DNA of 64,000 nt from Candidatus Gastranaerophilales bacterium (GTDB lineage: Bacteria; Cyanobacteriota; Vampirovibrionia; Gastranaerophilales; Gastranaerophilaceae): the NCBI GenBank assembly GCA_944324305.1, contig CALUVV010000006.1, positions 1 to 64,000 on the forward strand, in the 5' to 3' direction. The translations under genes were made by a program, and so were the position numbers. Numbering within the stretch: the stretch's first letter is position 1; each line of letters opens with the position of its first letter. Below the pieces are notes generated by a model. It did not search any database. It was not told the origin of the DNA and saw nothing but the letters and a program-made list of their open reading frames with translations. Below, piece after piece: positions 1 through 64,000 of the stretch.

Positions 1-617
1 GAAAAAATTTCTGTAAATTATTTGAACGTCACGCCAATATCATGAGCGGCAGTGATGTATGCAGCGGCAGTGTAATCAGTAATGGTACAACCGACTTTTC
101 AAATAAATCACCTGACATTACATTACGAAACGGCTTACGTATTTATAATATGCATAACGACGCAGGAGCTATTTCTATGTTATCTAATAATACTCAGGGC
201 GGAGTATATGACGGTGTACCTAATACTAATTCCTACGGCTACACAGTCTATGTAGATATCGACGGCTCCAAAGGCGATTCTCAATTGTGGAGCGATGTTT
301 ATCCCTTCTACATAACTTTATCGGGTAAAATCATTCCCGCCTACGATACATCTAATCTAAATCAAAGCGGCGGTGACAGTGCTCGTCATTTGCAGGTGAG
401 CGTAGAGAATGAGAATTACAACAGTGGAAAACGTAGTATCAAATGGCTTGCTAAAAGTGTTCCCTTTAAAGAAGGTGCTTGTATCGCAGGTTACGTGGGT
501 GACGCAACCCCTTATTGCAAAAATGGGACATCCTATACTAAGGCCGGAGAATGTACGACAAATTACAATTCAATGTGCCGTGTAAAACAGATACAGCCTG
601 TAAAGTTTTTCTTCTAA
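1..617 (+). CDS. Pilin-like secreted protein, C-terminal part (5' end outside window)
   Basis: The frame is open from base 3 to the stop at 615-617, and the start lies before the window. The encoded C-terminal domain is nearly identical to residues 340-537 of the long pilin-like protein at 9340-10953. Both share GGVYDGVPNTNSYGYTVYVD, DSQLWSDVYPFYITLSGK and the closing KQIQPVKFFF. The paralogue has a prepilin-type N-terminus and a Cys-rich middle, so this gene probably does too. Four cysteines near the C-terminus could form disulfides outside the cell. A strong hairpin terminator follows at 662. I infer a surface or pilus-associated protein; its ligand or partner cannot be seen. An internal ATG at 42 exists, but the frame upstream continues the paralogue alignment, so it is not the true start. 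Confidence 0.8.
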   Translation, partial: KNFCKLFERHANIMSGSDVCSGSVISNGTTDFSNKSPDITLRNGLRIYNMHNDAGAISMLSNNTQGGVYDGVPNTNSYGYTVYVDIDGSKGDSQLWSDVYPFYITLSGKIIPAYDTSNLNQSGGDSARHLQVSVENENYNSGKRSIKWLAKSVPFKEGACIAGYVGDATPYCKNGTSYTKAGECTTNYNSMCRVKQIQPVKFFF

Positions 618-661
618 CTCAAAGCTCTATAGTATCATAAAACATAAATGAGTTAGAATGC

Positions 662-687
662 GGCGCCGAATTTATTCGGCGCCTTTT
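662..687 (+). terminator. Rho-independent terminator after pilin-like gene
   Basis: A perfect 9-bp stem GGCGCCGAA / TTCGGCGCC with a 4-nt loop (TTTA) is followed by TTTTCCTTT. It sits 45 bases after the stop of the upstream pilin-like gene. The paralogous gene at 9340 has an equivalent hairpin at 11004. Confidence 0.85.
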
Positions 688-744
688 CCTTTACAAAGTT
701 TTCACTATTTGTTAAAATATAAAATATAACGGAAAGGAGCTATT

Positions 745-789
745 ATGGAACAATTAATTAATACATTCGGGGGGGGGGCAATTCTCTAG
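745..789 (+). CDS. Poly-G leader ORF of phase-variable pilin (OFF frame)
   Basis: This short frame has a good ribosome binding site (AAAGGAGC, ATG 745). It encodes MEQLINTF, then a Gly run made by ten G (769-778), then AIL and TAG at 787-789. Adding one G, or removing two, changes the reading to ...GGGGNSLAPKPAFTLAEV and joins the leader to the pilin frame that runs to 1463. With nine G a different stop (TAA) is reached. So only one of three frames gives the pilin. I read this as the 5' end of the following gene in a switched-off state, not as an independent peptide gene. Confidence 0.7.
   Translation: MEQLINTFGGGAIL
769..778 (+). repeat. Homopolymeric G10 tract (slipped-strand switch)
   Basis: Ten consecutive G lie inside the leader reading frame. 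The tract and the 18 bases after it (TCG10 then CAATTCTCTAGCTCCT) recur at 13412-13440. Long G runs in coding DNA are classic phase-variation tracts in other bacteria. Here the surrounding frames behave accordingly. Confidence 0.85.
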
Positions 790-809
790 CTCCTAAACCT
801 GCATTTACC

Positions 810-1463
810 TTGGCAGAGGTATTAATAACTCTCGGTATAATCGGCGTAGTTGCAGCTATGACATTACCTGTACTTGTCACAAATTACCGTAATATGGTTT
901 TGGAAAACCAATTCAAGAAATCTTACAGTATTTTATCCCGGGCATTAATCGGTACTAAAGAGGAACTCGGGGAAAATCTGCATCAAAACTATATACCGGG
1001 GCAGCCTGAAGGCTGGAGCGGTGCTGTCGAATTCAGAGAAACATATTTTAAATATTTGCAGAAACTTTCTGACGGCAGCATAGACCAGATGAATAATTTC
1101 GGGCAGGACTGGAAATCTTTTTCAGGTGTCAAAGAAAGTTCTTATTTAGGGCTTGGTGCTGTCCCCGGATATTTACTGCTTGCAGACGGAACATATGTTA
1201 CGGTATTAAAAAATAATTCAAGGCTTAATATACTGGTTGACATTAACGGGAGAAAGAAACCCAACAGAACTGGTTATGATGTTTTTTTATTTGTGGTTGA
1301 TACAAATCAGGACAAGCTTGTGTCCTGGTCTAACGAGAAAACCTACTGTGATAAAAATTCAAAAACTGCAGGTTATAACGGGAGAGCCTGTACTTATTTT
1401 GCTATGATTAACCAAAATCCTGACGATAAAACAAAGCAATATTTCAAATCATTAAAATGGTGA
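810..1463 (+). CDS. Prepilin-like protein, phase-variable, out of frame at G10
   Basis: The protein carries the type IV prepilin/pseudopilin hydrophobic helix (FTLAEVLITLGIIGVVAA). A globular domain follows with LVDINGRKKPNRTGYDVF, which resembles the calcium-loop-like 'D.NG.K.PN..G.D.F' motif of the other pilins here. The only start in the present frame is TTG 810, which lies inside the signal motif and would destroy it. An upstream in-frame stop (759-761) rules out any ATG or GTG. The real start must be ATG 745, reached only if the G10 tract changes length. The gene is therefore most likely OFF in this genome copy, while the rest of its frame is intact and conserved. The product, when made, should be processed by prepilin peptidase and inserted in the membrane. 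Confidence 0.8.
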   Translation: MAEVLITLGIIGVVAAMTLPVLVTNYRNMVLENQFKKSYSILSRALIGTKEELGENLHQNYIPGQPEGWSGAVEFRETYFKYLQKLSDGSIDQMNNFGQDWKSFSGVKESSYLGLGAVPGYLLLADGTYVTVLKNNSRLNILVDINGRKKPNRTGYDVFLFVVDTNQDKLVSWSNEKTYCDKNSKTAGYNGRACTYFAMINQNPDDKTKQYFKSLKW

Positions 1464-1472
1464 TGCCGCAAT

Positions 1473-1500
1473 TTGAAAAAATTTTTGTTCCTGATATAAT
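1473..1500 (+). promoter_or_regulatory. prfA promoter, leaderless type
   Basis: A -35 TTGAAA (1473-1478), a 16-nt spacer and a -10 TATAAT (1495-1500) lie exactly 6 nt before ATG 1507. No Shine-Dalgarno sequence fits in between, so transcription should begin at or next to the start codon. The same -10 to ATG spacing is seen at 6060, 13491 and 22618. Confidence 0.7.
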
Positions 1501-1506
1501 CAGGGT

Positions 1507-2589
1507 ATGAAAGATATGTTAGATAAAATTCTCCAGATTGAGAAGAAATATAATGAATTAGGTGTCACATTATCAGATCCTGCGGTAATTCAGGATTATA
1601 ATAAATTCAGGGATCTTTCCAAACAAAGAAAATCCATGGAAGAAACCGTGAATTTATACTATGAATGGAAAAAAGCAGTTGACGCTATAGACGAAGCAAA
1701 AGAATTGCTGAAAGCCGAACACGACGAAGAAATGCGTTCGTTTTTTAAAGCTGAAATTGAAAATAATGAAGCAAAACTTCCCGAGTATGAAGAACGTATG
1801 AAAGTTCTCTTACTCCCGCGCGACCCGATGGATGATAAAGATATTATGCTTGAAATCAGAGGGGGAGCAGGCGGTGACGAAGCCAATATTTTTGCGGGCG
1901 ACCTTGCAAGAATGTATATGCGCTACGCTGATAAACAAGGCTGGCAAACTCAGGTTTTGAGTAAAACCGAATGCGAAGCGGGCGGTGTTTCCGAAATAAT
2001 TATTTCAATGAAAGGCGACAGCATTTATTCAAAATTAAAATATGAATCAGGTGTTCACAGAGTTCAAAGAGTTCCCGCAACGGAATCTCAGGGACGTGTA
2101 CATACTTCAACCGCAACAGTTGCTGTAATGCCAGAAGTTGATGATGTTGAAGTCGAGCTTAATATGAATGATGTTGAAATAACAACTGCTCGTTCAGGCG
2201 GTGCAGGCGGACAAAACGTCAATAAAGTTGAAACGGCTGCAAGGGTTTTTCACAAACCTACAGGAATTATGATTTTCTGTACGGAAGAACGTTCGCAATT
2301 ACAGAACAAAGAACGCGCGCTTCAAATTCTTAAAGCCAAACTTTATGATATGGAAGTTCAGAAGCAAATGAAAGAAATCACCGATTTACGCCGTTCTCAG
2401 GTCGGTACGGGCGACAGGAGCGAACGTATCAGGACGTATAACTTCCCTCAAGGACGTTTGACCGATCACAGAATTAATCATAATCTTAACGTAAATACGG
2501 TAATTGACGGTGATTTGGATGAATTGATTAATCTGCTTACCGAGCACGACCAAAAATTAAAGTTGGAAAAACTTGCAGAGGTGAATTAG
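1507..2589 (+). CDS. prfA: Peptide chain release factor 1
   Basis: Class I release factor that reads UAA and UAG and triggers peptidyl-tRNA hydrolysis in the ribosome. The 360-residue length is normal. The PAT anticodon-mimic lies in [12 protein letters not shown], which marks RF1 rather than RF2. The catalytic GGQ lies in [13 protein letters not shown]. The N-terminal coiled coil (about 1-100) is present. The gene overlaps the next start by one base (TAG/GTG), so prfA, ylxR and infB form an operon. This order, without nusA or rimP in front, differs from the common nusA-ylxR-infB order. The start is supported by the TATAAT six bases upstream; there is no ribosome binding site. Confidence 0.97.
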
Positions 2590-2834
2590 TGGCAGAACGA
2601 AAATGTGCAGGGTGCGGAAAAATTAAAAACAGAGATGAATTAATAAAAATTACTAAGGAAAACCTGCACGGCGACGTTATTATAAACCACAGCAATAAAA
2701 TATTTGGCAGATCGGTATATCTCTGCTATAATAATTCTTGTATAGAGGCTGCTTTTAAAAAAAACAGGATTGCTAAAGCATTAAAAACCTCTGTACCGGA
2801 AGATTTGAAAGGAAGATTAATAAATGAGTTTTGA
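2589..2834 (+). CDS. ylxR: YlxR family RNA-binding protein
   Basis: A small basic protein of 81 residues with the family signature (CAGCGKIKNRDELIKI near the N-terminus, GRSVYLCYNNSCIEAAFKK in the middle). In other bacteria YlxR lies between nusA and infB, binds RNA and may affect RNase P or transcription. Here it starts with GTG at 2589, sharing a base with the prfA stop, and its end overlaps infB by 11 bases, so translation is probably coupled. Two cysteine pairs near the start could bind metal, though not all homologues keep them. Function in this organism is inferred from the family only. Confidence 0.9.
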   Translation: MAERKCAGCGKIKNRDELIKITKENLHGDVIINHSNKIFGRSVYLCYNNSCIEAAFKKNRIAKALKTSVPEDLKGRLINEF

Positions 2835-5316
2835 GACAATAAGAATAAATGAATTAGCAAAAGAATTGGGGCTTACAAGCAAAGAAGTCATAGAAAAGTT
2901 TGCCCAGCTTTCAATTACAGGCAAAACTCATTCAAGCACGGTTACCGTTGATCAGGTGAAAAGATTAAAAGAATTTATCGCTGCAGGCGGTGTTAAAGAA
3001 ACCAAAAAGCCCAAAGCTTTTGTTGTTAAAAAGGCAAAAACTCCGGATACTCCTGCGATTGAAGAACCGAAAGAAGAAAATAAATCTGAAGTTAAAAAGG
3101 TGAGTGTTCCGAAAGTTGAGGTAGTAAGATCCAAACCGCAAAGCCGTCTCGAAATTGTAAGACGCGCTCCGCAAAGACCTGCTGCCGAAAAATCCGATAA
3201 ACCCGCAGAAAACAGAAAATTTCCGCCGCGTTCTGACAGAGGTCCCAGAGGCGAAAGACCTTTTCCGCCTAAAAAAGACGGAGCGCCTTCTTCCAAAAAA
3301 CCTTTTGAAAAACCGTCAGGTGAAAGAAAACCTATTCAAAGAACAATAATTTCCCAAGATATTTATGAAAATAAAGGTCAGGGAAGAAAACGTACAGGAG
3401 CAGATGCCAGAAAAAAAGGTAAAGATTTTAATTCTAAAAAAGAAGAGCAGGAAAGAATTTCTTTAGAAAAAGCAGCTGCTCAAAAACATAAAAAACGTTC
3501 GCATAAAGAAGAAGAAACAGCACAAGTTACGCAAATCGTTGTAAACAGAGCGATGACTATAAGCGAACTTTCGGACAAAATTCAAAAAACTCCGGCTGAA
3601 ATTGTTAAATTTTTAATGCTTAACGGTATTATGGCAACAGTTAACCAGCTTATTGATGTTGATGTTATTAAAAAGATTTGTGCCGAATATGAGCTTGAAG
3701 TTCTTGATGAAGATTTAGAAGCTTACATGGAAGAAGAACTTGAAAAAGAAGAAAAAGTTAAAAAGCTTACCGAAGTTGACAAAAAATTACTAAAAAAACG
3801 CGCTCCAGTTGTAAGTATTATGGGACACGTTGACCACGGTAAAACAACTTTGCTTGACAGTATAAGAGCTTCCAAACACAAAATTGTTGCAACCGAAGTC
3901 GGCGGTATTACACAGTCAATCGGTGCTTACACTGTTTATTTGGATAATAATAAAGAGAAAAAGATTGTATTTGTTGATACTCCGGGGCACGAAGCATTTA
4001 CGGAAATGAGAGCCCGCGGTGCTAAAGCAACGGATATTGCAATCCTTGTAGTTGCGGCGGATGACGGTATAATGCCGCAGACAATCGAAGCTATTAACCA
4101 TGCTAAAGCTGCGGAAGTTCCTATTATTGTAGCTGTTAACAAAATTGATAAACCCGGAGCAAATCCCGATAAAATTTTGCAGCAATTGACTGAACACGGA
4201 CTTGTTCCCGAAGAATGGGGCGGAGATACGATTACGGTTAAAGTTTCTGCGTTACAGGGAACGGGTATTGATGAATTATTAGAATACATATTACTTGTAG
4301 CGGATGTTCAAGATTTGAAAGCTAACCCGAAAGCAGAAGCATCAGGAGTTGTTATAGAAGCTAATCTTGATAAAGGTAAAGGTCCTGTTGCAACATTGCT
4401 TGTTCAAAATGGAACATTGCGTGTCGGTAATTGTATTGTTGTAGGTACGGCCTGCGGCCGCGTAAGAGCTTTGCTTTCCGATTCCGGAGAAAGAATTCAA
4501 AAAGCAGAGCCTTCTACTCCTGTTGAAATTTTAGGATTGACTGAAGTTCCGCAGGCAGGCGACTATTTTGAAGTTGTAAAAAATGAAAAAGAAATGAAAT
4601 CAATTGTTCAGGAACGTAAAGAAAAAGAACGCAATAAACGTTTAGATGCGATGCTTCCTGCACATGTCAGACGTGAAGCCGTTGCAGGTGAAGACGATGT
4701 TCCGCAATTGAACTTGATTATTAAAGCTAACACAAACGGTTCGGCAGAAGCTGTTTCGCAGGCAATTGCCCAGCTTGAATCTACCGAAATCAAGACTAAG
4801 ATTATTCACGTAGGTGTTGGTGATATCTCCGAAGCTGATGTAATGCTTGCTTCTGCATCAAATGCTTTAATTTTGGGCTTTACGGTAAAAGAGGATTCAA
4901 ATGCCCTTGCAGCAGCCGAAAAAGAAGGCGTTACAATTAAGAAATATGATATTATTTATCAAATTCTTGAAGATATTGAAAAAACAATGTTATCTCTTCT
5001 TCAACCTGAAATTAAGCATGTTGAACTTGGTAAAGCAGAAGTCCGCCAGGTATTTACAATCGGTAAAACAACCAAAATTGCGGGCTGTTACGTAACGGAA
5101 GGCAAGATTGTAAGAAGCAAAGATGCTGTTCTTCTCCGTGACGGCAAAGAAATTTTCAGAGGTGCAATAGACCAGCTTAAACGTTTCAAAGATGATGTTA
5201 AAGAAGTTGCACAGGGTTTTGAATGCGGAATTTCTTTTGCAAAGTGGAACGATATTGAAGTCGGCGACATTATCGAAGTATCTACAAAAGAAGAAGTTGA
5301 ACGTTCCAGCTTATAA
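2824..5316 (+). CDS. infB: Translation initiation factor IF-2
   Basis: GTPase that brings initiator tRNA to the 30S subunit and promotes subunit joining. An IF2 N-terminal module (about 1-55) leads into a long basic, low-complexity linker (about 55-230). A second N-domain follows (about 238-295), then the G domain with GHVDHGKT (334-341), DTPGHE and NKID. Domains II, III and IV complete the 830 residues, a usual length. It overlaps ylxR at its start. Its stop overlaps by six bases with the convergent prepilin-like gene on the other strand, so the two transcripts meet tail to tail. Confidence 0.97.
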
Positions 5317-5952
5317 TCTGTGAGGATAATCGGGTTTATATTCCCACCCGTCGAGTAGTAACAGCTGAGAGCAAAATGCAGTACTTCTTTTGCATAATCT
5401 TAGAATATTATTGCGATCGTTCATGTCTTTTGTGTATTTATCTTCTCCTTCAGGTGATTCCATGCCGTCTATATCACCAATCCAGTTGTAAGCACTGAAA
5501 TTTCCATTTTTTAATAAAAATACGTACTGATCACGTCCGTTTGAGTTAGGTAATTTATCGCCGTTTACATCATATCTCAAATCTATAGTACCGCCTTTTG
5601 ATATAAAAAGTTTAGTACCGTCGCCAAAGTATACAATAAATGCGTTTCTCCCCTCTGAGACAGCTTTTTCTTGTCTTATAACGTTTTGAAAATAGGAAGC
5701 GAAATGCTGGTTCCAGTATTGCTCAAGAGCTTCCGAACTGTTTTCCGAACTTTCCCATTCTCCCGGGATTTCGCCGCTGTCATTATTATACATTATTATT
5801 GCCTGCTGCATTGTACTATAGAACTTTTTTAATCTTGCTGAGTATTCTGTTTTTTTATAATTTCCTATTAATGCAGGCATTGTTAATGCTGCAACAACTC
5901 CTATAATCCCTAATGTTATCAGTACCTCTGCCAGCGTAAATCCTTTTTTCAT
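5311..5952 (-). CDS. Prepilin-like protein
   Basis: It begins MKKGFTLAEVLITLGIIG, a type IV prepilin/pseudopilin signal with a very short leader (cleavage expected before the Phe). A soluble domain with DLRYDVNGDKLPNSNGRDQ, the pilin 'D.NG...PN..G.D' loop, follows. I start it at ATG 5952, because AAGAAAGGAGC precedes that codon by the right distance; an upstream in-frame ATG adds 29 residues unlike any pilin leader. No poly-G tract precedes it, so unlike its neighbours it is not obviously phase-variable. It is convergent with infB. I infer a minor pilin or secretion pseudopilin. Confidence 0.88.
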   Translation of the reverse strand: MKKGFTLAEVLITLGIIGVVAALTMPALIGNYKKTEYSARLKKFYSTMQQAIIMYNNDSGEIPGEWESSENSSEALEQYWNQHFASYFQNVIRQEKAVSEGRNAFIVYFGDGTKLFISKGGTIDLRYDVNGDKLPNSNGRDQYVFLLKNGNFSAYNWIGDIDGMESPEGEDKYTKDMNDRNNILRLCKRSTAFCSQLLLLDGWEYKPDYPHRL

Positions 5953-6047
5953 AAACGCTCCTTTCTTAATAATATATGAATATAATATATAATAATGAAA
6001 TATATTCATGATTATATATATATTTTCATAATCTGTCAATGGAAATG

Positions 6048-6053
6048 TATAAT
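6048..6053 (+). promoter_or_regulatory. -10 box, leaderless spacing
   Basis: A perfect TATAAT is followed by 6 nt and ATG 6060, as upstream of prfA. The -35 region is weak. It lies inside the longer open frame that starts at 6039, which argues for the 6060 start. Confidence 0.5.
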
Positions 6054-6059
6054 ATTCTT

Positions 6060-6284
6060 ATGAATGTACGTGAAGAAGTTAAAATAATGCTGGGTTCAAA
6101 ATGTATGACGATTACGGAACTTGCAAAGAAAATGACAGAGTTAAGCGGAAAAAGTTATTCACAGAGCCTAATATCTCATAAACTTGCAAGTGAATCTCTC
6201 AGGTATACCGAAATGAAAATGATTTGCAAAATTTTGGGGTACCGAATTTATATAGACTTTGATGAGATCCGATTGGGGCGGTAA
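6060..6284 (+). CDS. Small helix-turn-helix (Xre-like) protein
   Basis: A 74-residue protein, MNVREEVKIMLGSKCMT then ITELAKKMTELSGKSYSQSLISHKL, with a predicted HTH: helix, turn at 'SYSQSLISHK', then 'RYTEMKMICKILGYRI'. It resembles small Cro/CI-type DNA-binding proteins. The frame is open from 6039, but I prefer ATG 6060: a TATAAT sits six bases before it, no ribosome binding site exists for either start, and homology to HTH folds begins there. It is divergent from the pilin gene at 5952 and about 45 bases before rbfA. Target unknown. Confidence 0.65.
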   Translation: MNVREEVKIMLGSKCMTITELAKKMTELSGKSYSQSLISHKLASESLRYTEMKMICKILGYRIYIDFDEIRLGR

Positions 6285-6328
6285 TTTTTATTATTTCATG
6301 TTATAATTGTCTTACCAAGGAGATAATT

Positions 6329-6673
6329 ATGACTTTAAGAAATGAACGTGTAAGAAAAGAATTAATGAGAGATATTTCGGATATTTTACGTAAAGAAATC
6401 CGCGGACTTGCCGGCGTTGTATCCGTTTTGGATGTGGAAGTTTCTCATGATAATTCATTTGCAAAAGTTATTTACAGCGTGTTAGGTTCTGAAGAACAGA
6501 TTGAAAAGACAAAAGAAGTTATTGAAAAAAGTACTCCTAAAATTCGTTATGAAGTAGGCAAGCGTATTCGTTTACGTTTAACTCCGGAATTAAAATTTGT
6601 CTATACAGACTCGTTGGAAAAGGGGTCGAGAGTAAGTGAAATCATAGATAAAATTTCAAGGGGAGAACTGTAA
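6329..6673 (+). CDS. rbfA: Ribosome-binding factor A
   Basis: A KH-fold 30S maturation factor needed for 16S rRNA 5' end processing and cold growth. At 114 residues it matches the family. It contains the N-terminal RNERVRKELMRDISDILRKE, the central VSVLDVEVSHD and the RLRLTPELKFVYTDS block. A strong ribosome binding site (AAGGAG) precedes ATG 6329, and a TATAAT lies about 25 bases further up. It is followed after six bases by truB, the usual bacterial rbfA-truB pairing. Confidence 0.96.
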   Translation: MTLRNERVRKELMRDISDILRKEIRGLAGVVSVLDVEVSHDNSFAKVIYSVLGSEEQIEKTKEVIEKSTPKIRYEVGKRIRLRLTPELKFVYTDSLEKGSRVSEIIDKISRGEL

Positions 6674-6679
6674 TAATCA

Positions 6680-7528
6680 ATGTTTGGATTTCTGAATGTT
6701 TATAAGCCTGTCGGTATGACTTCTCATGATGTGGTTTCAAAACTCAGAAAGCTTACTAATATTAAACAAATAGGTCATACGGGGACATTAGACCCGTTTG
6801 CCGAGGGCGTTTTGCCTGTTTGTATCGGAAAAGCCACACGTCTTATCGAATATCTGGATGATGATAAAGAGTATCTGGCCGCGGTGCAATTTGGAACATC
6901 TACAACAACATATGACATAGAAGGTGAAGTTACTTTTACTTCCGATAAGAAAATTACTGCTGAAAATATAAAAAATTCACTTAAGGATTTTGAGGGTGAA
7001 ATTTTGCAGTATCCCCCGATTTATTCCGCAATTAAGCTTAAAGGCAAAAAGCTTTACGAGTATGCAAGAAGCGGGCAGGAAGTTAAAATCGACCCGCGGA
7101 AAGTTACTATAGAAAATATTGAACTGAAATCATTTGATGAAGAACTTCAGCAGGCTGAAATTTTAATAAAATGTTCAAAGGGAACTTATATCCGTTCTAT
7201 CGCCCACGATTTAGGACAGAAGCTTGAATGCGGAGCACATCTTATAAAATTAGTAAGAACTCAGGCCGGAAAGTTCAAAGTTGAAAACAGCGTCAAACTT
7301 GAAGAGATTGATGTTATAAAAAATCTTGTTAATCCTCTGGAAGTACTGAATTATCCTAAGATTTCAGCAGCCGCTGATGATATTGAATATATACGTAACG
7401 GCCGTGCCCTAAAAAATAAAAATATTAAGCATGGTTCTGTAGTTATTTTGATTTATAATGATAATGAAATCTGTGCTGTAGGAATAGCAGATAATGATGT
7501 AATAAAATTAAAGAAAGTGTTTTTATAA
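6680..7528 (+). CDS. truB: tRNA pseudouridine(55) synthase
   Basis: Converts U55 of tRNA T-loops to pseudouridine. The catalytic aspartate is D38 in HTGTLDPFAEGVLP (about 33-46). The substrate-binding KGTYIRSIAHDLG and a C-terminal PUA-like tail are present in 282 residues. It follows rbfA closely, and its TAA shares a base with the ATG of the next gene, so rbfA-truB-DUF2993-GerMN-HicB-like appear to be one transcription unit. Confidence 0.96.
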   Translation: MFGFLNVYKPVGMTSHDVVSKLRKLTNIKQIGHTGTLDPFAEGVLPVCIGKATRLIEYLDDDKEYLAAVQFGTSTTTYDIEGEVTFTSDKKITAENIKNSLKDFEGEILQYPPIYSAIKLKGKKLYEYARSGQEVKIDPRKVTIENIELKSFDEELQQAEILIKCSKGTYIRSIAHDLGQKLECGAHLIKLVRTQAGKFKVENSVKLEEIDVIKNLVNPLEVLNYPKISAAADDIEYIRNGRALKNKNIKHGSVVILIYNDNEICAVGIADNDVIKLKKVFL

Positions 7529-8385
7529 TGAAAAAGTTTATCATAACTTTAGCTCTGATGTCATTGGGTCAAATGTGCTTTGCACAGAACTGCGAAACTC
7601 TTTGCTGCCCTGCACCGTATGACCTGACGTCAGGAATATCAAGATTTGTAAGTAATGTTACGGGGCAGAATTTTTTAGCTGAAAAGATTGGTGAAAGCAT
7701 TACTAAAAGAGCAATTAAGAAAAATATTGCGAGCGGAAAAATTGATGTAAATATTAACTCATTCAGTACGAGAGATTTGAAAGCCGGAAGGTTTAAATCT
7801 TTTGAAATTACAGGTAAAAACGTTGATATAGAGGGTGTTTATATTTCGTACTTTAATGCAAAAACAATATGTAATTTTAATTACATTCCGCACGATAAAG
7901 ATAATAACTATATTGTCAAGGAAGATATTCCGCTTATATTTAAAACCGAAATAACGGAAGATGATCTTAATAATACAATGAATTCTTCCGACTATAAAAG
8001 ATTGATTAATGATATAAACAGTATCGGCGGAAGTTTTAACCTGTTTGAAATTACCTCTACGAATATAAAATTAAAAAACGGGAAAATGTATTACATCGTA
8101 AAATATGCGATGCCATTTGTGAGAAAAACAAAAGAAGTTGTTATAAGTGCGGATATTAATGTTCAAAACGGAAAGATTGTATTAAATAATGCCGGCTTTG
8201 AAAGCAGACATTCCGTTATGGATATCGATACTTTTTCAAGTATTTTAAATTATATCAACCCGCTTGATTTTTCGGCAAAAATATTAGAAAATAAAGATGC
8301 AAAATTTAATATTGAAAATGTAAAAATTGCAGATAAAAAAATTACAATTGACGGAAGAATGACAATTCTTAAAGATAAGGAATAA
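7528..8385 (+). CDS. Exported DUF2993 (LmeA-like) protein
   Basis: It starts with a clear signal peptide (MKKFIITLALMSLGQMCFAQ, cleavage near residue 19-20). The rest is a beta-rich lipid-binding fold with the family pattern 'SFSTRDLKAGRFKSFEITGKN' (split here; residues about 78-98) and 'GVYISYFNAKTICNF'. DUF2993 proteins are common in cyanobacteria and actinobacteria, where LmeA binds phosphoinositides in the periplasm. Here a role in envelope lipid handling is inference. It shares its first base with the truB stop. Confidence 0.75.
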   Translation: MKKFIITLALMSLGQMCFAQNCETLCCPAPYDLTSGISRFVSNVTGQNFLAEKIGESITKRAIKKNIASGKIDVNINSFSTRDLKAGRFKSFEITGKNVDIEGVYISYFNAKTICNFNYIPHDKDNNYIVKEDIPLIFKTEITEDDLNNTMNSSDYKRLINDINSIGGSFNLFEITSTNIKLKNGKMYYIVKYAMPFVRKTKEVVISADINVQNGKIVLNNAGFESRHSVMDIDTFSSILNYINPLDFSAKILENKDAKFNIENVKIADKKITIDGRMTILKDKE

Positions 8386-8389
8386 TATT

Positions 8390-8998
8390 ATGCGTAAAAA
8401 CGAAAGAGTATTTTTAGGTGTAACTGCGGTAATAATGGTTGCGGTATGCAGTGTTTTAGGTTTAAGAATGCTTTATCATAATGATGAAAATGTATCAGGA
8501 CCTCTTACTCCTGTACCCGAGACGCAAGTGCCGAAAGAACAGGATGACACTCCTAAGCCTCAGCCTGTTGAAAAGGTTTACGTGAATGTTTTCTTTATCG
8601 GACAGAATGCCAATAAAGAGGAAGTTTACAGAGCCGTAAACCGTGAATATGATAAGGATATTGACGGACCTAAGATTAAATTTGCAATTCAATCTTTGAT
8701 ATCAGGCCCGACAACTTATGAAAAATCAAAGGGTGTTTATTCCGAAATCCCTTCAGGAACCCGTGTAATAGCAATTAATGAAACGGCAGACAAAGTTGTG
8801 ATAAATCTTAATTCCGCATTTGAAAACGGCGGAGGTACGGACAGCCTTTACAAAAGATTAAATCAGCTTATTAAGACGGCAAAAAGAAATACTGATAAAC
8901 CCGTATATCTTTATATTGAAGGCAATAAGGCAGAAGTTATCGGCGGAGAAGGTATTATGATAACACAGCCTTTGAATGAAAATTCTCTGGACGGTTAA
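8390..8998 (+). CDS. GerMN-domain protein with N-terminal membrane anchor
   Basis: An N-terminal transmembrane segment (about 8-27) is followed by a Pro-rich linker and a GerMN domain (about 65-190). Visible motifs include VYVNVFFIGQ, the 'AIQSLISGPT' helix and 'VVINLNSAF'. GerMN domains occur in spore germination proteins and in lipoproteins near cell-wall amidases. This lineage is not known to sporulate, so a cell-wall role is more likely. It has a ribosome binding site (AAGGA) and lies four bases after the DUF2993 gene. Confidence 0.75.
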   Translation: MRKNERVFLGVTAVIMVAVCSVLGLRMLYHNDENVSGPLTPVPETQVPKEQDDTPKPQPVEKVYVNVFFIGQNANKEEVYRAVNREYDKDIDGPKIKFAIQSLISGPTTYEKSKGVYSEIPSGTRVIAINETADKVVINLNSAFENGGGTDSLYKRLNQLIKTAKRNTDKPVYLYIEGNKAEVIGGEGIMITQPLNENSLDG

Positions 8999-9002
8999 CC
9001 GA

Positions 9003-9272
9003 ATGGCTGAAAAAGATTTAGATTATTATCTTAATTTGAATTGGACATTAATAGAGGGAATTGATACGGATTTTGAAGGTAATCCTTATCATTATATTGA
9101 AATAAAGGAGATACCCAGTTTTTTGTTCTGTGCGAAAACACGGGAGCGTGCGCGTGAAAAATATAAACAACAGCTTAAATGGACACTTCAGGTAATGCTT
9201 GAAGAAGGAGAGCACATTCCGGAACCGGGTGAAGAAGACGAAGAACCTGATTGGGAAAGCCTTTGCCCTTAG
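9003..9272 (+). CDS. HicB-like antitoxin-fold protein, orphan
   Basis: An 89-residue acidic protein, MAEKDLDYYLNLNWTL onward. It has the HicB/UPF0150 partial RNase H fold pattern: a tyrosine-rich first strand, 'YHYIEIKEIPSF', then a helix 'RERAREKYKQQLKWTL' and 'MLEEGEHIPEP'. HicB proteins normally neutralise the HicA toxin. No HicA-like double-stranded RNA-binding frame lies next to it, so it is either an orphan or has another job. I chose ATG 9003 over an in-frame ATG at 8976 inside the GerMN gene, since the fold begins there. Confidence 0.6.
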   Translation: MAEKDLDYYLNLNWTLIEGIDTDFEGNPYHYIEIKEIPSFLFCAKTRERAREKYKQQLKWTLQVMLEEGEHIPEPGEEDEEPDWESLCP

Positions 9273-9339
9273 TATATTGAAATTGTTTTAAAAATATGAT
9301 ATACTGATATTGTACTATTGAGCAAAAGGAGCTGTTTTT

Positions 9340-10953
9340 ATGAAGAAGTTTATCTTGCGCCCGTTTTCGGGGGGGGGGCTTTTTAAAGCTTACCAATCAA
9401 GGGTTTTCGCCTATACGTTAGCCGAAATTATTGTAGTTATGTTGATTATTGCGGTAATAGTTGCGGTTTCAATCGGTATTACCAAAAATAAATTAAACAA
9501 TGTTGTCTCGTATACTTACTATTCTGCATACACAACATTACGTAAAATTTCAACGGAAATGCTTGCAGACTTTGATCCTAAAGATGAAGATTACATGACA
9601 TTTAACTCAGGTGATAAAGCTGCATCTTTTAAAGATATTTTTAATTTATCAAATTTTGTTCCTGCAGCTTATGCAAAATTTATACCTAATGACGAGATTC
9701 ATCAATTTATGTGTATTGACAATATCCAACCGAGATATTGTTGGGAAACTGACAAATATGTTTGTCCTCCTCAATCCTGCCCTATAAAGTGCCCGAATGG
9801 AACTATTTCTTATACAGGTAAATGTTCTGTAACTTGTTGGAACGGCTCAACAGCTTCAAGTGCTTCCAGCTGTCCACCGAAGATACCTTGTTGGGACGGA
9901 AGTTATGCAACCAGTCAGTCAAGATGCCCTCAAAAAATTACCTGTTGGAACGGCAGTTTTGTAACTAATGAAGCAAATTGCCCGCCATCTGTAACTTGCT
10001 GGGACGGCTCTAAAAAAGGAAGTTATAATGATTGTCCTGCATGCCAAAATGTTCCGTCAACTATCCCCTGCGGGCAGACTTGGAACAGTCAAACCTGCAG
10101 TTTAGACGGAACGGCTACGGTTTGCGCTGACGGACAACATTTGAACAGCAGCTGCCAGTGTGTTAATACCTGCCCGGAATACCCCGGATGCGGGAAAACT
10201 TGCGATAATGAAACCGGTATAATCAGTGATATTACAGGTTTTATTCGTTCCTGCGGAGATGAAACTTATGAGTGGAGTGAAGAACAGTGCAAATGCATAC
10301 CTTCTCCGCGTACTTTGCCTCGTAAAGGTGATAATTTCTTTAAACTATTCGAGGCTCACGCAAATACAATAGAAATCGACGGTATTGAACCTGGTAAAGG
10401 AAGTGTTATAAGTGATAATACAACTGATTTTTCCGATAAGAAACCTGATTTAATTTTACGTAACGGTTTACGTATCTATAATATGCATACCGATGCCGCT
10501 GCAATACCTCAACTGGCAAATAATACTCAGGGCGGCGTTTATGACGGTGTTCCCAATACCAATTCTTACGGTTACACAGTCTATGTAGATATTGACGGCG
10601 CAAAAGGGGATTCTCAATTGTGGTCTGATGTATATCCTTTCTACATTACACTTTCAGGAAAGGTTATTCCCGCTTACGACCGCAATGCTAACCCTGACGG
10701 AAGCGGCGGAGACAGTGTAAGACATTTACAGGTCAGCGTAGAAAACGAAAACTACAATAGCGGTAAACGTGGTATTAAATGGCTTGCTAAAAGTGTTACC
10801 TTTAAGGAAGGAGCTTGTATTGCAGGCTATGTAGGCGATGCTACTCCGTATTGTACTACCGGTGAATCATATAACAAAGCGGCTGAATGTACTACAAACA
10901 ATAATTCTACTTGTACTGTTAAACAGATACAGCCTGTTAAGTTTTTCTTCTAA
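9340..10953 (+). CDS. Long Cys-rich pilin-like protein, phase-variable (ON)
   Basis: 537 residues. The N-terminus reads MKKFILRPFSGGGLFKAY, where the Gly run is encoded by a G10 tract. The prepilin helix FAYTLAEIIVVMLIIAVIVA follows at about 24-43. A middle region (about 135-310) holds short repeats with CW(N/D)GS and paired cysteines, about every 19-20 residues. The C-terminal domain (340-537) is shared with the gene at 1-617. Here ten G keep the signal peptide in frame, so the gene is ON; a change of one or two G would stop translation early. The ribosome binding site is AAAAGGAGC. A terminator follows. I infer a surface-exposed, disulfide-rich pilus or adhesin subunit. Confidence 0.85.
   Translation: MKKFILRPFSGGGLFKAYQSRVFAYTLAEIIVVMLIIAVIVAVSIGITKNKLNNVVSYTYYSAYTTLRKISTEMLADFDPKDEDYMTFNSGDKAASFKDIFNLSNFVPAAYAKFIPNDEIHQFMCIDNIQPRYCWETDKYVCPPQSCPIKCPNGTISYTGKCSVTCWNGSTASSASSCPPKIPCWDGSYATSQSRCPQKITCWNGSFVTNEANCPPSVTCWDGSKKGSYNDCPACQNVPSTIPCGQTWNSQTCSLDGTATVCADGQHLNSSCQCVNTCPEYPGCGKTCDNETGIISDITGFIRSCGDETYEWSEEQCKCIPSPRTLPRKGDNFFKLFEAHANTIEIDGIEPGKGSVISDNTTDFSDKKPDLILRNGLRIYNMHTDAAAIPQLANNTQGGVYDGVPNTNSYGYTVYVDIDGAKGDSQLWSDVYPFYITLSGKVIPAYDRNANPDGSGGDSVRHLQVSVENENYNSGKRGIKWLAKSVTFKEGACIAGYVGDATPYCTTGESYNKAAECTTNNNSTCTVKQIQPVKFFF
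9369..9378 (+). repeat. Homopolymeric G10 tract (ON phase)
   Basis: Ten G encode part of SGGG at residues 10-13 of the long pilin-like protein. Unlike the tracts at 769, 11187 and 13414, ten G here preserve the downstream pilin frame. Confidence 0.85.
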
Positions 10954-11003
10954 CTCAAATTACTCTATAGTATCACAAATTTTAAGTAATATGTTAGAAG
11001 TAT

Positions 11004-11028
11004 GGTGCCGCTTTTGCCGGCACCTTTT
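11004..11028 (+). terminator. Rho-independent terminator after long pilin-like gene
   Basis: A 7-bp stem GGTGCCG / CGGCACC with a 7-nt loop is followed by TTTTCCTTTTTTT. It is in the same relative place as the terminator at 662. Confidence 0.85.
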
Positions 11029-11102
11029 CCTTTTTTTACTAAATACTTTACAATATTTATAAAATTAAATATAATTAAGTTAACAGAAAGAAAGGAGCAA
11101 TT

Positions 11103-11204
11103 ATGACAACAAATGTAACAAAACAGATGCCGTTATATCAAAAGTTTCATAAAACTTTTGTTGCAGTGTATACGCACGTAGTGCTCGGGGGGGGGGCGTT
11201 TTAA
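11103..11204 (+). CDS. Poly-G leader ORF upstream of pilin (OFF frame)
   Basis: A 33-residue frame with a strong ribosome binding site (AAAGGAGC) before ATG 11103. It encodes MTTNVTKQM..., then THVVLGGGAF and TAA. The G10 tract is at 11187-11196. With eleven (or eight) G the frame stays open without a stop for 33 more codons and runs in frame into ATG 11297 of the pilin. At ten G it ends two codons after the tract. The DNA around THVVLGGG is identical over 26 bases to the leader at 13330. It may be a leader peptide in its own right or the alternative N-terminus of the pilin. Confidence 0.6.
   Translation: MTTNVTKQMPLYQKFHKTFVAVYTHVVLGGGAF
11187..11196 (+). repeat. Homopolymeric G10 tract
   Basis: Ten G follow the sequence TACGCACGTAGTGCTC. 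That prefix contains the palindrome TACG-CA-CGTA directly before the tract. The same 26 bases, including all ten G, occur at 13398-13423. Confidence 0.85.
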
Positions 11205-11229
11205 GGCTTCTTATCTCTGTATTTGGGGG

Positions 11230-11257
11230 TTGTGAAATTCAAAAAATCTGTTATAAT
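11230..11257 (+). promoter_or_regulatory. Internal promoter between poly-G leader and pilin
   Basis: TTGTGA (11230-11235), a 16-nt spacer and TATAAT (11252-11257) followed by GGTGAT. The same box with the same spacing and the same GGTGAT precedes the pilin at 13491. It would let the pilin be transcribed without the leader. Confidence 0.5.
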
Positions 11258-11296
11258 GGTGATGTAAATATTCACAATTATAATGGGGTTGTTAAA

Positions 11297-12025
11297 ATGA
11301 AAAAAGCTTTTACTTTAGCTGAGGTTTTGGTTACTTTGGGGATTATCGGAGTTGTTGCGGCAATGACTATGCCGACTTTGATTAATGATCAAAGGAACAA
11401 AGCTTTAGAAGCTCAATTTAATACTGCTCATTCAATGATTTCTCAGGTATTGACGCAGATGGGAAGTGAGAACATTGATATGACAAAAATGTATTGCGGC
11501 GCAAGCAGACGTGATTCTACAGAGAATATATTTATACGTGATTTTGCAAAATATTTTAAAGTTATTAAAAGTGAATATGGAAGTACAGCTGATTTAACTA
11601 AGTTAGGTTACAAAAATTCTTACTTTAATCAATCTGCACCGGGGCATAATAATTTTAATCCAGATTCACATGATAACGGTGCAATTATTTTAAGCAACGG
11701 TATGATGATTGCGTCAAGCGGCTGTTGGTGGCAGGATGGGGGAACAGGTATTGATTTCATTGTTGATACCAACGGTACTAAGGGACCTAACAAGTTTGGA
11801 TATGATTTATTTTATTTCCAATTCGGTAATGATAATAAACTGTATCCGGATGCCGGTGATTATATGTTTGCGACAACTGATGCCAAGAAAGTGGCTTGCT
11901 GCAACTTTGAAAAAGCTAATACCTGTTCTGTCCCTCAAGATACAGGTGTTTCCTGTGCACAATTTGCATTAACAAATACCTGGCCGCATGATGAAAAGAA
12001 AAAGTACTGGGATACCCTGCCTTAG
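11297..12025 (+). CDS. Prepilin-like protein downstream of poly-G leader
   Basis: A 242-residue protein, MKKAFTLAEVLVTLGIIGVV then a soluble domain with FIVDTNGTKGPNKFGYDLF, the pilin metal-loop-like motif, and several cysteines (ACCNFEKANTCSV). It has its own ATG with an intact short prepilin leader, so it can be made alone; no good ribosome binding site is visible. A second form with about 65 extra N-terminal residues would be made if the G10 tract upstream gained one G. It ends convergent with the GntR-like gene, overlapping by four bases. It is one of a tandem set with the long pilin-like gene, mirroring 1-1463. Confidence 0.82.
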   Translation: MKKAFTLAEVLVTLGIIGVVAAMTMPTLINDQRNKALEAQFNTAHSMISQVLTQMGSENIDMTKMYCGASRRDSTENIFIRDFAKYFKVIKSEYGSTADLTKLGYKNSYFNQSAPGHNNFNPDSHDNGAIILSNGMMIASSGCWWQDGGTGIDFIVDTNGTKGPNKFGYDLFYFQFGNDNKLYPDAGDYMFATTDAKKVACCNFEKANTCSVPQDTGVSCAQFALTNTWPHDEKKKYWDTLP

Positions 12026-13167
12026 TTTTTATAAACTTCGGCATATTTGGGGTTAACTGCAAGCCATTTAAATGCCTGTTCATCGGTATCCGGAATATCA
12101 ATTACAAATGTTCCGCCGTAACGGCCGCGTGAAAATGCCAGATAACCTTCTTTTGCCAGGTTGTGAAACGCTTTTCTTATAGTATTAGGGCTTAAATCAA
12201 GCTGTTTTGAAAGTTCAATGATTGACGGAAGTTTTGAACCTATTTCATAATTCTCGGCAATCATTTTCTTTATATGGTTTTGCGTTCTTTCATAGTAATA
12301 AAAAGCTGTTTCGGGCGCGGGGGCAAAAATTGATGTTTCCTTTTTTATAGAAACATTTTTATCGTCAGGCATTTTTATAACAGTTGTACCGTAACGGCCT
12401 CGTCTGGCAAGCAAAATTCCTTCATTAATGAGTACTTTTAAAGCATCATGTATTGTTTTTATGCTTACCGACAATTCTTTAGAAAGTTCTGCGTGTGCCG
12501 GAATCCTGCCGCCTACTTTTAAATTTTTTGTAATATAGTTCTTTAAATCGTTTTCAACTTTTTTTACAAGCGTGTTGTTTTCATTTGTAACATTTTCAAC
12601 GGTAAAATCAAGTGATTTAACAACCCATCCTGTTTCATTGGAGTTTTTAAACTTATGTTCAAGTATGTTAACCGTTCCCAGATATTCAAGAGCAAGCCTT
12701 GTAGTATTTGCGGAACAGCCGATATGTGCAGAAATATGTCTTGATGACGGTAAAGTCTGACCTTCGGCTATTTTTTTGTCTAAAATATATTTTTTAATTT
12801 CGCTTATGGCGATTTCACGCTTTGATGTAAGCTTTCTCATAAAACTGTCAGATTTGGATCTGTCGCGAATAATTGTACCAATACATTGTTTTGATTCAAC
12901 ATATCCCATATCTTCAATATACCTGAGAGAATTCTGAATAGTGCCGATGCTTACCCCGAGGAGATATGCCAAATCAGGCTTTGAAGGTAAAAGTGTATTC
13001 GGTTTAGCTGTTTTATCGCAGTCAATCCAGTGCATCAGCCATTTTGCGATTGCAATAGCTTTTGATTCCGTTATATTTTTCAAATCAGGCAAAGTAAAGT
13101 TTATTTCACTAACCTTAATTTGTTTTAAATCGGATTTTTGCGGAAGAATATATTTAATATTTTTCAT
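12022..13167 (-). CDS. Multi-domain GntR-type winged-helix regulator
   Basis: About 381 residues built from four successive GntR-like winged helix-turn-helix units. The signatures are LPSKPDLAYLLGVSIGTIQN, LPSSRHISAHIGCSANTTR, IPAHAELSKELSVSIKTIHD and LPSIIELSKQLDLSPNTIRK. Two units end with a wing 'RGRYG(T/G)T'. No ligand-binding or aminotransferase domain follows, which is unusual for this superfamily. I start at ATG 13167, since GAGG lies eight bases before it; the frame is open to 13188. It sits between pilin genes, next to a poly-G leader, so control of pilin expression is a reasonable guess. Target unknown. Confidence 0.75.
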   Translation of the reverse strand: MKNIKYILPQKSDLKQIKVSEINFTLPDLKNITESKAIAIAKWLMHWIDCDKTAKPNTLLPSKPDLAYLLGVSIGTIQNSLRYIEDMGYVESKQCIGTIIRDRSKSDSFMRKLTSKREIAISEIKKYILDKKIAEGQTLPSSRHISAHIGCSANTTRLALEYLGTVNILEHKFKNSNETGWVVKSLDFTVENVTNENNTLVKKVENDLKNYITKNLKVGGRIPAHAELSKELSVSIKTIHDALKVLINEGILLARRGRYGTTVIKMPDDKNVSIKKETSIFAPAPETAFYYYERTQNHIKKMIAENYEIGSKLPSIIELSKQLDLSPNTIRKAFHNLAKEGYLAFSRGRYGGTFVIDIPDTDEQAFKWLAVNPKYAEVYKN

Positions 13168-13329
13168 ACACACATACCTCATTGCCAATAATACACTATT
13201 TGTAAAAAAACATCAAATATTTTTTTGCTATTTTATGAAGACAAATTTACATTTACTTCGAAATATGATACATTTAAAAAGAAAGGAGCCGGCGTAGCCG
13301 CTGGAACCAATTGAGTGAAAGGAGCAATT

Positions 13330-13434
13330 ATGAAAAAGATTGAAGCAGAACAGGCACATGAGTTCAGAAAAATTTGCGGCATTTGTGTTGAAGTGCCTAC
13401 GCACGTAGTGCTCGGGGGGGGGGCAATTCTCTAG
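13330..13434 (+). CDS. Poly-G leader ORF upstream of pilin (OFF frame)
   Basis: A 34-residue frame with ribosome binding site AAAGGAGC, ATG 13330, ending THVVLGGGAIL then TAG. The G10 tract is at 13414-13423. One extra G would read on through NSLAPARFFPSCKIH... without stops and into ATG 13491 of the pilin. The first part of the cassette matches the leader at 11103 and the part after the tract matches the leader at 745, so it is a mosaic of the two. Confidence 0.6.
   Translation: MKKIEAEQAHEFRKICGICVEVPTHVVLGGGAIL
13414..13423 (+). repeat. Homopolymeric G10 tract
   Basis: Ten G follow CTACGCACGTAG (an inverted repeat CTACG-CA-CGTAG) and TGCTC. It is the fourth tract of exactly ten G in 13 kb. 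Confidence 0.85.
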
Positions 13435-13456
13435 CTCCTGCAAGGTTTTTTCCCTC

Positions 13457-13484
13457 TTGTAAAATACACAAGAGGTGTTATAAT
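13457..13484 (+). promoter_or_regulatory. Pilin promoter, leaderless type
   Basis: TTGTAA (13457-13462), a 16-nt spacer and TATAAT (13479-13484) lie exactly 6 nt before ATG 13491. Transcription from here would begin at the start codon. So the pilin may be made from a leaderless message when the leader frame is OFF. Confidence 0.6.
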
Positions 13485-13490
13485 GGTGAT

Positions 13491-14264
13491 ATGATACATC
13501 ACAATAGAAATTTTGCATTTACTCTTGCAGAGGTTTTGATAACACTTGGAATAATTGGAGTTGTTGCGGCAATGACGCTGCCTTCGCTGATTACAAAGTA
13601 TAAAGAAAAAGAACTTGTAACATCTTATTTAAGAGTTTATTCAATTCTTGAAAACGCATACCGTCGTGTTCAGGGGGAATACGGAACGTTCGAAAATTGG
13701 TCAGGTGCAGTAATTACTACTAATCAAAACGACGGAAAACTTGATTCTACACTTTCTGACAGAAAAAAGTTATATGAATATATGATAAAACCTTACATTG
13801 AAGTTAACGAAGTATTTCTCCCTAAAAATTCGAATTGGGATAATATAGGTACACGTAATTGCTGGCCTGAAAAATCACAATATCTTGATGGAACACCGTA
13901 TTCATCTAACTCAAACGGAGAACATATCGTAAGACCGGCTGTAAGTTTAAAGTCCGGAGAATGCATAGTTCTGGCTTATAACTTTGGCGATTTTATGGTT
14001 GATCTTAACTCTAAAAAGGGTCCTAATGTTGTCGGTAAGGATCAATTTATTTTTTCATTCGATGTTACAAAGCCGGAGCGGATAAAACCCGGATATTATC
14101 AGCGTTGGTGGACCGATAGTGCCGCATATTGTGATGTCAACTCAAGTAATGGCTGGATTGCAGGGATTTCATGCGGATTTTGGATAGTGAGAAACCACAA
14201 TATGGATTATCTGCATATGTCTTATGATGATTTAAAGAAAAGATGGGCAGGTGGAGTTTGGTAA
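13491..14264 (+). CDS. Prepilin-like protein downstream of poly-G leader
   Basis: 257 residues: MIHHNRNFAFTLAEVLITLG, the prepilin helix, and a soluble domain with MVDLNSKKGPNVVGKDQF and aromatic-rich blocks. The protein resembles the pilins at 810 and 11297 in plan but not in most of its sequence, so the surface is likely variable. No ribosome binding site precedes ATG 13491. Translation must use a leaderless message or the long fusion with the poly-G leader. A bidirectional terminator follows at once. Confidence 0.82.
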   Translation: MIHHNRNFAFTLAEVLITLGIIGVVAAMTLPSLITKYKEKELVTSYLRVYSILENAYRRVQGEYGTFENWSGAVITTNQNDGKLDSTLSDRKKLYEYMIKPYIEVNEVFLPKNSNWDNIGTRNCWPEKSQYLDGTPYSSNSNGEHIVRPAVSLKSGECIVLAYNFGDFMVDLNSKKGPNVVGKDQFIFSFDVTKPERIKPGYYQRWWTDSAAYCDVNSSNGWIAGISCGFWIVRNHNMDYLHMSYDDLKKRWAGGVW

Positions 14265-14271
14265 TAATAAA

Positions 14272-14296
14272 AAAGACCGTTTGTAAAACGGTCTTT
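14272..14296. terminator. Bidirectional terminator
   Basis: An 11-bp stem AAAGACCGTTT / AAACGGTCTTT with a 3-nt loop has A-rich and T-rich flanks on both sides. It separates the pilin (+) from the ribbon-helix-helix gene (-), whose last codons lie in the stem. Confidence 0.85.
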
Positions 14297-14483
14297 ATTC
14301 TAAAAGAGATTCCAAAAGTTCTGCGTTTCTTGCCGATGTGGTCGATTCGCGAACTTTCTGTTTGTAAATGTAAGTACGCAAAGCTTCCCTAATTAATTCA
14401 CTGCGAGAACGATTTTCTCCGTCCGCAACCTGATCAATTCTCTGTAAAAACTCTTCGGGCATAGAAATTAATACTCGTGCCAT
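14295..14483 (-). CDS. Ribbon-helix-helix protein (CopG/ParD-like), orphan
   Basis: 62 residues: a beta strand MARVLISMP, then helices with 'NRSRSELIREALRTYIYKQ', the standard ribbon-helix-helix DNA-binding fold. Proteins of this size are often antitoxins paired with a ParE or MazF toxin, but no toxin frame adjoins it on either side. It has a good ribosome binding site (AAAGGAG). It may act as a stand-alone repressor. Confidence 0.75.
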   Translation of the reverse strand: MARVLISMPEEFLQRIDQVADGENRSRSELIREALRTYIYKQKVRESTTSARNAELLESLLE

Positions 14484-14728
14484 ATATTCTCCTTTTCTTT
14501 ATGTGGGATAAATTTTTCTCTATATTATTATAAAAACAATTTGTTATAAAAAAGTGCTATTTTTTATCGAATAATTATATATTAAATTCTAAAATCATTG
14601 ATATGATAGGCTTTTGAAGTTTAAATCTTTCTTAATAATACTTAATATATTAATGCTTTCATATTTTATTAAATGTCTTTACAATGGACTTATTTTGCGC
14701 TAATATTAAGTGAAAGAGGTAGTATCCT

Positions 14729-15439
14729 ATGAAATATAAACGTATATTGTTAAAGATAAGCGGAGAAGCTCTGTTAGGAGAACAACAGTTTGGTATTGAT
14801 CAGAAACCCGTAAAAATGATTGCCGAAGAAATTCAAAAAGCAAGAGAACTCGGGGCTGAAATAGCAGTTGTTGTCGGCGGCGGAAATATTTTCCGCGGAA
14901 TGAAAAACAGTGCAAAACTCGGAATGGATCAGGCATCCGGAGATTATGTCGGAATGCTGGCAACGGTTATGAATGCAATTGCTCTTCAAAGTGCTTTAAA
15001 TCAAATGAAAATTCCATGCAGAGTGCAAAGTGCTATTGCAATGAACCAGATTGCAGAGCCGTATATCAGACACCGTGCAATAAGACACCTTGAAAAGGGA
15101 AGAGTTGTTATTTTTGCAGCAGGAACAGGAAATCCGTTTTTTACTACGGATACGGCAGCCGCATTGAGAGCTTCGGAAATCAACGCAGAAGCTATGCTTA
15201 TGGCTAAAAACGGTGTTGACGGGGTTTATACGGATGATCCGAAAACTAACCCGAATGCTGAAAAATTAGATAAAATTACTTATGATGACATTATTATTAA
15301 CGGTTTAAAAGTTATGGATACATCCGCCTGCGCTTTATGCAAACAAAATAATATACCTATTGTGGTATTTGATTTTGACGCGGAAAACGGTATTGTAGAT
15401 ATATTAAATGATAAAAAAATCGGAACGTATATAAATTAA
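14729..15439 (+). CDS. pyrH: UMP kinase
   Basis: Amino-acid-kinase-fold enzyme that phosphorylates UMP to UDP in pyrimidine synthesis. 236 residues with KISGEALLG at the N-terminus, the GGGNIFRG phosphate-binding loop and the GTGNPFFTTDTAA motif typical of bacterial PyrH. It heads the conserved run pyrH-frr-cdsA-rnc-rpe, all on the plus strand with gaps of 0-15 bases. The ribosome binding site is AGAGGT. About 245 AT-rich bases upstream hold only promoter-like sequence. Confidence 0.97.
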   Translation: MKYKRILLKISGEALLGEQQFGIDQKPVKMIAEEIQKARELGAEIAVVVGGGNIFRGMKNSAKLGMDQASGDYVGMLATVMNAIALQSALNQMKIPCRVQSAIAMNQIAEPYIRHRAIRHLEKGRVVIFAAGTGNPFFTTDTAAALRASEINAEAMLMAKNGVDGVYTDDPKTNPNAEKLDKITYDDIIINGLKVMDTSACALCKQNNIPIVVFDFDAENGIVDILNDKKIGTYIN

Positions 15440-15454
15440 TAAAAGGAGAAAAAT

Positions 15455-16021
15455 ATGTCTGAGGCATTAGATGAATTATTTTTATTAGGCGAAGAAAAAA
15501 TGGAAAAAGCGATTGCGCAGTTACACAGAGAATTCGGTTCTATCCGTTCAGGCAGAGCTAATCCGATGATTTTGGATAAAGTTCTTGTTGATTACTACGG
15601 AGCTCCAACTCCATTAAGACAAATGTCTCAGGTTAACGTACAAGACGGCACCACCCTTGTAATTACTCCTTATGACAAGTCTATCTTGAAAGAAATTGAA
15701 AAAGCTATTATTAAAGCAGAAATCGGTATTACTCCTAACAGCGACGGTATCTGTATAAGACTTGCCTTCCCGCCTTTGACCGAAGAAAGAAGAAAAGAAA
15801 TAGTTAAAGATGTTAAAAAGATAGGTGAAGAAGCAAAAGTTGCTATAAGAAATATCCGCCGTGATATGACAGACGATTTGAAAAAACTTGAAAAAAGCGA
15901 AAACCTTCCTGAAGATATGGTAAAAGATAATCAGGATAAAATTCAAAAGTTAACCGACAAATATACAGGTATTGTAGATAAAGCGGTTGCAGAAAAAGAA
16001 AAAGAGGTTATGACAGTATAA
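15455..16021 (+). CDS. frr: Ribosome recycling factor
   Basis: With EF-G it splits post-termination ribosomes. 188 residues in the family's three-helix bundle, with SIRSGRANPMILDKV and PLTEERRKEIVKDVKK as diagnostic blocks. The ribosome binding site is AAAAGGAG. Its TAA shares a base with the cdsA ATG, indicating translational coupling. Confidence 0.97.
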   Translation: MSEALDELFLLGEEKMEKAIAQLHREFGSIRSGRANPMILDKVLVDYYGAPTPLRQMSQVNVQDGTTLVITPYDKSILKEIEKAIIKAEIGITPNSDGICIRLAFPPLTEERRKEIVKDVKKIGEEAKVAIRNIRRDMTDDLKKLEKSENLPEDMVKDNQDKIQKLTDKYTGIVDKAVAEKEKEVMTV

Positions 16022-16896
16022 TGAGTGAAACAAAAGGCTTGAATAAAAACGCTACAAGAATGTTGACAGGCTTTATAATGGGTACGATTACCATGGGCTG
16101 TATTATGCTCGGCGGTGTTGCATTATTTCTTTTGCTGGCAATAGTAATATTTTTTGCTTCAAAAGAGTATGTGAAAATTCTTGAACACAAAGGTTTTTAT
16201 CCGAGCCTTAAAATTATGCTGGCATCCGAAGCTTTACTGGCTGTAATTACATTTTTTGACAGAACCGAATATGTTGCTCTTGCACTCACTTTATGTACAT
16301 TTGCGGCATTTATGTGGGTTTTGTTCAGAGGAAGACAGCCTTATATTGCAAATGTTTCCACTACAATTCTCGGTTTTGTATACTGCGGTTATTTCCCGCT
16401 TCATTTACAGCTTTTAAGAGATATTAGCTCTGCCAGATATAATGACGGTTTGGGATTTGTTGTAATGATGTTTACCGCAATTCTTTTAACCGATATAGGC
16501 TGCTATTATGCAGGTACAAGGTTCGGCAAACATAAACTTGCTCCTGTCATCAGTCCGAACAAGACTATTGAAGGTTCAATCGGCGGTGCTGTTTGTGCTG
16601 TTGTCGGTGCAGTGCTTGTCGGTGCATTTATAAGCGTATGTTTTGTTGAAGTACACTGGTATGTTTCTGTTCTGGTGGGCTTAATATGTACAGTATTTGC
16701 TCAAATAGGCGACTTATGCGAATCTTTGATTAAACGGGATGCCGGTGTTAAAGATTCGGGTAATTCCTTACCGGGACACGGCGGATTTTTGGACAGAACT
16801 GACAGCTTTGTTTTCACAATTCCTGTTATGTTTTATTTCTGTAAGTATTTTGTATTTTCAAACGATATTGTAAACTTCATTAAAGGATTGTTTTAA
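16021..16896 (+). CDS. cdsA: Phosphatidate cytidylyltransferase
   Basis: Makes CDP-diacylglycerol from phosphatidic acid and CTP, feeding phospholipid synthesis. A polytopic membrane protein of 291 residues with about seven or eight hydrophobic segments. The C-terminal family signature is complete (SLIKRDAGVKDSGNSLPGHG followed by GFLDRTD). It is directly followed by rnc without a gap. The usual neighbour uppS is not in the window. Confidence 0.95.
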   Translation: MSETKGLNKNATRMLTGFIMGTITMGCIMLGGVALFLLLAIVIFFASKEYVKILEHKGFYPSLKIMLASEALLAVITFFDRTEYVALALTLCTFAAFMWVLFRGRQPYIANVSTTILGFVYCGYFPLHLQLLRDISSARYNDGLGFVVMMFTAILLTDIGCYYAGTRFGKHKLAPVISPNKTIEGSIGGAVCAVVGAVLVGAFISVCFVEVHWYVSVLVGLICTVFAQIGDLCESLIKRDAGVKDSGNSLPGHGGFLDRTDSFVFTIPVMFYFCKYFVFSNDIVNFIKGLF

Positions 16897-17583
16897 ATGG
16901 ATAAATTAGAGGAAATTTACGGTATAAAAATTGATAATCCGGATTTCTTCAAACGTGCTTTAACGCATCCGTCTTATACAAAAGAGAAGGATATTCCTTA
17001 TACGGAAAATTATGAACGTATGGAATTTCTGGGTGATGCTGTTTTAAAGCTTATTACTTCACAAATTCTGTATGAAAAATATCCTGATTATACAGAAGGG
17101 GATTTATCAAAAATTCGTTCAATAGTGGTTTCAGACAGTACCCTGTCAAAAATTGCTCATGATATCGGGCTGTGTGATTTGATTATTATGGCACGTCATG
17201 AGGCTAAACAGGGGCTTGCGAATATAGAATCCGTATGTGCCTGTGCCTTTGAAGCTGTTTTAGGAGCTTATTATCTTGATAATAAATTACAATTTTTAAT
17301 CCCGTTTTTAAAAAAGGTTTTAACTCCTTATATTGAAGAAGTAGATAAAAACTTTGAAAAATATAATGCAAAGGCGATTTTGCAGGAATATACGCAGTCA
17401 TTAACTAAGGAAACACCTGTATATAACCTTGTAAATGAAACAGGTCCCGATCACAGCAAGACTTTTGAAGTTGAGGTTTCTTATCAAGGTAAGGTAATTG
17501 CAAACGGTTCCGGCAAATCAAAGAAGGATGCGGAGCAGCATGCTGCTTACAGAGCTTGTAAAATATTAGGAGCAATAAAATAA
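16897..17583 (+). CDS. rnc: Ribonuclease III
   Basis: Double-stranded RNA endonuclease that processes rRNA precursors and regulates mRNAs. 228 residues. The catalytic signature ERMEFLGDAVL is at 40-50, with a second acidic cluster in 'ACAFEAVLGAYYLD'. A double-stranded RNA-binding domain occupies about 155-228 and ends KKDAEQHAAYRAC. It shares an overlapping stop/start with rpe. Confidence 0.96.
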   Translation: MDKLEEIYGIKIDNPDFFKRALTHPSYTKEKDIPYTENYERMEFLGDAVLKLITSQILYEKYPDYTEGDLSKIRSIVVSDSTLSKIAHDIGLCDLIIMARHEAKQGLANIESVCACAFEAVLGAYYLDNKLQFLIPFLKKVLTPYIEEVDKNFEKYNAKAILQEYTQSLTKETPVYNLVNETGPDHSKTFEVEVSYQGKVIANGSGKSKKDAEQHAAYRACKILGAIK

Positions 17584-18221
17584 TGTCGAAAGTTTATATT
17601 TCACCATCTATTTTATCAGCGGATTTCGCAAATCTTGAAAGAGATATTAAGCTGGTTGAGAATGCAGGTGCTGACTGGCTTCATGTGGATGTTATGGACG
17701 GTCATTTTGTCCCGAATATAACAATAGGAGTTCCTGTAGTTGCATCTATAAAAAAAGTAGCTTCAATGCCTTTGGATGTACATTTAATGATTGAAAATCC
17801 GGAAAAATATATTGAAGCCTTTGCAAAAGCAGGTGCTGATATTTTAACTTTTCATTATGAGGCTGTGTCTGATGTAAAAGGAATTATTGAATTAATTAAA
17901 TCTTTCGGGGTAAAAGCAGGTATGTCAATAAAACCGAAGACACCTGCCGAAACAGTATTTCCGTACCTCGAAGATTTAGATTTAGTGCTTGTAATGACTG
18001 TAGAACCCGGATTTGGCGGGCAAAAATTTATGGCTGAATGTGCCGAAAAAATTCCGCTTATAAGTGAAAAAGCTCCGAAAAATCTAATAATTCAGGTCGA
18101 CGGCGGCATAAATGCCGAAACGGCAAGAATTTGCACGTGTTACGGTGCAAATTCTTTAGTTGCGGGTAATTATATTTATAAGTCAGATGACATTAAGGCT
18201 GCTGTTAAATCTTTACTCTAA
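17583..18221 (+). CDS. rpe: Ribulose-phosphate 3-epimerase
   Basis: TIM-barrel enzyme of the pentose phosphate pathway. 212 residues with metal and substrate residues in HVDVMDGHFVPN (34-45), DVHLMIE, and the phosphate-binding MTVEPGFGGQKF and DGGINAET blocks. It ends convergent with an acidic hypothetical gene, overlapping by nine bases. Confidence 0.96.
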   Translation: MSKVYISPSILSADFANLERDIKLVENAGADWLHVDVMDGHFVPNITIGVPVVASIKKVASMPLDVHLMIENPEKYIEAFAKAGADILTFHYEAVSDVKGIIELIKSFGVKAGMSIKPKTPAETVFPYLEDLDLVLVMTVEPGFGGQKFMAECAEKIPLISEKAPKNLIIQVDGGINAETARICTCYGANSLVAGNYIYKSDDIKAAVKSLL

Positions 18222-18743
18222 GCCTCGTCTTGCTTTACGTTTTCTGATTTCTTCAGCATCGGTTGTCAATGTCGGGTCGGCAAGAGTTAATTGTTGTTCC
18301 TGTTCGGTTTCATTTTCTGCTTCCGGAGCTCTTTGACCTGCTTCTGCCGCGAAACCTGGTGTGGGGTTCATAAATATATTTTCATCCTGTGTTGTTTCTT
18401 CACCTAATTCTTCAGGTCTTGCAGGATCTTTTACTGCATCAGGTTCTTCCGTTGCTGTTGGTGCTTCTGCATTTTCCGCCTCAGGAGCGGTTAATGCTTG
18501 TGCTTCTTCATCCAATCCCAGTTTAGACAGTGCATCAAGGCCTACATCTCCGTCAACCTGCTCGTATGTTACATCATCGGGGATTTTTGAAAAAGCAGCC
18601 ATTTGCTGCGCCCAGCTTACTATCTCGGCAGGAATCTCTTCTCCTTTGCTTTCTTCTTTTATAATTTCCTGCGGTGTAAGTTTTTTCCATTTGGAAATAT
18701 CTATACCCGTGGTTGAACCTGTTACACTCATTGAATCTGCCAT
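18213..18743 (-). CDS. Acidic low-complexity hypothetical protein
   Basis: 176 residues, starting MADSMSVTGSTTGIDISKWK, with a strong ribosome binding site (GAAAGGAGA) before ATG 18743; the frame is open further but lacks support. A possibly folded N-terminal third (to about residue 75) is followed by a Glu/Ala/Pro/Thr-rich tail and a basic end (EEIRKRKARRGLE). No known domain is recognised. The tail looks disordered. It is convergent with rpe and divergent from the small ORF at 18922. Confidence 0.7.
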   Translation of the reverse strand: MADSMSVTGSTTGIDISKWKKLTPQEIIKEESKGEEIPAEIVSWAQQMAAFSKIPDDVTYEQVDGDVGLDALSKLGLDEEAQALTAPEAENAEAPTATEEPDAVKDPARPEELGEETTQDENIFMNPTPGFAAEAGQRAPEAENETEQEQQLTLADPTLTTDAEEIRKRKARRGLE

Positions 18744-18921
18744 CAATTTTCTCCTTTCTAACTTAGTTATTTTTACGGCTTTTCTGCAAGAATTCTTCAA
18801 TAAATATTAAGTATTGTAACAAAAGTTATATAAAGTGAATATAAAAAGTCAATATTTTTTTATAGATTTTTTTTATATAAGTACGAGAGCAAAATAAAGA
18901 AAAAGAGAGGTTTTTAAGGCT

Positions 18922-19098
18922 ATGGCAACTATGCTTTTATTTTCCAATACCGTAACTGATACTTATAAAAACACGTCTGAAGCAGTAAATTCAATAGATA
19001 TAAATAAAAAACACGTGATTAAAAAAACGCTTGTGGATATGATGCGGCAATCGTTCTTTCACGGTGCAAGCAGGTTTGGAACTAATTTTATAGCTTAA
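18922..19098 (+). CDS. Small hypothetical protein (58 residues)
   Basis: Begins MATMLLFSNTVTDTYKNTSE and ends ASRFGTNFIA. It is preceded by AGAGAGG twelve bases before ATG and followed by a strong terminator at 19157. No known motif is seen. The isolated position between a divergent gene and a terminator supports it as a real short transcript, but coding status is uncertain. Confidence 0.4.
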   Translation: MATMLLFSNTVTDTYKNTSEAVNSIDINKKHVIKKTLVDMMRQSFFHGASRFGTNFIA

Positions 19099-19156
19099 GT
19101 TGGAAAATCAATAGGAAGAAAAGGAAATTAAATTTTAGGACAGGATGGAATAATAA

Positions 19157-19188
19157 AAGACCGGTAACTGATACCGGTCTTATTTTTT
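19157..19188. terminator. Bidirectional terminator
   Basis: A 10-bp stem AAGACCGGTA / TACCGGTCTT with a 5-nt loop is followed by ATTTTTT. It separates the small ORF (+) from the membrane peptide gene (-). Confidence 0.85.
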
Positions 19189-19375
19189 AGAAATGTTCCT
19201 GTATTGTTTGTTGTGTTTCTTCTTTGTTTTGTCTGTCAGCTTCAAAAAATTTCTTAATAGTCTTTTCATTTCTTACTGCATTTTCTGCATTTGTTCCAAG
19301 CTGTGTAAAATCTACGTTAAAATAAACCCATACTCCGCCGGCAATCAGTAATGCCAGAATTACCCATTTAAGCAT
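19187..19375 (-). CDS. Small single-pass membrane protein
   Basis: 62 residues: a hydrophobic segment at about 3-20 (MLKWVILALLIAGGVWVYF), then a hydrophilic, Asn/Glu/Gln-rich tail that could form a helix. The ribosome binding site is AGAGGAAG. Function is unknown; it could be a bitopic membrane peptide with its tail outside. Confidence 0.65.
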   Translation of the reverse strand: MLKWVILALLIAGGVWVYFNVDFTQLGTNAENAVRNEKTIKKFFEADRQNKEETQQTIQEHF

Positions 19376-19442
19376 AATTACTTCCTCTTATTTTTAACAC
19401 CATAATTATTATAAATTATATTTGAATTAATAAATCAAATCA

Positions 19443-19997
19443 TTAATGTATATTTAAAATGTATGTTTGTATATGTTTTTCTAATTGGTTAAGATACCTT
19501 GGTATATCAGGATGCTTAACTACATCATAAACCGCAAACGTTTCAAGTTTTTTCAGCCCGCAATACTCTTGCAGTTTATGCATTGCGTATATTACCTCGT
19601 CAAGAGTTTTCCCGTTATAAAATTCTGTCGGGTTATTAAAAGCTTCCTTAGGGGAATTCATTGTAAGAGAATACATGTATTTTTTATCTTTTAAAAGTCC
19701 GCCTCTGCCGTATTCTTCACTGGGACCGTAAAAACTCCCGTGTTTATAAACGTCGTCTATGTAACTTTTAAATAACCCGGGAAAAGAAAACCAATTGATT
19801 GGTGTTTGAATAATAATTATGTCAGCCCATAAATATTTTTCGATTTCTTCGTTAAGTTCATATCCGTTTTCTACAATTGTTGTTTTAACATCATTGTGCG
19901 GAGATACAAGTTCGACTATTTTATCAAACAAAGTTTTGTTTAATCTTCCTTGCGCGAAAGGGTAGTATTTATGACCGTTTATAACAAAAATATTCAT
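19443..19997 (-). CDS. mdaB: MdaB-type NAD(P)H quinone oxidoreductase
   Basis: Flavodoxin-fold FAD/FMN enzyme that reduces quinones by two electrons, protecting against oxidative stress. The pattern matches E. coli MdaB throughout: NIFVINGHKYYPFAQGRLN at the start, 'LWADIIIIQTPINWFSFP', 'KKYMYSLTMNSPKEAF', and the end 'VKHPDIPRYLNQLEKH'. I start at ATG 19997, where family similarity begins; the frame is open to 20033. It is divergent from a MarR gene 120 bases away, a usual regulator-target arrangement. Confidence 0.85.
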   Translation of the reverse strand: MNIFVINGHKYYPFAQGRLNKTLFDKIVELVSPHNDVKTTIVENGYELNEEIEKYLWADIIIIQTPINWFSFPGLFKSYIDDVYKHGSFYGPSEEYGRGGLLKDKKYMYSLTMNSPKEAFNNPTEFYNGKTLDEVIYAMHKLQEYCGLKKLETFAVYDVVKHPDIPRYLNQLEKHIQTYILNIH

Positions 19998-20117
19998 ATC
20001 TGTTATTTTAAATCTCATTGAAATTAATATCATTAGTCACAAGTATATAAATAAAAAATCCTGCATATTGTAAAAACTTTCTTCAAATGGTATTATTAAG
20101 TTAAAGAGGGTGATTGT

Positions 20118-20603
20118 ATGAGTGAAGATAAGTTTGGTAAAACGTCATATGTTGAAAGTATTTTTTATAAATTAAGTGAGACCGCAAGGGTATCTGAATT
20201 AATGGCACGTAATTTTTATAAAGATTTTACGGAACGTGGTGAGTATATTTTAGACTTGGATGAATTCAAAATACTATCTCATATTTCGCAGGATCCTAAG
20301 CTTTCACAGAGCGATATTTCAAAACTTATGTACAAGGGCAAAGCCCATATAGGCAAAATACTTAATGCTATGGAGGAAAAAAATTATATAACCAGGGTTT
20401 TGAGTTCAAAAAACAATATAATGGTTAAACAAACCGTATTGACTGATTATGGAAAGAAATTGTATGACTATACGGATAGAAGTTTTAAAAAACTCGGTGA
20501 ACGTGTTTTAGAAAACTTCTCATCAGAAGAATTAGAGAGCCTGGCTTTATTGCTTGATAAGATGAAACAGACAATGCTGGAAAATAATAAAATTTATTTT
20601 TAG
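20118..20603 (+). CDS. MarR family transcriptional regulator
   Basis: 161 residues with the winged-helix core: 'LDEFKILSHISQDPKLSQSD', the recognition helix 'KAHIGKILNAMEEKNYITRV', and a wing with 'VKQTVLTDYGKKLYDYT'. The ribosome binding site AGAGGGTG precedes ATG 20118. It probably controls itself and the divergent mdaB-like gene, as MarR proteins often respond to phenolic or oxidative signals; the operator cannot be fixed by eye. Confidence 0.85.
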   Translation: MSEDKFGKTSYVESIFYKLSETARVSELMARNFYKDFTERGEYILDLDEFKILSHISQDPKLSQSDISKLMYKGKAHIGKILNAMEEKNYITRVLSSKNNIMVKQTVLTDYGKKLYDYTDRSFKKLGERVLENFSSEELESLALLLDKMKQTMLENNKIYF

Positions 20604-20708
20604 AAAAATATTGACTTTTATAAATATAGTATTAAATTCTATAGGTAGAAAATTATACAAATCGTTTCAGTAAAATGGAGATGCTTATGGATAAAAGAAT
20701 ATGCTTTA

Positions 20709-20855
20709 TTAACAGTTTAAGCTTTCAATTTGAAGCTGCATAATAATATCTTTAGACATGTAAATGAAGCCATCAATCTTGTTGCCATTGTGCTTTACAA
20801 GTGTCCCGTCAATATCTAAAATCCAAGTATGCGCTAATGAGGAAATTTCTATCAT
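20709..20855 (-). pseudogene. Truncated HAD-superfamily hydrolase
   Basis: A 48-residue frame, MIEISSLAHTWILDIDGTLV followed by KHNGNKIDGF, holds the HAD motif I DxDGT but stops after about 48 residues where a HAD enzyme needs over 120. It has a proper ribosome binding site (GAGGTG), and its ATG overlaps the TGA of an upstream remnant frame (ATGA). The C-terminal end is replaced by unrelated sequence. This is the broken head of a formerly coupled gene pair. Confidence 0.7.
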
Positions 20856-20942
20856 TCAAGCACCTCATTTAGTTTTATAACCCCATTGTAGAAAGCGCCG
20901 CAAATGCTGTCATAATCTTCCCAAGCATAGGTTGTATATAAA
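20852..20942 (-). pseudogene. C-terminal remnant of gene once upstream of the HAD gene
   Basis: The frame reads TTYAWEDYDSICGAFYNG then VIKLNEVLE and TGA, with no start and no continuation upstream. Its stop overlaps the HAD start. In other genomes HAD genes of this kind follow sugar or nucleotide transferases; which family this tail belongs to cannot be told. Confidence 0.5.
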
Positions 20943-21250
20943 AACAAATAAAAACAGAAGAACGTAACATTTTTTTACAAATATACATCTTTGCTTTTAT
21001 TTGTGATATTATAACTTTCAGCAGATGTAAAATTGGAATCTTCACAAATTGGTTATTTAGTAAAGATCTATATAGGCAAATTTGCTGCGGAGCATTATAT
21101 TTCAGCGAACAGTAAAAATATAAATCCTTTTTTACAAAAAAATAAAATGTTTGTGGTAAAATTCAAGTAGAGAACACTCTCATCACTGAATGATTATACT
21201 GTGAAGATTATAAAATGTTATGTTCTCTGTTGTCAATAAAGGGTTTCAAC
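20943..21250. other. Non-coding stretch at edge of accessory island
   Basis: No gene is supported. It holds AT-rich sequence with TTTTTTACAAA-like tracts and an inverted repeat AGAGAACA (21169-21176) / TGTTCTCT (21221-21228), 44 bases apart, just downstream of the recombinase gene. It could be part of the recombination site or a small structured RNA; neither is shown. Confidence 0.3.
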
Positions 21251-21793
21251 CTATAAAATAAATTTGTTGTAACTTTCATCAATTTGATCTTGTTCAATGC
21301 CAATATATCGTAAAGTTATAGTCGGATTAGAATGATTAAAAATCTTTTGCAACATGGCAATGTCTTTAAATTTTTTATAATGATGATAGCCAAAAGTCTT
21401 TCGCATTGTATGAGTTCCGATTTTTTCCTGCAAGCCGACATCCTTGCAAGCTTTCTTTAGAACATAATACGCGCCAAATCTTTCCATTCTGTTTTTAAAT
21501 ATTGTTGTAAATAAAGCCTCGTCAGAGCGTTTACCTTTTGTATATTCATTAAATATTGGCTTCAGCTTTGTATTGATTGGAAATTTTTTAAATTTCCCTG
21601 TTTTCTTTTCAATAATCTGTATATGGCTTTTATTACGGACATCCCCTACATTTAATGCAACAATATCGGATATTCTCAAACCGCAGTTTGTTCCGATTGT
21701 GAATAACAGCAAATCTCTTGAACTATTTTTAGAAAAATATTTTTCCAGTTTTTTAATATCCTCAATATTTCTAATTGGTTCTACAGTAGTCAT
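21251..21793 (-). CDS. Short tyrosine recombinase (catalytic domain only)
   Basis: About 180 residues with the complete catalytic set: R40 in GLRISD, Lys in the beta-hairpin (EKKTGK), H128-x-x-R131 (HTMR), H154 (NHSN) and the nucleophile Y163 (RYIG). The N-terminal SAM-like core-binding domain of XerC/integrases is missing, as in some short phage- or element-derived recombinases. Start chosen at ATG 21793 (MTTVEPIRNIEDI), with AAAGGAG about twelve bases before it; the frame is open to 21889. It marks the left side of the defence island and may have moved part of it. Confidence 0.75.
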   Translation of the reverse strand: MTTVEPIRNIEDIKKLEKYFSKNSSRDLLLFTIGTNCGLRISDIVALNVGDVRNKSHIQIIEKKTGKFKKFPINTKLKPIFNEYTKGKRSDEALFTTIFKNRMERFGAYYVLKKACKDVGLQEKIGTHTMRKTFGYHHYKKFKDIAMLQKIFNHSNPTITLRYIGIEQDQIDESYNKFIL

Positions 21794-22605
21794 ACCTTTA
21801 CAAATCTCCTTTCTCTTCATATGGATAGACAAAAAACTGGTAATATTAATAATTAATTTGTCTATCCGGGTGGCTACAAACTTTTTCAAGGTAAAATATT
21901 TTTACTTTAAAAAGTTTTCGGTTGCAGTAAGGATTTCTTCAAAATCTTCATCAGTAAGCTTATTCAAGATCCTGCATTTCCAAAAGAAAAAACTTTTTGG
22001 ACTTTTTATTTACCAATAAATGAATACGATGCCGATATAGCCACTGTATGCAACAAAAAAAACAGAAACCCGGATTATATGTTGAATTGAACATCATACA
22101 ATATATATAAAATTACGGGCTGATATATTAAATGATACTGAAGCAAGACAATCATATTTGCAAGAAAAATTAAATTTACAAGCTGAAGAAAGCGAAGGTG
22201 TTGAACTCTTAGAATATTTGCCGCTACTAAATAAAAACAGTTCACATTCTTGCAGCAAACACACAATATCATCCATAGTTTCTTTTAAAATAAATTTACC
22301 ATTTAAATATAGATTATTAAAATATTTTAAATTTAAGCCATTATTTACATAATTTAAATTTATTAGAGTTGTATTATTTTTGTCAATTACAGTTTAAACC
22401 GTATATTTTGTTCGTAAATTTTTACCTTGATTTTCTGTTAATAATATTTTTTTATCTTTTAAATATATCAATTTACTAAGATGTGAAGAATTTGATATAT
22501 AGCATTTTTCAATTTGAGAACCAATTTTAACGTAAGCAATAAATCTTTCTTTTGCTTCTTTAATAAAGCAGGCTTAATATTATAAAATACACAAGATTTT
22601 TTTGA
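21794..22605. other. Decayed intergenic region with gene fragments
   Basis: No intact gene. On the minus strand at about 21902-21988 a fragment reads FWKCRILNKLTDEDFEE then ILTATENFLK and stop, which looks like the tail of a lost protein. The rest (22000-22600) is AT-rich with many stops in all frames and short matches to nothing I recognise. It looks like accumulated debris between the recombinase and the restriction genes. Confidence 0.5.
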
Positions 22606-22611
22606 TATAAT
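22606..22611 (+). promoter_or_regulatory. -10 box, leaderless spacing, restriction gene
   Basis: TATAAT is followed by AATGAA and ATG 22618. No ribosome binding site is present. The spacing equals that of prfA and two other genes in the window. The -35 region is poor, which would keep expression low, suitable for a nuclease. Confidence 0.5.
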
Positions 22612-22617
22612 AATGAA

Positions 22618-24252
22618 ATGAGTGACATGATTTTAAATGATAGCTTAGCGTATTTATATGGTCTTTTATGCGCAAGGGGGCATATATACCCAACATCAAA
22701 AAGAATAGTAATTGAATTTGCACATAAAAATAAAACGATAGAGGGTATTGCATATTGTCCAAAGTGTGGAGAAATGGCTACATGCCCATCAGGTAAAAAC
22801 TACTTAATGTGTAAAAATAAAAACTGCCAATTTATTGTCGATAAAAGCGTAAAACCTGTATATGAACAGCAGGAATCAACAACAACCTCTTTAAGTAAGG
22901 TAATTATACCTTTTTTAAACAAAAACATAAATGCAATATATGATTTTATTGGGAATGATCATATTACTTGTTTAATCATTGATTTTAAAGAAAATGAAGA
23001 CTTATTTGGTAAGATTATTGAAACAATGGATAATAAATTTGGGTTTGATTCTTTTGATATTCCTGATGTTATATATTCTGCCAATATAGAGTTTAAAAAA
23101 GAGTTTGTGAATGGGTTATTAGATGCCGCCGGATTTTTTAATTCTGGGGGATGGTATCCAAGAAATGGACAAAATAGCTCTGTAAGAATGAGAGCATATT
23201 TTCAAATTGTAAGAAATTGGAAGATGCCTGTCCAAATTTGTAATTTTTTAAAATCCGAATTTAAACTTCCAATTCAGACAATAGACTGGGGACATCCAAA
23301 CATAAGAGATGGTGCAATGAAAGATTATTTTGAATCTAATACTTCGAGCTGGAGCAGAGAGCACCAAGTTAAATTTTTACCAGAGTATTACATTGATTAT
23401 TTTAAACTTAGGCTGGCGCATAAACAAAAAATGTTTGAAGAATTGGCAACTCATAACAGAAATGCTATTTTTGATTATGATGAAGATTGTAACGCACCGA
23501 CTGCAATTACAAAAAAACAATTAAAAGTCTACCATAAGGAAGAAAATAGTAAAAAAATTCCAGAATGCACTAGAACTCATTGTGATGCCTTTTGGCAAGT
23601 ATGTGCAAACATGGGATGTAAATATGCTGCCTCAGAATTGAACGGTAACGAAAATTATTATTTAACTGGAATTAAAAATTGTACAAATGCTAGTGAAGTT
23701 TTAAGGGATTTTGATGCTATTCGCAGGTTTATTACAGAAAAAAGTATTGAAAGCGGTAAAAAACTTATTGAGAAAAAAGAAATAAAAGAACGTACAATAA
23801 TCAGAACAAACCCAGAACTGCAATTATATAAACCTATGTGTTTGTACTTGGAAAAATTTTTATCCGAAAAATATAGGCAAGATGTTATTGTTCATGATAC
23901 GTCAGCTTTTTATCTTGATAAATTTATAATTCAAAAAGGTTTAGAACAAGAATTTGAGTTTTGCGATAATTTTAAAATTAAACCTGATATAGTTGGCTTT
24001 TTGAGAGATTCAAAGAAATTAGTATTCGTAGAAGTTAAAGACGAAGAATTAACTATTCAAAGTATTGGGCAGCTGTTAGGATATTGTCTTGTTGCTCAAC
24101 CAGAAGAGGCTATTCTTGTTTCTCCCAAAGAACCAAATATTGCTCTTAAAATGCTTTTAACTGCAGATTCTTCATTTTTACAATATGGACAAAATTCAAG
24201 AATAAAAATTGCAACGTGGGTAGATAATAGTTTTAAATATTTGGGGTACTGA
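22618..24252 (+). CDS. Restriction endonuclease: LAGLIDADG-like plus PD-(D/E)XK domains
   Basis: 544 residues. Two LAGLIDADG-like helices (SLAYLYGLLCARG at 9-21 and FVNGLLDAAGFF at 163-174) suggest a homing-endonuclease-type DNA recognition fold. A Cys cluster (47, 50, 56, 65, 70) inserted after the first looks like a zinc ribbon. The C-terminus is a PD-(D/E)XK nuclease: KPD (D457), then VFVEVK (E472, K474), then IGQLLGYCLVA. It is followed four bases later by a paralogous pseudo-nuclease and faces two methyltransferase genes, so restriction is the best reading. The LAGLIDADG helices lack the acidic pair usually needed for cutting, so that part probably only recognises DNA. Specificity is unknown. 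Confidence 0.7.
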   Translation: MSDMILNDSLAYLYGLLCARGHIYPTSKRIVIEFAHKNKTIEGIAYCPKCGEMATCPSGKNYLMCKNKNCQFIVDKSVKPVYEQQESTTTSLSKVIIPFLNKNINAIYDFIGNDHITCLIIDFKENEDLFGKIIETMDNKFGFDSFDIPDVIYSANIEFKKEFVNGLLDAAGFFNSGGWYPRNGQNSSVRMRAYFQIVRNWKMPVQICNFLKSEFKLPIQTIDWGHPNIRDGAMKDYFESNTSSWSREHQVKFLPEYYIDYFKLRLAHKQKMFEELATHNRNAIFDYDEDCNAPTAITKKQLKVYHKEENSKKIPECTRTHCDAFWQVCANMGCKYAASELNGNENYYLTGIKNCTNASEVLRDFDAIRRFITEKSIESGKKLIEKKEIKERTIIRTNPELQLYKPMCLYLEKFLSEKYRQDVIVHDTSAFYLDKFIIQKGLEQEFEFCDNFKIKPDIVGFLRDSKKLVFVEVKDEELTIQSIGQLLGYCLVAQPEEAILVSPKEPNIALKMLLTADSSFLQYGQNSRIKIATWVDNSFKYLGY

Positions 24253-24256
24253 TATT

Positions 24257-24727
24257 ATGGCATCTACAAAAGAAATTCTTTCAGAAAAATTATTATTATG
24301 GCTCAATAAATATATAGAAGAAAATTATTCTTCTAAATATTTAATTGATATATTGATTCCTAAGTCATATATTTCAAAACTTCCAAACGACAATATTAAA
24401 AAGATTCCTAATTACACATCTTTCGATTTTAAGCCAGATTTGCTTGGTATTTTACAATCAAAAGAAGACTCAAATATTGTAAAACTCATTTTTGTGAACA
24501 GATCTCCAAACTCATTATCTTTAAAAGAAATCGGCGAAATAATTTGTTATTCAAGAATTGCAAATCCTGAAGAAGCCTTTTTGATATCTCCAAAGGCTTT
24601 AGCTAATGAAGTAAATTTAATATTGCTTGATAAAACTACGCAAACAAATGTACTTTCTTATGGCGATAAGTTTGTAAAAATTGGGAAATTTGATGGAGAA
24701 AGAGTCTTACATATTTTTCCAAGATAA
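24257..24727 (+). CDS. Catalytically degenerate PD-(D/E)XK partner subunit
   Basis: 156 residues that align with the last 150 residues of the preceding nuclease: FKPDLLGIL, KLIFVNRS, EIGEIICYSRIANPEEAFLI. The aspartate (D61) is kept, but the E-x-K pair is N81-x-S83, so it should not cut. No DNA-recognition domain is present. The gene is coupled to the large subunit and ends one base before the convergent methyltransferase stop. It may be a structural partner of a heterodimeric type IIS enzyme, like small subunits of BsrDI/BtsI-type enzymes, except that those small subunits are active. Confidence 0.65.
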   Translation: MASTKEILSEKLLLWLNKYIEENYSSKYLIDILIPKSYISKLPNDNIKKIPNYTSFDFKPDLLGILQSKEDSNIVKLIFVNRSPNSLSLKEIGEIICYSRIANPEEAFLISPKALANEVNLILLDKTTQTNVLSYGDKFVKIGKFDGERVLHIFPR

Positions 24728-25552
24728 TTATCTTTTCTTTTTATTATCTCTTTTCCAATAAATACAAATAAATTCATGAACTTTGTTAAATCTAAATACC
24801 CAGGGATAACCAAGAGTTTTCATATTGTTGTATTCATGTTGTCTATCCCATATAACAAATTCTTCTAGTTCAAATCCTATATCTGTCATAATTCTAGATA
24901 AATCCATGTGTAATGGATAAAATTTATCTTTTTTTCTTATATCCATAACAACACAGCAACAGCGTTTATTCGGTTTCATAACCCTATAAACCTCTTTATA
25001 AACATCTTTTAATTCGGATAAAAATTTATCATAATCAGATATATTGCCCAAATCTTTGTCAGATTGAGAATAACCTTTAATATCTTTTTCGCTGTCCACG
25101 GTTCTCTTCATATTAAGGATATCCCAGTATGGTGGCGAATTTAGACATAAATCAACAGAATTATCTTCAATTTTTTTCAAAACCTTTCTTGAGTCTCCAA
25201 GTAGTATATCTGAAGAAGAATCTTCTGTGTTGCAATGATTTATTTCGCATTTACATTCATCAATTCTATTTTTAGCAATTTCTATATATTTTGGGTTTAA
25301 GTCTATCCCTATCCCTTTTTTACCAAGCTTTTTTGCAGCAAGTAGTGTTGAACCAACCCCCAAAAATGGATCTAAAATAACTTCTCCATTATCTTTTGTA
25401 TAAATATTTATCAACTTCTCTGCTAATGCAGATGGGAACATTGCAGGATGTTTTAATTTATTTTCTTCTTGTGTCTTTTTTATCTCTCTCCAAATAGTAA
25501 ATGAATGTTGCAACCATTCTTTTCCATTAAAATTATTCATTCTTTCAGCCAT
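24728..25552 (-). CDS. DNA methyltransferase, N4-cytosine type
   Basis: 274 residues with the SAM-binding motif DPFLGVGSTL (61-70) and the catalytic SPPYW (139-143). SPPY with following Trp points to m4C, though m6A cannot be excluded. Motif X (HPAMFPSALAEKLI) precedes motif I. It overlaps the next methyltransferase by eight bases, and both run toward the two nuclease genes. With a second methyltransferase of another class, it suggests an asymmetric recognition site whose strands are modified separately. Confidence 0.85.
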   Translation of the reverse strand: MAERMNNFNGKEWLQHSFTIWREIKKTQEENKLKHPAMFPSALAEKLINIYTKDNGEVILDPFLGVGSTLLAAKKLGKKGIGIDLNPKYIEIAKNRIDECKCEINHCNTEDSSSDILLGDSRKVLKKIEDNSVDLCLNSPPYWDILNMKRTVDSEKDIKGYSQSDKDLGNISDYDKFLSELKDVYKEVYRVMKPNKRCCCVVMDIRKKDKFYPLHMDLSRIMTDIGFELEEFVIWDRQHEYNNMKTLGYPWVFRFNKVHEFICIYWKRDNKKKR

Positions 25553-27065
25553 TTTGTCTTTTACTCATTCCTTCTTTTAATATGTTGTTTATTAATTTTT
25601 TATCATCATTATCAAATCCATATATTTCAAATAATAAGTCATTAAGTTGATTATATATTTCAAAAAACTCCTTTGAATATTTATCTTTAATCAATAATAG
25701 TTTATCAACAAAATTAACTACCATTTGCTCTTGCTTTTTATTTGGAATAACTATTGGTAATTTCCCAATATATGTTTTGTCGGTATGCATTGTAAAATTT
25801 GAGTGCAAGAACGTTAAATAAATAACAAAAATATTTGCAATTTTAGAATTTAATATTCCTAAAATATATTTACAGTTGCATTCAGCAGGAATTACATTAG
25901 TGACTGTATCAATATTTAATTCATTTTCGTTTGATATGGTTGCGAAGATACCGCCCTCTTTTGAGCACAAATTTTGTAATATTATTTTATTTTGCTTCAT
26001 ACGATTAAATTTTTCATTATTAGCTATTTCGTTTGATATATAAAAATCTTTTTTTGTTCCAAATCGTTCTATAGAGGCACCTCTATATACTTTTGTCATA
26101 TTTAAATTAACTTTTTCTTCGTACAAGTGTTTTTTGAGATCTACTGAAACACCTCTAAAAATATTACCATTGCAAATTTCTTCTAGCGTCTTATCATGTT
26201 TTTTTAATTGTTCATATATCCTAAATAAGCCGCTATCATAAAAAAGAGGATAGATATCGTATTCTTTATATTTACTTTGAAATATTTGATATTTTTTTAA
26301 TTTATCAAAAGAATAAGTCTTATTTAAAATTTCAATTTGAATTCTATGATCATATTCGGGTATTTTTTTCTGTATTACCATTACCATCTGATCTCCTCGA
26401 ACATCTTTAAAGAAATGTCCAATATCAGTTATGCTGATAATACTAGTATTCTCAAGTAAAAACTTCCTTAAATTAGCAAAAGTAGCAACTCTAAGAATGT
26501 TCTTGGGTAATACAAAAGCTAAATATCCGCCCTCTTTTAGTAATTCAATTGATTTTGCTATCATTAAAGTTGCCGAATTTACAACCCCGTTTGCCACTGC
26601 TTTATAAACTTTATTCTTAGAATCATAATCTATATCTTTTTTTAGATTTTGAAATGGCGGGTTTCCTATTACAAAATCAAAACCGCCTTCTTTATATATT
26701 TCAGGGAAATCTCCTTTTAAATCAAAATCCTTCAATGTGTCTTTTACAATGATATTTGTACACTCATGGCCTAAATTTTGTCTGCACAGGTTTGCGGCTT
26801 CCTCTTCAATATCAATACCATATACTCTGTTTGTAAAATTTTTGGCTTGTGATAAAAATGCTCCTGCACCGCTTGAAGGATCCAACACGCTTGAGTTTTG
26901 ACTTATGTGTAACTTATCAAGGATATATTTTACTAGACTTTTGTGAGTAAAAAACTGAGCATGCTCTTTTCTATCGGCATGCTTTTTATTTTGTTCAAAA
27001 AACGTACTAAAAGCATCCTTTTGAAAAACGTTATTAGCTGTATCTTTTATCAACAAATTTTGCAT
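25545..27065 (-). CDS. DNA N6-adenine methyltransferase, TaqI/Eco57I-like
   Basis: About 506 residues. SAM motif DPSSGAGAF (62-70), catalytic NPPF (135-138), and a C-terminal target-recognition half typical of gamma-class enzymes that carry their own specificity domain (ending YIGKLPIVIPNKKQEQMV). The open frame begins at 27098, but a TATAAT box falls inside its first codons and lies 12 nt before ATG 27065 (MQNLLIKDTA), so I start there. First gene of the modification operon. Confidence 0.85.
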   Translation of the reverse strand: MQNLLIKDTANNVFQKDAFSTFFEQNKKHADRKEHAQFFTHKSLVKYILDKLHISQNSSVLDPSSGAGAFLSQAKNFTNRVYGIDIEEEAANLCRQNLGHECTNIIVKDTLKDFDLKGDFPEIYKEGGFDFVIGNPPFQNLKKDIDYDSKNKVYKAVANGVVNSATLMIAKSIELLKEGGYLAFVLPKNILRVATFANLRKFLLENTSIISITDIGHFFKDVRGDQMVMVIQKKIPEYDHRIQIEILNKTYSFDKLKKYQIFQSKYKEYDIYPLFYDSGLFRIYEQLKKHDKTLEEICNGNIFRGVSVDLKKHLYEEKVNLNMTKVYRGASIERFGTKKDFYISNEIANNEKFNRMKQNKIILQNLCSKEGGIFATISNENELNIDTVTNVIPAECNCKYILGILNSKIANIFVIYLTFLHSNFTMHTDKTYIGKLPIVIPNKKQEQMVVNFVDKLLLIKDKYSKEFFEIYNQLNDLLFEIYGFDNDDKKLINNILKEGMSKRQNG

Positions 27066-27127
27066 AGTTTCTATTTCATTATAACTTAAACAAGGCAAGA
27101 CTATCTACTATGTTACAAATATGTGTT

Positions 27128-27401
27128 TTAATAATAAAACTTATATTTGTATAAATAATCAATAATCGTTAATATTAAATAATCTAAATATAAACATTTA
27201 AATGTTATTTCAGAGCTTTCACGATAATTTTCTCTAACATTTTCTTCTAAAGATGTTACTAAAATTTCGTAAGATTTAGAGCATTTCTTGATTACATATT
27301 TGTTGTTACTTATTGCTTTTCTAACGGCTATTTCAGATACTCCTTTAATTTCGGCAAGTTCTTTTTAGTTGTAATCCAGTCAGTGTTTGAATTTTGCATA
27401 T
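27128..27401 (-). pseudogene. Frameshifted transposase N-terminal (HTH) fragment
   Basis: The minus strand reads MQNSNTDWITTK, then after a one-base slip in an A5 run (about 27363-27367) ELAEIKGVSEIAVRKAISNN and a tail to a stop at 27128. The HTH start resembles the Mu-type DNA-binding head of the transposase at 52613 (INKIAKIKGLKSNRSLRMAI). It is most likely the leftover head of an element like those at 49-52 kb and 62-64 kb. The rest of the 27066-27535 gap shows no other gene. Confidence 0.5.
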
Positions 27402-27535
27402 TTTTCTTTTCTCTCAGATTAACTCTGTTCTCGCCAAAAGTGTAGTCAATGTATACATATCGAAACACATATTTTTTACTTCTTCAATGCAAATAAAAAC
27501 ACTGTTTTGGCGGTATTAAAATATATCCTTTATTT

Positions 27536-29722
27536 TTAACTACATGTAGGAAGATTACTTATATATTTTTTTAATTTTTCAATTCGATCTTCAATATCAA
27601 AGCCATTTTCATTTTGATCAATTTTTATTGTATAAACTGTACCATCATTCTTCATGCACTTGTATGAGTCGTTTGTACAGATAATTTGTTCCTTATCATA
27701 TATTAGACGTTGTCCCATGTAATCTACAGAAAGATTATTTTCATCTGCGGCCTTTAAAAAAGGCATATAAGCATTTTTCGACCACTGTGCCTTTGTTTGT
27801 AATACCGCAAACATATAAGGGCTCTCTGCCGCAGAACTATTACTTAGTTTTCCATAAGAACCAGGACGGTATTCAGGATAACATATATAATAGTATCTAA
27901 ATGGAAAAATATTATTACGCAAACATTCATCAGTATAATTTTTAGCTATTTTATCTAAGACTTCATCATTAAATTCTTTGTGCATAGACAACAATTGAAC
28001 AAGGATATTTTTAGTTTTATCAAATCCAAAATTAGAACTTTTATGAAAAAGTTCTATCCATGCTCGTGGAATAGCGCTGGAAGCATATTGGTAGCGCCAT
28101 CTATTTTGTTCCATTTGCCCATAATCACCTATTGCCATTAGAGCACAGTCTATCTTATCCCAATTACACTTAAATAAAGATTCAAATCTTTCAGTATATG
28201 CTAAATTCTCCAAACCTAAAATACTAATTTGTCCAAATAGCATACTGTGATCTTCAAGTCTAAACAATGTCTCTGCTAAATGTGGTTTTTCCTTTAGAAA
28301 TGCGATTTTTTCTTTTTCTTCTTCCAATTGGTTAATATTAAAGTTGCTGCTGATATTATCATCGACATCCCCTGTTAGGAGAATAGCATCTACTTCATCT
28401 AAAATAGCAGGAATACGATTTCTATCTGCCCTGTCGCTTATTTCATCTTCCGAATTTTGAATTAAGTTATTAATAATTCTAATTCTTCGCCTGAAATCAT
28501 TTTCTGTTATACTATCATGGTTTTGAAGATAAAATATTATTGCATATAATAACACCATTCTATTCAATGGAAATAATCTTATTCGACCATTTTTATCGGA
28601 ATATGTATGCAGACAATCTCCAAGTATATCAATATTGAAACGAGGTTCAACTAGAATTTTATTAAATTCATGTTTATTAGACATAAACGATTTAAAAAAA
28701 TCAAAAGGAGAATTATATCCTGGAAGGTTACACCAACAATCAAAAAATGCTTCCATTGTAGAAATATTTTTCAAGACATCTGGATTGTCGGAAGAAAAAT
28801 ATTTCTGTAATAACTCAAATTCATCCCTATTTTCTTTTGGATTTTCTCTATTTTTATAGCAAATTATATCACATATAAATTTAAAATAGCGTAGAAATTC
28901 ATCGTCGATGATATTGTCATCTTCTGTACCAATACCACTGTTTCTGTAACTCCACAGCAAATTAGTCCAATCTTGGTCAATCTTATAAATTATATTATCT
29001 GCAAGGTTCTCATCTATTATACTAATATTACGTTCTAATTCTGCTTTAAAATGTTCAAATATAGTTAAAGGTTTACCACGTGAATTCATTTTTATATAAA
29101 GTTCATCTGTAAGTCCCATATCTTTAATTGGCAAAAAATAAAACATAATGGATTTATTTTTTAATTTTTGCCACAATTCTTCTACATTTTTAAATTTCTC
29201 ATCAATAGCATCAAGCATTACAAGCATTGAACTAATTGTAGAGTCTTTTTTCCAATCGAGAGGAAACCAATCCTGATCGATAATTTCATTAGAAAGTGTA
29301 CTATCAAAAGATGGACAAAATTTTACAAGATACTTACAAAAATATCGTGCACTATATCTCGTATCGTAGCTAAATTTATTAAGAAAGCTATATTCGTTTT
29401 CTAAAATATTTTCTTTTTTTGCTGCATACCAATAAAGTAAAAATAAGGTAGTAAGACGTTGCTGCCCATCTAAAGGTGTCATATTACCAAATTTATCAAT
29501 ATCACCATATATAAAATCAAGAATTATAGGCTTTTTTGTGACAGCTCCATATAAAGAATTAAGAAATCTATTTCTTATACGTTTTATGTTAGGGTCAATT
29601 CTACCTTGGGCATAATCCCTTTGTATGATTGGTATTGTAATTTGTTCAAGTCTTACTATTTCTTGATCGCTATTAAATTCACTATCGAAAATGTCAATAA
29701 AAGAATGAAGTTTAGTTTCCAC
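27536..29722 (-). CDS. DUF262 protein (ParB/Srx-like NTPase fold), long form
   Basis: 728 residues. The N-terminal DUF262 signatures PIIQRDYAQGR and PLDGQQRLTTLFLLYWY match GmrS-type proteins that bind nucleotides and modified DNA. The long C-terminal part shows no clear HNH (DUF1524) motif. It starts with GTG directly after the stop of the upstream DUF262-DUF1524 gene, with AGGGGAGG as ribosome binding site, so the two are co-translated. As a pair they resemble type IV modification-dependent restriction or other DUF262 defence systems. The division of labour is inferred. Confidence 0.75.
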   Translation of the reverse strand: METKLHSFIDIFDSEFNSDQEIVRLEQITIPIIQRDYAQGRIDPNIKRIRNRFLNSLYGAVTKKPIILDFIYGDIDKFGNMTPLDGQQRLTTLFLLYWYAAKKENILENEYSFLNKFSYDTRYSARYFCKYLVKFCPSFDSTLSNEIIDQDWFPLDWKKDSTISSMLVMLDAIDEKFKNVEELWQKLKNKSIMFYFLPIKDMGLTDELYIKMNSRGKPLTIFEHFKAELERNISIIDENLADNIIYKIDQDWTNLLWSYRNSGIGTEDDNIIDDEFLRYFKFICDIICYKNRENPKENRDEFELLQKYFSSDNPDVLKNISTMEAFFDCWCNLPGYNSPFDFFKSFMSNKHEFNKILVEPRFNIDILGDCLHTYSDKNGRIRLFPLNRMVLLYAIIFYLQNHDSITENDFRRRIRIINNLIQNSEDEISDRADRNRIPAILDEVDAILLTGDVDDNISSNFNINQLEEEKEKIAFLKEKPHLAETLFRLEDHSMLFGQISILGLENLAYTERFESLFKCNWDKIDCALMAIGDYGQMEQNRWRYQYASSAIPRAWIELFHKSSNFGFDKTKNILVQLLSMHKEFNDEVLDKIAKNYTDECLRNNIFPFRYYYICYPEYRPGSYGKLSNSSAAESPYMFAVLQTKAQWSKNAYMPFLKAADENNLSVDYMGQRLIYDKEQIICTNDSYKCMKNDGTVYTIKIDQNENGFDIEDRIEKLKKYISNLPTCS

Positions 29723-31447
29723 TTAATTTTCCTCCCCTTCAAGGACTATAGGCTCATCAAGATAATGGGATTTGTAGTATAAAATATCATTTATTGCTTT
29801 AATATATGCCACTCTGTCAGAGCGGCCCCAAAAATGTAGTTGACTATCTGACGAAGGAGTGTAATATTTTAAAAATACCATTTTTGTGCAAAATGGTATA
29901 TATTGCCCATTTTTATCCATTTCTATAATTGCATTTCTTTTAACATCAAAAGTTGAATTATTTAATGCTGCATTATCACTACAATTAAGTATTGCTAAAT
30001 TAGATATTGAATGTAGGTATTCAACATTTCCTTCTACGGAAAGTATATCAATAACATCTTTTTGAATTGTTTCAAATTCTATTCTTTCCAATTTTTCTTT
30101 TGTTATTGCAGATTTCATCTTATCTATAAGATTGCTTTTTCCTTTTTCAACGGTTTGTACAGATGGAATATGAAGTTCAAGCCATTTTTTCCATATTTCT
30201 TGAGTCTTCATTCCTTCAGAGTGCTGTGCATGAATATGTTCAAGACTCCATAAAACTTTTTCATCTTTGCTATATTTGTATTTATCAAACGGAAACCATT
30301 GAGATTCTTCTCCATTTCTGCGAACGGATTCAACATTAAAAAGTAATAATAAGGTTGCTATTCTATTTCTATCTGTTTCTTTTTCGTAACTTAATTCAGA
30401 ATAATTTTCATTGATTTTTATACTATTTTTTATTTTTTCATCAATAACTTTTTTAAATTGATTTTTAGTTTTATTTTTTGAAATATCAAATATTTCTGAT
30501 AATGTTAATGTATCTGATGCAATTAAATAGCCTATCTTATGGTACAATTCATGATTTTCGTACCAGTCTTTTAATATGAGAAATGTTTGTTGAATATTCT
30601 CCCAGATATCGTTCAATGAGCATGTTTTGTTCATTTCATCAAATTTAAAAAAAGTGTAGTATTTTTCACGATTATCAACGGGTTTAGCTGATATAAGATC
30701 AAGGATTAGATCAATTCTTGTTTGATATTTTGCTTTTGTTTTGTTTGTTAGAAAATACCATAAAGAATCATTATGAAGTTCTTTTTCGATATAATCCCAT
30801 TGCAAAGAAATTTCTTCTTGTTTTTTCTTGCCAAGATTTGTTTCTTTACTTCTGCTTAAAAACATTGCTTTTACAAGTTCGGCACTAGTAAGTGGAATTT
30901 TACCGATATTAAGCCTTGTGAATAAATTTATAGCATCTTCGGACTCCCCAACTTCATACCATATAACTTTGACAATTTCATCAAAATATTTATTTATATT
31001 TGTTATAGTTGATTTTTTATCTTTTTTGTCAAACCAATCTTTAATACTTTGATAGGCAGAACAAATATGCCAAAAGTCAATATTGTCATCCTTACATGTT
31101 TCATCAATTGCTTTTAAAAAGTCTTCTGATTGTTCTCTTGTTTTATAAGAGAGTGTAAAACGAGGTTCATCAATAAAACCCAAACTCACTTCATTCATGT
31201 ATCTATAAATTAAATATATTGTAGTTAATCTTTGTTGACCATCTATTAGTTCATATTTATCACCATTTACTCTTACAACAATTGGTTGAAGGCAGTAATT
31301 TATTTTCCCTTCGGTTGAACATACATCTTCTAAAAGGCGTATAACTTCAGACTTTCCCCAACGATAACCTCTTTGATAAGAAGGCACAAAAAACTTTCCT
31401 TTGATATCTCCAACAAGCTTTGTATCAAGTATTATTTCATTATTCAT
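29723..31447 (-). CDS. DUF262-DUF1524 (GmrSD-type) HNH nuclease
   Basis: About 574 residues. DUF262 motifs FVPSYQRGYRW and ELIDGQQRLTTIYLIYRY are near the N-terminus, and a DUF1524/HNH-like motif WSLEHIHAQHSEG is in the C-terminal third. GmrSD proteins cut DNA with glucosylated hydroxymethylcytosine. Whether this one has that target is unknown. The frame is open to 31480, but a TATAAT covers codons 2-3 there; ATG 31447 has AAGG before it. It leads an operon with the second DUF262 protein. Confidence 0.8.
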   Translation of the reverse strand: MNNEIILDTKLVGDIKGKFFVPSYQRGYRWGKSEVIRLLEDVCSTEGKINYCLQPIVVRVNGDKYELIDGQQRLTTIYLIYRYMNEVSLGFIDEPRFTLSYKTREQSEDFLKAIDETCKDDNIDFWHICSAYQSIKDWFDKKDKKSTITNINKYFDEIVKVIWYEVGESEDAINLFTRLNIGKIPLTSAELVKAMFLSRSKETNLGKKKQEEISLQWDYIEKELHNDSLWYFLTNKTKAKYQTRIDLILDLISAKPVDNREKYYTFFKFDEMNKTCSLNDIWENIQQTFLILKDWYENHELYHKIGYLIASDTLTLSEIFDISKNKTKNQFKKVIDEKIKNSIKINENYSELSYEKETDRNRIATLLLLFNVESVRRNGEESQWFPFDKYKYSKDEKVLWSLEHIHAQHSEGMKTQEIWKKWLELHIPSVQTVEKGKSNLIDKMKSAITKEKLERIEFETIQKDVIDILSVEGNVEYLHSISNLAILNCSDNAALNNSTFDVKRNAIIEMDKNGQYIPFCTKMVFLKYYTPSSDSQLHFWGRSDRVAYIKAINDILYYKSHYLDEPIVLEGEEN

Positions 31448-31514
31448 AAGCCTTATTTTCCTTTGATCTTCATTATACATTAAACATACTTATATTAATG
31501 TTATGTTTGGTCCC

Positions 31515-31660
31515 TTAAAAAGTTTCGTTAAAGTTCCGTTTAGCAACAGAAAAAATTTTTTCTTGAGCATCTATTAAATATTTGACAACGAATGACTTAT
31601 TGTTGTCCGCAACAATTCTCTTACAGAAATAAGTTTTTCGAGTTCAGTATTTTTAGACAT
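31515..31660 (-). pseudogene. Frameshifted small gene remnant
   Basis: An ATG at 31660 reads MSKNTELEKLISVRE. A shifted frame then continues KRIVADNNKSFVVKYLIDAQ and EKIFSVAKRN to a TAA at 31515. The two halves form about 48 residues if one base is restored. No family is recognised. It lies in the 31448-31875 gap between the DUF262 pair and the DUF4917 gene. Confidence 0.4.
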
Positions 31661-31753
31661 ACAAAGGGCAGTTATCAGGCATTTTAGACTTTTCTGAAAC
31701 CCTAAATTTATTTAAAATTGTTTACCAACAGCGACTTTAAGGCAGGTTTCCTC

Positions 31754-31788
31754 TGTAAATGAACACTCAGTTTGATTTCTTTTAACAG
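31754..31788 (+). repeat. 35-bp dispersed repeat, copy 1
   Basis: The sequence begins TGTAAATGAACACTCAGTTT and aligns without gaps with copies at 52712 and 57340. The shared core is TGTAAA...ACA.T..GTTTGA. A TGT tip is typical of Mu/Tn7-type transposon ends. Confidence 0.5.
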
Positions 31789-31875
31789 ACAGATTGATTT
31801 TTTTCGGCAACTTGGAGTACCAAATTTTTATGAGTTTATGTTAATATGCTATCTAAGAAGCAGGAAGTTATAATA

Positions 31876-32835
31876 ATGGCTTTAACATTTGAAAAAGCTA
31901 TACAGGAATGTGATGGCTATGAAAAAATTTTATTGCTAGGAAATGGTTTTAGTAGAGCTTTTGACGAAAAAAGTTTTGATTATTCAAGTCTACTAGAAGA
32001 TTCGCCTAGGATTCCTTTTTATATAAGAAGAGTTTTTAATACATTTCATACGTCTGATTTTGAAGTGATTTTAAAAAAATTCGAAAGTTCATCACGGCTA
32101 TTAAAAGCCTATGACCCTCGGGTAACTACAATTGATAGATTAAATCAAGAAGCTATTAATTTACGAGATGAATTAATCAACCGTATATTAGAGATTCATC
32201 CTTCTTCACAAAATGATATTGAAAAAGATAGAATGTTTAACACATTAGTCTTTCTTTCAAATTTTAATAAAATTTTTACGTTAAATTATGATTGCCTTTT
32301 ATACTGGGTTTTGCTTAATAGAGAAGATTTTTTGAAAAGATACCCCAACAAAGAAATTTTTGAAATGGATGATGGGTTTAGACCATACTATAATGAACTT
32401 GCTTGGAAAGAAAAAGAAAAACAGAATGTTTTTTATTTACATGGTGCATTACATATTTATAAATGGGACTATGGTTTAGTATTTAAGCCACAAAATGATG
32501 GAAGATATCTAAGGAATATTATAAAAGACAATATATATAACAATAAATATCCTTTAATAGTAACAGAGGGAAGTAGCAAAAATAAATTAAACAAAATTCT
32601 AAAAGAAAACAATGAATATCTTTCATATTGTTATTCAAAGTTAAACGGAATTAAAGATATTTTATTTATTCATGGACATTCCCTTGATAAAAAGGACAAA
32701 CATATATTTGATGCCATAAGTAAAAATTTAACAATAAAAAGGGTATATATAAGTCTATGCTCTAAAGAAAAGTATCAAGACAAACGTGAAAAAGCTGATA
32801 CTTTTTTGCAAACAGAGAATGTGAGAAAACTTTAG
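31876..32835 (+). CDS. DUF4917 (SIR2-like fold) protein
   Basis: About 319 residues. A Rossmann-like start ILLLGNGFSRAF, then FTLNYDCLLYW, FYLHGALHIYKWD and a C-terminal LFIHGHSLDKKDKHIFDAI. This order matches DUF4917/SIR2-like proteins, whose relatives consume NAD in phage defence. Start chosen at ATG 31876 (MALTFEKAI), with AGGAAG eight bases before it. It is divergent from the DUF262 operon. An NADase role is a hypothesis from fold similarity. Confidence 0.7.
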   Translation: MALTFEKAIQECDGYEKILLLGNGFSRAFDEKSFDYSSLLEDSPRIPFYIRRVFNTFHTSDFEVILKKFESSSRLLKAYDPRVTTIDRLNQEAINLRDELINRILEIHPSSQNDIEKDRMFNTLVFLSNFNKIFTLNYDCLLYWVLLNREDFLKRYPNKEIFEMDDGFRPYYNELAWKEKEKQNVFYLHGALHIYKWDYGLVFKPQNDGRYLRNIIKDNIYNNKYPLIVTEGSSKNKLNKILKENNEYLSYCYSKLNGIKDILFIHGHSLDKKDKHIFDAISKNLTIKRVYISLCSKEKYQDKREKADTFLQTENVRKL

Positions 32836-32936
32836 AGGTATTCTTCTATAATGCAGAGAGTTCTAATTTATGGTAATACATTAAATACCTACTTTGTAAA
32901 AAGCAGAAATCTAGAGTTATTATTCAATAAATATAT

Positions 32937-34265
32937 TTAAAATTCTAAATCTTCTTCTTTAAATTTTTTTAAAATATATTTATCATAGACATTAAGCTTA
33001 CCTTCTTTTTCTAAATTTTCTAACATAGTTATTTGGGCTTTTCTTTTTGCTATGTGGTAATCAAACTGCATCAATTCATCTGAACTTATATCACCATTTT
33101 CAAATTTGTTTTTCAAAATATTATACATATCTTGACGTTTTTCAAATAAATCAGAAATTTCCATTTGTCTTACGACTTGTTCAGGAGTGTATGATCTTGC
33201 CCTATTATGTAACACTGCATATAAACAATTTACCCATGGCACTTTAGGATCATTAATTAAAATTGTATCAAAAGTATCAAAAGTAAGGTTTATAATATCA
33301 TCATAACTATATGCTCCCTGAGGGTAGTTTACTTCAGAGAAATTTCTTATTTCATTTATTTGTTGCATACTTAAATCATCAAGATTAATATTTTTTAATC
33401 TATTTTGCTTATAAATTTCTATAGGATCATTAGTTTTAATATTTTCAATATATTCTTTTTGGTATTTTATCATATTGAGAAGCATCGTACCGGCATCTTC
33501 AGGTCTGTAAAATCCTAATTTTTCCATTTTACCTTTTCTAAAATCTGGGTGAATTAAATGTGGATTTTTTGAAGAGAATACAAAAGAAGTTGCATATCCT
33601 CCTTTAGCAGCTGGTTTACTACAGTTATCCAGTATATTTTTAAAACAATTTATGTTATCAGTATTATCAGTGTTTTCATTCAGTATTTTTATATCTTCAG
33701 GTGAATAATCAAAGTTTAATAACCGTTTAGCTTGTGTATAGTTCATCCCTAAATATTTTTCAGGTTCTTCAACAACAGCAATAAATCTATATCTTCCTCG
33801 TTGACTAGCAGCTTTATGTGCATTTAATAAGTTTTTGATATCGGGTAAAAAGTCTTTTTTTGATGTTTCTACAAGTTCAACTACGTCATAAGGTAGTGGA
33901 CTTAGTATATACCTAATTCTATTTATAATATTATTAATTACATTTGTTTCTGGTCCATGTAATAGGATTGATGGAGGAAGCGGAATTTCTGGATTTTTTA
34001 GAGATTCCATAAACGGAACTAAAAAGGTTTTGGCTAATGTATCTTTTTGTTTAGAATAGCCAAGAAATCCATCTTCTAAATTATTCATTACAAATTTATA
34101 AGGATCAGCACCTTTAAAACTAGGATTATGAATCTTAACAGATTTATGTATAAATTCGTCTTTCGTTAAATTTTTAGTACTTTCGTATTTTACAGAAACA
34201 GAGTTATAATTATTGTTTTTGTATTGAATATTTCTATTTATATTGTTTATTGCAGTAATTTTCAT
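32937..34265 (-). CDS. Walker-dead AAA+-like protein with N-terminal tag
   Basis: 442 residues. It aligns with the AAA+ protein at 36118-38130 along the ATPase core. At the Walker A position it has LLHGPETNVINN (102-112) instead of GATGVGKT, and at Walker B VVEEPEKY (164-171) instead of LIDEAEKY. ATP binding and hydrolysis are therefore unlikely. The later block FSSKNPHLIHPDFRKGKMEK is conserved with ITTNYPHLIDQDLMRRKGKF. The N-terminus carries the lineage tag (HNPSFKGA at 46-53). Last gene of a four-gene leftward run. It may be a regulatory or scaffold partner of its active paralogue. Confidence 0.7.
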   Translation of the reverse strand: MKITAINNINRNIQYKNNNYNSVSVKYESTKNLTKDEFIHKSVKIHNPSFKGADPYKFVMNNLEDGFLGYSKQKDTLAKTFLVPFMESLKNPEIPLPPSILLHGPETNVINNIINRIRYILSPLPYDVVELVETSKKDFLPDIKNLLNAHKAASQRGRYRFIAVVEEPEKYLGMNYTQAKRLLNFDYSPEDIKILNENTDNTDNINCFKNILDNCSKPAAKGGYATSFVFSSKNPHLIHPDFRKGKMEKLGFYRPEDAGTMLLNMIKYQKEYIENIKTNDPIEIYKQNRLKNINLDDLSMQQINEIRNFSEVNYPQGAYSYDDIINLTFDTFDTILINDPKVPWVNCLYAVLHNRARSYTPEQVVRQMEISDLFEKRQDMYNILKNKFENGDISSDELMQFDYHIAKRKAQITMLENLEKEGKLNVYDKYILKKFKEEDLEF

Positions 34266-34342
34266 TTTAGATATTTCCTAATTAACAAGTAAATTTTATA
34301 TATAAAGCTATCTGACAGCTTAAGGAGACACTTTCTATCTAT

Positions 34343-34393
34343 TTGTTTTATTAGTTGATAGATTTATGCTGTCCATTATGCTGACTCCTTTTG
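34343..34393. repeat. 51-bp direct repeat, copy A
   Basis: An exact copy of 35451-35501. On the minus strand it holds AAAAGGAG, ATG and the first codons MDSINLSTNKT, here followed by a stop after 13 residues. It lies in the gap after the 34402 gene. Confidence 0.9.
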
Positions 34394-34401
34394 AATATTT
34401 T

Positions 34402-36102
34402 TTATAGAATTATATGTTCTAATTCATTTGGATCTCCATGTTCTTCAAAAAACGTTTTAATAAAAGGTTTTTTGTTTTCATAAGCTGTATCGTAGAATTT
34501 TTGCAATATTTCTTTCACTTCTTTATTATTTTTGTATGGTGCATCTTCAGTCTCCATTAATGTCCATTTAAGATTATTAATACTGCGATTTTGCCATATA
34601 ATTTTTTTACCTTTTTCCAGTGCACGCTTTAATTGGTCAATGGATGTTATAACTCCTTTATCGGAGATTACGGTCATAAAGCTAATACCGTCAGTATGGT
34701 TGTCCAAATCTCCATATTTATCTAAGGACATACTTTTACCGAATTTTTCACAAATATCCATAAACTTATTTACTGTTTTTTCACTTGGATTTTGGGGAAA
34801 ATTCACTTTAAAATACGTAATATTTGTAGTGTATCCTTCAAAAAGAGAATCTTTTCTTCCATATTTTTCAAACTCTGTCATAGCATCATAAAATGATGCT
34901 TCGTTATCATATGCTCGTAATAAAATCGAACGCAGATATTCCTCTTTTTCTTTGACCTGTTCATTTGGATTTGAAGAGAATACTTTTTTCTCGACAGTTG
35001 ACAAATTTTCATCTTTAATTCTTTTCATAAACGGATCATATACTTCTGCACGCCATCTATCATATTCTTTTTCATCATAAGGGATTTTATTGAGTCCTTT
35101 TTCATAATATTCATTATATTTATTCTCCAATTCTTGAAATTTTTTAGGAATATTTTCTTTTTTCGGGGCTGCTTGTGTTTTAACAATTTCTTTTATTGCT
35201 TTTTTGCCGGTTTCAACGATTCCCTTTCCTTCTTCAATAACTTTTTCCCCAGCTTTTTTGTTTTTTCCTCTTGTCGCAATATAAGTAATAGCAGCAGCAC
35301 CTGCTATTGTAACTCCTCCTGCTATTGCAACTTTTTCGCCTGTACTCATTTTGGTTTTATCTTCACGTTCAAAAGTATCCTGTTTGAGTTCATTAGTTTT
35401 TATAGAAGGCTGAGGTTGGCTGTTTTGCGTTACTCCTTGAGAAGGAACACTTGTTTTATTAGTTGATAGATTTATGCTGTCCATTATGCTGACTCCTTTT
35501 GTTTCTATATTATCACTTTGTTTTGACATGTCCAGTCCGTATTTTTCAAGACCGATTTGTTTTAAGATATCTTCCAGTTCAAGAGGTTTTTCTTTAGATG
35601 TCTTAGCTTTTTCCTGAACAGATTTAGGTATTAATTCCAAATATGAAGAGAATACATCCCTAAACTTTTCAAAAAACGATAATTCATGTTTTCGGTCATT
35701 AAAACTACGCATCATAGGATGAACGTATTCCGGTTCATCTTTTATTTTCTCCTTAAGAAATTGAAGAACTTTTTTCCCACTGCGTATTAATTTATTAGGA
35801 GTTCTCTCTTCTTCTATGTATTCAATATATTCTTTTACTTGCTGTTCTTCTTTTACAGGATTAAATGATGATGCCTCATATAATTTTCTGCTCAGCCACT
35901 CATTAATTTCAGCTTTTCTTTCAGGTGAGATATTGCTTCCTTTTTGCATATCATTTAAATAGGATATATGTTTTTTGACAATATCACTTTTACTGGCCGC
36001 AATTTCTGTAAGTTCTTGTATTAGTTCTTTTTCTGGAATTTTAGCTAAAAAATAAGGTTTATTTTTATAGTTATAATTTCCGTCAATTTTTGTTATATAC
36101 AT
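34402..36102 (-). CDS. Tagged protein with central membrane segment, possible fusion
   Basis: 566 residues, function unknown. The N-terminal half (1-200) is helical and charged. A Gln/Thr/Ser-rich linker follows, then a glycine-rich hydrophobic stretch VAIAGGVTIAGAAAITYIA (about 260-280) that fits one membrane pass, then a charged C-terminal domain. At residues 207-217 an internal ATG (35484) is preceded by AAAAGGAG and begins MDSINLSTNK. This signal is duplicated at 34343. The shorter product (about 360 residues) might be made as well, or two genes were fused. It lies 15 bases downstream of the AAA+ gene in the same operon. Ribosome binding site GAGGAA. Confidence 0.65.
   Translation of the reverse strand: MYITKIDGNYNYKNKPYFLAKIPEKELIQELTEIAASKSDIVKKHISYLNDMQKGSNISPERKAEINEWLSRKLYEASSFNPVKEEQQVKEYIEYIEEERTPNKLIRSGKKVLQFLKEKIKDEPEYVHPMMRSFNDRKHELSFFEKFRDVFSSYLELIPKSVQEKAKTSKEKPLELEDILKQIGLEKYGLDMSKQSDNIETKGVSIMDSINLSTNKTSVPSQGVTQNSQPQPSIKTNELKQDTFEREDKTKMSTGEKVAIAGGVTIAGAAAITYIATRGKNKKAGEKVIEEGKGIVETGKKAIKEIVKTQAAPKKENIPKKFQELENKYNEYYEKGLNKIPYDEKEYDRWRAEVYDPFMKRIKDENLSTVEKKVFSSNPNEQVKEKEEYLRSILLRAYDNEASFYDAMTEFEKYGRKDSLFEGYTTNITYFKVNFPQNPSEKTVNKFMDICEKFGKSMSLDKYGDLDNHTDGISFMTVISDKGVITSIDQLKRALEKGKKIIWQNRSINNLKWTLMETEDAPYKNNKEVKEILQKFYDTAYENKKPFIKTFFEEHGDPNELEHIIL
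35451..35501. repeat. 51-bp direct repeat, copy B (internal start signal)
   Basis: Identical to 34343-34393. Inside the 34402-36102 gene it supplies a ribosome binding site (AAAAGGAG) and in-frame ATG 35484. Confidence 0.9.
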
Positions 36103-36117
36103 AATTTTAATTCCTCA

Positions 36118-38130
36118 TTATTCCCAGATGCTGTCCCATTTTTTGAACAGATCATACTGCATTTGTTCACCTTCTGTTAGAGCTATTCCTGCTTTCATTT
36201 TAGATTGAAGTTTTTGTAACTCTTCCTGAATATGTGCCATTTGTTTTTCCACTGCTGCACACATTTCTTCATTGAGTTCTCCGTTCTGGTAAGCATTAAT
36301 CAGGTCGGTGAATTTTTTTTCTGCCTGTCCAAAACCTTCTGAATCAAACTTATCTGTTACCATATTATAAATTGTTCTAAATTTGCTGTATCTTGCAGGT
36401 GTGATATCTCTGTTGGTTTCATTTTTAATATCAAAGAAATACTTGTACATAGGTTTTGTCGGATTTTCAAGATATCTGTCAAATGCTTTAGAAATCATAT
36501 CTTTAATCTCAACATTGCTGTATGCTCCACGCCTGTCAGATGGGTTCATAAATTTTATGAAACGCTCAAGATCCGGCCAGTCGGATAATTCATAGTCTAT
36601 GTGCATGTTAGTTATTGTGCCGTTATTCTTTTTCTCCAATAAAACATTCTTAGCTTTTTCAGAGAATTTAACTTGACCATTGAGTATTTCAACAAAATTG
36701 TCATTAGGTGCAAGCATTTTAATTTGTTCAAGAAGGTCTGAATTTTGTTTGAAATAATGCTTAATTACGGCTTCTAAATTAACATCCTTAGCAGGATGAA
36801 CCGCAATTGGCGTAAATTTTCCTTTTCTTCTCATCAAATCCTGATCAATCAAGTGAGGGTAGTTGGTTGTTATAAACAATGTTGTCGCACTTTTTGACTT
36901 GTTTGTTTCTCCTTTTTCCTTTGGAACTTCTGATATCCAGTCAAGAAGGGATTTCAAGTAATCAATATTCTCCTTATCGTTATTGCCATATTTCTTTAAA
37001 ATTTCAAAATCATCTGCTTCAAATTCCGAAGCTAACCGATTAGCTTTTGTTTCACTCATACACATATACTTTTCAGCCTCATCAATAAGAAGAATTGTTC
37101 GTTTTTTGTTGTTTTGATCTTTATAACGAGCTTTTGCCTGTGCTAAAATGTCATTCATTTTGTCTTGAAACTTATCTAAAGATGTATCCATCGGGAAATG
37201 TACAATCTCTGCAACATCCTTACACTCTTCTTCTACACCTTTAAGCATTTCTGTTTTGCCAACTCCTGTTGCTCCATAAAGTACAACCGCATTTGGCAAG
37301 CTTACATTCGGATTATCTTTACTTGCCAGCAGTGGAGCTACAAAATCTTTTTTGATTTGTTCTTTTACATCAAGATATCCGGCTATTCTGTCATTAATAC
37401 TGCCATGCTGGCTTACTGTTTGATTTACATAATCTCCCAGATGAGCACTGGTTAATTGTGCAATGTATGACGCTCTTTCTCGTTTTAATGCCTCTAAAGT
37501 TTGACGCTGTAAATCTTTTGAACTATTGTAATCGGCAACAATCTGTCTTAAATCATCTAAATTTCGTTCAATTTTCTGATGTCTCCAATGTCCGTTCCAA
37601 TACGGCTGCATTTTTTCATCATATTTTGAGTCTCCATCAGACATCCACTTAAAACCTTTCCAGTATTTATCGCGTTCAGCTTTTTTAGCACTTTCAGCTT
37701 CTGTTTGATATTTATTTTTTTGATACGCATCATCCCAATTTCTATAAAAACTTAAATCCGCTTCGGCATCTCTGACTTTTGCTGGTTTTACCTGTGTTGC
37801 AATCGCTTCTTCTAAAGTCTTAATTCTTTCATTTGTTGCTTGAATCTTAGCAACCAGTAATTTAGTGTAAGCACCCGGCTCTAATTTCGGAGTTAACCTC
37901 TCTAGTGCAATATCAGATGAAAGATTTAATTTTTTCATCCCTGCATTCATAGCTTCATCAATATTCTTTACTGCAGGTTTAAAAATTTTACGTACTAAAT
38001 CGGTTTTCGAACCCGTAAATGTTAAATTATCGGTGTTATATGTTTTAACAGTATTACTTTTTGAATTTCGTTTTTGATAATCAAATTTGTTTAAATTGAT
38101 GACACTCCCTGTAATTTTTTGAATTTTCAT
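36118..38130 (-). CDS. AAA+ ATPase with N-terminal lineage tag
   Basis: About 670 residues. The N-terminus MKIQKITGSVINLN leads to the tag NLTFTGS (about 35-41). A long helical region (50-250) follows, then a AAA+ core: Walker A GATGVGKT (about 284-291), Walker B ILLIDEAEKY, and a sensor-like TTLFITTNYPH with arginines after it. The helical C-terminal part ends in coiled coil (KQMAHIQEELQKLQSK). ATG 38130 has GAAAGG seven bases before it; an upstream TTG was rejected. It lies between a zinc-protease-like gene and the membrane-segment gene. A remodelling ATPase acting with these neighbours is likely, substrate unknown. Confidence 0.8.
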   Translation of the reverse strand: MKIQKITGSVINLNKFDYQKRNSKSNTVKTYNTDNLTFTGSKTDLVRKIFKPAVKNIDEAMNAGMKKLNLSSDIALERLTPKLEPGAYTKLLVAKIQATNERIKTLEEAIATQVKPAKVRDAEADLSFYRNWDDAYQKNKYQTEAESAKKAERDKYWKGFKWMSDGDSKYDEKMQPYWNGHWRHQKIERNLDDLRQIVADYNSSKDLQRQTLEALKRERASYIAQLTSAHLGDYVNQTVSQHGSINDRIAGYLDVKEQIKKDFVAPLLASKDNPNVSLPNAVVLYGATGVGKTEMLKGVEEECKDVAEIVHFPMDTSLDKFQDKMNDILAQAKARYKDQNNKKRTILLIDEAEKYMCMSETKANRLASEFEADDFEILKKYGNNDKENIDYLKSLLDWISEVPKEKGETNKSKSATTLFITTNYPHLIDQDLMRRKGKFTPIAVHPAKDVNLEAVIKHYFKQNSDLLEQIKMLAPNDNFVEILNGQVKFSEKAKNVLLEKKNNGTITNMHIDYELSDWPDLERFIKFMNPSDRRGAYSNVEIKDMISKAFDRYLENPTKPMYKYFFDIKNETNRDITPARYSKFRTIYNMVTDKFDSEGFGQAEKKFTDLINAYQNGELNEEMCAAVEKQMAHIQEELQKLQSKMKAGIALTEGEQMQYDLFKKWDSIWE

Positions 38131-38145
38131 TGTAGTTCCTTTCAA

Positions 38146-38994
38146 TTAATCAATATTATTTAGTATCTTAGTTTCCCCATCAAAAATATGTTTTATAAGT
38201 CTGTCAATTTGTGGTTTCTTATTAAAGAAATTTTTTAAAGAAAATAATTTTTCATAAGGAGAATTCTCTAATGGATTGCTTATTGGTCTAATGCTATCTC
38301 GATCAAGATTATTAATCAAGCGACCACTCATGTCACAAGCAATTAAATCCAACGGTTCTTTTCTCGCATATTTACATAAATTGTTTTCAACAAGTCTGCC
38401 ATATTTTTGCCGATAAATTTGTATATTATTTGGATCTGTCAGTGAAAATAGCTTTTTTAATACGTTATTTATACTAAATTTATCAAGCAAATGATTTTCA
38501 TGAAAAATATGTGAAAATTCATGAAAAACGAATTCTAAAAAAAAGTCAGTAGTAGTATTTTTAGCAACATAAAAATCAAAATCACTTATTTCGTTAATTT
38601 TATCCCAAGGGAAATCTTTATTAAAAATAATAGTTTTAGCAGGTGTTATTTCCCCGGAAGCTTTGTGAATTCTACAGGGTACTAAATTACAAAATCCATA
38701 GGTAAACTCCAAATTTGGAATATTTAATGTTTTGGTATCCTTTACCATAATATTACTTGGATAACCAAGTTTTAATTTAAAAGTGTTTTGTAATTCTTTT
38801 ATAAATTCGAAAACTTTAACCACAGACCAAGCAAGCAATTTATTATTTTGAAAATCTGAATTAATATTGTTTTTTGCAAGATAATTTTGAATTTTAGAGA
38901 CATCTGTATTTCTTATGTCTGTAATCATTGGTTTTGTTAGGCCGCCAGCATAAGATATATTAGAGTTTAACCTTTTTTTACTGTTTATTTGCAT
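38146..38994 (-). CDS. HExxH metallopeptidase-like protein with N-terminal tag
   Basis: 282 residues. HEFSHIFHENH (158-168) gives an HExxH zinc-binding motif, with the second His cluster close behind. The N-terminus has a short tag (MQINSKKRLNSNISYAGG). No transmembrane segment is visible. It is first in the leftward run protease - AAA+ - membrane protein - dead AAA+. A third zinc ligand cannot be assigned with certainty; a Glu or Asp downstream is possible. Host- or prey-directed protease is a guess. Confidence 0.65.
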   Translation of the reverse strand: MQINSKKRLNSNISYAGGLTKPMITDIRNTDVSKIQNYLAKNNINSDFQNNKLLAWSVVKVFEFIKELQNTFKLKLGYPSNIMVKDTKTLNIPNLEFTYGFCNLVPCRIHKASGEITPAKTIIFNKDFPWDKINEISDFDFYVAKNTTTDFFLEFVFHEFSHIFHENHLLDKFSINNVLKKLFSLTDPNNIQIYRQKYGRLVENNLCKYARKEPLDLIACDMSGRLINNLDRDSIRPISNPLENSPYEKLFSLKNFFNKKPQIDRLIKHIFDGETKILNNID

Positions 38995-39135
38995 AAATTA
39001 CTCGTGATATTTCGAAAAATAAAGAATAAAATATTTTGACAAATTTAATTAATTTTTATTTACAAAAGTTAATACTTACACCATAAATCTATTAAATATT
39101 TCATATTTGATTTACTAATAAAATTTGAGGTAGAA

Positions 39136-40191
39136 ATGAAAATATATTCTATTAATAGCTTATTAAAAAATAATATAAATTTTAGTGCGAGACCAGAACA
39201 ACTAAACAATGATAATATAGAAGAATATTTAAGAAAAAATAGGGTTTCATTGTCTCAAACTTCTAATGATTTATTAGTGATAAATGATAGAGCTAATAAA
39301 GAGAAATCAGGTTTAATCCACTTGAAAAGAGCAATTAATGAACAAAAAGAATTAAAAAAATTAGGGAATATTGAAAATCCATTTGATATTATCACACAAT
39401 TTGAAAGTACGGATTCACTTATACAAAGAATATTTGCATCACAAAAAATCGAATCGTCAGGTCTTATCGGAAATATTGCAGACGAAGACTGTTCTTTAAA
39501 GGCTGTGTATAGGAAAGGTTCAAATTTTTATAGTGATGGTGTGAGAAATTCTACTTTTACTAATAAAATACAAATACCTGAATTAGATATTCAAGCAATA
39601 GGTGGATTTGGGGGAAATGAATCTACCAAACTATTTGAAGAAATTTTTACTACATTTATGTCAGATGATACACAATTATTAAGCCAATCACTCAACGCAT
39701 CTTATAAAATTAAAAATAAATACTTTAAATTTGTAAATATGCAGCTTAACGAAATAAACGAAATGTATTCACTGCCTCAAAAAATACAAGAAAGGGCTCC
39801 TATTATTGGTGTAGTGCCAAAGGTACAACGTGTTAGCAAACAACAGCAAGCAATTAAATATGTATATGCTGATTATAATGATTATTGCAATACATTTATC
39901 CATAAAGGTATTCATCCTATCGCAAGTTCTTATGTTAAAAAAATTAAACAAACACAAAACAATATGAATCTTATTGAACCATATTTATCTAATAGAGATT
40001 GTGTCTATGTAAACAAAATTATTACTGAAATGAAAAAAATAGCAAGCCCGCTAGTTGAAGATTATATTAAATTATTATCATCAGTTGCAAATAATGGTGA
40101 AATTATTGCTAAATCATATAAGTCTATAACTGGAAATGGAAATATTTCGTCAATAATGAAATTATTGAAAACTGCATTCCTGATATCCTAA
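39136..40191 (+). CDS. Tagged hypothetical protein
   Basis: 351 residues with the N-terminal tag MKIYSINSLLKNNINFSARP. The rest is a soluble, mostly helical protein with no motif I recognise. Tight ribosome binding site (GAGGTAGAAATG). Divergent from the protease gene and convergent with the 40188 gene, overlapping by four bases. Codon use and AT content match its neighbours, so it belongs to the same cluster. Confidence 0.6.
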   Translation: MKIYSINSLLKNNINFSARPEQLNNDNIEEYLRKNRVSLSQTSNDLLVINDRANKEKSGLIHLKRAINEQKELKKLGNIENPFDIITQFESTDSLIQRIFASQKIESSGLIGNIADEDCSLKAVYRKGSNFYSDGVRNSTFTNKIQIPELDIQAIGGFGGNESTKLFEEIFTTFMSDDTQLLSQSLNASYKIKNKYFKFVNMQLNEINEMYSLPQKIQERAPIIGVVPKVQRVSKQQQAIKYVYADYNDYCNTFIHKGIHPIASSYVKKIKQTQNNMNLIEPYLSNRDCVYVNKIITEMKKIASPLVEDYIKLLSSVANNGEIIAKSYKSITGNGNISSIMKLLKTAFLIS

Positions 40192-41012
40192 TGAAAATCA
40201 GACAATGAATCTAAGAGATTTTCCAAAAAGCTTTCAGATTTTTTTACTACGTTTTCAATTAGTTCTGAACCTAATATGTCGGTAGTGTGTTCAGATAAAT
40301 CAGCTAAATTGTCAACATCTATACCATTATCAGGATTAATTTTGTCAAAAATTTTAAATCTTGAATCTACAACATCAAGAGGTGCGTCTAATCCAGAAAT
40401 GTCAGATGGTATTTCGTGAGAAATGTCAACTCTTGTATCATCTATAGATTTCGATAACAAATTAGGAATGGTTCCTTCAGATATATTTGTTTCTCCTGCA
40501 AATGATGGTGGGTATTCATAAGGGGAAATCTCCCCCGCTTTTTTAGCAATGCTATAGGCTTTATTAATTGTATTTTGGTCTATATGACCGTTAGGGCTAA
40601 TGTCTCTTGGCTTAATTAATTCTTTAACAGCATCTGGAACATGTCTAAGTTGCTCCATATTGTGATTAATAGTATAATCTGGATATACTCCATTTTTAGC
40701 TTGCTTAATATAAATTTCAGCCATTATTCTATCAACGGAATCAAATTTTAAATCTTTTGGATCTGGAATATCATCGTATCTGCCATATGGAGTTTCTAAT
40801 TTTGCTATAATAGGCGACTTTTCTACATTAAACTCTTTAGGCTTAAAAAAGTTTATTATTTTTTTTATAAAATTGTTTTGAGTATAGTTTATATCAGGGA
40901 TCTGGGACGCAGATGTTTTTAAGTTTGGAATAAAATTTTCCCTAAGCAATTTATTATTCTGAAATATACGTCTAATTGTATAAATCTTTTCAGTATTTAG
41001 CATAACTTTCAT
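40188..41012 (-). CDS. Hypothetical protein of AAA+ cluster
   Basis: 274 residues, MKVMLNTEKIYTIRRIF at the start. A Pro- and Asp-rich middle (IPDPKDLKFDSVDRIMAEIY) precedes a low-complexity acidic C-terminus. No domain recognised. Ribosome binding site AGGGGG. It lies between the tagged gene at 39136 and the SNF2-like helicase on the other strand. Confidence 0.55.
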   Translation of the reverse strand: MKVMLNTEKIYTIRRIFQNNKLLRENFIPNLKTSASQIPDINYTQNNFIKKIINFFKPKEFNVEKSPIIAKLETPYGRYDDIPDPKDLKFDSVDRIMAEIYIKQAKNGVYPDYTINHNMEQLRHVPDAVKELIKPRDISPNGHIDQNTINKAYSIAKKAGEISPYEYPPSFAGETNISEGTIPNLLSKSIDDTRVDISHEIPSDISGLDAPLDVVDSRFKIFDKINPDNGIDVDNLADLSEHTTDILGSELIENVVKKSESFLENLLDSLSDFH

Positions 41013-41169
41013 ATAATTAACCCCCTAGTTACAAGGATAATATCACAAAAACTTTTAATTAAAGAATTTGATTAATTTTTGTGAAATATATTTGTTTTAC
41101 TGTTTTGGCAATGTGATATCATTCATTTTAATATAAAAAGCCTGTTTTGTGCTAAAATCAGCATGAAGC

Positions 41170-43770
41170 ATGAAAGAGAATAAATTTCAAAGTCAATATT
41201 CTGCATTAATAGAGGCAAAACGTCTTGAAGATTTTTCGGATGACAAAAACTTTTTGCCTGTTTATGCTTCATCAACCGCAAAGATTTTACCTTATCAAAT
41301 AGCGGCGGCACGTTTTGCATTAAGGTCAGACTTTTTAAAAGGCTGTTTACTCTGTGATGAAGGTTCGCTCGGTAAAACTTACGAGGCACTTCTTGTTGCA
41401 GGTCAAAAGTGGTATGAAGGCAAAGAAAATATTTTGGTTGTTCTTCCGCCAAATCTTGTAAACCAGTGGAAGCGGAAACTTGACACTGATTTTACCCTTC
41501 CTTATGTTTTTTGGAATAATACAAAAAATATACCTGATGAAGATGGGATAGTAATAACGACTTACGAGAATGCCTCTAAACGAGCGGATAAAATCAAAGA
41601 ACGAGATTGGGATTTAGTAATTTTTGACGAGGCTGATACACTTGCAAAACCTGAAAAAGAAATTGTCAAAACTTTAAAAAGTGCCGTTCGTGAAGCCTAT
41701 AAACTTTTACTTACACCTACCCCTATAACGCTAAGCATAATGGACATTTACGGCTTAATTCATTTTATAGATGAAAGTATTTTGCCTGATGCCGACTGGT
41801 TTTATAAGCGATATTTCAGAAAACCTGAAAATTATCCGGAACTTACAAGCTGGGTTTCACAATTCTGTTTCAGAACATTAAAAAGTCAGACAACAGAATA
41901 TGTGAATTTTTCCCGCCGTTTGCCAATTACGATTGATTACCCTCTTTTGCAGGAGGAAAAAGAATTATATAAATTAATTTCTACTTATATTGCCTCAGAA
42001 AATAAAGCTGCCTACCCTGAAATGGATGAATACAACTTAAATCTTTTATTCTTTAAAACACTTTCATCTTCACCGCAGGCGTTTGTGAATATGATATCTC
42101 CGGCAATTCAAAGAACTTACGGACTTGAAAAAGCTGCACTTATACATATTCAAACCCTTGCTTCAGAAATAAAAATTAACTCAAAAACTACACAGCTTTT
42201 GAAGATTTTAAAAATTGTTTTTAATCATCTGAAAGCAATGAACGTTAATCAAAAAGCGATTGTCTTTGTGGATAACAACACAACGCTTGATAATCTTTAT
42301 ATGATATTCAGACAAAATGGGTATAACACGTTTAAATACAAAGATAATGACACACTTGAAAAATTCCGTAATAATGAAGATGTTCAAATCCTTGTAACAA
42401 CGGATACAGCTGCAAAGGGTTTGGATATAGAATACTGTCCTGTGGTTGTAAATTACGATATGATTTATAATTCAATTCAAATGGAGCAGAGGATTTGCAG
42501 GTGCCACAGACAGGGGCAAAAGTCGGATGTGCTTGTAATAAATCTGCTTAGCCGTGAAAATTTTGCCGATGTCAGAATGCTTGAACTTATAAACAAGCGG
42601 ACTTTGCAGTTTAACGGGATTTTCGGGATGTCGGATGATATTGTAGGAAATTTTGACACTAAGATAAAAGAAGTGCTAAAAGATTTTAGACACAGAGATG
42701 AAGTGGCTCAGGCATTTAAAGAAAACTTGACGGAGCACAGGCAAGCAAACGAACAACTTGTTGAAAATTCAGAAGATATTCTATTCACGACATTTACCAA
42801 ATCCATAGCGGATAAAGTAGCGGTTACCCCTGCATATATTGAGGAAAAAGCCGCAGAACTTAATGCCGAATTGTGGGAACTTGTAAAATATTATTTTGAA
42901 ACCATAAAGCCCGACTGGTACGAAATAGATGATGAAAACAAAACTTTGACCTTGATAGAAGGTTACAAACGCCCGTATTTGTTTTCGTTCAACGATAACG
43001 GACGAATGAGAAGTTATGAGGGGTACAAAAGATACGGCTTAGGTAAAGATTTTAAACCAAAGACCGGCAGAATAAGTTTTACTTCAACTTTTGCAAAAGG
43101 AATTTTGAGAGAAATTGACACAAACATTGCACCTGAGGCGAAAATTTATGTAAATGCGTACATTGAACCTTGTGAGATTGGATTTTATTATGCAACAATT
43201 ACTTCAAAGGATGTTTCTTCTACCCGCCATATTTTGATAGGACAAACTCAAGGCGGAGAGATTTTGTCTGAAGAAAAGTGTCGGGAACTTTTAAGTTTGC
43301 CTGTAATTGATATTGAAGAACAGGATAGGTTTGGGCAAATCAAAGATGGAAAGTTATTACAGGATTTTGCAGGCGTTGGAAGTTTAGACGATCAAATTTC
43401 AAAAGCGGATATTATCAAGGAATACATAAAAAATAAAGAAGGCTCATTTGCCTTTGAGGTAGAAAAAATAAAACTACTTGCAGGCAGAAAGAAAACACAG
43501 CTTGAAACGGATTTGAACGACATTAAAACAGAGATTAAAGATTTGAAAAAGCAGGCTTTTTCAAATAAACTTGAAGAGCTGAAAACAACAAAACGGGTAA
43601 AAGTTTTGGAAAAAGAATTACTCAAGCGGGAAGAAAAACTGTTCTATGATAAAGCGCAGATTGACGTTGAAACTGAAAAAGAAATCGCGGATTTGACAGA
43701 TGAGTATAATTTTAATGTTCTAATGAGCCCGCATTTCAAAGTACAAATTTATAAGGCACCCCTCCCCTAA
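41170..43770 (+). CDS. SNF2-like DEAD-box helicase
   Basis: 866 residues. Superfamily 2 motifs: DEGSLGKT (63-70), VVLPPNLVNQW, IFDEADTL (151-158), LLLTPTPI, then the C-terminal helicase domain with ILVTTDTAAKGLDIEYC and QMEQRICRCHRQGQ. The last motif is typical of SNF2/RapA-type translocases. The C-terminal 150 residues are a coiled coil. It stands 56 bases before the type III Mod gene in the same direction. DNA translocases of this kind occur in DISARM and in extended type III systems. Here it likely works with Mod-Res or was acquired with them. Confidence 0.85.
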   Translation: MKENKFQSQYSALIEAKRLEDFSDDKNFLPVYASSTAKILPYQIAAARFALRSDFLKGCLLCDEGSLGKTYEALLVAGQKWYEGKENILVVLPPNLVNQWKRKLDTDFTLPYVFWNNTKNIPDEDGIVITTYENASKRADKIKERDWDLVIFDEADTLAKPEKEIVKTLKSAVREAYKLLLTPTPITLSIMDIYGLIHFIDESILPDADWFYKRYFRKPENYPELTSWVSQFCFRTLKSQTTEYVNFSRRLPITIDYPLLQEEKELYKLISTYIASENKAAYPEMDEYNLNLLFFKTLSSSPQAFVNMISPAIQRTYGLEKAALIHIQTLASEIKINSKTTQLLKILKIVFNHLKAMNVNQKAIVFVDNNTTLDNLYMIFRQNGYNTFKYKDNDTLEKFRNNEDVQILVTTDTAAKGLDIEYCPVVVNYDMIYNSIQMEQRICRCHRQGQKSDVLVINLLSRENFADVRMLELINKRTLQFNGIFGMSDDIVGNFDTKIKEVLKDFRHRDEVAQAFKENLTEHRQANEQLVENSEDILFTTFTKSIADKVAVTPAYIEEKAAELNAELWELVKYYFETIKPDWYEIDDENKTLTLIEGYKRPYLFSFNDNGRMRSYEGYKRYGLGKDFKPKTGRISFTSTFAKGILREIDTNIAPEAKIYVNAYIEPCEIGFYYATITSKDVSSTRHILIGQTQGGEILSEEKCRELLSLPVIDIEEQDRFGQIKDGKLLQDFAGVGSLDDQISKADIIKEYIKNKEGSFAFEVEKIKLLAGRKKTQLETDLNDIKTEIKDLKKQAFSNKLEELKTTKRVKVLEKELLKREEKLFYDKAQIDVETEKEIADLTDEYNFNVLMSPHFKVQIYKAPLP

Positions 43771-43826
43771 GAAATAATTTTTGTGGTAAGATTAACTCAA
43801 CAGGAAAATAACTAATAGGAATTTAT

Positions 43827-45665
43827 ATGGTGGATATTGAAAGAGTTTCGTCACAAAGTATGGATATAGAAAAAGCAGACCTTGAAAAGTTGAAAGCTGT
43901 ATTCCCTCAATGTTTTTCAGAGGGAAAACTTGATATAGATAAACTTCTTAATCTTTGCGGTGAATATATTGATGAAGATTTTGAGAAATATAAATTTGAG
44001 TGGAAAGGCAAATCAGAATGTTACCGCATAGCGGGGAAACGCTCAACAGGTACACTCAGACCTTGCCCGGAAGAAAGTGTAAATTTTGATGCAACAAACA
44101 ATATCTATATTGAGGGTGACAACCTTGAAGTCCTGAAACTTTTGCAGTCGTCATATTACAACAAGGTAAAGATGATTTATATCGATCCTCCGTATAATAC
44201 AGGCAATGACTTTGTATATGAGGATGATTTCAAAGATCCTATGGCAAAGTATAAAGAAGTTACACAGCAGACAACGAAGTCAAACCCTGAAACAATGGGC
44301 AGATTTCATACAAACTGGTTGAATATGATGTACCCGCGTTTGCGATTGGCTGCAAATCTTTTGCGTGATGACGGGGTGATTTTTATATCGATTGATGAAA
44401 ATGAAATAACAAATTTAAAAAAGGTTTGTAACGAAGTTTTTGGCGAAGAAAATTATATAGGCTCCTTTATATGGAGAAAGAAAGATGGCGGAGGACAAGC
44501 AAAGGAATATTTTGTAATTGAGCATGAATTTATAGTAGTTTACTGCAAAAGTCAACAGCTTGTATGGTATGACAAAGAAGAGGCTCGAGACATTGCTCAA
44601 TATAATAAATCAGATGAACGCGGGAATTTTAAAATTACGAAATTGGCAAAATGGGGAAATACAGCAAGAAGAGAGGATAGACCTTCAATGTATTTCGGTT
44701 TAATTGCCCCGGACGGAACAGAAGCATTTCCTATTGCTCCCGATGGAAATGACGGTCGTTGGCGAGTTGGACGAGAACGCATGAATGAATTACTACAAAA
44801 TAATCTCATTCACTGGGAAATTAAAGAAGGAAAATGGATACCTTACGAAAAAGAATATTTCGCAAACCAAATTAAGGTTTTAAAACAAAGAAGTATTTTA
44901 TATGATATTGCCAATACAGGTGACGGTTCAAATGTATTAACAGGCTTGTTCAGTACAAAAGATATGTTTGAAAATCCAAAGCCAATTGAACTTGTAAAAG
45001 TTTTTCTTGAAGCAACGGCAAAGGACGACGATATAATTCTTGATTTTTTCAGCGGGTCGGCAACAACAGCCCATGCAGTAATGCAGTTAAATGCAGAGGA
45101 TGGCGGAAACCGTCAATTTATAATGGTGCAACTTCCCGAACTTTGTGATGAAAAATCCGAAGCCTACAAAGCCGGCTACAAAAATATTTGTGAAATAGGC
45201 AAAGAGCGCATCCGCCGTGCCGGAGCAAAGATTGGCAAAGGCGATACAGGTTTCAAAGTTTTTAAACTTGACACGTCCAATCTGGTAGAGTGGGACAGCA
45301 CACCGACACAAGATGAACAGATAGTTGCTCAAAGATTTTCATTACTGAACGAAACTATCAAACCTGACCGTACCGATTTGGATGTGATTTATGAAGTAAT
45401 GCTAAAAATGGGAATTCCACTCACTTACAAAGTGATTCCTACACAAATCAACGATAAAAAAGCCTATTCAATAGGAGAAGACTGCTTAGTGCTTATTTGT
45501 CTTGATTACGGCAAAGACGGCATAACTCCTGAAGATATAAAAGAAATGTGCGAGCTTATACCTGCAAAAATCGTATCTTCGGAACAAGCTTTCAAAGACA
45601 GCACAGCTCTTTCAAATGCATACTACATCCTGAAAGACAAAGATATTGAGATGAAGTTATTGTAA
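43827..45665 (+). CDS. mod: Type III restriction-modification methyltransferase (Mod)
   Basis: 612 residues. Beta-class N6-adenine methyltransferase with DPPYNTGNDF (from residue 120) before the SAM motif FFSGSATTAHA. The region between them (about 200-330) is the target recognition domain. The N-terminus (SECYRIAGKRSTGTLRPCPE) and C-terminus match type III Mod. It sets specificity for both modification and cutting. The Res gene follows after ten bases. No repeat tract that would make it phase-variable is visible. Confidence 0.93.
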   Translation: MVDIERVSSQSMDIEKADLEKLKAVFPQCFSEGKLDIDKLLNLCGEYIDEDFEKYKFEWKGKSECYRIAGKRSTGTLRPCPEESVNFDATNNIYIEGDNLEVLKLLQSSYYNKVKMIYIDPPYNTGNDFVYEDDFKDPMAKYKEVTQQTTKSNPETMGRFHTNWLNMMYPRLRLAANLLRDDGVIFISIDENEITNLKKVCNEVFGEENYIGSFIWRKKDGGGQAKEYFVIEHEFIVVYCKSQQLVWYDKEEARDIAQYNKSDERGNFKITKLAKWGNTARREDRPSMYFGLIAPDGTEAFPIAPDGNDGRWRVGRERMNELLQNNLIHWEIKEGKWIPYEKEYFANQIKVLKQRSILYDIANTGDGSNVLTGLFSTKDMFENPKPIELVKVFLEATAKDDDIILDFFSGSATTAHAVMQLNAEDGGNRQFIMVQLPELCDEKSEAYKAGYKNICEIGKERIRRAGAKIGKGDTGFKVFKLDTSNLVEWDSTPTQDEQIVAQRFSLLNETIKPDRTDLDVIYEVMLKMGIPLTYKVIPTQINDKKAYSIGEDCLVLICLDYGKDGITPEDIKEMCELIPAKIVSSEQAFKDSTALSNAYYILKDKDIEMKLL

Positions 45666-45675
45666 GGAGTTGCGT

Positions 45676-48600
45676 GTGAAACTAAAGTTTAAAAATCAAG
45701 AATTTCAAACAGAGGCGGTAAATGCGGTTGCTGATTTATTTTCAGGACAAAAAAAATCAACCACGACTTTTTCTATTGACCGTAACCCCGATCAGATGAA
45801 GTTAATTCAGAATGATTTCGGGTTTGGTAATAAGCTTGAAATTGCCCAGGACACCCTGCTTTCAAATATGCATTCAATTCAAAGACGTCACAAATTACCG
45901 CTGTCACGTGACTATGACAGCCGCCAGTTTTCTATTGAAATGGAAACCGGAACGGGTAAAACATACGTTTACACAAAAACAATTCTTGAACTAAACAAAC
46001 GCTACGGTTTTTCAAAATTTATTATCGTTGTGCCGTCCGTTGCAATTCGTGAGGGTGTTTTTAAATCCTTGCAGGTAACGGAAGAGCACTTCAAAAACTT
46101 ATACGACGGAATTCCATACAGATATTTTATTTATAACTCTGCTAAACTTTCGGATGTCCGCCAGTTTGCAACATCAGGCAATATTGAAATAATGATTATA
46201 AATATTGACGCATTCAAAAAAGCCGAAAATATAATCAATCAAGAGCAGGACAAACTCAACGGCGAAACCGCTATGAGATATATTCAGGATACAAATCCCG
46301 TTGTAATTATTGACGAACCGCAATCCGTTGACAACACGCCAAAAGCTAAAGAGGCAATTCAATCTTTAAATCCTCTTTGTGTTCTCCGCTACAGTGCAAC
46401 TCACAGAGAAAAAATAAACCTATTATACCGCTTAACTCCTGTTGATGCATACCAAATGGGACTTGTAAAGCAAATTTGTGTTTCGTCAAACTCTGTAACT
46501 AATGACTTCAACAAACCGTATATACATTTAAAATCAGTATCAAATCAAAACGGGTTTACGGCAAAAATTGAAATAGATATTGAAAGCAAGGCCGGAAAAG
46601 TCGAACGTAAGACGATTACTGTCAAACCCGGTGATGATTTATTTATGCTTTCGGGAAAGCGTAGTTTATATGAAGGCTACACAATAGAAGGCATTGATTG
46701 CACAAAAGATTTTGAATGTGTTGAATTTACAAACTCTGAAACCGTTAAACTCGGCAAATCTATCGGAAGTGTTGATGAAAATATAATTAAGCGTGCTCAA
46801 ATATACAGAACAATTGAAGCACACCTTGAAAAAGAACTCCGCTATCACGACAAAGGTATAAAAGTTTTGTCATTATTCTTTATTGATGAGGTAAAAAAAT
46901 ACCGTACTGAAACAGGCGAAAAAGGTATTTATGCTCAGATGTTTGAAGAATGTTATAACGAGCTTATGAGCAAAGAAAAGTATGCCCCTCTGAAAACTTA
47001 TTTTAATACAGATGTTGAAAAAGCCCACAACGGCTACTTTTCGCAGGATAAAAAAGGTATTTACAAAAACACTAAAGGCGATACCCTCGCAGACGATGAT
47101 ACTTATAACACAATTATGAAAGATAAAGAGTGGCTTTTGTCTTTCGATTGTCCTTTAAGATTTATCTTTTCCCACTCTGCTTTAAAAGAGGGCTGGGACA
47201 ACCCGAATGTATTTCAGGTTTGTACATTAATTGAACAGAAATCAACATTTACCTGTCGCCAAAAAGTCGGTCGTGGGTTAAGGCTTTGTGTAAATCAGGA
47301 CGGTGAACGGATTGAAGATAGAAATATAAACATTCTGCACGTAATGGCAAACGAAAGTTTCGCTGAATTTGCCGAAACTATGCAAAAAGAAATTGAACAG
47401 GAAACCGGTATGAAGTTTGGTGTATTGCAGCTTAGTGCTTTGATGGATTTGACTTACGAGGAAAAAGTCGAAATTGAACACCAGATGGATGAAGCATCTG
47501 CCTTTGATGTTTATGAAGCACTTGTTGCGAATGATGTTCTTGACACTAACGGCAACGTAAAAGAAGATGTAAAAGTTGAAGAAATTAAACTTCCTGAAAT
47601 AGCAGAGCCGTTAAAACAAGAAGTCAAAAAAATAATGAAACAGGCTGAACCTGTAACTTTTGAAAAACTCAAAGACGTTAAATGTGTAGAAACCCGTATT
47701 GAAGAAAAAACATTTACGCATGAACAAGCCTCAGAGATTATGGAAGAACTCAAAGAAATGAAAGTAATCTCAAAAGAGGGTAAAATAAAAGACACAATGA
47801 AAGCACAGCTTAAAGCCGGCAAACTTGATTTGAGTGAACGTTATACAAAAGCCGCACAACGTGCAATTATGCAGGCATTGGAAAAAGCCGACAATCGCCC
47901 TGTTATTCGTGATGCAAACAAAGAAGTTACGGTTAAACTGAAAAAACAGGCAATTTTATCTCCTGAATTTAAAGAATTGTGGGATAAAATTAAACAAAAA
48001 ACTACATACAGAGTAAATATTGACACTGAAACCTTAATTAAAAACTGTGTAAAAGAGCTGTCTGAAATGCCGGTTATTCAAAAAGCAAGACTTGTTTCAT
48101 CAACTGCTGAAATAGAACTCGAAAATGCCGGAGTATCATCAATAGAAATGCACAGAAAAAGTTTGGATATTGCAGGCTATTATGAAGTTCTACCGGATAT
48201 TGTCAGATTGATTTCAGCCGAAACACTTTTAAAACGGAGCGATATAATTCGTATATTACAGGAAAGCGGCAGAATAAAAGATTTTATAAACAATCCTCAA
48301 GGATTTTATGAAAAAGCGCTTGAGATAATTTCACGCAACCGCCACAGTTTGGCTATTGACGGCATAAAATATGTTAAACTTGCAGGTGAGGAATATTATG
48401 TTCAGGAAATTTTTGACAGCGAAGAACTTCTTGCAAACCTTGACCGTAATGCCGTTGAGGTAGAGCACAGCGTTTATGATTACCTGATTTATGACAGCGG
48501 GGTTGAAAGCAGATTTGCAAAATCACTTGATGAAGATCCGGATGTAAAAATGTTCTTCAAAATTCCTTCGAGGTTTAAAATTGAAACCCCAATAGGAAGT

Positions 48601-48816
48601 TATAACCCTGATTGGGCGGTGTTCTTAGAAAAAGACGGCGAACAAAAACTTTATTTTGTACTCGAAACAAAAGGAACAACAAGTCTGTTTGACTTAAGAA
48701 CACCGGAAAGACTAAAAATTTACTGTGGCAAACAACATTTTGCAGCACTTGAAGACGGCATCCGGTTTTCAGAAGAACCTGTTAAGGATTGGAAAGAGTT
48801 TAAAGTTAGGATTTGA
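45676..48816 (+). CDS. res: Type III restriction endonuclease subunit (Res)
   Basis: About 1046 residues. SF2 helicase with METGTGKTYVY (Walker A from about residue 90), the DEPQSV Walker B variant characteristic of Res, and SALKEGWDNPNVFQ plus QKVGRGLRL. A C-terminal nuclease domain has NPDWAVF and FVLETKGT (PD...E-x-K). I start at GTG 45676, six bases after GGAG; a TTG six bases earlier is also possible. It pairs with Mod to cut DNA between two inverted unmethylated sites by ATP-driven sliding. The reading frame is intact. Confidence 0.92.
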   Translation: MKLKFKNQEFQTEAVNAVADLFSGQKKSTTTFSIDRNPDQMKLIQNDFGFGNKLEIAQDTLLSNMHSIQRRHKLPLSRDYDSRQFSIEMETGTGKTYVYTKTILELNKRYGFSKFIIVVPSVAIREGVFKSLQVTEEHFKNLYDGIPYRYFIYNSAKLSDVRQFATSGNIEIMIINIDAFKKAENIINQEQDKLNGETAMRYIQDTNPVVIIDEPQSVDNTPKAKEAIQSLNPLCVLRYSATHREKINLLYRLTPVDAYQMGLVKQICVSSNSVTNDFNKPYIHLKSVSNQNGFTAKIEIDIESKAGKVERKTITVKPGDDLFMLSGKRSLYEGYTIEGIDCTKDFECVEFTNSETVKLGKSIGSVDENIIKRAQIYRTIEAHLEKELRYHDKGIKVLSLFFIDEVKKYRTETGEKGIYAQMFEECYNELMSKEKYAPLKTYFNTDVEKAHNGYFSQDKKGIYKNTKGDTLADDDTYNTIMKDKEWLLSFDCPLRFIFSHSALKEGWDNPNVFQVCTLIEQKSTFTCRQKVGRGLRLCVNQDGERIEDRNINILHVMANESFAEFAETMQKEIEQETGMKFGVLQLSALMDLTYEEKVEIEHQMDEASAFDVYEALVANDVLDTNGNVKEDVKVEEIKLPEIAEPLKQEVKKIMKQAEPVTFEKLKDVKCVETRIEEKTFTHEQASEIMEELKEMKVISKEGKIKDTMKAQLKAGKLDLSERYTKAAQRAIMQALEKADNRPVIRDANKEVTVKLKKQAILSPEFKELWDKIKQKTTYRVNIDTETLIKNCVKELSEMPVIQKARLVSSTAEIELENAGVSSIEMHRKSLDIAGYYEVLPDIVRLISAETLLKRSDIIRILQESGRIKDFINNPQGFYEKALEIISRNRHSLAIDGIKYVKLAGEEYYVQEIFDSEELLANLDRNAVEVEHSVYDYLIYDSGVESRFAKSLDEDPDVKMFFKIPSRFKIETPIGSYNPDWAVFLEKDGEQKLYFVLETKGTTSLFDLRTPERLKIYCGKQHFAALEDGIRFSEEPVKDWKEFKVRI

Positions 48817-49086
48817 TATTAATTAAGGAATTTTAAACAAAATATAAATTATAAGATAAGTGGCACAGATGATACTATTTTATCGCAGAAAAAGATGAAA
48901 TGTGCTAGCGGTAGCTGAATTATATGAATCAGATATTGTTATAATTATCGCAGATTTGATTAAAAACGAGATATTGATACAAAGAGAAATATTTTAAAAA
49001 CTTATCAATGAAAATTGAAGTACTAGAACCACAATTCAAAGGCACTTCCTATAATCCTTTAATAAAAAAAATCGGGGAAAAGTTTA

Positions 49087-49815
49087 TTAACAAATATTAA
49101 GTAAATTTTTCTTTAAATCTTGATACAAATCCTCAAATGTTCGTTCTCTTCGCCATATTCCTTCAGCTAGTTTATGATGTAATTTGGCTTGATTTGTATT
49201 ATGAGCAACCTGTCTAGTTAAAAAGCTGTAAACCTTTTTAAACTCTTGAATTTCTGTTTTTGTAAAATCTTTGCCATCAGTTTCTCTCAAAAGTTTTTCA
49301 CTCACAAAAACCTGATTATTGTAGATATAAAAATATGCATACTGTTCAAAAAATATTCTATACCTCCCGACAAGCGGTTTTTCAAAAAAATAATTTAGCA
49401 AAGTTTTATGCTGTCTTTCATAAATTAGTTTTCTGAATTCAGTGTAAAAATCAGCTATACAGCTATTGTTTAAGTTCAACAAATATGCGGTTTTCTGCGT
49501 TTGCAATCCAAGACAAAAGGATTTAATTAGCAAATCAATTGTTTCAGGCGAATGAAGCTGAAACATATAATGCAAATTCTTGTTTTGTCGCTTAACCTTG
49601 CTTTTTAACGTAGAAGATTCTACATAAGAATAGACACCGTCGTGTTCTTCAATACTGCCTTCATCTATTAAAAACAAAAGCATTAAATCTAAAACTTCCT
49701 CATTTATTTCCAAGTAACTAAGGAGTTCATCACGCGTAGAGTTTTTTAACCGTCTGCACAGGGAAAGTAGTTTGTTGTCTTGGATTATAGACTGTTCAAA
49801 ATCTTTGTACTCCAT
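49087..49815 (-). CDS. Accessory protein of Mu-like transposon
   Basis: 242 residues, function unknown. The N-terminal 75 residues look like a winged helix (STRDELLSYLEINEEVLDLM), the rest is helical and aromatic, ending GIWRRERTFEDLYQDLKKN. It starts within the stop of the AAA+ gene (TAATG), so it is co-translated with it. A fragment of the same C-terminus occurs beside the second transposase at 62570, which ties this gene to the element. Perhaps a target-choice or host-binding factor. Confidence 0.6.
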   Translation of the reverse strand: MEYKDFEQSIIQDNKLLSLCRRLKNSTRDELLSYLEINEEVLDLMLLFLIDEGSIEEHDGVYSYVESSTLKSKVKRQNKNLHYMFQLHSPETIDLLIKSFCLGLQTQKTAYLLNLNNSCIADFYTEFRKLIYERQHKTLLNYFFEKPLVGRYRIFFEQYAYFYIYNNQVFVSEKLLRETDGKDFTKTEIQEFKKVYSFLTRQVAHNTNQAKLHHKLAEGIWRRERTFEDLYQDLKKNLLNIC

Positions 49816-50597
49816 TACGATTTACCTCCGGCAAATCTGCATTCCGTCAGATTTTTCACAGGGAAGAGCTCGCTCACTTCGTTCGCCTTCGCTCTTGTCA
49901 AAATCCGCCTTTCATTAATTATTCCTTTCAAAGTATATTCATCTATATCATTAAATTTATTTGTTTGTGATAATATTTCAATCCTGTTAATGAGCTTAAC
50001 AAGTTGCCTGAATTGGTTTGTACGTGTTGCAAGATATTCTATTGCATCCTCGGTAAAATTAAGCTCAGTAAGCTCATTAATAATTTCTTTAATATCCGAA
50101 CTGTTGAATTGTTCAAACTTCAACTTTTTAAAAATCCTGTCTTCAAAGTGTTTGAACCTTGCAATCTTTTTATCCATTACCCCCATACCGGATAAAACAA
50201 CAGGACATCCAGTAGAGTCCTGAATATCTCTCAAAATTTCTATTACATTTTTACTGTTAAAAAGGTAGTCAGCCTCATCAACTATGATTATTTTTGGATC
50301 TCGTTTTAAATGTTTAATAATAAGTTTAAAATTTTCCTGCATTAAATACATGGGTCTTTCACCGAGTTCATCAACAATAGCCTGTAATAAACCATTTTGA
50401 GTCATTTCATTGTTGGCTCTTACATAAATAGCATCGTTTCTTGTTTCCCACCAAATTATAGCTTTGGTTTTCCCAAGCCCATGCTCGCCATAAACAAGTG
50501 CAAGTTTTGGAATATTAGGCGGCAGATTTTGGAGTTCATCCATCAATGCTACAAAGCGTTTGACGTTTTTCGTTTTTACAAATTTTGTATTATTCAT
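49815..50597 (-). CDS. MuB/TnsC-like AAA+ ATPase
   Basis: 260 residues. Walker A GEHGLGKT (37-44), Walker B IIIVDEAD (about 103-110), a sensor-like VVLSGMGVMD and 'FRQLVKLINRIEIL' at the C-terminus. Proteins of this type bind target DNA and activate a DDE transposase. ATG 50597 follows GGAG by seven bases, directly behind the transposase stop. Gene order transposase - ATPase - accessory protein is that of Mu-like and Tn7-related elements. Confidence 0.85.
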   Translation of the reverse strand: MNNTKFVKTKNVKRFVALMDELQNLPPNIPKLALVYGEHGLGKTKAIIWWETRNDAIYVRANNEMTQNGLLQAIVDELGERPMYLMQENFKLIIKHLKRDPKIIIVDEADYLFNSKNVIEILRDIQDSTGCPVVLSGMGVMDKKIARFKHFEDRIFKKLKFEQFNSSDIKEIINELTELNFTEDAIEYLATRTNQFRQLVKLINRIEILSQTNKFNDIDEYTLKGIINERRILTRAKANEVSELFPVKNLTECRFAGGKS

Positions 50598-50599
50598 AA

Positions 50600-52613
50600 T
50601 CAATCTCCGTATAAATTGTAATATTCATCACTTCTCATATATTCCGCAAGCCATTTTCTGTCTACAGGATTTGTCGTTCCATGTGTCATCAACCACTCGT
50701 ATTTTTCGTAATTTGAATTAAAAATCGGCTTGTTCATTTGCTGTTCACGAGGTGTTAATTTCCGTTCACGCTTAGGTTTTTCAATAATTGGTTGAATATC
50801 TATGACATCATCTTCAGGTTCGATTTCTAAAACTTCAGCTTTTTTCGGTCGGGAAGTATTTCTGAAATTCTTTTTTAGCCTTTTTAAATTGGCGTTGCTG
50901 TCTCTGGTATTGCTGTTTGTATTCTTCCATATCCTTTACCGTTCCAAGAACTCTTGCCATTGGATGAATTTTTGCAACCCAGTGAGCCACGCATAAAAAT
51001 TCCCCTTTCATTGAATAAACATGAACATTTGAAAGGTCAAACAGGCTGTAACGAATGTAAACTTTATCCCTCAGTCCAAGTATAACATCGCTTCTGTAAT
51101 GCATTCCAAGGAATGTAATTCCATGTTTATTAATTGTTCGAGCTTCCGTTTTCATCATTAAATCGTTCAAAATATTTTTATCAATCTCCTGCTTTTGAAC
51201 ACCGTTTAACATTTCACGAATGTTTTTTGAACGGTCGTTAGGACAAGGCTTTGAGTTATGGTACTCAATCCAACAATCAATATATTTAATAACTTCCTGA
51301 ACCGTCGGAATGTAATTATTGGTAAGTTTTTTGTGCATATTTCTTGGAGCTTTTCACCACGTTTTAGCCACGCAGGTTTATCTTCAATACTTGTTCCGAT
51401 GTAACTCGGCATCATTTTTTCAAACTCCTCCTGAAATTCAAGGAAGAATCGTTCAATAATTTTGGCTCTCGCATTGTATGGTTTAGCAAAAACGGAGCGG
51501 ATGCCTAAATTTGCATACACTCCTTTAAAGCCCTCCTCGTCAAAATCACAAGATTGAAAATACTTTGCTTTAAAGGCTTTGCCGTTATCCTGATAAACTA
51601 CTTTCGGGATAACTCCAAGATTTAAAATCGAGTTACGCAGAGCACTTGCAATACATTGGGTGTTTTCAGTCATTATAATTTCATACCCGACCAATGCGGT
51701 TGATTTCCAATCTAAAAAGCCAACGAGAGTTGCCCTCGTTGGCTTTCCTGTGAATGGATTAATAACTTGAAAATTCAGAACGTGTCCATCTGCGATTAAT
51801 ACATCGCCGACATTAAGAACTGAAATATCCCTTTCAATATATGCTTCCACTTTGTCGTGGTATGCTTTTTCACCTTCCCTAAATAAAACCCATTTGTCAT
51901 AATTATTCTTTTTATAATGCTCCGCAAACCTTTTAAAACTTAAATCACAAGGCAGTGCGGTATATCCTCGTTTTTCAAGAATACTTTTAGTTAAATGTAC
52001 AGCTTTATGTAAGCTAAATTTATTCGGATGCAACAAGAATTTTAAGAACACCTGTTTCATTTCATCGTTTAGAATGGAGTTATATTCATTCTGTTTACTT
52101 ACTTTGTAACCCGGTATTAAACTTCTGTAATCGTTTGTTTCCTCATAAGCCGAAAACCAGCGGTGTAAAGTTCCAATCGAGATACTTCCTAAAAATCTAT
52201 ATACAACAGGAAGTAAAATCCCTGAGTTGTATAATTCTAAAAATACGGCGTCAGCCTCTTTCTTTGTTTTGTATTGACTTCTGACTTTTGTTAATTCGTT
52301 AACTACATCAACCCTCGCTAAAGCTGTCATTCTTGCTCTGTCCGACATAAACGAAGGTGCTTGAAGTTTGTTATTAACTGGAACTAATGCTGTGCAGTTT
52401 GATTGAGCGGTTTCTTGAATTAATTCATCTTCAAGTTTTTCCTGAACCCTCAGGTTCAAGTGAAGAGTATAAAATCTCATAAGATTTGCCGCCAAAAACC
52501 GTCACCTCGCGAGCCTCGTATTTACCTTTTTGTATTGCCATTCTTAATGAACGATTGCTCTTTAATCCTTTAATCTTGGCTATTTTATTTATATCTATAT
52601 ATTCATTCTTCAT
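50600..52613 (-). pseudogene. DDE transposase (MuA/TnsB-like) with three frameshifts
   Basis: Compared with the copy at 62753, one protein is broken in three places. In a GGG run near 52450 the HTH head (MKNEYIDINKIAKIKGLKSN) leaves frame. Near 51345 one base is missing before HKKLTNNYIPTVQEV. In an A6 run near 50836 the C-terminal tail (KLTPREQQMNKP... to YNLYGD) is shifted. The catalytic core has ADGH, VYQDNGKAF and IERFFLEFQEEFE for D-D-E. Restored length would be about 670 residues. Each slip involves one base, two of them in short homopolymers, so decay, sequencing error or programmed slippage are all possible. Confidence 0.8.
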
Positions 52614-52711
52614 CGCACACACACATTAGCTCTGAAGACAACAAATTGGAACACCACTTCCGAACTATGTGTCGATTTCGTATCAATTAAAATTTAAAAT
52701 TTTTAGGATAG

Positions 52712-52746
52712 TGTAAAAAGACACTCGGTTTGATGATTTTGAGCAA
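52712..52746 (+). repeat. 35-bp dispersed repeat, copy 2
   Basis: Begins TGTAAAAAGACACTCGGTTT. About 27 of 35 bases match copy 3 at 57340, in the same orientation. It lies 100 bases upstream of the broken transposase and just before the CheR-like gene. Confidence 0.5.
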
Positions 52747-52773
52747 AAAGTTTGAGTATTAAAAATCCAAATT

Positions 52774-53973
52774 TTAGATAACTTCTATATCTTTAACTTT
52801 TACCCAAATATTATTGGTATAGCTTTCTTGAAGCTGAGCAAAGCCATTGTTTTTCATTGATTCATTAATAATATTATTATCAATACCTTGCATCCATTCT
52901 TCTTCTCCAAAAACAACAAGTCCTTGTGGCTTTAAGATTTTATTCATTTGTACTGCAATTACATCCATTGTATCTTTTGCATCTTCTTTCATGTAGCGAG
53001 ACAAGTTGTTATCGCCCATGCACAATGTGTGGTATAACGCATTTCTGTATAAAAGGACATTCACACTATTAGACTCATACAACTTATCTAAATTCATTAC
53101 ATCGCCTTTAGTAAAAGAACAGTTTTCAAAACGAGCCATATCTGTTCTGAAATCTCTGACAGTATTATAAACTTCAGTTTGTCTTTCAAGTTCTTCTTTA
53201 TTCATTTTTAGAGTATCTTCAAAACTTATATTACCCATATATTTAGCAGCACCTGGAAGTACTTTTTTTAACGATTGAATTTGTTCGTTATATTGTTCTT
53301 TTTGTTTTTCCAAAGCTTCAGGATCATTTAAAAGAGCTTCAAAATTTTTAAGTTCTTGTTTTGCGTTTGGAAAGACCGGAATACTATATTCAGAACCTTT
53401 TGGAGTATAATATTGTCTAAATTTATCGAGGCATTTTCTTTGGTATACAGATAAGCCGTCTGTGTTATCGTCTAATAAAATATTTTCAGAATCTAAAAAA
53501 TATGGTGAATTTCCTTCTGCTCTAATTAACTGACAATCTTCGTTATAGGCTTCTTCAATAACTTTCTCACTAATATCAAATCCGTAAATATTGAGCTTAT
53601 CTTTTATGTTATCCAGCATCATAGCATAGCTTTTTGCTTCTTTACCTGTTGAGCAGGCGCCTGAAACAATGTTTATCTCACCATCATTAGCAAACTTTTC
53701 TAGAATATAGTTTTGAACAATTTCATCAGTCTTCGGTTCTCTAAAAAATGCTGTTTGATGATTAACTGTTCCTATACCACTATTATCTGATTTCTCAAAC
53801 TTAATTCCACCCTTGAAGTTAACTAGATAATTTGCTTTCATATTATCTATGCTTACTTTTGAAAGTTTTGATTTATCTGCTTGAACTTCAATTTTAGAAG
53901 CATTATCAGTTTGTTTTGTTTTATAACGGCTTTTACATTGTATTCTGTAAAAATTTGTATGAATTGTACTCAC
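52774..53973 (-). CDS. CheR-like SAM methyltransferase with N-terminal tag
   Basis: 399 residues starting GTG 53973 (ribosome binding site AAAGGAG, seven bases). The tag-like NYLVNFKGG is at 48-56. A CheR-type core follows: TAFFREP (74-80), VSGACSTGKEAKSYAM (103-118), IYGFDISEKVIEEA (129-142), then a long insertion and LLYRNALYHT and ILKPQGLVVFGEEEW. CheR methylates chemoreceptor glutamates, but no chemotaxis gene is here and the CheR N-terminal helical domain is replaced. The insertion and tag suggest a lineage-specific protein methyltransferase with another target. Confidence 0.7.
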   Translation of the reverse strand: MSTIHTNFYRIQCKSRYKTKQTDNASKIEVQADKSKLSKVSIDNMKANYLVNFKGGIKFEKSDNSGIGTVNHQTAFFREPKTDEIVQNYILEKFANDGEINIVSGACSTGKEAKSYAMMLDNIKDKLNIYGFDISEKVIEEAYNEDCQLIRAEGNSPYFLDSENILLDDNTDGLSVYQRKCLDKFRQYYTPKGSEYSIPVFPNAKQELKNFEALLNDPEALEKQKEQYNEQIQSLKKVLPGAAKYMGNISFEDTLKMNKEELERQTEVYNTVRDFRTDMARFENCSFTKGDVMNLDKLYESNSVNVLLYRNALYHTLCMGDNNLSRYMKEDAKDTMDVIAVQMNKILKPQGLVVFGEEEWMQGIDNNIINESMKNNGFAQLQESYTNNIWVKVKDIEVI

Positions 53974-54199
53974 TAATTTCTCCTTTGTGTTTATATAAAA
54001 GTAAAATATATATAAAATTTACGCCAAACGAACAATTATTAAAAAAAAGTTACATTTTCCTCTAATAAATTCAAATTACTCTTTAATTACTCATGGGTAC
54101 AATCGGCTTGTTGAGTAAAGAAAATGTGATTTTTTAGAAAAATAAAAATTCTGAAAGACCAGTAAAAGAGTAAAATGAGTAATTTCAAACTTGAAATTG

Positions 54200-55405
54200 C
54201 TAAAAATTGACTACTTCTTTTCTTTTCGCCAAATATTGCGTAAATTGTTCAGTCATAATATTTTTATCGATATTGTTTTTAGTCGTTATCTTTTGAACAA
54301 ACATTTTATTGGAATTACTTAAGTATTCAGATATTAGTATTTTCCCATCATATGCAATATCTATAATGTGTTCATCAAATAACTTATGGTGATTTTCACA
54401 TAACCATAACCCATTATTCCCATCTGTTGCCATTTGCAATTTTTGTTCTAAAGACAAATTACTATATTTCTTAATATAGGCAACAGGTAATATATGAGCT
54501 CCATGAATAATTTCAGGAATTTCACAGCCACAGAATGCACATTTTTTCTTTCCCAATCTATCAAGTAAATTATAGATGTATCTAGGTGAACGCAAACTAT
54601 CATTTTGATCAAAAGAATTTCTTTCTAATGCAAAGTCAGACTGCACAATTTGGATATTTCCCATTTTTTGTATTACATCTCTTGAAGATTTGGGCAGAAT
54701 ACGTAAGTTTCCCTCAGTAACTTCATATAATGTTACTGTTTGATTTTTAATCTTAGCTAATTCCGATATCGCATAACAAAGTAAGCTGGTTTCATATTTA
54801 CTTGCCCCATATGTTTTTCCATACAAATCTATATTTTGTGAAGAACTTTTTGTTAAATATGTTGGGTTATTGCTTTGGTTCCTTCCTGAATTTGTACGTC
54901 TCATTAACATTAAATCAGGAATAGATGTAAAAGGTTCTATTGTATCAGTTAAATATTCTTGACTATTTAAAAAATTAAATCCAACCGTTTTCATTAATCT
55001 GTATATAAATTTATGGTAGGAGGTTTCTATATTACCATTTTTAACCAAGAAATAGTAAAATAAATTTTTTGTTAAACTATTACAATTGAAATATATATTA
55101 AATGCTGTTGCTACACTTTGTACACTTGAATTTCTACCATTTATATTTTCTTCAGAAAAGGTTATAAAATTAACAACATCCTTGTAATAAAGTATAGCTA
55201 ATCTTCCCTTATTATATGTTGCAGAAAGTTCGTTATTAGTAAAATCATTTCCGACATATAAATATTCAAAATCTTTTTCACCCGTAATTTTAAAACACAC
55301 ATCTTGTAAAACATCTGGAGTCACTTGGTCTCTGAAATATTCTCCTGTAATTGAAGATTTTTGTAAGTTTTCTTTTACTATAAAATAAGGCTTATTCGTA
55401 TTCAT
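54200..55405 (-). CDS. HNH restriction endonuclease
   Basis: 401 residues. The C-terminal HNH nuclease has a zinc finger CAFCG, the catalytic GAHILP, then GLWLCENHHKLFD (about 290-345). The N-terminal 280 residues, without a familiar motif, probably recognise DNA. The start lies 14 bases inside the end of the double methyltransferase gene, so the two are translationally coupled. It is the presumed nuclease of a type II system. About 225 non-coding AT-rich bases follow. Confidence 0.8.
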   Translation of the reverse strand: MNTNKPYFIVKENLQKSSITGEYFRDQVTPDVLQDVCFKITGEKDFEYLYVGNDFTNNELSATYNKGRLAILYYKDVVNFITFSEENINGRNSSVQSVATAFNIYFNCNSLTKNLFYYFLVKNGNIETSYHKFIYRLMKTVGFNFLNSQEYLTDTIEPFTSIPDLMLMRRTNSGRNQSNNPTYLTKSSSQNIDLYGKTYGASKYETSLLCYAISELAKIKNQTVTLYEVTEGNLRILPKSSRDVIQKMGNIQIVQSDFALERNSFDQNDSLRSPRYIYNLLDRLGKKKCAFCGCEIPEIIHGAHILPVAYIKKYSNLSLEQKLQMATDGNNGLWLCENHHKLFDEHIIDIAYDGKILISEYLSNSNKMFVQKITTKNNIDKNIMTEQFTQYLAKRKEVVNF

Positions 55406-57254
55406 AATTTGTAATCAATACCTCTTTTCTTTTACTTCCAGAGATGCCTATAGTTTCTTCAAGTTGAATCATATTATAATTATGTTCTTTTATCCATTTT
55501 TTTAAATTAGTATTTACATTTCCTTTATGTTTATAAACATAAGATAATATAAATTGAACATTATTGGCAGTTAAATAGTCAGCATATTCGAATAAATCTT
55601 TTTCCAATTCCTTATTCCAGCCAAGAAAACCTCTTTTCCCATCGTTATATGAACCTGTAGTTAACATATATGGAGGATCCATATAAACCAAAGTCTTAGC
55701 ATCAATATTTTTGTAATTTCTATATGTATCGCTATAAAAATCTATGTTTATTTCCTTTATATGCCTAGAAAAACTAATCATTTTTTCTAGAACTTTATCG
55801 TTAAACCATCTCATGCCAACGGGATTATTAAAATCTAAAGAATTATTAAATCTTATTTGTTGTTGATAACCATATAGGATTAATGCATACAATAATTTAG
55901 GATCTCGTTTTTCTATAGGCAATGCATTATAATCACTGCGAGCTTTTTGATATGCTTTTGTGTTTGCTTTCTCTAATCCGTATTTAGCAATAGTTTTTTT
56001 TAAAAACATTATATATTGATAGGTGTCATTAATTTTAAATGATTCAATTAAATCTTTTACAAAAAAATTTATTTCATTATAGCGAACTTGTTTAGTAATA
56101 ATATTAATACCAACATTGCAACCGCCACCAAAAGCATCAAGAAAGGTTGTAAAATTTCGTGGCAAGTATTTTTTTATATCCTTAACAAGTTTGCTTTTGC
56201 TACCTATATAATTTAATGGTGATTCATAAACTATATCTTTATTTTCTTTTTTTTCAATAAAAAACAAATATTCAAAATGCTCTTTTTTATTTGCAGATTT
56301 CCAATTTTGATATTTTTTATATGGGATTTTTATGCATTCATATGTAGGTTCCTTGCCATATCTTTTTAAAGACGCCTCAATAAATCCCTTTGATAAAAAA
56401 CCATCATTGTTATAACTAAGAATTATATATTTTGCCTTTGTTTTTGCAAGAATTCTATCAAATAAAATATTAGCTTTATATTTTTTAGACCAATCAGAAC
56501 GCATTGGAGCTGTACTTCTTGATCCAGTTATTTTACTTATTTCAGGATTATCATCTAAAATCAATGTTTCCAATAAATGATACTGTGTTCCGTATTGATT
56601 TTGTGTATATGGTGGATCCAAATATAATACATCACATTCAATGTCTTGGATTATATCCTCTATTTTACTATTATATATTTCGACAGAATTACAATTTGAA
56701 TTTTTACTTTCTACTTTAATAAAGTTTATTGGCTTAATAGCCCTTGAATCCCATTTCTTTAAAAAAGCACCATATACCCCAGCGGTATTTGAAACAAGGG
56801 AAACAGATTCAATTAGGCAAGCTAGTAAATAATAATATTCATCTTTATTTATACAATTCTTTTTATACCAATTTTTAATCTGTTCTCTAAAATAATCTAT
56901 TCTTGCAGCATTTTCTGGTATAAAATACATTCTATTGGATTCTGCGGGAGAATAGTTTCTATAAAAAAAACCTTTCTTTTTTTTATTATTTTTATTTAAA
57001 AATTCAAAAGGATCAAAGCCTAACTTATCAAAACTACATCTTTGTGAATTTAGTCTTCCAAATGTATAAACAACAGCCCACCTAAGATTATCATTTATAA
57101 TAACTTTTTTAAAATAATCTTTTAAATAATTTGCAACTGAACCAGAACCGCAAAAAGCATCACAAAAAATAAAGTTATTTTTCAACAACTCTTTTCTTTT
57201 TAATAATTTGTAAATTTCTTCAACAATGGATTCCTTATTTCCAAGATATCTCAT
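55392..57254 (-). CDS. Fused double DNA adenine methyltransferase (Dam/D12 class)
   Basis: About 620 residues made of two alpha-class D12 methyltransferases. Domain 1: MRYLGNKESI, DAFCGSGS (32-39), LYLDPPYTQNQYG. Domain 2: LNYIGSKSKLVKDIKKYLP, DAFGGGCNVG, VYMDPPYML. This two-headed plan is known from M.FokI, where each head methylates one strand of an asymmetric site. Start ATG 57254 begins with the family's usual first residues and has TAAAAT seven bases upstream; the frame is open to 57290, without a ribosome binding site for either. First gene of a two-gene restriction-modification operon. Confidence 0.85.
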   Translation of the reverse strand: MRYLGNKESIVEEIYKLLKRKELLKNNFIFCDAFCGSGSVANYLKDYFKKVIINDNLRWAVVYTFGRLNSQRCSFDKLGFDPFEFLNKNNKKKKGFFYRNYSPAESNRMYFIPENAARIDYFREQIKNWYKKNCINKDEYYYLLACLIESVSLVSNTAGVYGAFLKKWDSRAIKPINFIKVESKNSNCNSVEIYNSKIEDIIQDIECDVLYLDPPYTQNQYGTQYHLLETLILDDNPEISKITGSRSTAPMRSDWSKKYKANILFDRILAKTKAKYIILSYNNDGFLSKGFIEASLKRYGKEPTYECIKIPYKKYQNWKSANKKEHFEYLFFIEKKENKDIVYESPLNYIGSKSKLVKDIKKYLPRNFTTFLDAFGGGCNVGINIITKQVRYNEINFFVKDLIESFKINDTYQYIMFLKKTIAKYGLEKANTKAYQKARSDYNALPIEKRDPKLLYALILYGYQQQIRFNNSLDFNNPVGMRWFNDKVLEKMISFSRHIKEINIDFYSDTYRNYKNIDAKTLVYMDPPYMLTTGSYNDGKRGFLGWNKELEKDLFEYADYLTANNVQFILSYVYKHKGNVNTNLKKWIKEHNYNMIQLEETIGISGSKRKEVLITNYEYE

Positions 57255-57290
57255 GTTTGTTATTTTAATACAAAAATTTGACTTATGCAT

Positions 57291-57604
57291 TAATTTTAAA
57301 TAATTGAAATAATTTTCAGAATTTATTTATTAAACTTGTTGTAAAATAACAGTTAGTTTGAGAATTTTGGGCAACGTTCTCTATAAAAATTGAAAAATTC
57401 CCACGAATATTTTTCTAAAATTCCAGTGTGCGAAAGTTAGCAAACGGCCTATTTTTTATATTCGACATTTCATAATATTTAAAGGAAACTTTTTAAAGGA
57501 GTAAAAAATATATGAAATGTTATTTAAAAACGGATATTGACGGTTCTATGTTTATTAAGTGAATATTAGCCATCTTTAAACTTTATCAAATAGCGATAGA
57601 ATAC
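57291..57604. other. Intergenic region with repeat and tiny ORF
   Basis: Besides the 35-bp repeat, the plus strand has AAAGGAG and a 16-codon frame (57512-57562, MKCYLKTDIDGSMFIK) that looks like a severed gene head. Its DIDGS recalls HAD motif I but is too short to assign. No other gene is seen. Confidence 0.4.
57340..57374 (+). repeat. 35-bp dispersed repeat, copy 3
   Basis: Begins TGTAAAATAACAGTTAGTTT and ends TTTTGGGCAA, matching the ending TTTTGAGCAA of copy 2. Copies 2 and 3 flank the CheR-like gene and the HNH restriction-modification pair as direct repeats 4.6 kb apart. Confidence 0.5.
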
Positions 57605-57636
57605 AAAAAAGGAAGATTTTATAATCTTCCTTTTTT
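57605..57636. terminator. Bidirectional terminator at end of redox operon
   Basis: An 8-bp stem GGAAGATT / AATCTTCC with loop TTAT is flanked by A6 and T6. It follows the last gene of the leftward TetR operon. Confidence 0.85.
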
Positions 57637-57651
57637 CAATTTAAAAAAATT

Positions 57652-58509
57652 CTACACTTCACCATGTTCTTTTGTGTAGTTTACAAAAAACTCGCTCATC
57701 TCTGGCGCCCTGAAATCTACAATGGCACTTTTTCCTGTATCCAGAGCCCTGATTTTTTCCATATCATCTTTTGATATTTCAAAATCAAAGATATTGAAGT
57801 TTTCAGCCATTCTGTCTTTATGTGTTGATTTTGGAATAACAATAATATTTTCTTGTGTTAAAAATCTGAGTGCGATTTGAGCCGCAGTTTTATTGTATTT
57901 TTTACCAAGTTCAACTAACGTTTCATTATTGAAAATTTTGTTTGCACCTTGAGCTAAAGGCCCCCAGGACATAATTTGAGCACCGTATTTATCAAGCCAT
58001 TCTCTTTCATATTTTTGTTGGAAAAATACGTGTGTTTCAAGCTGCATTACCATTGGATTGATTTCAACCCAGTTTGCAATATCAACATATCTGTCCGGCA
58101 TAAAATTTGAAAGCCCTATTGCCTTTAATTTACCTTCTTTATATGCACGCTCCATTGCTCGCCAGGTTCCGTAATAATCATTGTAGCACTGATGAATCAG
58201 CATTAAATCAAGGTAATCTGTCTGCATTTTATCTAAAGATTTCAAAATCGAATCATAGGCTTTTTTCTCACCTGCATTTGTTACCCAGATTTTTAAAACC
58301 AAAAATAAATCTTCTCTTTTGATTCCTGATTTAGTCCATGCTGCACCTACGCCTTCTTCGTTGTAATAAGCCTGAGCCGTATCAATCATTCTGTAACCGA
58401 CTTCAAGTGCGTCAGTTACACATCTTTCGCATTCTTTTGGTTCAACAAGATAAACACCGTAACCTAGAATCGGCATTTCAAGCCCATTGTTTAGTTTTAC
58501 TGTCTGCAT
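57652..58509 (-). CDS. Aldo/keto reductase (AKR5-like)
   Basis: 285-residue TIM-barrel NADPH-dependent reductase. It keeps the active-site pattern MIDTAQAYYNEEGVG (Asp and Tyr), a Lys in 'FLVLKIW' and a His in 'LMLIHQ'. The nucleotide-binding end reads 'IVIPKSTHKDRMAENFNIFD'. Strong ribosome binding site (AAGGAGG). Last gene of the leftward operon. Substrate unknown; small aldehydes or ketones are usual. Confidence 0.9.
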   Translation of the reverse strand: MQTVKLNNGLEMPILGYGVYLVEPKECERCVTDALEVGYRMIDTAQAYYNEEGVGAAWTKSGIKREDLFLVLKIWVTNAGEKKAYDSILKSLDKMQTDYLDLMLIHQCYNDYYGTWRAMERAYKEGKLKAIGLSNFMPDRYVDIANWVEINPMVMQLETHVFFQQKYEREWLDKYGAQIMSWGPLAQGANKIFNNETLVELGKKYNKTAAQIALRFLTQENIIVIPKSTHKDRMAENFNIFDFEISKDDMEKIRALDTGKSAIVDFRAPEMSEFFVNYTKEHGEV

Positions 58510-58527
58510 ATATAAGCCTCCTTAAAT

Positions 58528-59532
58528 TTATGATTTAGCAACCGTAACAATAGTTCCGAGTTTTTGAATATCACTGTCTTTTCTATCGCCGTAAATTGTG
58601 ATTTTAGCGAGTTCTTCTTCGATTTTATTAAATTCATCATCAGGTAAAACAACATTGGACGCGCCGAAATTCTCAGCCATTCTTTCGTCTTTTCTCATAC
58701 CCGGAATCGGTACAATAAAATCTTTTTTATGTAACATCCAAGCTAAAGATATTTGAGCAGGAGTAGCATTTTTTGCACTCGCAAAGTTATTTAATAAATC
58801 TAATAATGGTTGATTTTTCTCTACATTCTCAGGTGCAAAACGGGTTATCACCCTTCTTACATCATCACCTTTGTACTCTGTATTTTTATTGTATTTGCCT
58901 GATAAAAATCCGCCAGCCATAGGTGAATACGCTACAAAACCTACATTATTTTTTTCACAGAAGTCAAAAATCTCTTTTTCTGATGTTCTGTGCATTATTG
59001 AATATTCGTTTTGTATCGCAGATAGCGGAGTTACGGCATGAGCTTTTCGAGCCTGTTCAAGTGTAGGTTCAGATTGCCCCCATGCTCTGATTTTGCCTTC
59101 CTCAATCAGTTCGCCCATCCATAAAGCCATTTCTTCAACATTGCTTTCAATCGGCACTCTGTGTTCATAGTAAAGGTCAATGTAATCTGTTTGAAGCCTT
59201 TTCAATGAGCCTTCAACAGCCATTCTTAAACCTTTTCTTGAGAGCTTGCCTTCCGGGATATCCTGTCCGGGAAGTGCTTTGGGCATATATTTTGTTGATA
59301 AAATAATTTTATCTCTAAAGGGTTTAATTGCTTTTCCGACAAGTATTTCATTTTCAAAAGCTGCATAAACCTCGGCTGTATCAAACAAAGTGCATCCATA
59401 TTCATTGTATGCTTTTTGCATGAGCCTGATTGATTCTGCTTCCGTCGGGATTTGACCGTAACCATGAGAAAATCCCATGCAGCCCATACCGATAGAGGAA
59501 ACTTCTAAATTTCTTAATTTTCTTGTTTGCAT
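58528..59532 (-). CDS. Aldo/keto reductase (AKR13-like)
   Basis: 334 residues. N-terminal VSSIGMGCMGFSHGYG, the active-site FDTAEVYAAFENE, Lys in 'IILSTKY', His in 'LYYEHRVP', and the C-terminal cofactor site 'IPGMRKDERMAENFGASN'. It belongs to the branch that reduces phenolic or short-chain aldehydes. It is 18 bases upstream of the second reductase and nine bases after the flavodoxin-fold gene. Confidence 0.9.
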   Translation of the reverse strand: MQTRKLRNLEVSSIGMGCMGFSHGYGQIPTEAESIRLMQKAYNEYGCTLFDTAEVYAAFENEILVGKAIKPFRDKIILSTKYMPKALPGQDIPEGKLSRKGLRMAVEGSLKRLQTDYIDLYYEHRVPIESNVEEMALWMGELIEEGKIRAWGQSEPTLEQARKAHAVTPLSAIQNEYSIMHRTSEKEIFDFCEKNNVGFVAYSPMAGGFLSGKYNKNTEYKGDDVRRVITRFAPENVEKNQPLLDLLNNFASAKNATPAQISLAWMLHKKDFIVPIPGMRKDERMAENFGASNVVLPDDEFNKIEEELAKITIYGDRKDSDIQKLGTIVTVAKS

Positions 59533-59541
59533 AAAATCTCC

Positions 59542-60075
59542 TTATAAATTTTTACCTAAATTGTATGCTTCTGTTAAAAATTGGCTGTCTTTATCAATAG
59601 AATTGACATTGCAGCCGGTCGCTTTTATTATTCCGACATTTTCAAAATTCAAATATTTTGTCAGTGCAATATAAATATCGTTTAAATATTTCATAACCTC
59701 ATCATCACTCCTGCAAGCTGTCATGATAATTGCAGATTTCATATTTTTATCTGCGAGTCTATGGTAAAAACAGTGGAATCTATCAAGTGCAATTTTTAAT
59801 TGAGCGGACATATCGTAAAAATAAACAGGAGTAACAAAAACAACCATATCGGAAGTCGTAATTTCTTCTCTCAAAATATTTCCGTCATCTTTTTGAATAC
59901 AATCTTTATCTTTACCTGTTATTGAACATCCAAGACAAGGATTAAGGTTCATTTTTGCACAATCAAGTTCAACAATTTCATGTCCTTGCTCTTTTGCACC
60001 TTTTATAAATTCTTGTGCCAATGTATTTGAAGCACCGTTTTTGTGCGGGCTTCCTTTTAATACTGTTATTTTCAT
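59542..60075 (-). CDS. Flavodoxin-family NAD(P)H-dependent reductase
   Basis: 177 residues with ITVLKGSPHKNGASNTLAQE at the FMN phosphate loop, the CLGCSITGKDKDCIQKDD Cys region and 'FVTPVYFYDMSAQLKIALDR'. This matches the iron-sulfur-flavoprotein-like / FMN reductase group. It is paralogous to the gene at 60392. Abuts the Dabb gene with no gap. Confidence 0.88.
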   Translation of the reverse strand: MKITVLKGSPHKNGASNTLAQEFIKGAKEQGHEIVELDCAKMNLNPCLGCSITGKDKDCIQKDDGNILREEITTSDMVVFVTPVYFYDMSAQLKIALDRFHCFYHRLADKNMKSAIIMTACRSDDEVMKYLNDIYIALTKYLNFENVGIIKATGCNVNSIDKDSQFLTEAYNLGKNL

Positions 60076-60381
60076 TTAAACCTCTATTTGACAGGAATAA
60101 AAGCCGCTTTGGACAAAACAATCGTCTTTTGTTCCGTTAATACTGTTAATAAAGGCATGGTAGGGATGTTTCATATAAGCCTCAAAGGCTTCTTTATCCT
60201 TTAAATCAACAACCATTGTAACGGCGTTTTCACCGCCTGCCCAGCCTGTATTTTTCCCGATTGTTAAATCAATAATATCAGGGATATTATCCTTCATTGC
60301 TCGCATTAAAGATATTTCTTTTTCAAGCATAGCATCAGTTATACCCTCTTTTATAGGGGCAATAAAAATATGTCTAATCAT
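60076..60381 (-). CDS. Dabb-family (stress-responsive alpha/beta barrel) protein
   Basis: 101 residues: MIRHIFIAPIKEG, 'IPDIIDLTIGKNTGWAGG', 'VDLKDKEAFEAYMKHPYH'. This is the compact dimeric barrel of Dabb domains. Family members act in stress response or small-molecule chemistry; here the setting suggests oxidative or aldehyde stress. It sits between the two flavodoxin-fold genes. Confidence 0.88.
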   Translation of the reverse strand: MIRHIFIAPIKEGITDAMLEKEISLMRAMKDNIPDIIDLTIGKNTGWAGGENAVTMVVDLKDKEAFEAYMKHPYHAFINSINGTKDDCFVQSGFYSCQIEV

Positions 60382-60391
60382 TGTTCCTTCC

Positions 60392-60925
60392 TTATAAACT
60401 TTTGCTTAATTCGTAAGCTGCTTGCGGATATTTTGTATTTTGTGTCATTTGCGGAGTTCCGCAGCCGCCGGCGAGAATCATACCTTTATTCTCAAAACCA
60501 AGATAAGAACATATTGCAAGATAATGATCACGCGCAGGGGCTGTAACCATCTCTGAATTATCCCAAGCTGCAACAATTAAAGCAGATTTAAAGCCTTTAT
60601 TCATAAGTTTTGAATTAAAACTGTAAAATCTGTCTATAACAGTTTTTAATTGAGCGGAAATTCCAAAATAATAAATCGGTGAAACAAAAACAATCATATC
60701 TGTATTTAGTATGAGTTCTTTAATTTTGCCCATATCATCTTTTTGAATACAATCGCCGTTCATACCGCAGGCGTTGCAGCCCTGACAGGCGCCGATTTTT
60801 GCATGAGCAGCATCATAAACCTGAACCTCGTGTCCGTTTTCTACTGCACCTTTGATAAAATTATCTGCAAGTAAATTTGATGAACCTTTTTTGTGAGGAC
60901 TGCCTTCTAAAACTAATATTTTCAT
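60392..60925 (-). CDS. Flavodoxin-family NAD(P)H-dependent reductase
   Basis: 177 residues: ILVLEGSPHKKGSSNLLADN, GACQGCNACGMNGDCIQKDD and 'FVSPIYYFGISAQLKTVIDR'. Its Cys pattern (C-x2-C-x2-C-x5-C) is richer than in the paralogue at 59542 and could hold a cluster or a disulfide. Ribosome binding site AAGGAG lies in the tail of a gene remnant just upstream. Confidence 0.88.
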   Translation of the reverse strand: MKILVLEGSPHKKGSSNLLADNFIKGAVENGHEVQVYDAAHAKIGACQGCNACGMNGDCIQKDDMGKIKELILNTDMIVFVSPIYYFGISAQLKTVIDRFYSFNSKLMNKGFKSALIVAAWDNSEMVTAPARDHYLAICSYLGFENKGMILAGGCGTPQMTQNTKYPQAAYELSKSL

Positions 60926-60928
60926 AAT

Positions 60929-61048
60929 TTATTCTCCTTGATTTATAATTTTTTCTGCCATTTTTATACCTGCATTAAATGCAGCTTTTAAATCTTTCGG
61001 CAATTGTTCTTCAAGTTGTTTTTTCTTATGTTCAACATCAAAACAGCT
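60929..61048 (-). pseudogene. C-terminal gene remnant in operon
   Basis: A frame without start reads CFDVEHKKKQLEEQLPKD then LKAAFNAGIKMAEKIINQGE and TAA. It is plainly coding-like, yet upstream it runs into the SDR stop region. An operon gene, probably a small redox enzyme, was deleted here except for about 40 residues. Confidence 0.55.
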
Positions 61049-61053
61049 TGTTA

Positions 61054-61791
61054 TTAAGCTCCAACGCCACCGTCAACAACATAATCCGAACCTGTTACAA
61101 AGCTTGCCCCATCTGATGCTAAGAATAAAACAATCGGCGCAACTTCATCCGGTGTTCCGTATCGTCCAAGAGGCACAAGTTTTTGTACCATATCTTTATG
61201 TTTTTGTGCTTCAATTTCTGACAAATCAGTTTTATTGTAAATAGGGGTTTCTATCGGACCAACGCCTACTGAATTAACTCTTACACCGTCTTTTGCCCAG
61301 GTTCTTGTTAAAGTATATACTGCGGCTTTTGAAGCTGCATAAATTGACATATTAGTTACTGGCTTTGTAATCATGGTTGATGAAATATTTACAACATTTC
61401 CTTTGGTTTCTTTTAACAGAGGGTAACAGTTAACCGTTAAATCAATTAGGGCTTTAACATTTGTATTAAAAGTCAAGTCATACTGGCTTAAAGGTGCTTC
61501 AATAATAGGACAGACTGGTGCTGTACCTGCATTATTAATTAAAATATCCAATTGGCCGTATTTTGATTTAACTTCATCTATTACTTTTTTAATTTCTTCT
61601 GATTTTGTAATATCAGCAACAATATAGCTGATTTTTGAACTTAAATCTGCAGTTTCTTTTAATGTTTTTTCTGTTCTGCCAAGAATTAAAACATTAGCCC
61701 CGGCATTTGCAAAACTTTTTGCAACAGCCTGTCCGATGCCGCTTCCGGCACCTGTTACAATAACGGTTTTGTCTTTAAAACATTCATACAT
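61054..61791 (-). CDS. Short-chain dehydrogenase/reductase
   Basis: 245 residues of the classical SDR family: VTGAGSGIGQAVA (TGxxxGIG), 'ILINNAGTAP' (NNAG), catalytic Ser in 'VVNISSTM', and Y-x-x-x-K in 'IYAASKAAV'. C-terminal 'FVTGSDYVVDGGVGA'. Second gene of the TetR operon, 12 bases after it. NAD(P) preference and substrate cannot be told. Confidence 0.92.
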   Translation of the reverse strand: MYECFKDKTVIVTGAGSGIGQAVAKSFANAGANVLILGRTEKTLKETADLSSKISYIVADITKSEEIKKVIDEVKSKYGQLDILINNAGTAPVCPIIEAPLSQYDLTFNTNVKALIDLTVNCYPLLKETKGNVVNISSTMITKPVTNMSIYAASKAAVYTLTRTWAKDGVRVNSVGVGPIETPIYNKTDLSEIEAQKHKDMVQKLVPLGRYGTPDEVAPIVLFLASDGASFVTGSDYVVDGGVGA

Positions 61792-61803
61792 AAGTAATTC
61801 TCC

Positions 61804-62406
61804 TTATATTAAAAATTCTTTTAGAATTGAATTGAGTTGAATTTTGCAAAATTTATCCGACCAATCCAAAGGTTCAAATTTGCCGTCTGACATACACCAG
61901 CAGGTCATCATTCCGTATAGCTGACTGATAATTAAATGGGTTAAAAGTTCAATTGGAGTATCCTTTTTTAATTCATTATTTTGAACTGCATTTTCTAAAA
62001 TTTCTTTAAGCATTTCAAAGTCATAAACCCACTTTTGCCCGTCTTGGCTATTATTTATATTGTTTGGATCAATAACATCTTTTATCCATTCCCTGCAAAT
62101 ATTTATTCCATGAAATTCAACGCATTCCATAAAACGATAAAAATAATGAGTCAATCTATCAATTAAATTTGTGTCTTGTTTGTTTTTCAACTCATCTGCA
62201 ATTTCTTTAAAAGGATATCTTGAATATTCGGAAATAATATCTTCTTTGCGTTTAAAATAAATATAAAAAGTGCCTTTGGCAACACCTGCTTCTTTTGTGA
62301 TTTCTTCAACATTTATTGCTTTAAAACCTTTTTCTTTAAGCAGTTTTAAAGCTGCTTGTATAAGTTTTTTTCTTGTATTCTGTGCTGATTGTTGACGTTT
62401 ATTCAT
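61804..62406 (-). CDS. TetR family transcriptional regulator
   Basis: 200 residues. The N-terminal HTH spans about 10-57 (NTRKKLIQAALKLLKEKGFK, then VEEITKEAGVAKGTFYIYFK). A helical ligand-binding domain follows. It is the first gene of a leftward operon of redox enzymes, and a long palindrome covers its promoter, so self-repression with release by a small molecule is the expected mode. Ribosome binding site AAGGAG. Confidence 0.92.
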   Translation of the reverse strand: MNKRQQSAQNTRKKLIQAALKLLKEKGFKAINVEEITKEAGVAKGTFYIYFKRKEDIISEYSRYPFKEIADELKNKQDTNLIDRLTHYFYRFMECVEFHGINICREWIKDVIDPNNINNSQDGQKWVYDFEMLKEILENAVQNNELKKDTPIELLTHLIISQLYGMMTCWCMSDGKFEPLDWSDKFCKIQLNSILKEFLI

Positions 62407-62429
62407 GATATAAAACTCCTTGTAATATT

Positions 62430-62474
62430 ATTATACAATATTATGACTAAAAGTCAATGACTTTTAGTCATAAT
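62430..62474 (-). promoter_or_regulatory. TetR operon promoter with 35-bp palindromic operator
   Basis: On the minus strand TTGACT (62452-62457), a 16-nt spacer and TATAAT (62430-62435). A palindrome with 15-bp perfect arms ATTATGACTAAAAGT / ACTTTTAGTCATAAT and a 5-base centre (62440-62474) covers the -35 box and spacer. Its inner repeat TGACTAAAAGTCA is typical of TetR operators. Confidence 0.85.
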
Positions 62475-62569
62475 GTGAAGATTTTTATAGATTTTTTCTA
62501 GTACTACCTTGATAATTAACTGCATTAGAATTGTGTATAAAAAATTGTCTAGTAATTTGTTAAGAAATA

Positions 62570-62702
62570 TTAAACAAATAACAAATCTTTCAGCGCTGAA
62601 TATTGCTCACCAAAATTTTTCCCGTACTTCCAGACTTCTTTTGCTAGGTGTAAATGAAATCTATGTGCAAACGATCTGCTTAAAACTTTTCTATAACTTC
62701 TC
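62570..62702 (-). pseudogene. C-terminal fragment of transposon accessory gene
   Basis: The frame SYRKVLSRSFAHRFHLHLAK then EVWKYGKNFGEQYSALKDL and stop matches the end of the accessory protein at 49087 (HHKLAEGIWRRERTFEDLYQ). The ATPase gene that should lie between it and the transposase is absent except for a six-codon start (MKKYK). So this element copy has an internal deletion. Confidence 0.65.
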
Positions 62703-62752
62703 AGGTATATATTTTTAATTTCAAGACGTTCATTATTTGTACTTTTTCATTG

Positions 62753-64000
62753 TTATTCTCCGTATAAATTAAGATATTCATCACTTCTGATATATTTAGC
62801 GAGCCATTGCCTGTCGTCTTGATTGGTGCAGCCGTTAGACATAAGCCACTCATATTTTTCATAATCTGAATTAAAGAAAGGTCTGTTCATCTGCTGTTCA
62901 CGAGGTGTTAATTTTTTAGGCTTTGGCTGTTTGATTTCCTTAAATTCTTCAATTTCAATAATCGGTTCCGGCTCAGTTTCTAAAACTTCTGTATTTTCAG
63001 CAGGAAAATATTTTTTGTATTCCTTAACAGCTTTGTTTTTCAGCCGTTTTTGTTTTTGAATTTTCTGTTTAAAATCTTCCATATCAGTTACAGATCCGAG
63101 ATGATTTGCCATAGGGTGAGTTTTGGTAACCTGTCTTGCTGCGCATAAAAACTCGCCTTTTAGTGAATAAACATACACTTTTGACAAATCAAAAAGGCTG
63201 TATCTTACATATACAGGTTCTCTTAAACCAAACAAACTTTCGTTATAATAATTTGTACCTAAAAATCTTATACCGTTTCTGTGAATGAATTTTGTTTCTG
63301 TTTTCATCATCAAATCGTTTAAAATATTTTTGTCTATATTCTGTTTTTGAACAGTATTTAATATTTCCTGAATGGTTTTTGAACGGTCGTTAGGACAAGG
63401 CTTTGAGTTATGGTATTCAATCCAGCAGTCAATAAGTTTTATAACTTCCTGAACAGTTGGAATTCTGTTATTTGTCATTCTTTTGTGAAATTCTTTGTGT
63501 AATTTCTCGCCCCTCATAAGTCTAGCAGGCTTGTCTTGAATAGATGTTCCTGTATAAGAAATCATCATTTTTTCAAATTCTTCCTGAAATTCTCTAAAAA
63601 ATCGCTCAATTACTTTTGCTTTGGCATTTCTTACTTTTGCAAAAACTGATTTTATCCCTAGATTTGCATAAACTCCGTTAAAGCCTGCCTCATCAAAATT
63701 ACAGGATTGAAAATATTTTGCTCTGAATGCTCTGCCGTTATCCTGGTAAACAATTTTAGGAATTCTGCCGAGGTTTAAAACAGCATTTCTTAAAGCACTT
63801 GCGATACATTGAGTATTTTCTGACATCATAATTTCATAACCTACAAGTGCGGTTGATTTCCAGTCAAGAAATCCGACAAGTGTTGCTCTTTGAGGTTTTC
63901 CGGTAAATGGATTTATTACTTGAAAATTAAGAGTGTGGCCGTCTGCAATCAAAACTTCGCCAGCTTCAAGAAGCGAGGCATCTCTTTCAATATATGGTTC
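62753..64000 (-). CDS. DDE transposase (MuA/TnsB-like), second copy, N-terminus outside window
   Basis: The frame is open through the window edge at 64000; an internal ATG at 63952 is not the start, since the sequence before it (EPYIERDASLLEAGEVL) matches the other copy. It contains the RNase H-like DDE core (ADGH, VYQDNGRAF, IERFFREFQEEFE), a beta-barrel region and a C-terminal tail that would contact the ATPase, ending YIRSDEYLNLYGE. The visible part is unbroken, unlike the copy at 50600. Its partner ATPase has been deleted, so it may no longer move by itself. Confidence 0.85.
   Translation of the reverse strand, partial: EPYIERDASLLEAGEVLIADGHTLNFQVINPFTGKPQRATLVGFLDWKSTALVGYEIMMSENTQCIASALRNAVLNLGRIPKIVYQDNGRAFRAKYFQSCNFDEAGFNGVYANLGIKSVFAKVRNAKAKVIERFFREFQEEFEKMMISYTGTSIQDKPARLMRGEKLHKEFHKRMTNNRIPTVQEVIKLIDCWIEYHNSKPCPNDRSKTIQEILNTVQKQNIDKNILNDLMMKTETKFIHRNGIRFLGTNYYNESLFGLREPVYVRYSLFDLSKVYVYSLKGEFLCAARQVTKTHPMANHLGSVTDMEDFKQKIQKQKRLKNKAVKEYKKYFPAENTEVLETEPEPIIEIEEFKEIKQPKPKKLTPREQQMNRPFFNSDYEKYEWLMSNGCTNQDDRQWLAKYIRSDEYLNLYGE

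Follow-up and report, generated by a model that had tools for sequence, protein, structure and literature searches.

A G10 tract in frame in a pilin-like gene, within a probably phase-variable and default-OFF pilin repertoire of a Gastranaerophilales genome

Pilin variation in Neisseria proceeds by pilE/pilS recombination and involves a guanine-quartet element, and 115 phase-variable genes are counted in N. meningitidis. Campylobacter strains carry 5–81 phase-variable genes each, and the commonest tract lengths are 9 (53%) and 10 (26%) (PMC6321876). An experimental precedent from a gut commensal is provided by Bifidobacterium breve, in which pilus genes are switched by G-tract slippage and the resting length is mostly one value, with 93% G10 at one locus (PMC9187656). 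As for Gastranaerophilales, no account of phase variation was found in the open-access literature.

The sequence under study (the window) comprises the 64 kb at the start of contig 6 in a genome of 2.197 Mb. It contains 12 overlapping matches to runs of eight or more G, while 0.15 were expected from shuffles. Exact runs in the whole genome number 169 for G10, six for G11 and one for G13, and a genome-wide search for exact G9 runs yielded none. On contig 1 (397 kb, 35% GC), 45 exact-G10 runs were counted and zero of G7, G9 and G11. At least one exact-G10 run occurs in 29 of the 33 genomes of the genus, with totals of 148 (G9), 1623 (G10) and 150 (G11); that is, 84% of the G9–G11 runs are exactly ten nucleotides long. 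Within the order, C-G10-C is common in two genera, this one and g7; in a few further genera it is sparse, and most have none or almost none. One relative is labelled 'Fusobacterium sp. CAG:439', which is probably a misnomer. Loss of mismatch repair was rejected as a cause of the tracts, MutS being present in tract-rich and tract-poor genomes alike. As in contingency loci, the repeats lie within coding regions far above chance, and the gain or loss of a unit toggles a long frame.

The features of the 9340 gene and of the other tracts of the window are collected in Table 1. A preliminary description had reported a G10 tract in an open frame of 537 residues, and the sequence confirms both: the tract begins 29 nt 3′ of the ATG, and the frame is open as far as the stop at 10953. 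The ten Gs had been described as glycines, which is right for nine of them (three glycines), while the first G ends a Ser codon (...TTT TCG GGG GGG GGG CTT TTT AAA...). Judging by the sequence, the unit is complete, with promoter-like sequence, ribosome-binding site, ATG, leader, tract, pilin-like body and terminator-like hairpin. The N-terminus consists of the leader and then A/YTLAEIIVVMLIIAVIVA, with a helix predicted at 3–22, and the prepilin motif leads us to expect removal of the leader before YTLAE. The putative mature protein has a predicted hydrophobic N-terminal helix, CWxGS-type Cys repeats and a conserved C-terminal domain, which is common to about a dozen paralogues. The 9340 protein matched no Pfam or NCBIfam model; its neighbors 11297 and 13491 match PF07963. 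The structure model of the 9340 protein had a mean pLDDT of 50.7, a confidence too low for a fold search.

Table 1. Features of the 9340 gene and the other G10 tracts of the window.
Feature	Position	Strand	Remark
G10 tract, leader ATG 745	769–778	+	pilin frame to 1463 OFF at G10, ON at G11/G8
Sigma70-like promoter of 9340 gene, TTGAAA-17-TATACT, extended -10	9277–9305	+	consensus match only
Ribosome-binding site aaaaggagc	9324–9332	+	sequence
537-aa Cys-rich pilin-like gene, ON (in frame at G10)	9340–10953	+	
24-codon leader with tract, MKKFILRPFSGGGLFKAYQSRVFA	9340–9411	+	sequence
G10 tract, C-G10-C	9369–9378	+	sequence
Mature pilin-like protein of 9340	9412–10950	+	low-confidence model
Intrinsic-terminator-like hairpin 3′ of 9340 gene	11004–11024	+	
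G10 tract, leader ATG 11103	11187–11196	+	fused frame to 12025 ON at G11/G8
G10 tract, leader ATG 13330	13414–13423	+	fused frame to 14264 ON at G11/G8

All three other tracts of the window have the same length as that of 9340, as had been claimed. At 769, 11187 and 13414, the frame from the upstream ATG hits a stop 5–8 nt beyond the tract, and 9340, which is in frame at G10 as these loci are not, can rightly be called the ON version of the same switch. The description of the three loci as OFF holds for 769, which is closed and has no downstream bypass, but is weaker for the other two. In these, the pilin's own ATG (11297 and 13491, respectively) and a promoter-like sequence (11230–11257 and 13457–13484) are located 3′ of the tract, so these two pilins may be produced independently of tract length. 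TATAAT or an in-frame ATG follows the tract in about 11 of 62 tract-bearing pilins, and OFF may be incomplete at those genes. Both promoter-like sequences lie inside leaders and encode a recurring 'CYNxD' peptide, and leaders like those of 11187 and 13414 recur at several other loci.

The tracts are mostly found in leaders of pilin-like genes. About 860 kb (G000 contigs 1, 2 and 6; L031–L050 and L104–L121) contained 88 prepilin-type N-termini, of which 62 carry a G or C tract and 26 do not, the tractless ones having mostly short leaders. In the pilin repertoire of G000 contigs 1, 2 and 6, the N-termini are conserved and the C-terminal parts are variable. Contigs 6 and 7 both start in similar large pilin C-termini (window 3–617; G000:C7:6–614), so contig ends seem to fall in this large-pilin repeat family. 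Among tract-bearing pilins, the median distance from ATG to tract is 28 nt and the median leader is 25 aa.

Tracts were assigned to genes by an upstream ATG with a ribosome-binding site in sampled stretches of three genomes, with roughly 1 Mb of the window's genome sampled for tracts and frames. Of 89 tract-bearing pilins framed in this way, 88 were OFF at G10 and ON at G11/G8; 9340 was the sole pilin ON at G10, and none was ON at 9. The paralogues are non-independent, and hence the nominal binomial value for this frame rule was given no weight. However, among the pilins, tract starts fall on each of the three codon positions, and both gene orientations are represented, with prolines encoded by C10 leaders; common descent by itself would therefore not produce a single frame sum. 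The four pilins whose tract measured G11 were ON, as was the one with G8. Most tracted non-pilin genes are in frame at G10 and have the opposite default (ON) to the pilins; they include two GT2 glycosyltransferases with the tract within the domain, a GT9 enzyme, an AAA ATPase and others, while gene 46436 is not in frame at this length. In-frame G10/C10 tracts of glycosyltransferase and AAA ATPase genes were located at L034, L115, L111 and L044.

The tracts lie on one strand per replichore, and pilins of the opposite strand carry C10. On contig 1, the genes are distributed evenly on both strands and the long G runs are all on one. Among the 62 sampled tract-bearing pilins of the window's genome, one strand class had G runs in 52/52 cases and the other had C runs in 10/10, the class labels here being derived from the G strand, so that independent evidence comes from the skew analysis only. 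Two genomes that have long contigs show a change of tract strand at two places. In one of them, both changes fall at the minimum and maximum of cumulative GC skew, which indicates that the G runs are on the leading strand. The dnaA gene was rejected as an origin marker because it was not at the strand switch, and GC skew was used. The right flank C-R-N4-T-AAGCTYC is common to tracts in both gene orientations. Several orthologous pilin pairs are alike on one side of the tract and unlike on the other, and in 21 paralogue pairs the right sides match and the left sides are unlike. This pattern suggests that leaders have been exchanged at the tract.

A comparison of two sister species paired 21 tracts, of which 16 were G10/G10 and five differed by 1–2 Gs. 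Tract length thus differs between relatives while the flanks are conserved, as in contingency loci, and the 9340 pair is G10/G10. One pilin locus (G000:C1:170823 and L198) has G8 in one species and G10 in the other, in surroundings that are 98.9% identical, and may perhaps reflect a recent transfer. Strain-level variants were sought in viral_contigs, and none were found there.

The proposal that the frame, and not the length, had diverged at 9340 is supported by its orthologue in the sister species (L076/L149), which is 89% identical and also G10, yet OFF. Before the mature start, the orthologue has 27 nt, G10 and 31 nt, and 9340 has 29 nt, G10 and 30 nt, a net difference of +1 nt. Since the tract length is equal, indels in the flanks have moved the frame of 9340. 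In this genome, the large Cys-rich paralogues that carry a tract number 12, of which 11 are OFF at G10, 9340 being the only one that is ON; two more large paralogues are tractless. In another large pilin leader (L177, on G001 contig 79), the left arm and the tract are tandemly duplicated, with G8 followed by G10. One ON and three OFF loci are not a snapshot of randomly flipped switches: G10 is the resting length, and 9340 represents a heritable frame change.

Based on the above results, we suggest, with a probability of about 0.78, that the tracts mediate poly-G slippage phase variation of a default-OFF pilin repertoire in which 9340 is ON by default. The tract would act as a contingency switch within the part of a type IV pilin-like gene that encodes the cleaved leader, replication slippage altering the run by one or two Gs. 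In nearly all pilins, the frame would be closed at the resting G10 (OFF) and opened by the less frequent lengths G11 and G8 (ON), and a cell would produce only a few pilins of the large repertoire. Different pilins may thus be displayed at a given time, as had been proposed. In 9340, small indels beside the tract would have shifted the frame, so that the resting length is ON and slippage would switch the gene OFF. The tract precedes the prepilin cleavage motif, and length changes should therefore leave the mature pilin unaltered. This reading is based on the anatomy of the loci, on the uniformity of tract length and frame, on the strand polarity and on length differences between species that would toggle frames; within-population slippage, expression following the frame, cleavage of the leader and pilin function are inferred. 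Slippage phase variation explains the position of the tract, the frame logic, the surface-gene targets and the differences between species.

Several other explanations were considered. That the tracts are truly G11 and undercounted in the assemblies is scarcely credible. Nearly every pilin would open if the length were G11 throughout, but a miscounted G11 is hard to reconcile with the glycosyltransferases that have the tract inside a Pfam domain and are intact at G10. In addition, lengths of G8, G9, G11 and G13 were called as well, and separate assemblies, SPAdes MAGs among them, give the same modal length across most of the genus. Recoding seems distinctly improbable: G10 or C10 would be slippery for the ribosome (−1) or for RNA polymerase (+1), and G10 pilins would be made at a low level from unchanged DNA. 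The uniform offset from G10 to G11 in 88/89 pilins is what a fixed recoding signal would require. However, recoding gives no reason for the strict replichore polarity, with G in leading-strand and C in lagging-strand pilins; G11 and G8 tracts are present in the DNA and ON, and the non-pilin genes are intact at G10 under ordinary decoding.

Strand polarity would be explained if C-G10-C were mainly a replication-oriented chromosome signal, or a small mobile or recombining module, that pilin leaders merely tolerate. The polarity is near-perfect and changes near the GC-skew minimum and maximum, the right flank is shared by both gene orientations, and leaders are swapped at the tract among orthologues and paralogues. 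Nevertheless, we consider this quite unlikely, because the tracts lie just behind surface-type start codons and follow one frame convention, neither of which a signal needs, and tracts are few or absent in several relatives whose genomes are largely complete. A more far-reaching but doubtful reading is that C-G10-C with AAGCTYC forms a dedicated leading-strand-oriented cassette, spread by recombination at the tract and held at ten Gs by a specific mechanism, and that each cell would express a random small subset of more than 100 pilin genes in a standard default-OFF frame. Finally, 9340 alone may be a frame-fixed, effectively constitutive pilin with a relic tract. The gene is ON at the resting length, its right flank ('ctttttaaagctta') deviates from the family flank, and a large pilin without a tract is kept in other genomes (L150, L156), although this genome also has such pilins (L178, L179). 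Since its C-G10-C is still perfect and slippage by one G would close the frame, we regard a relic as possible but somewhat unlikely.

The mode of action under slippage phase variation is of a known kind, that of simple-sequence-repeat contingency loci. As far as the open-access literature was searched, the scale, the uniform length, the default-OFF frame rule, the polarity and the host lineage are new. If the slippage reading is true, few poly-G phase-variation systems on record would be as large; the host belongs to a little-studied lineage of gut bacteria with cyanobacterial kinship, and about 170 replicate loci in one genome would be available for studying slippage equilibria and replication direction in contingency genes. 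The uniform length, uniform OFF frame and strict polarity make such questions directly testable.

With the contingency genes of Campylobacter, the system shares poly-G tracts, a low-GC genome and, under the slippage reading, translational ON/OFF switching of genes (PMC6321876). It differs in having about 170 tracts instead of 5–81 phase-variable genes, and 84% G10 in the genus instead of 53% G9 and 26% G10; lengths so much more uniform are compatible both with strong constraint and with a sharp equilibrium of slippage. As in Neisseria pilE/pilS (PMC3547852), pilins are diversified, G-rich DNA lies by the pilin gene and copies appear to exchange sequence; in place of one expression site with silent cassettes, however, each of many complete genes here has a tract of its own. 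The sortase-pilus switch of B. breve is similar in its gut commensal host, pilus gene, intragenic G10/G11, frame-dependent ON/OFF states and mostly single resting length. Two sortase-pilus loci were studied there, and a uniform default-OFF frame and replichore polarity are not among the features described in the available part of that report (PMC9187656); here, about 170 tracts occur, mostly in type IV pilin-like genes.
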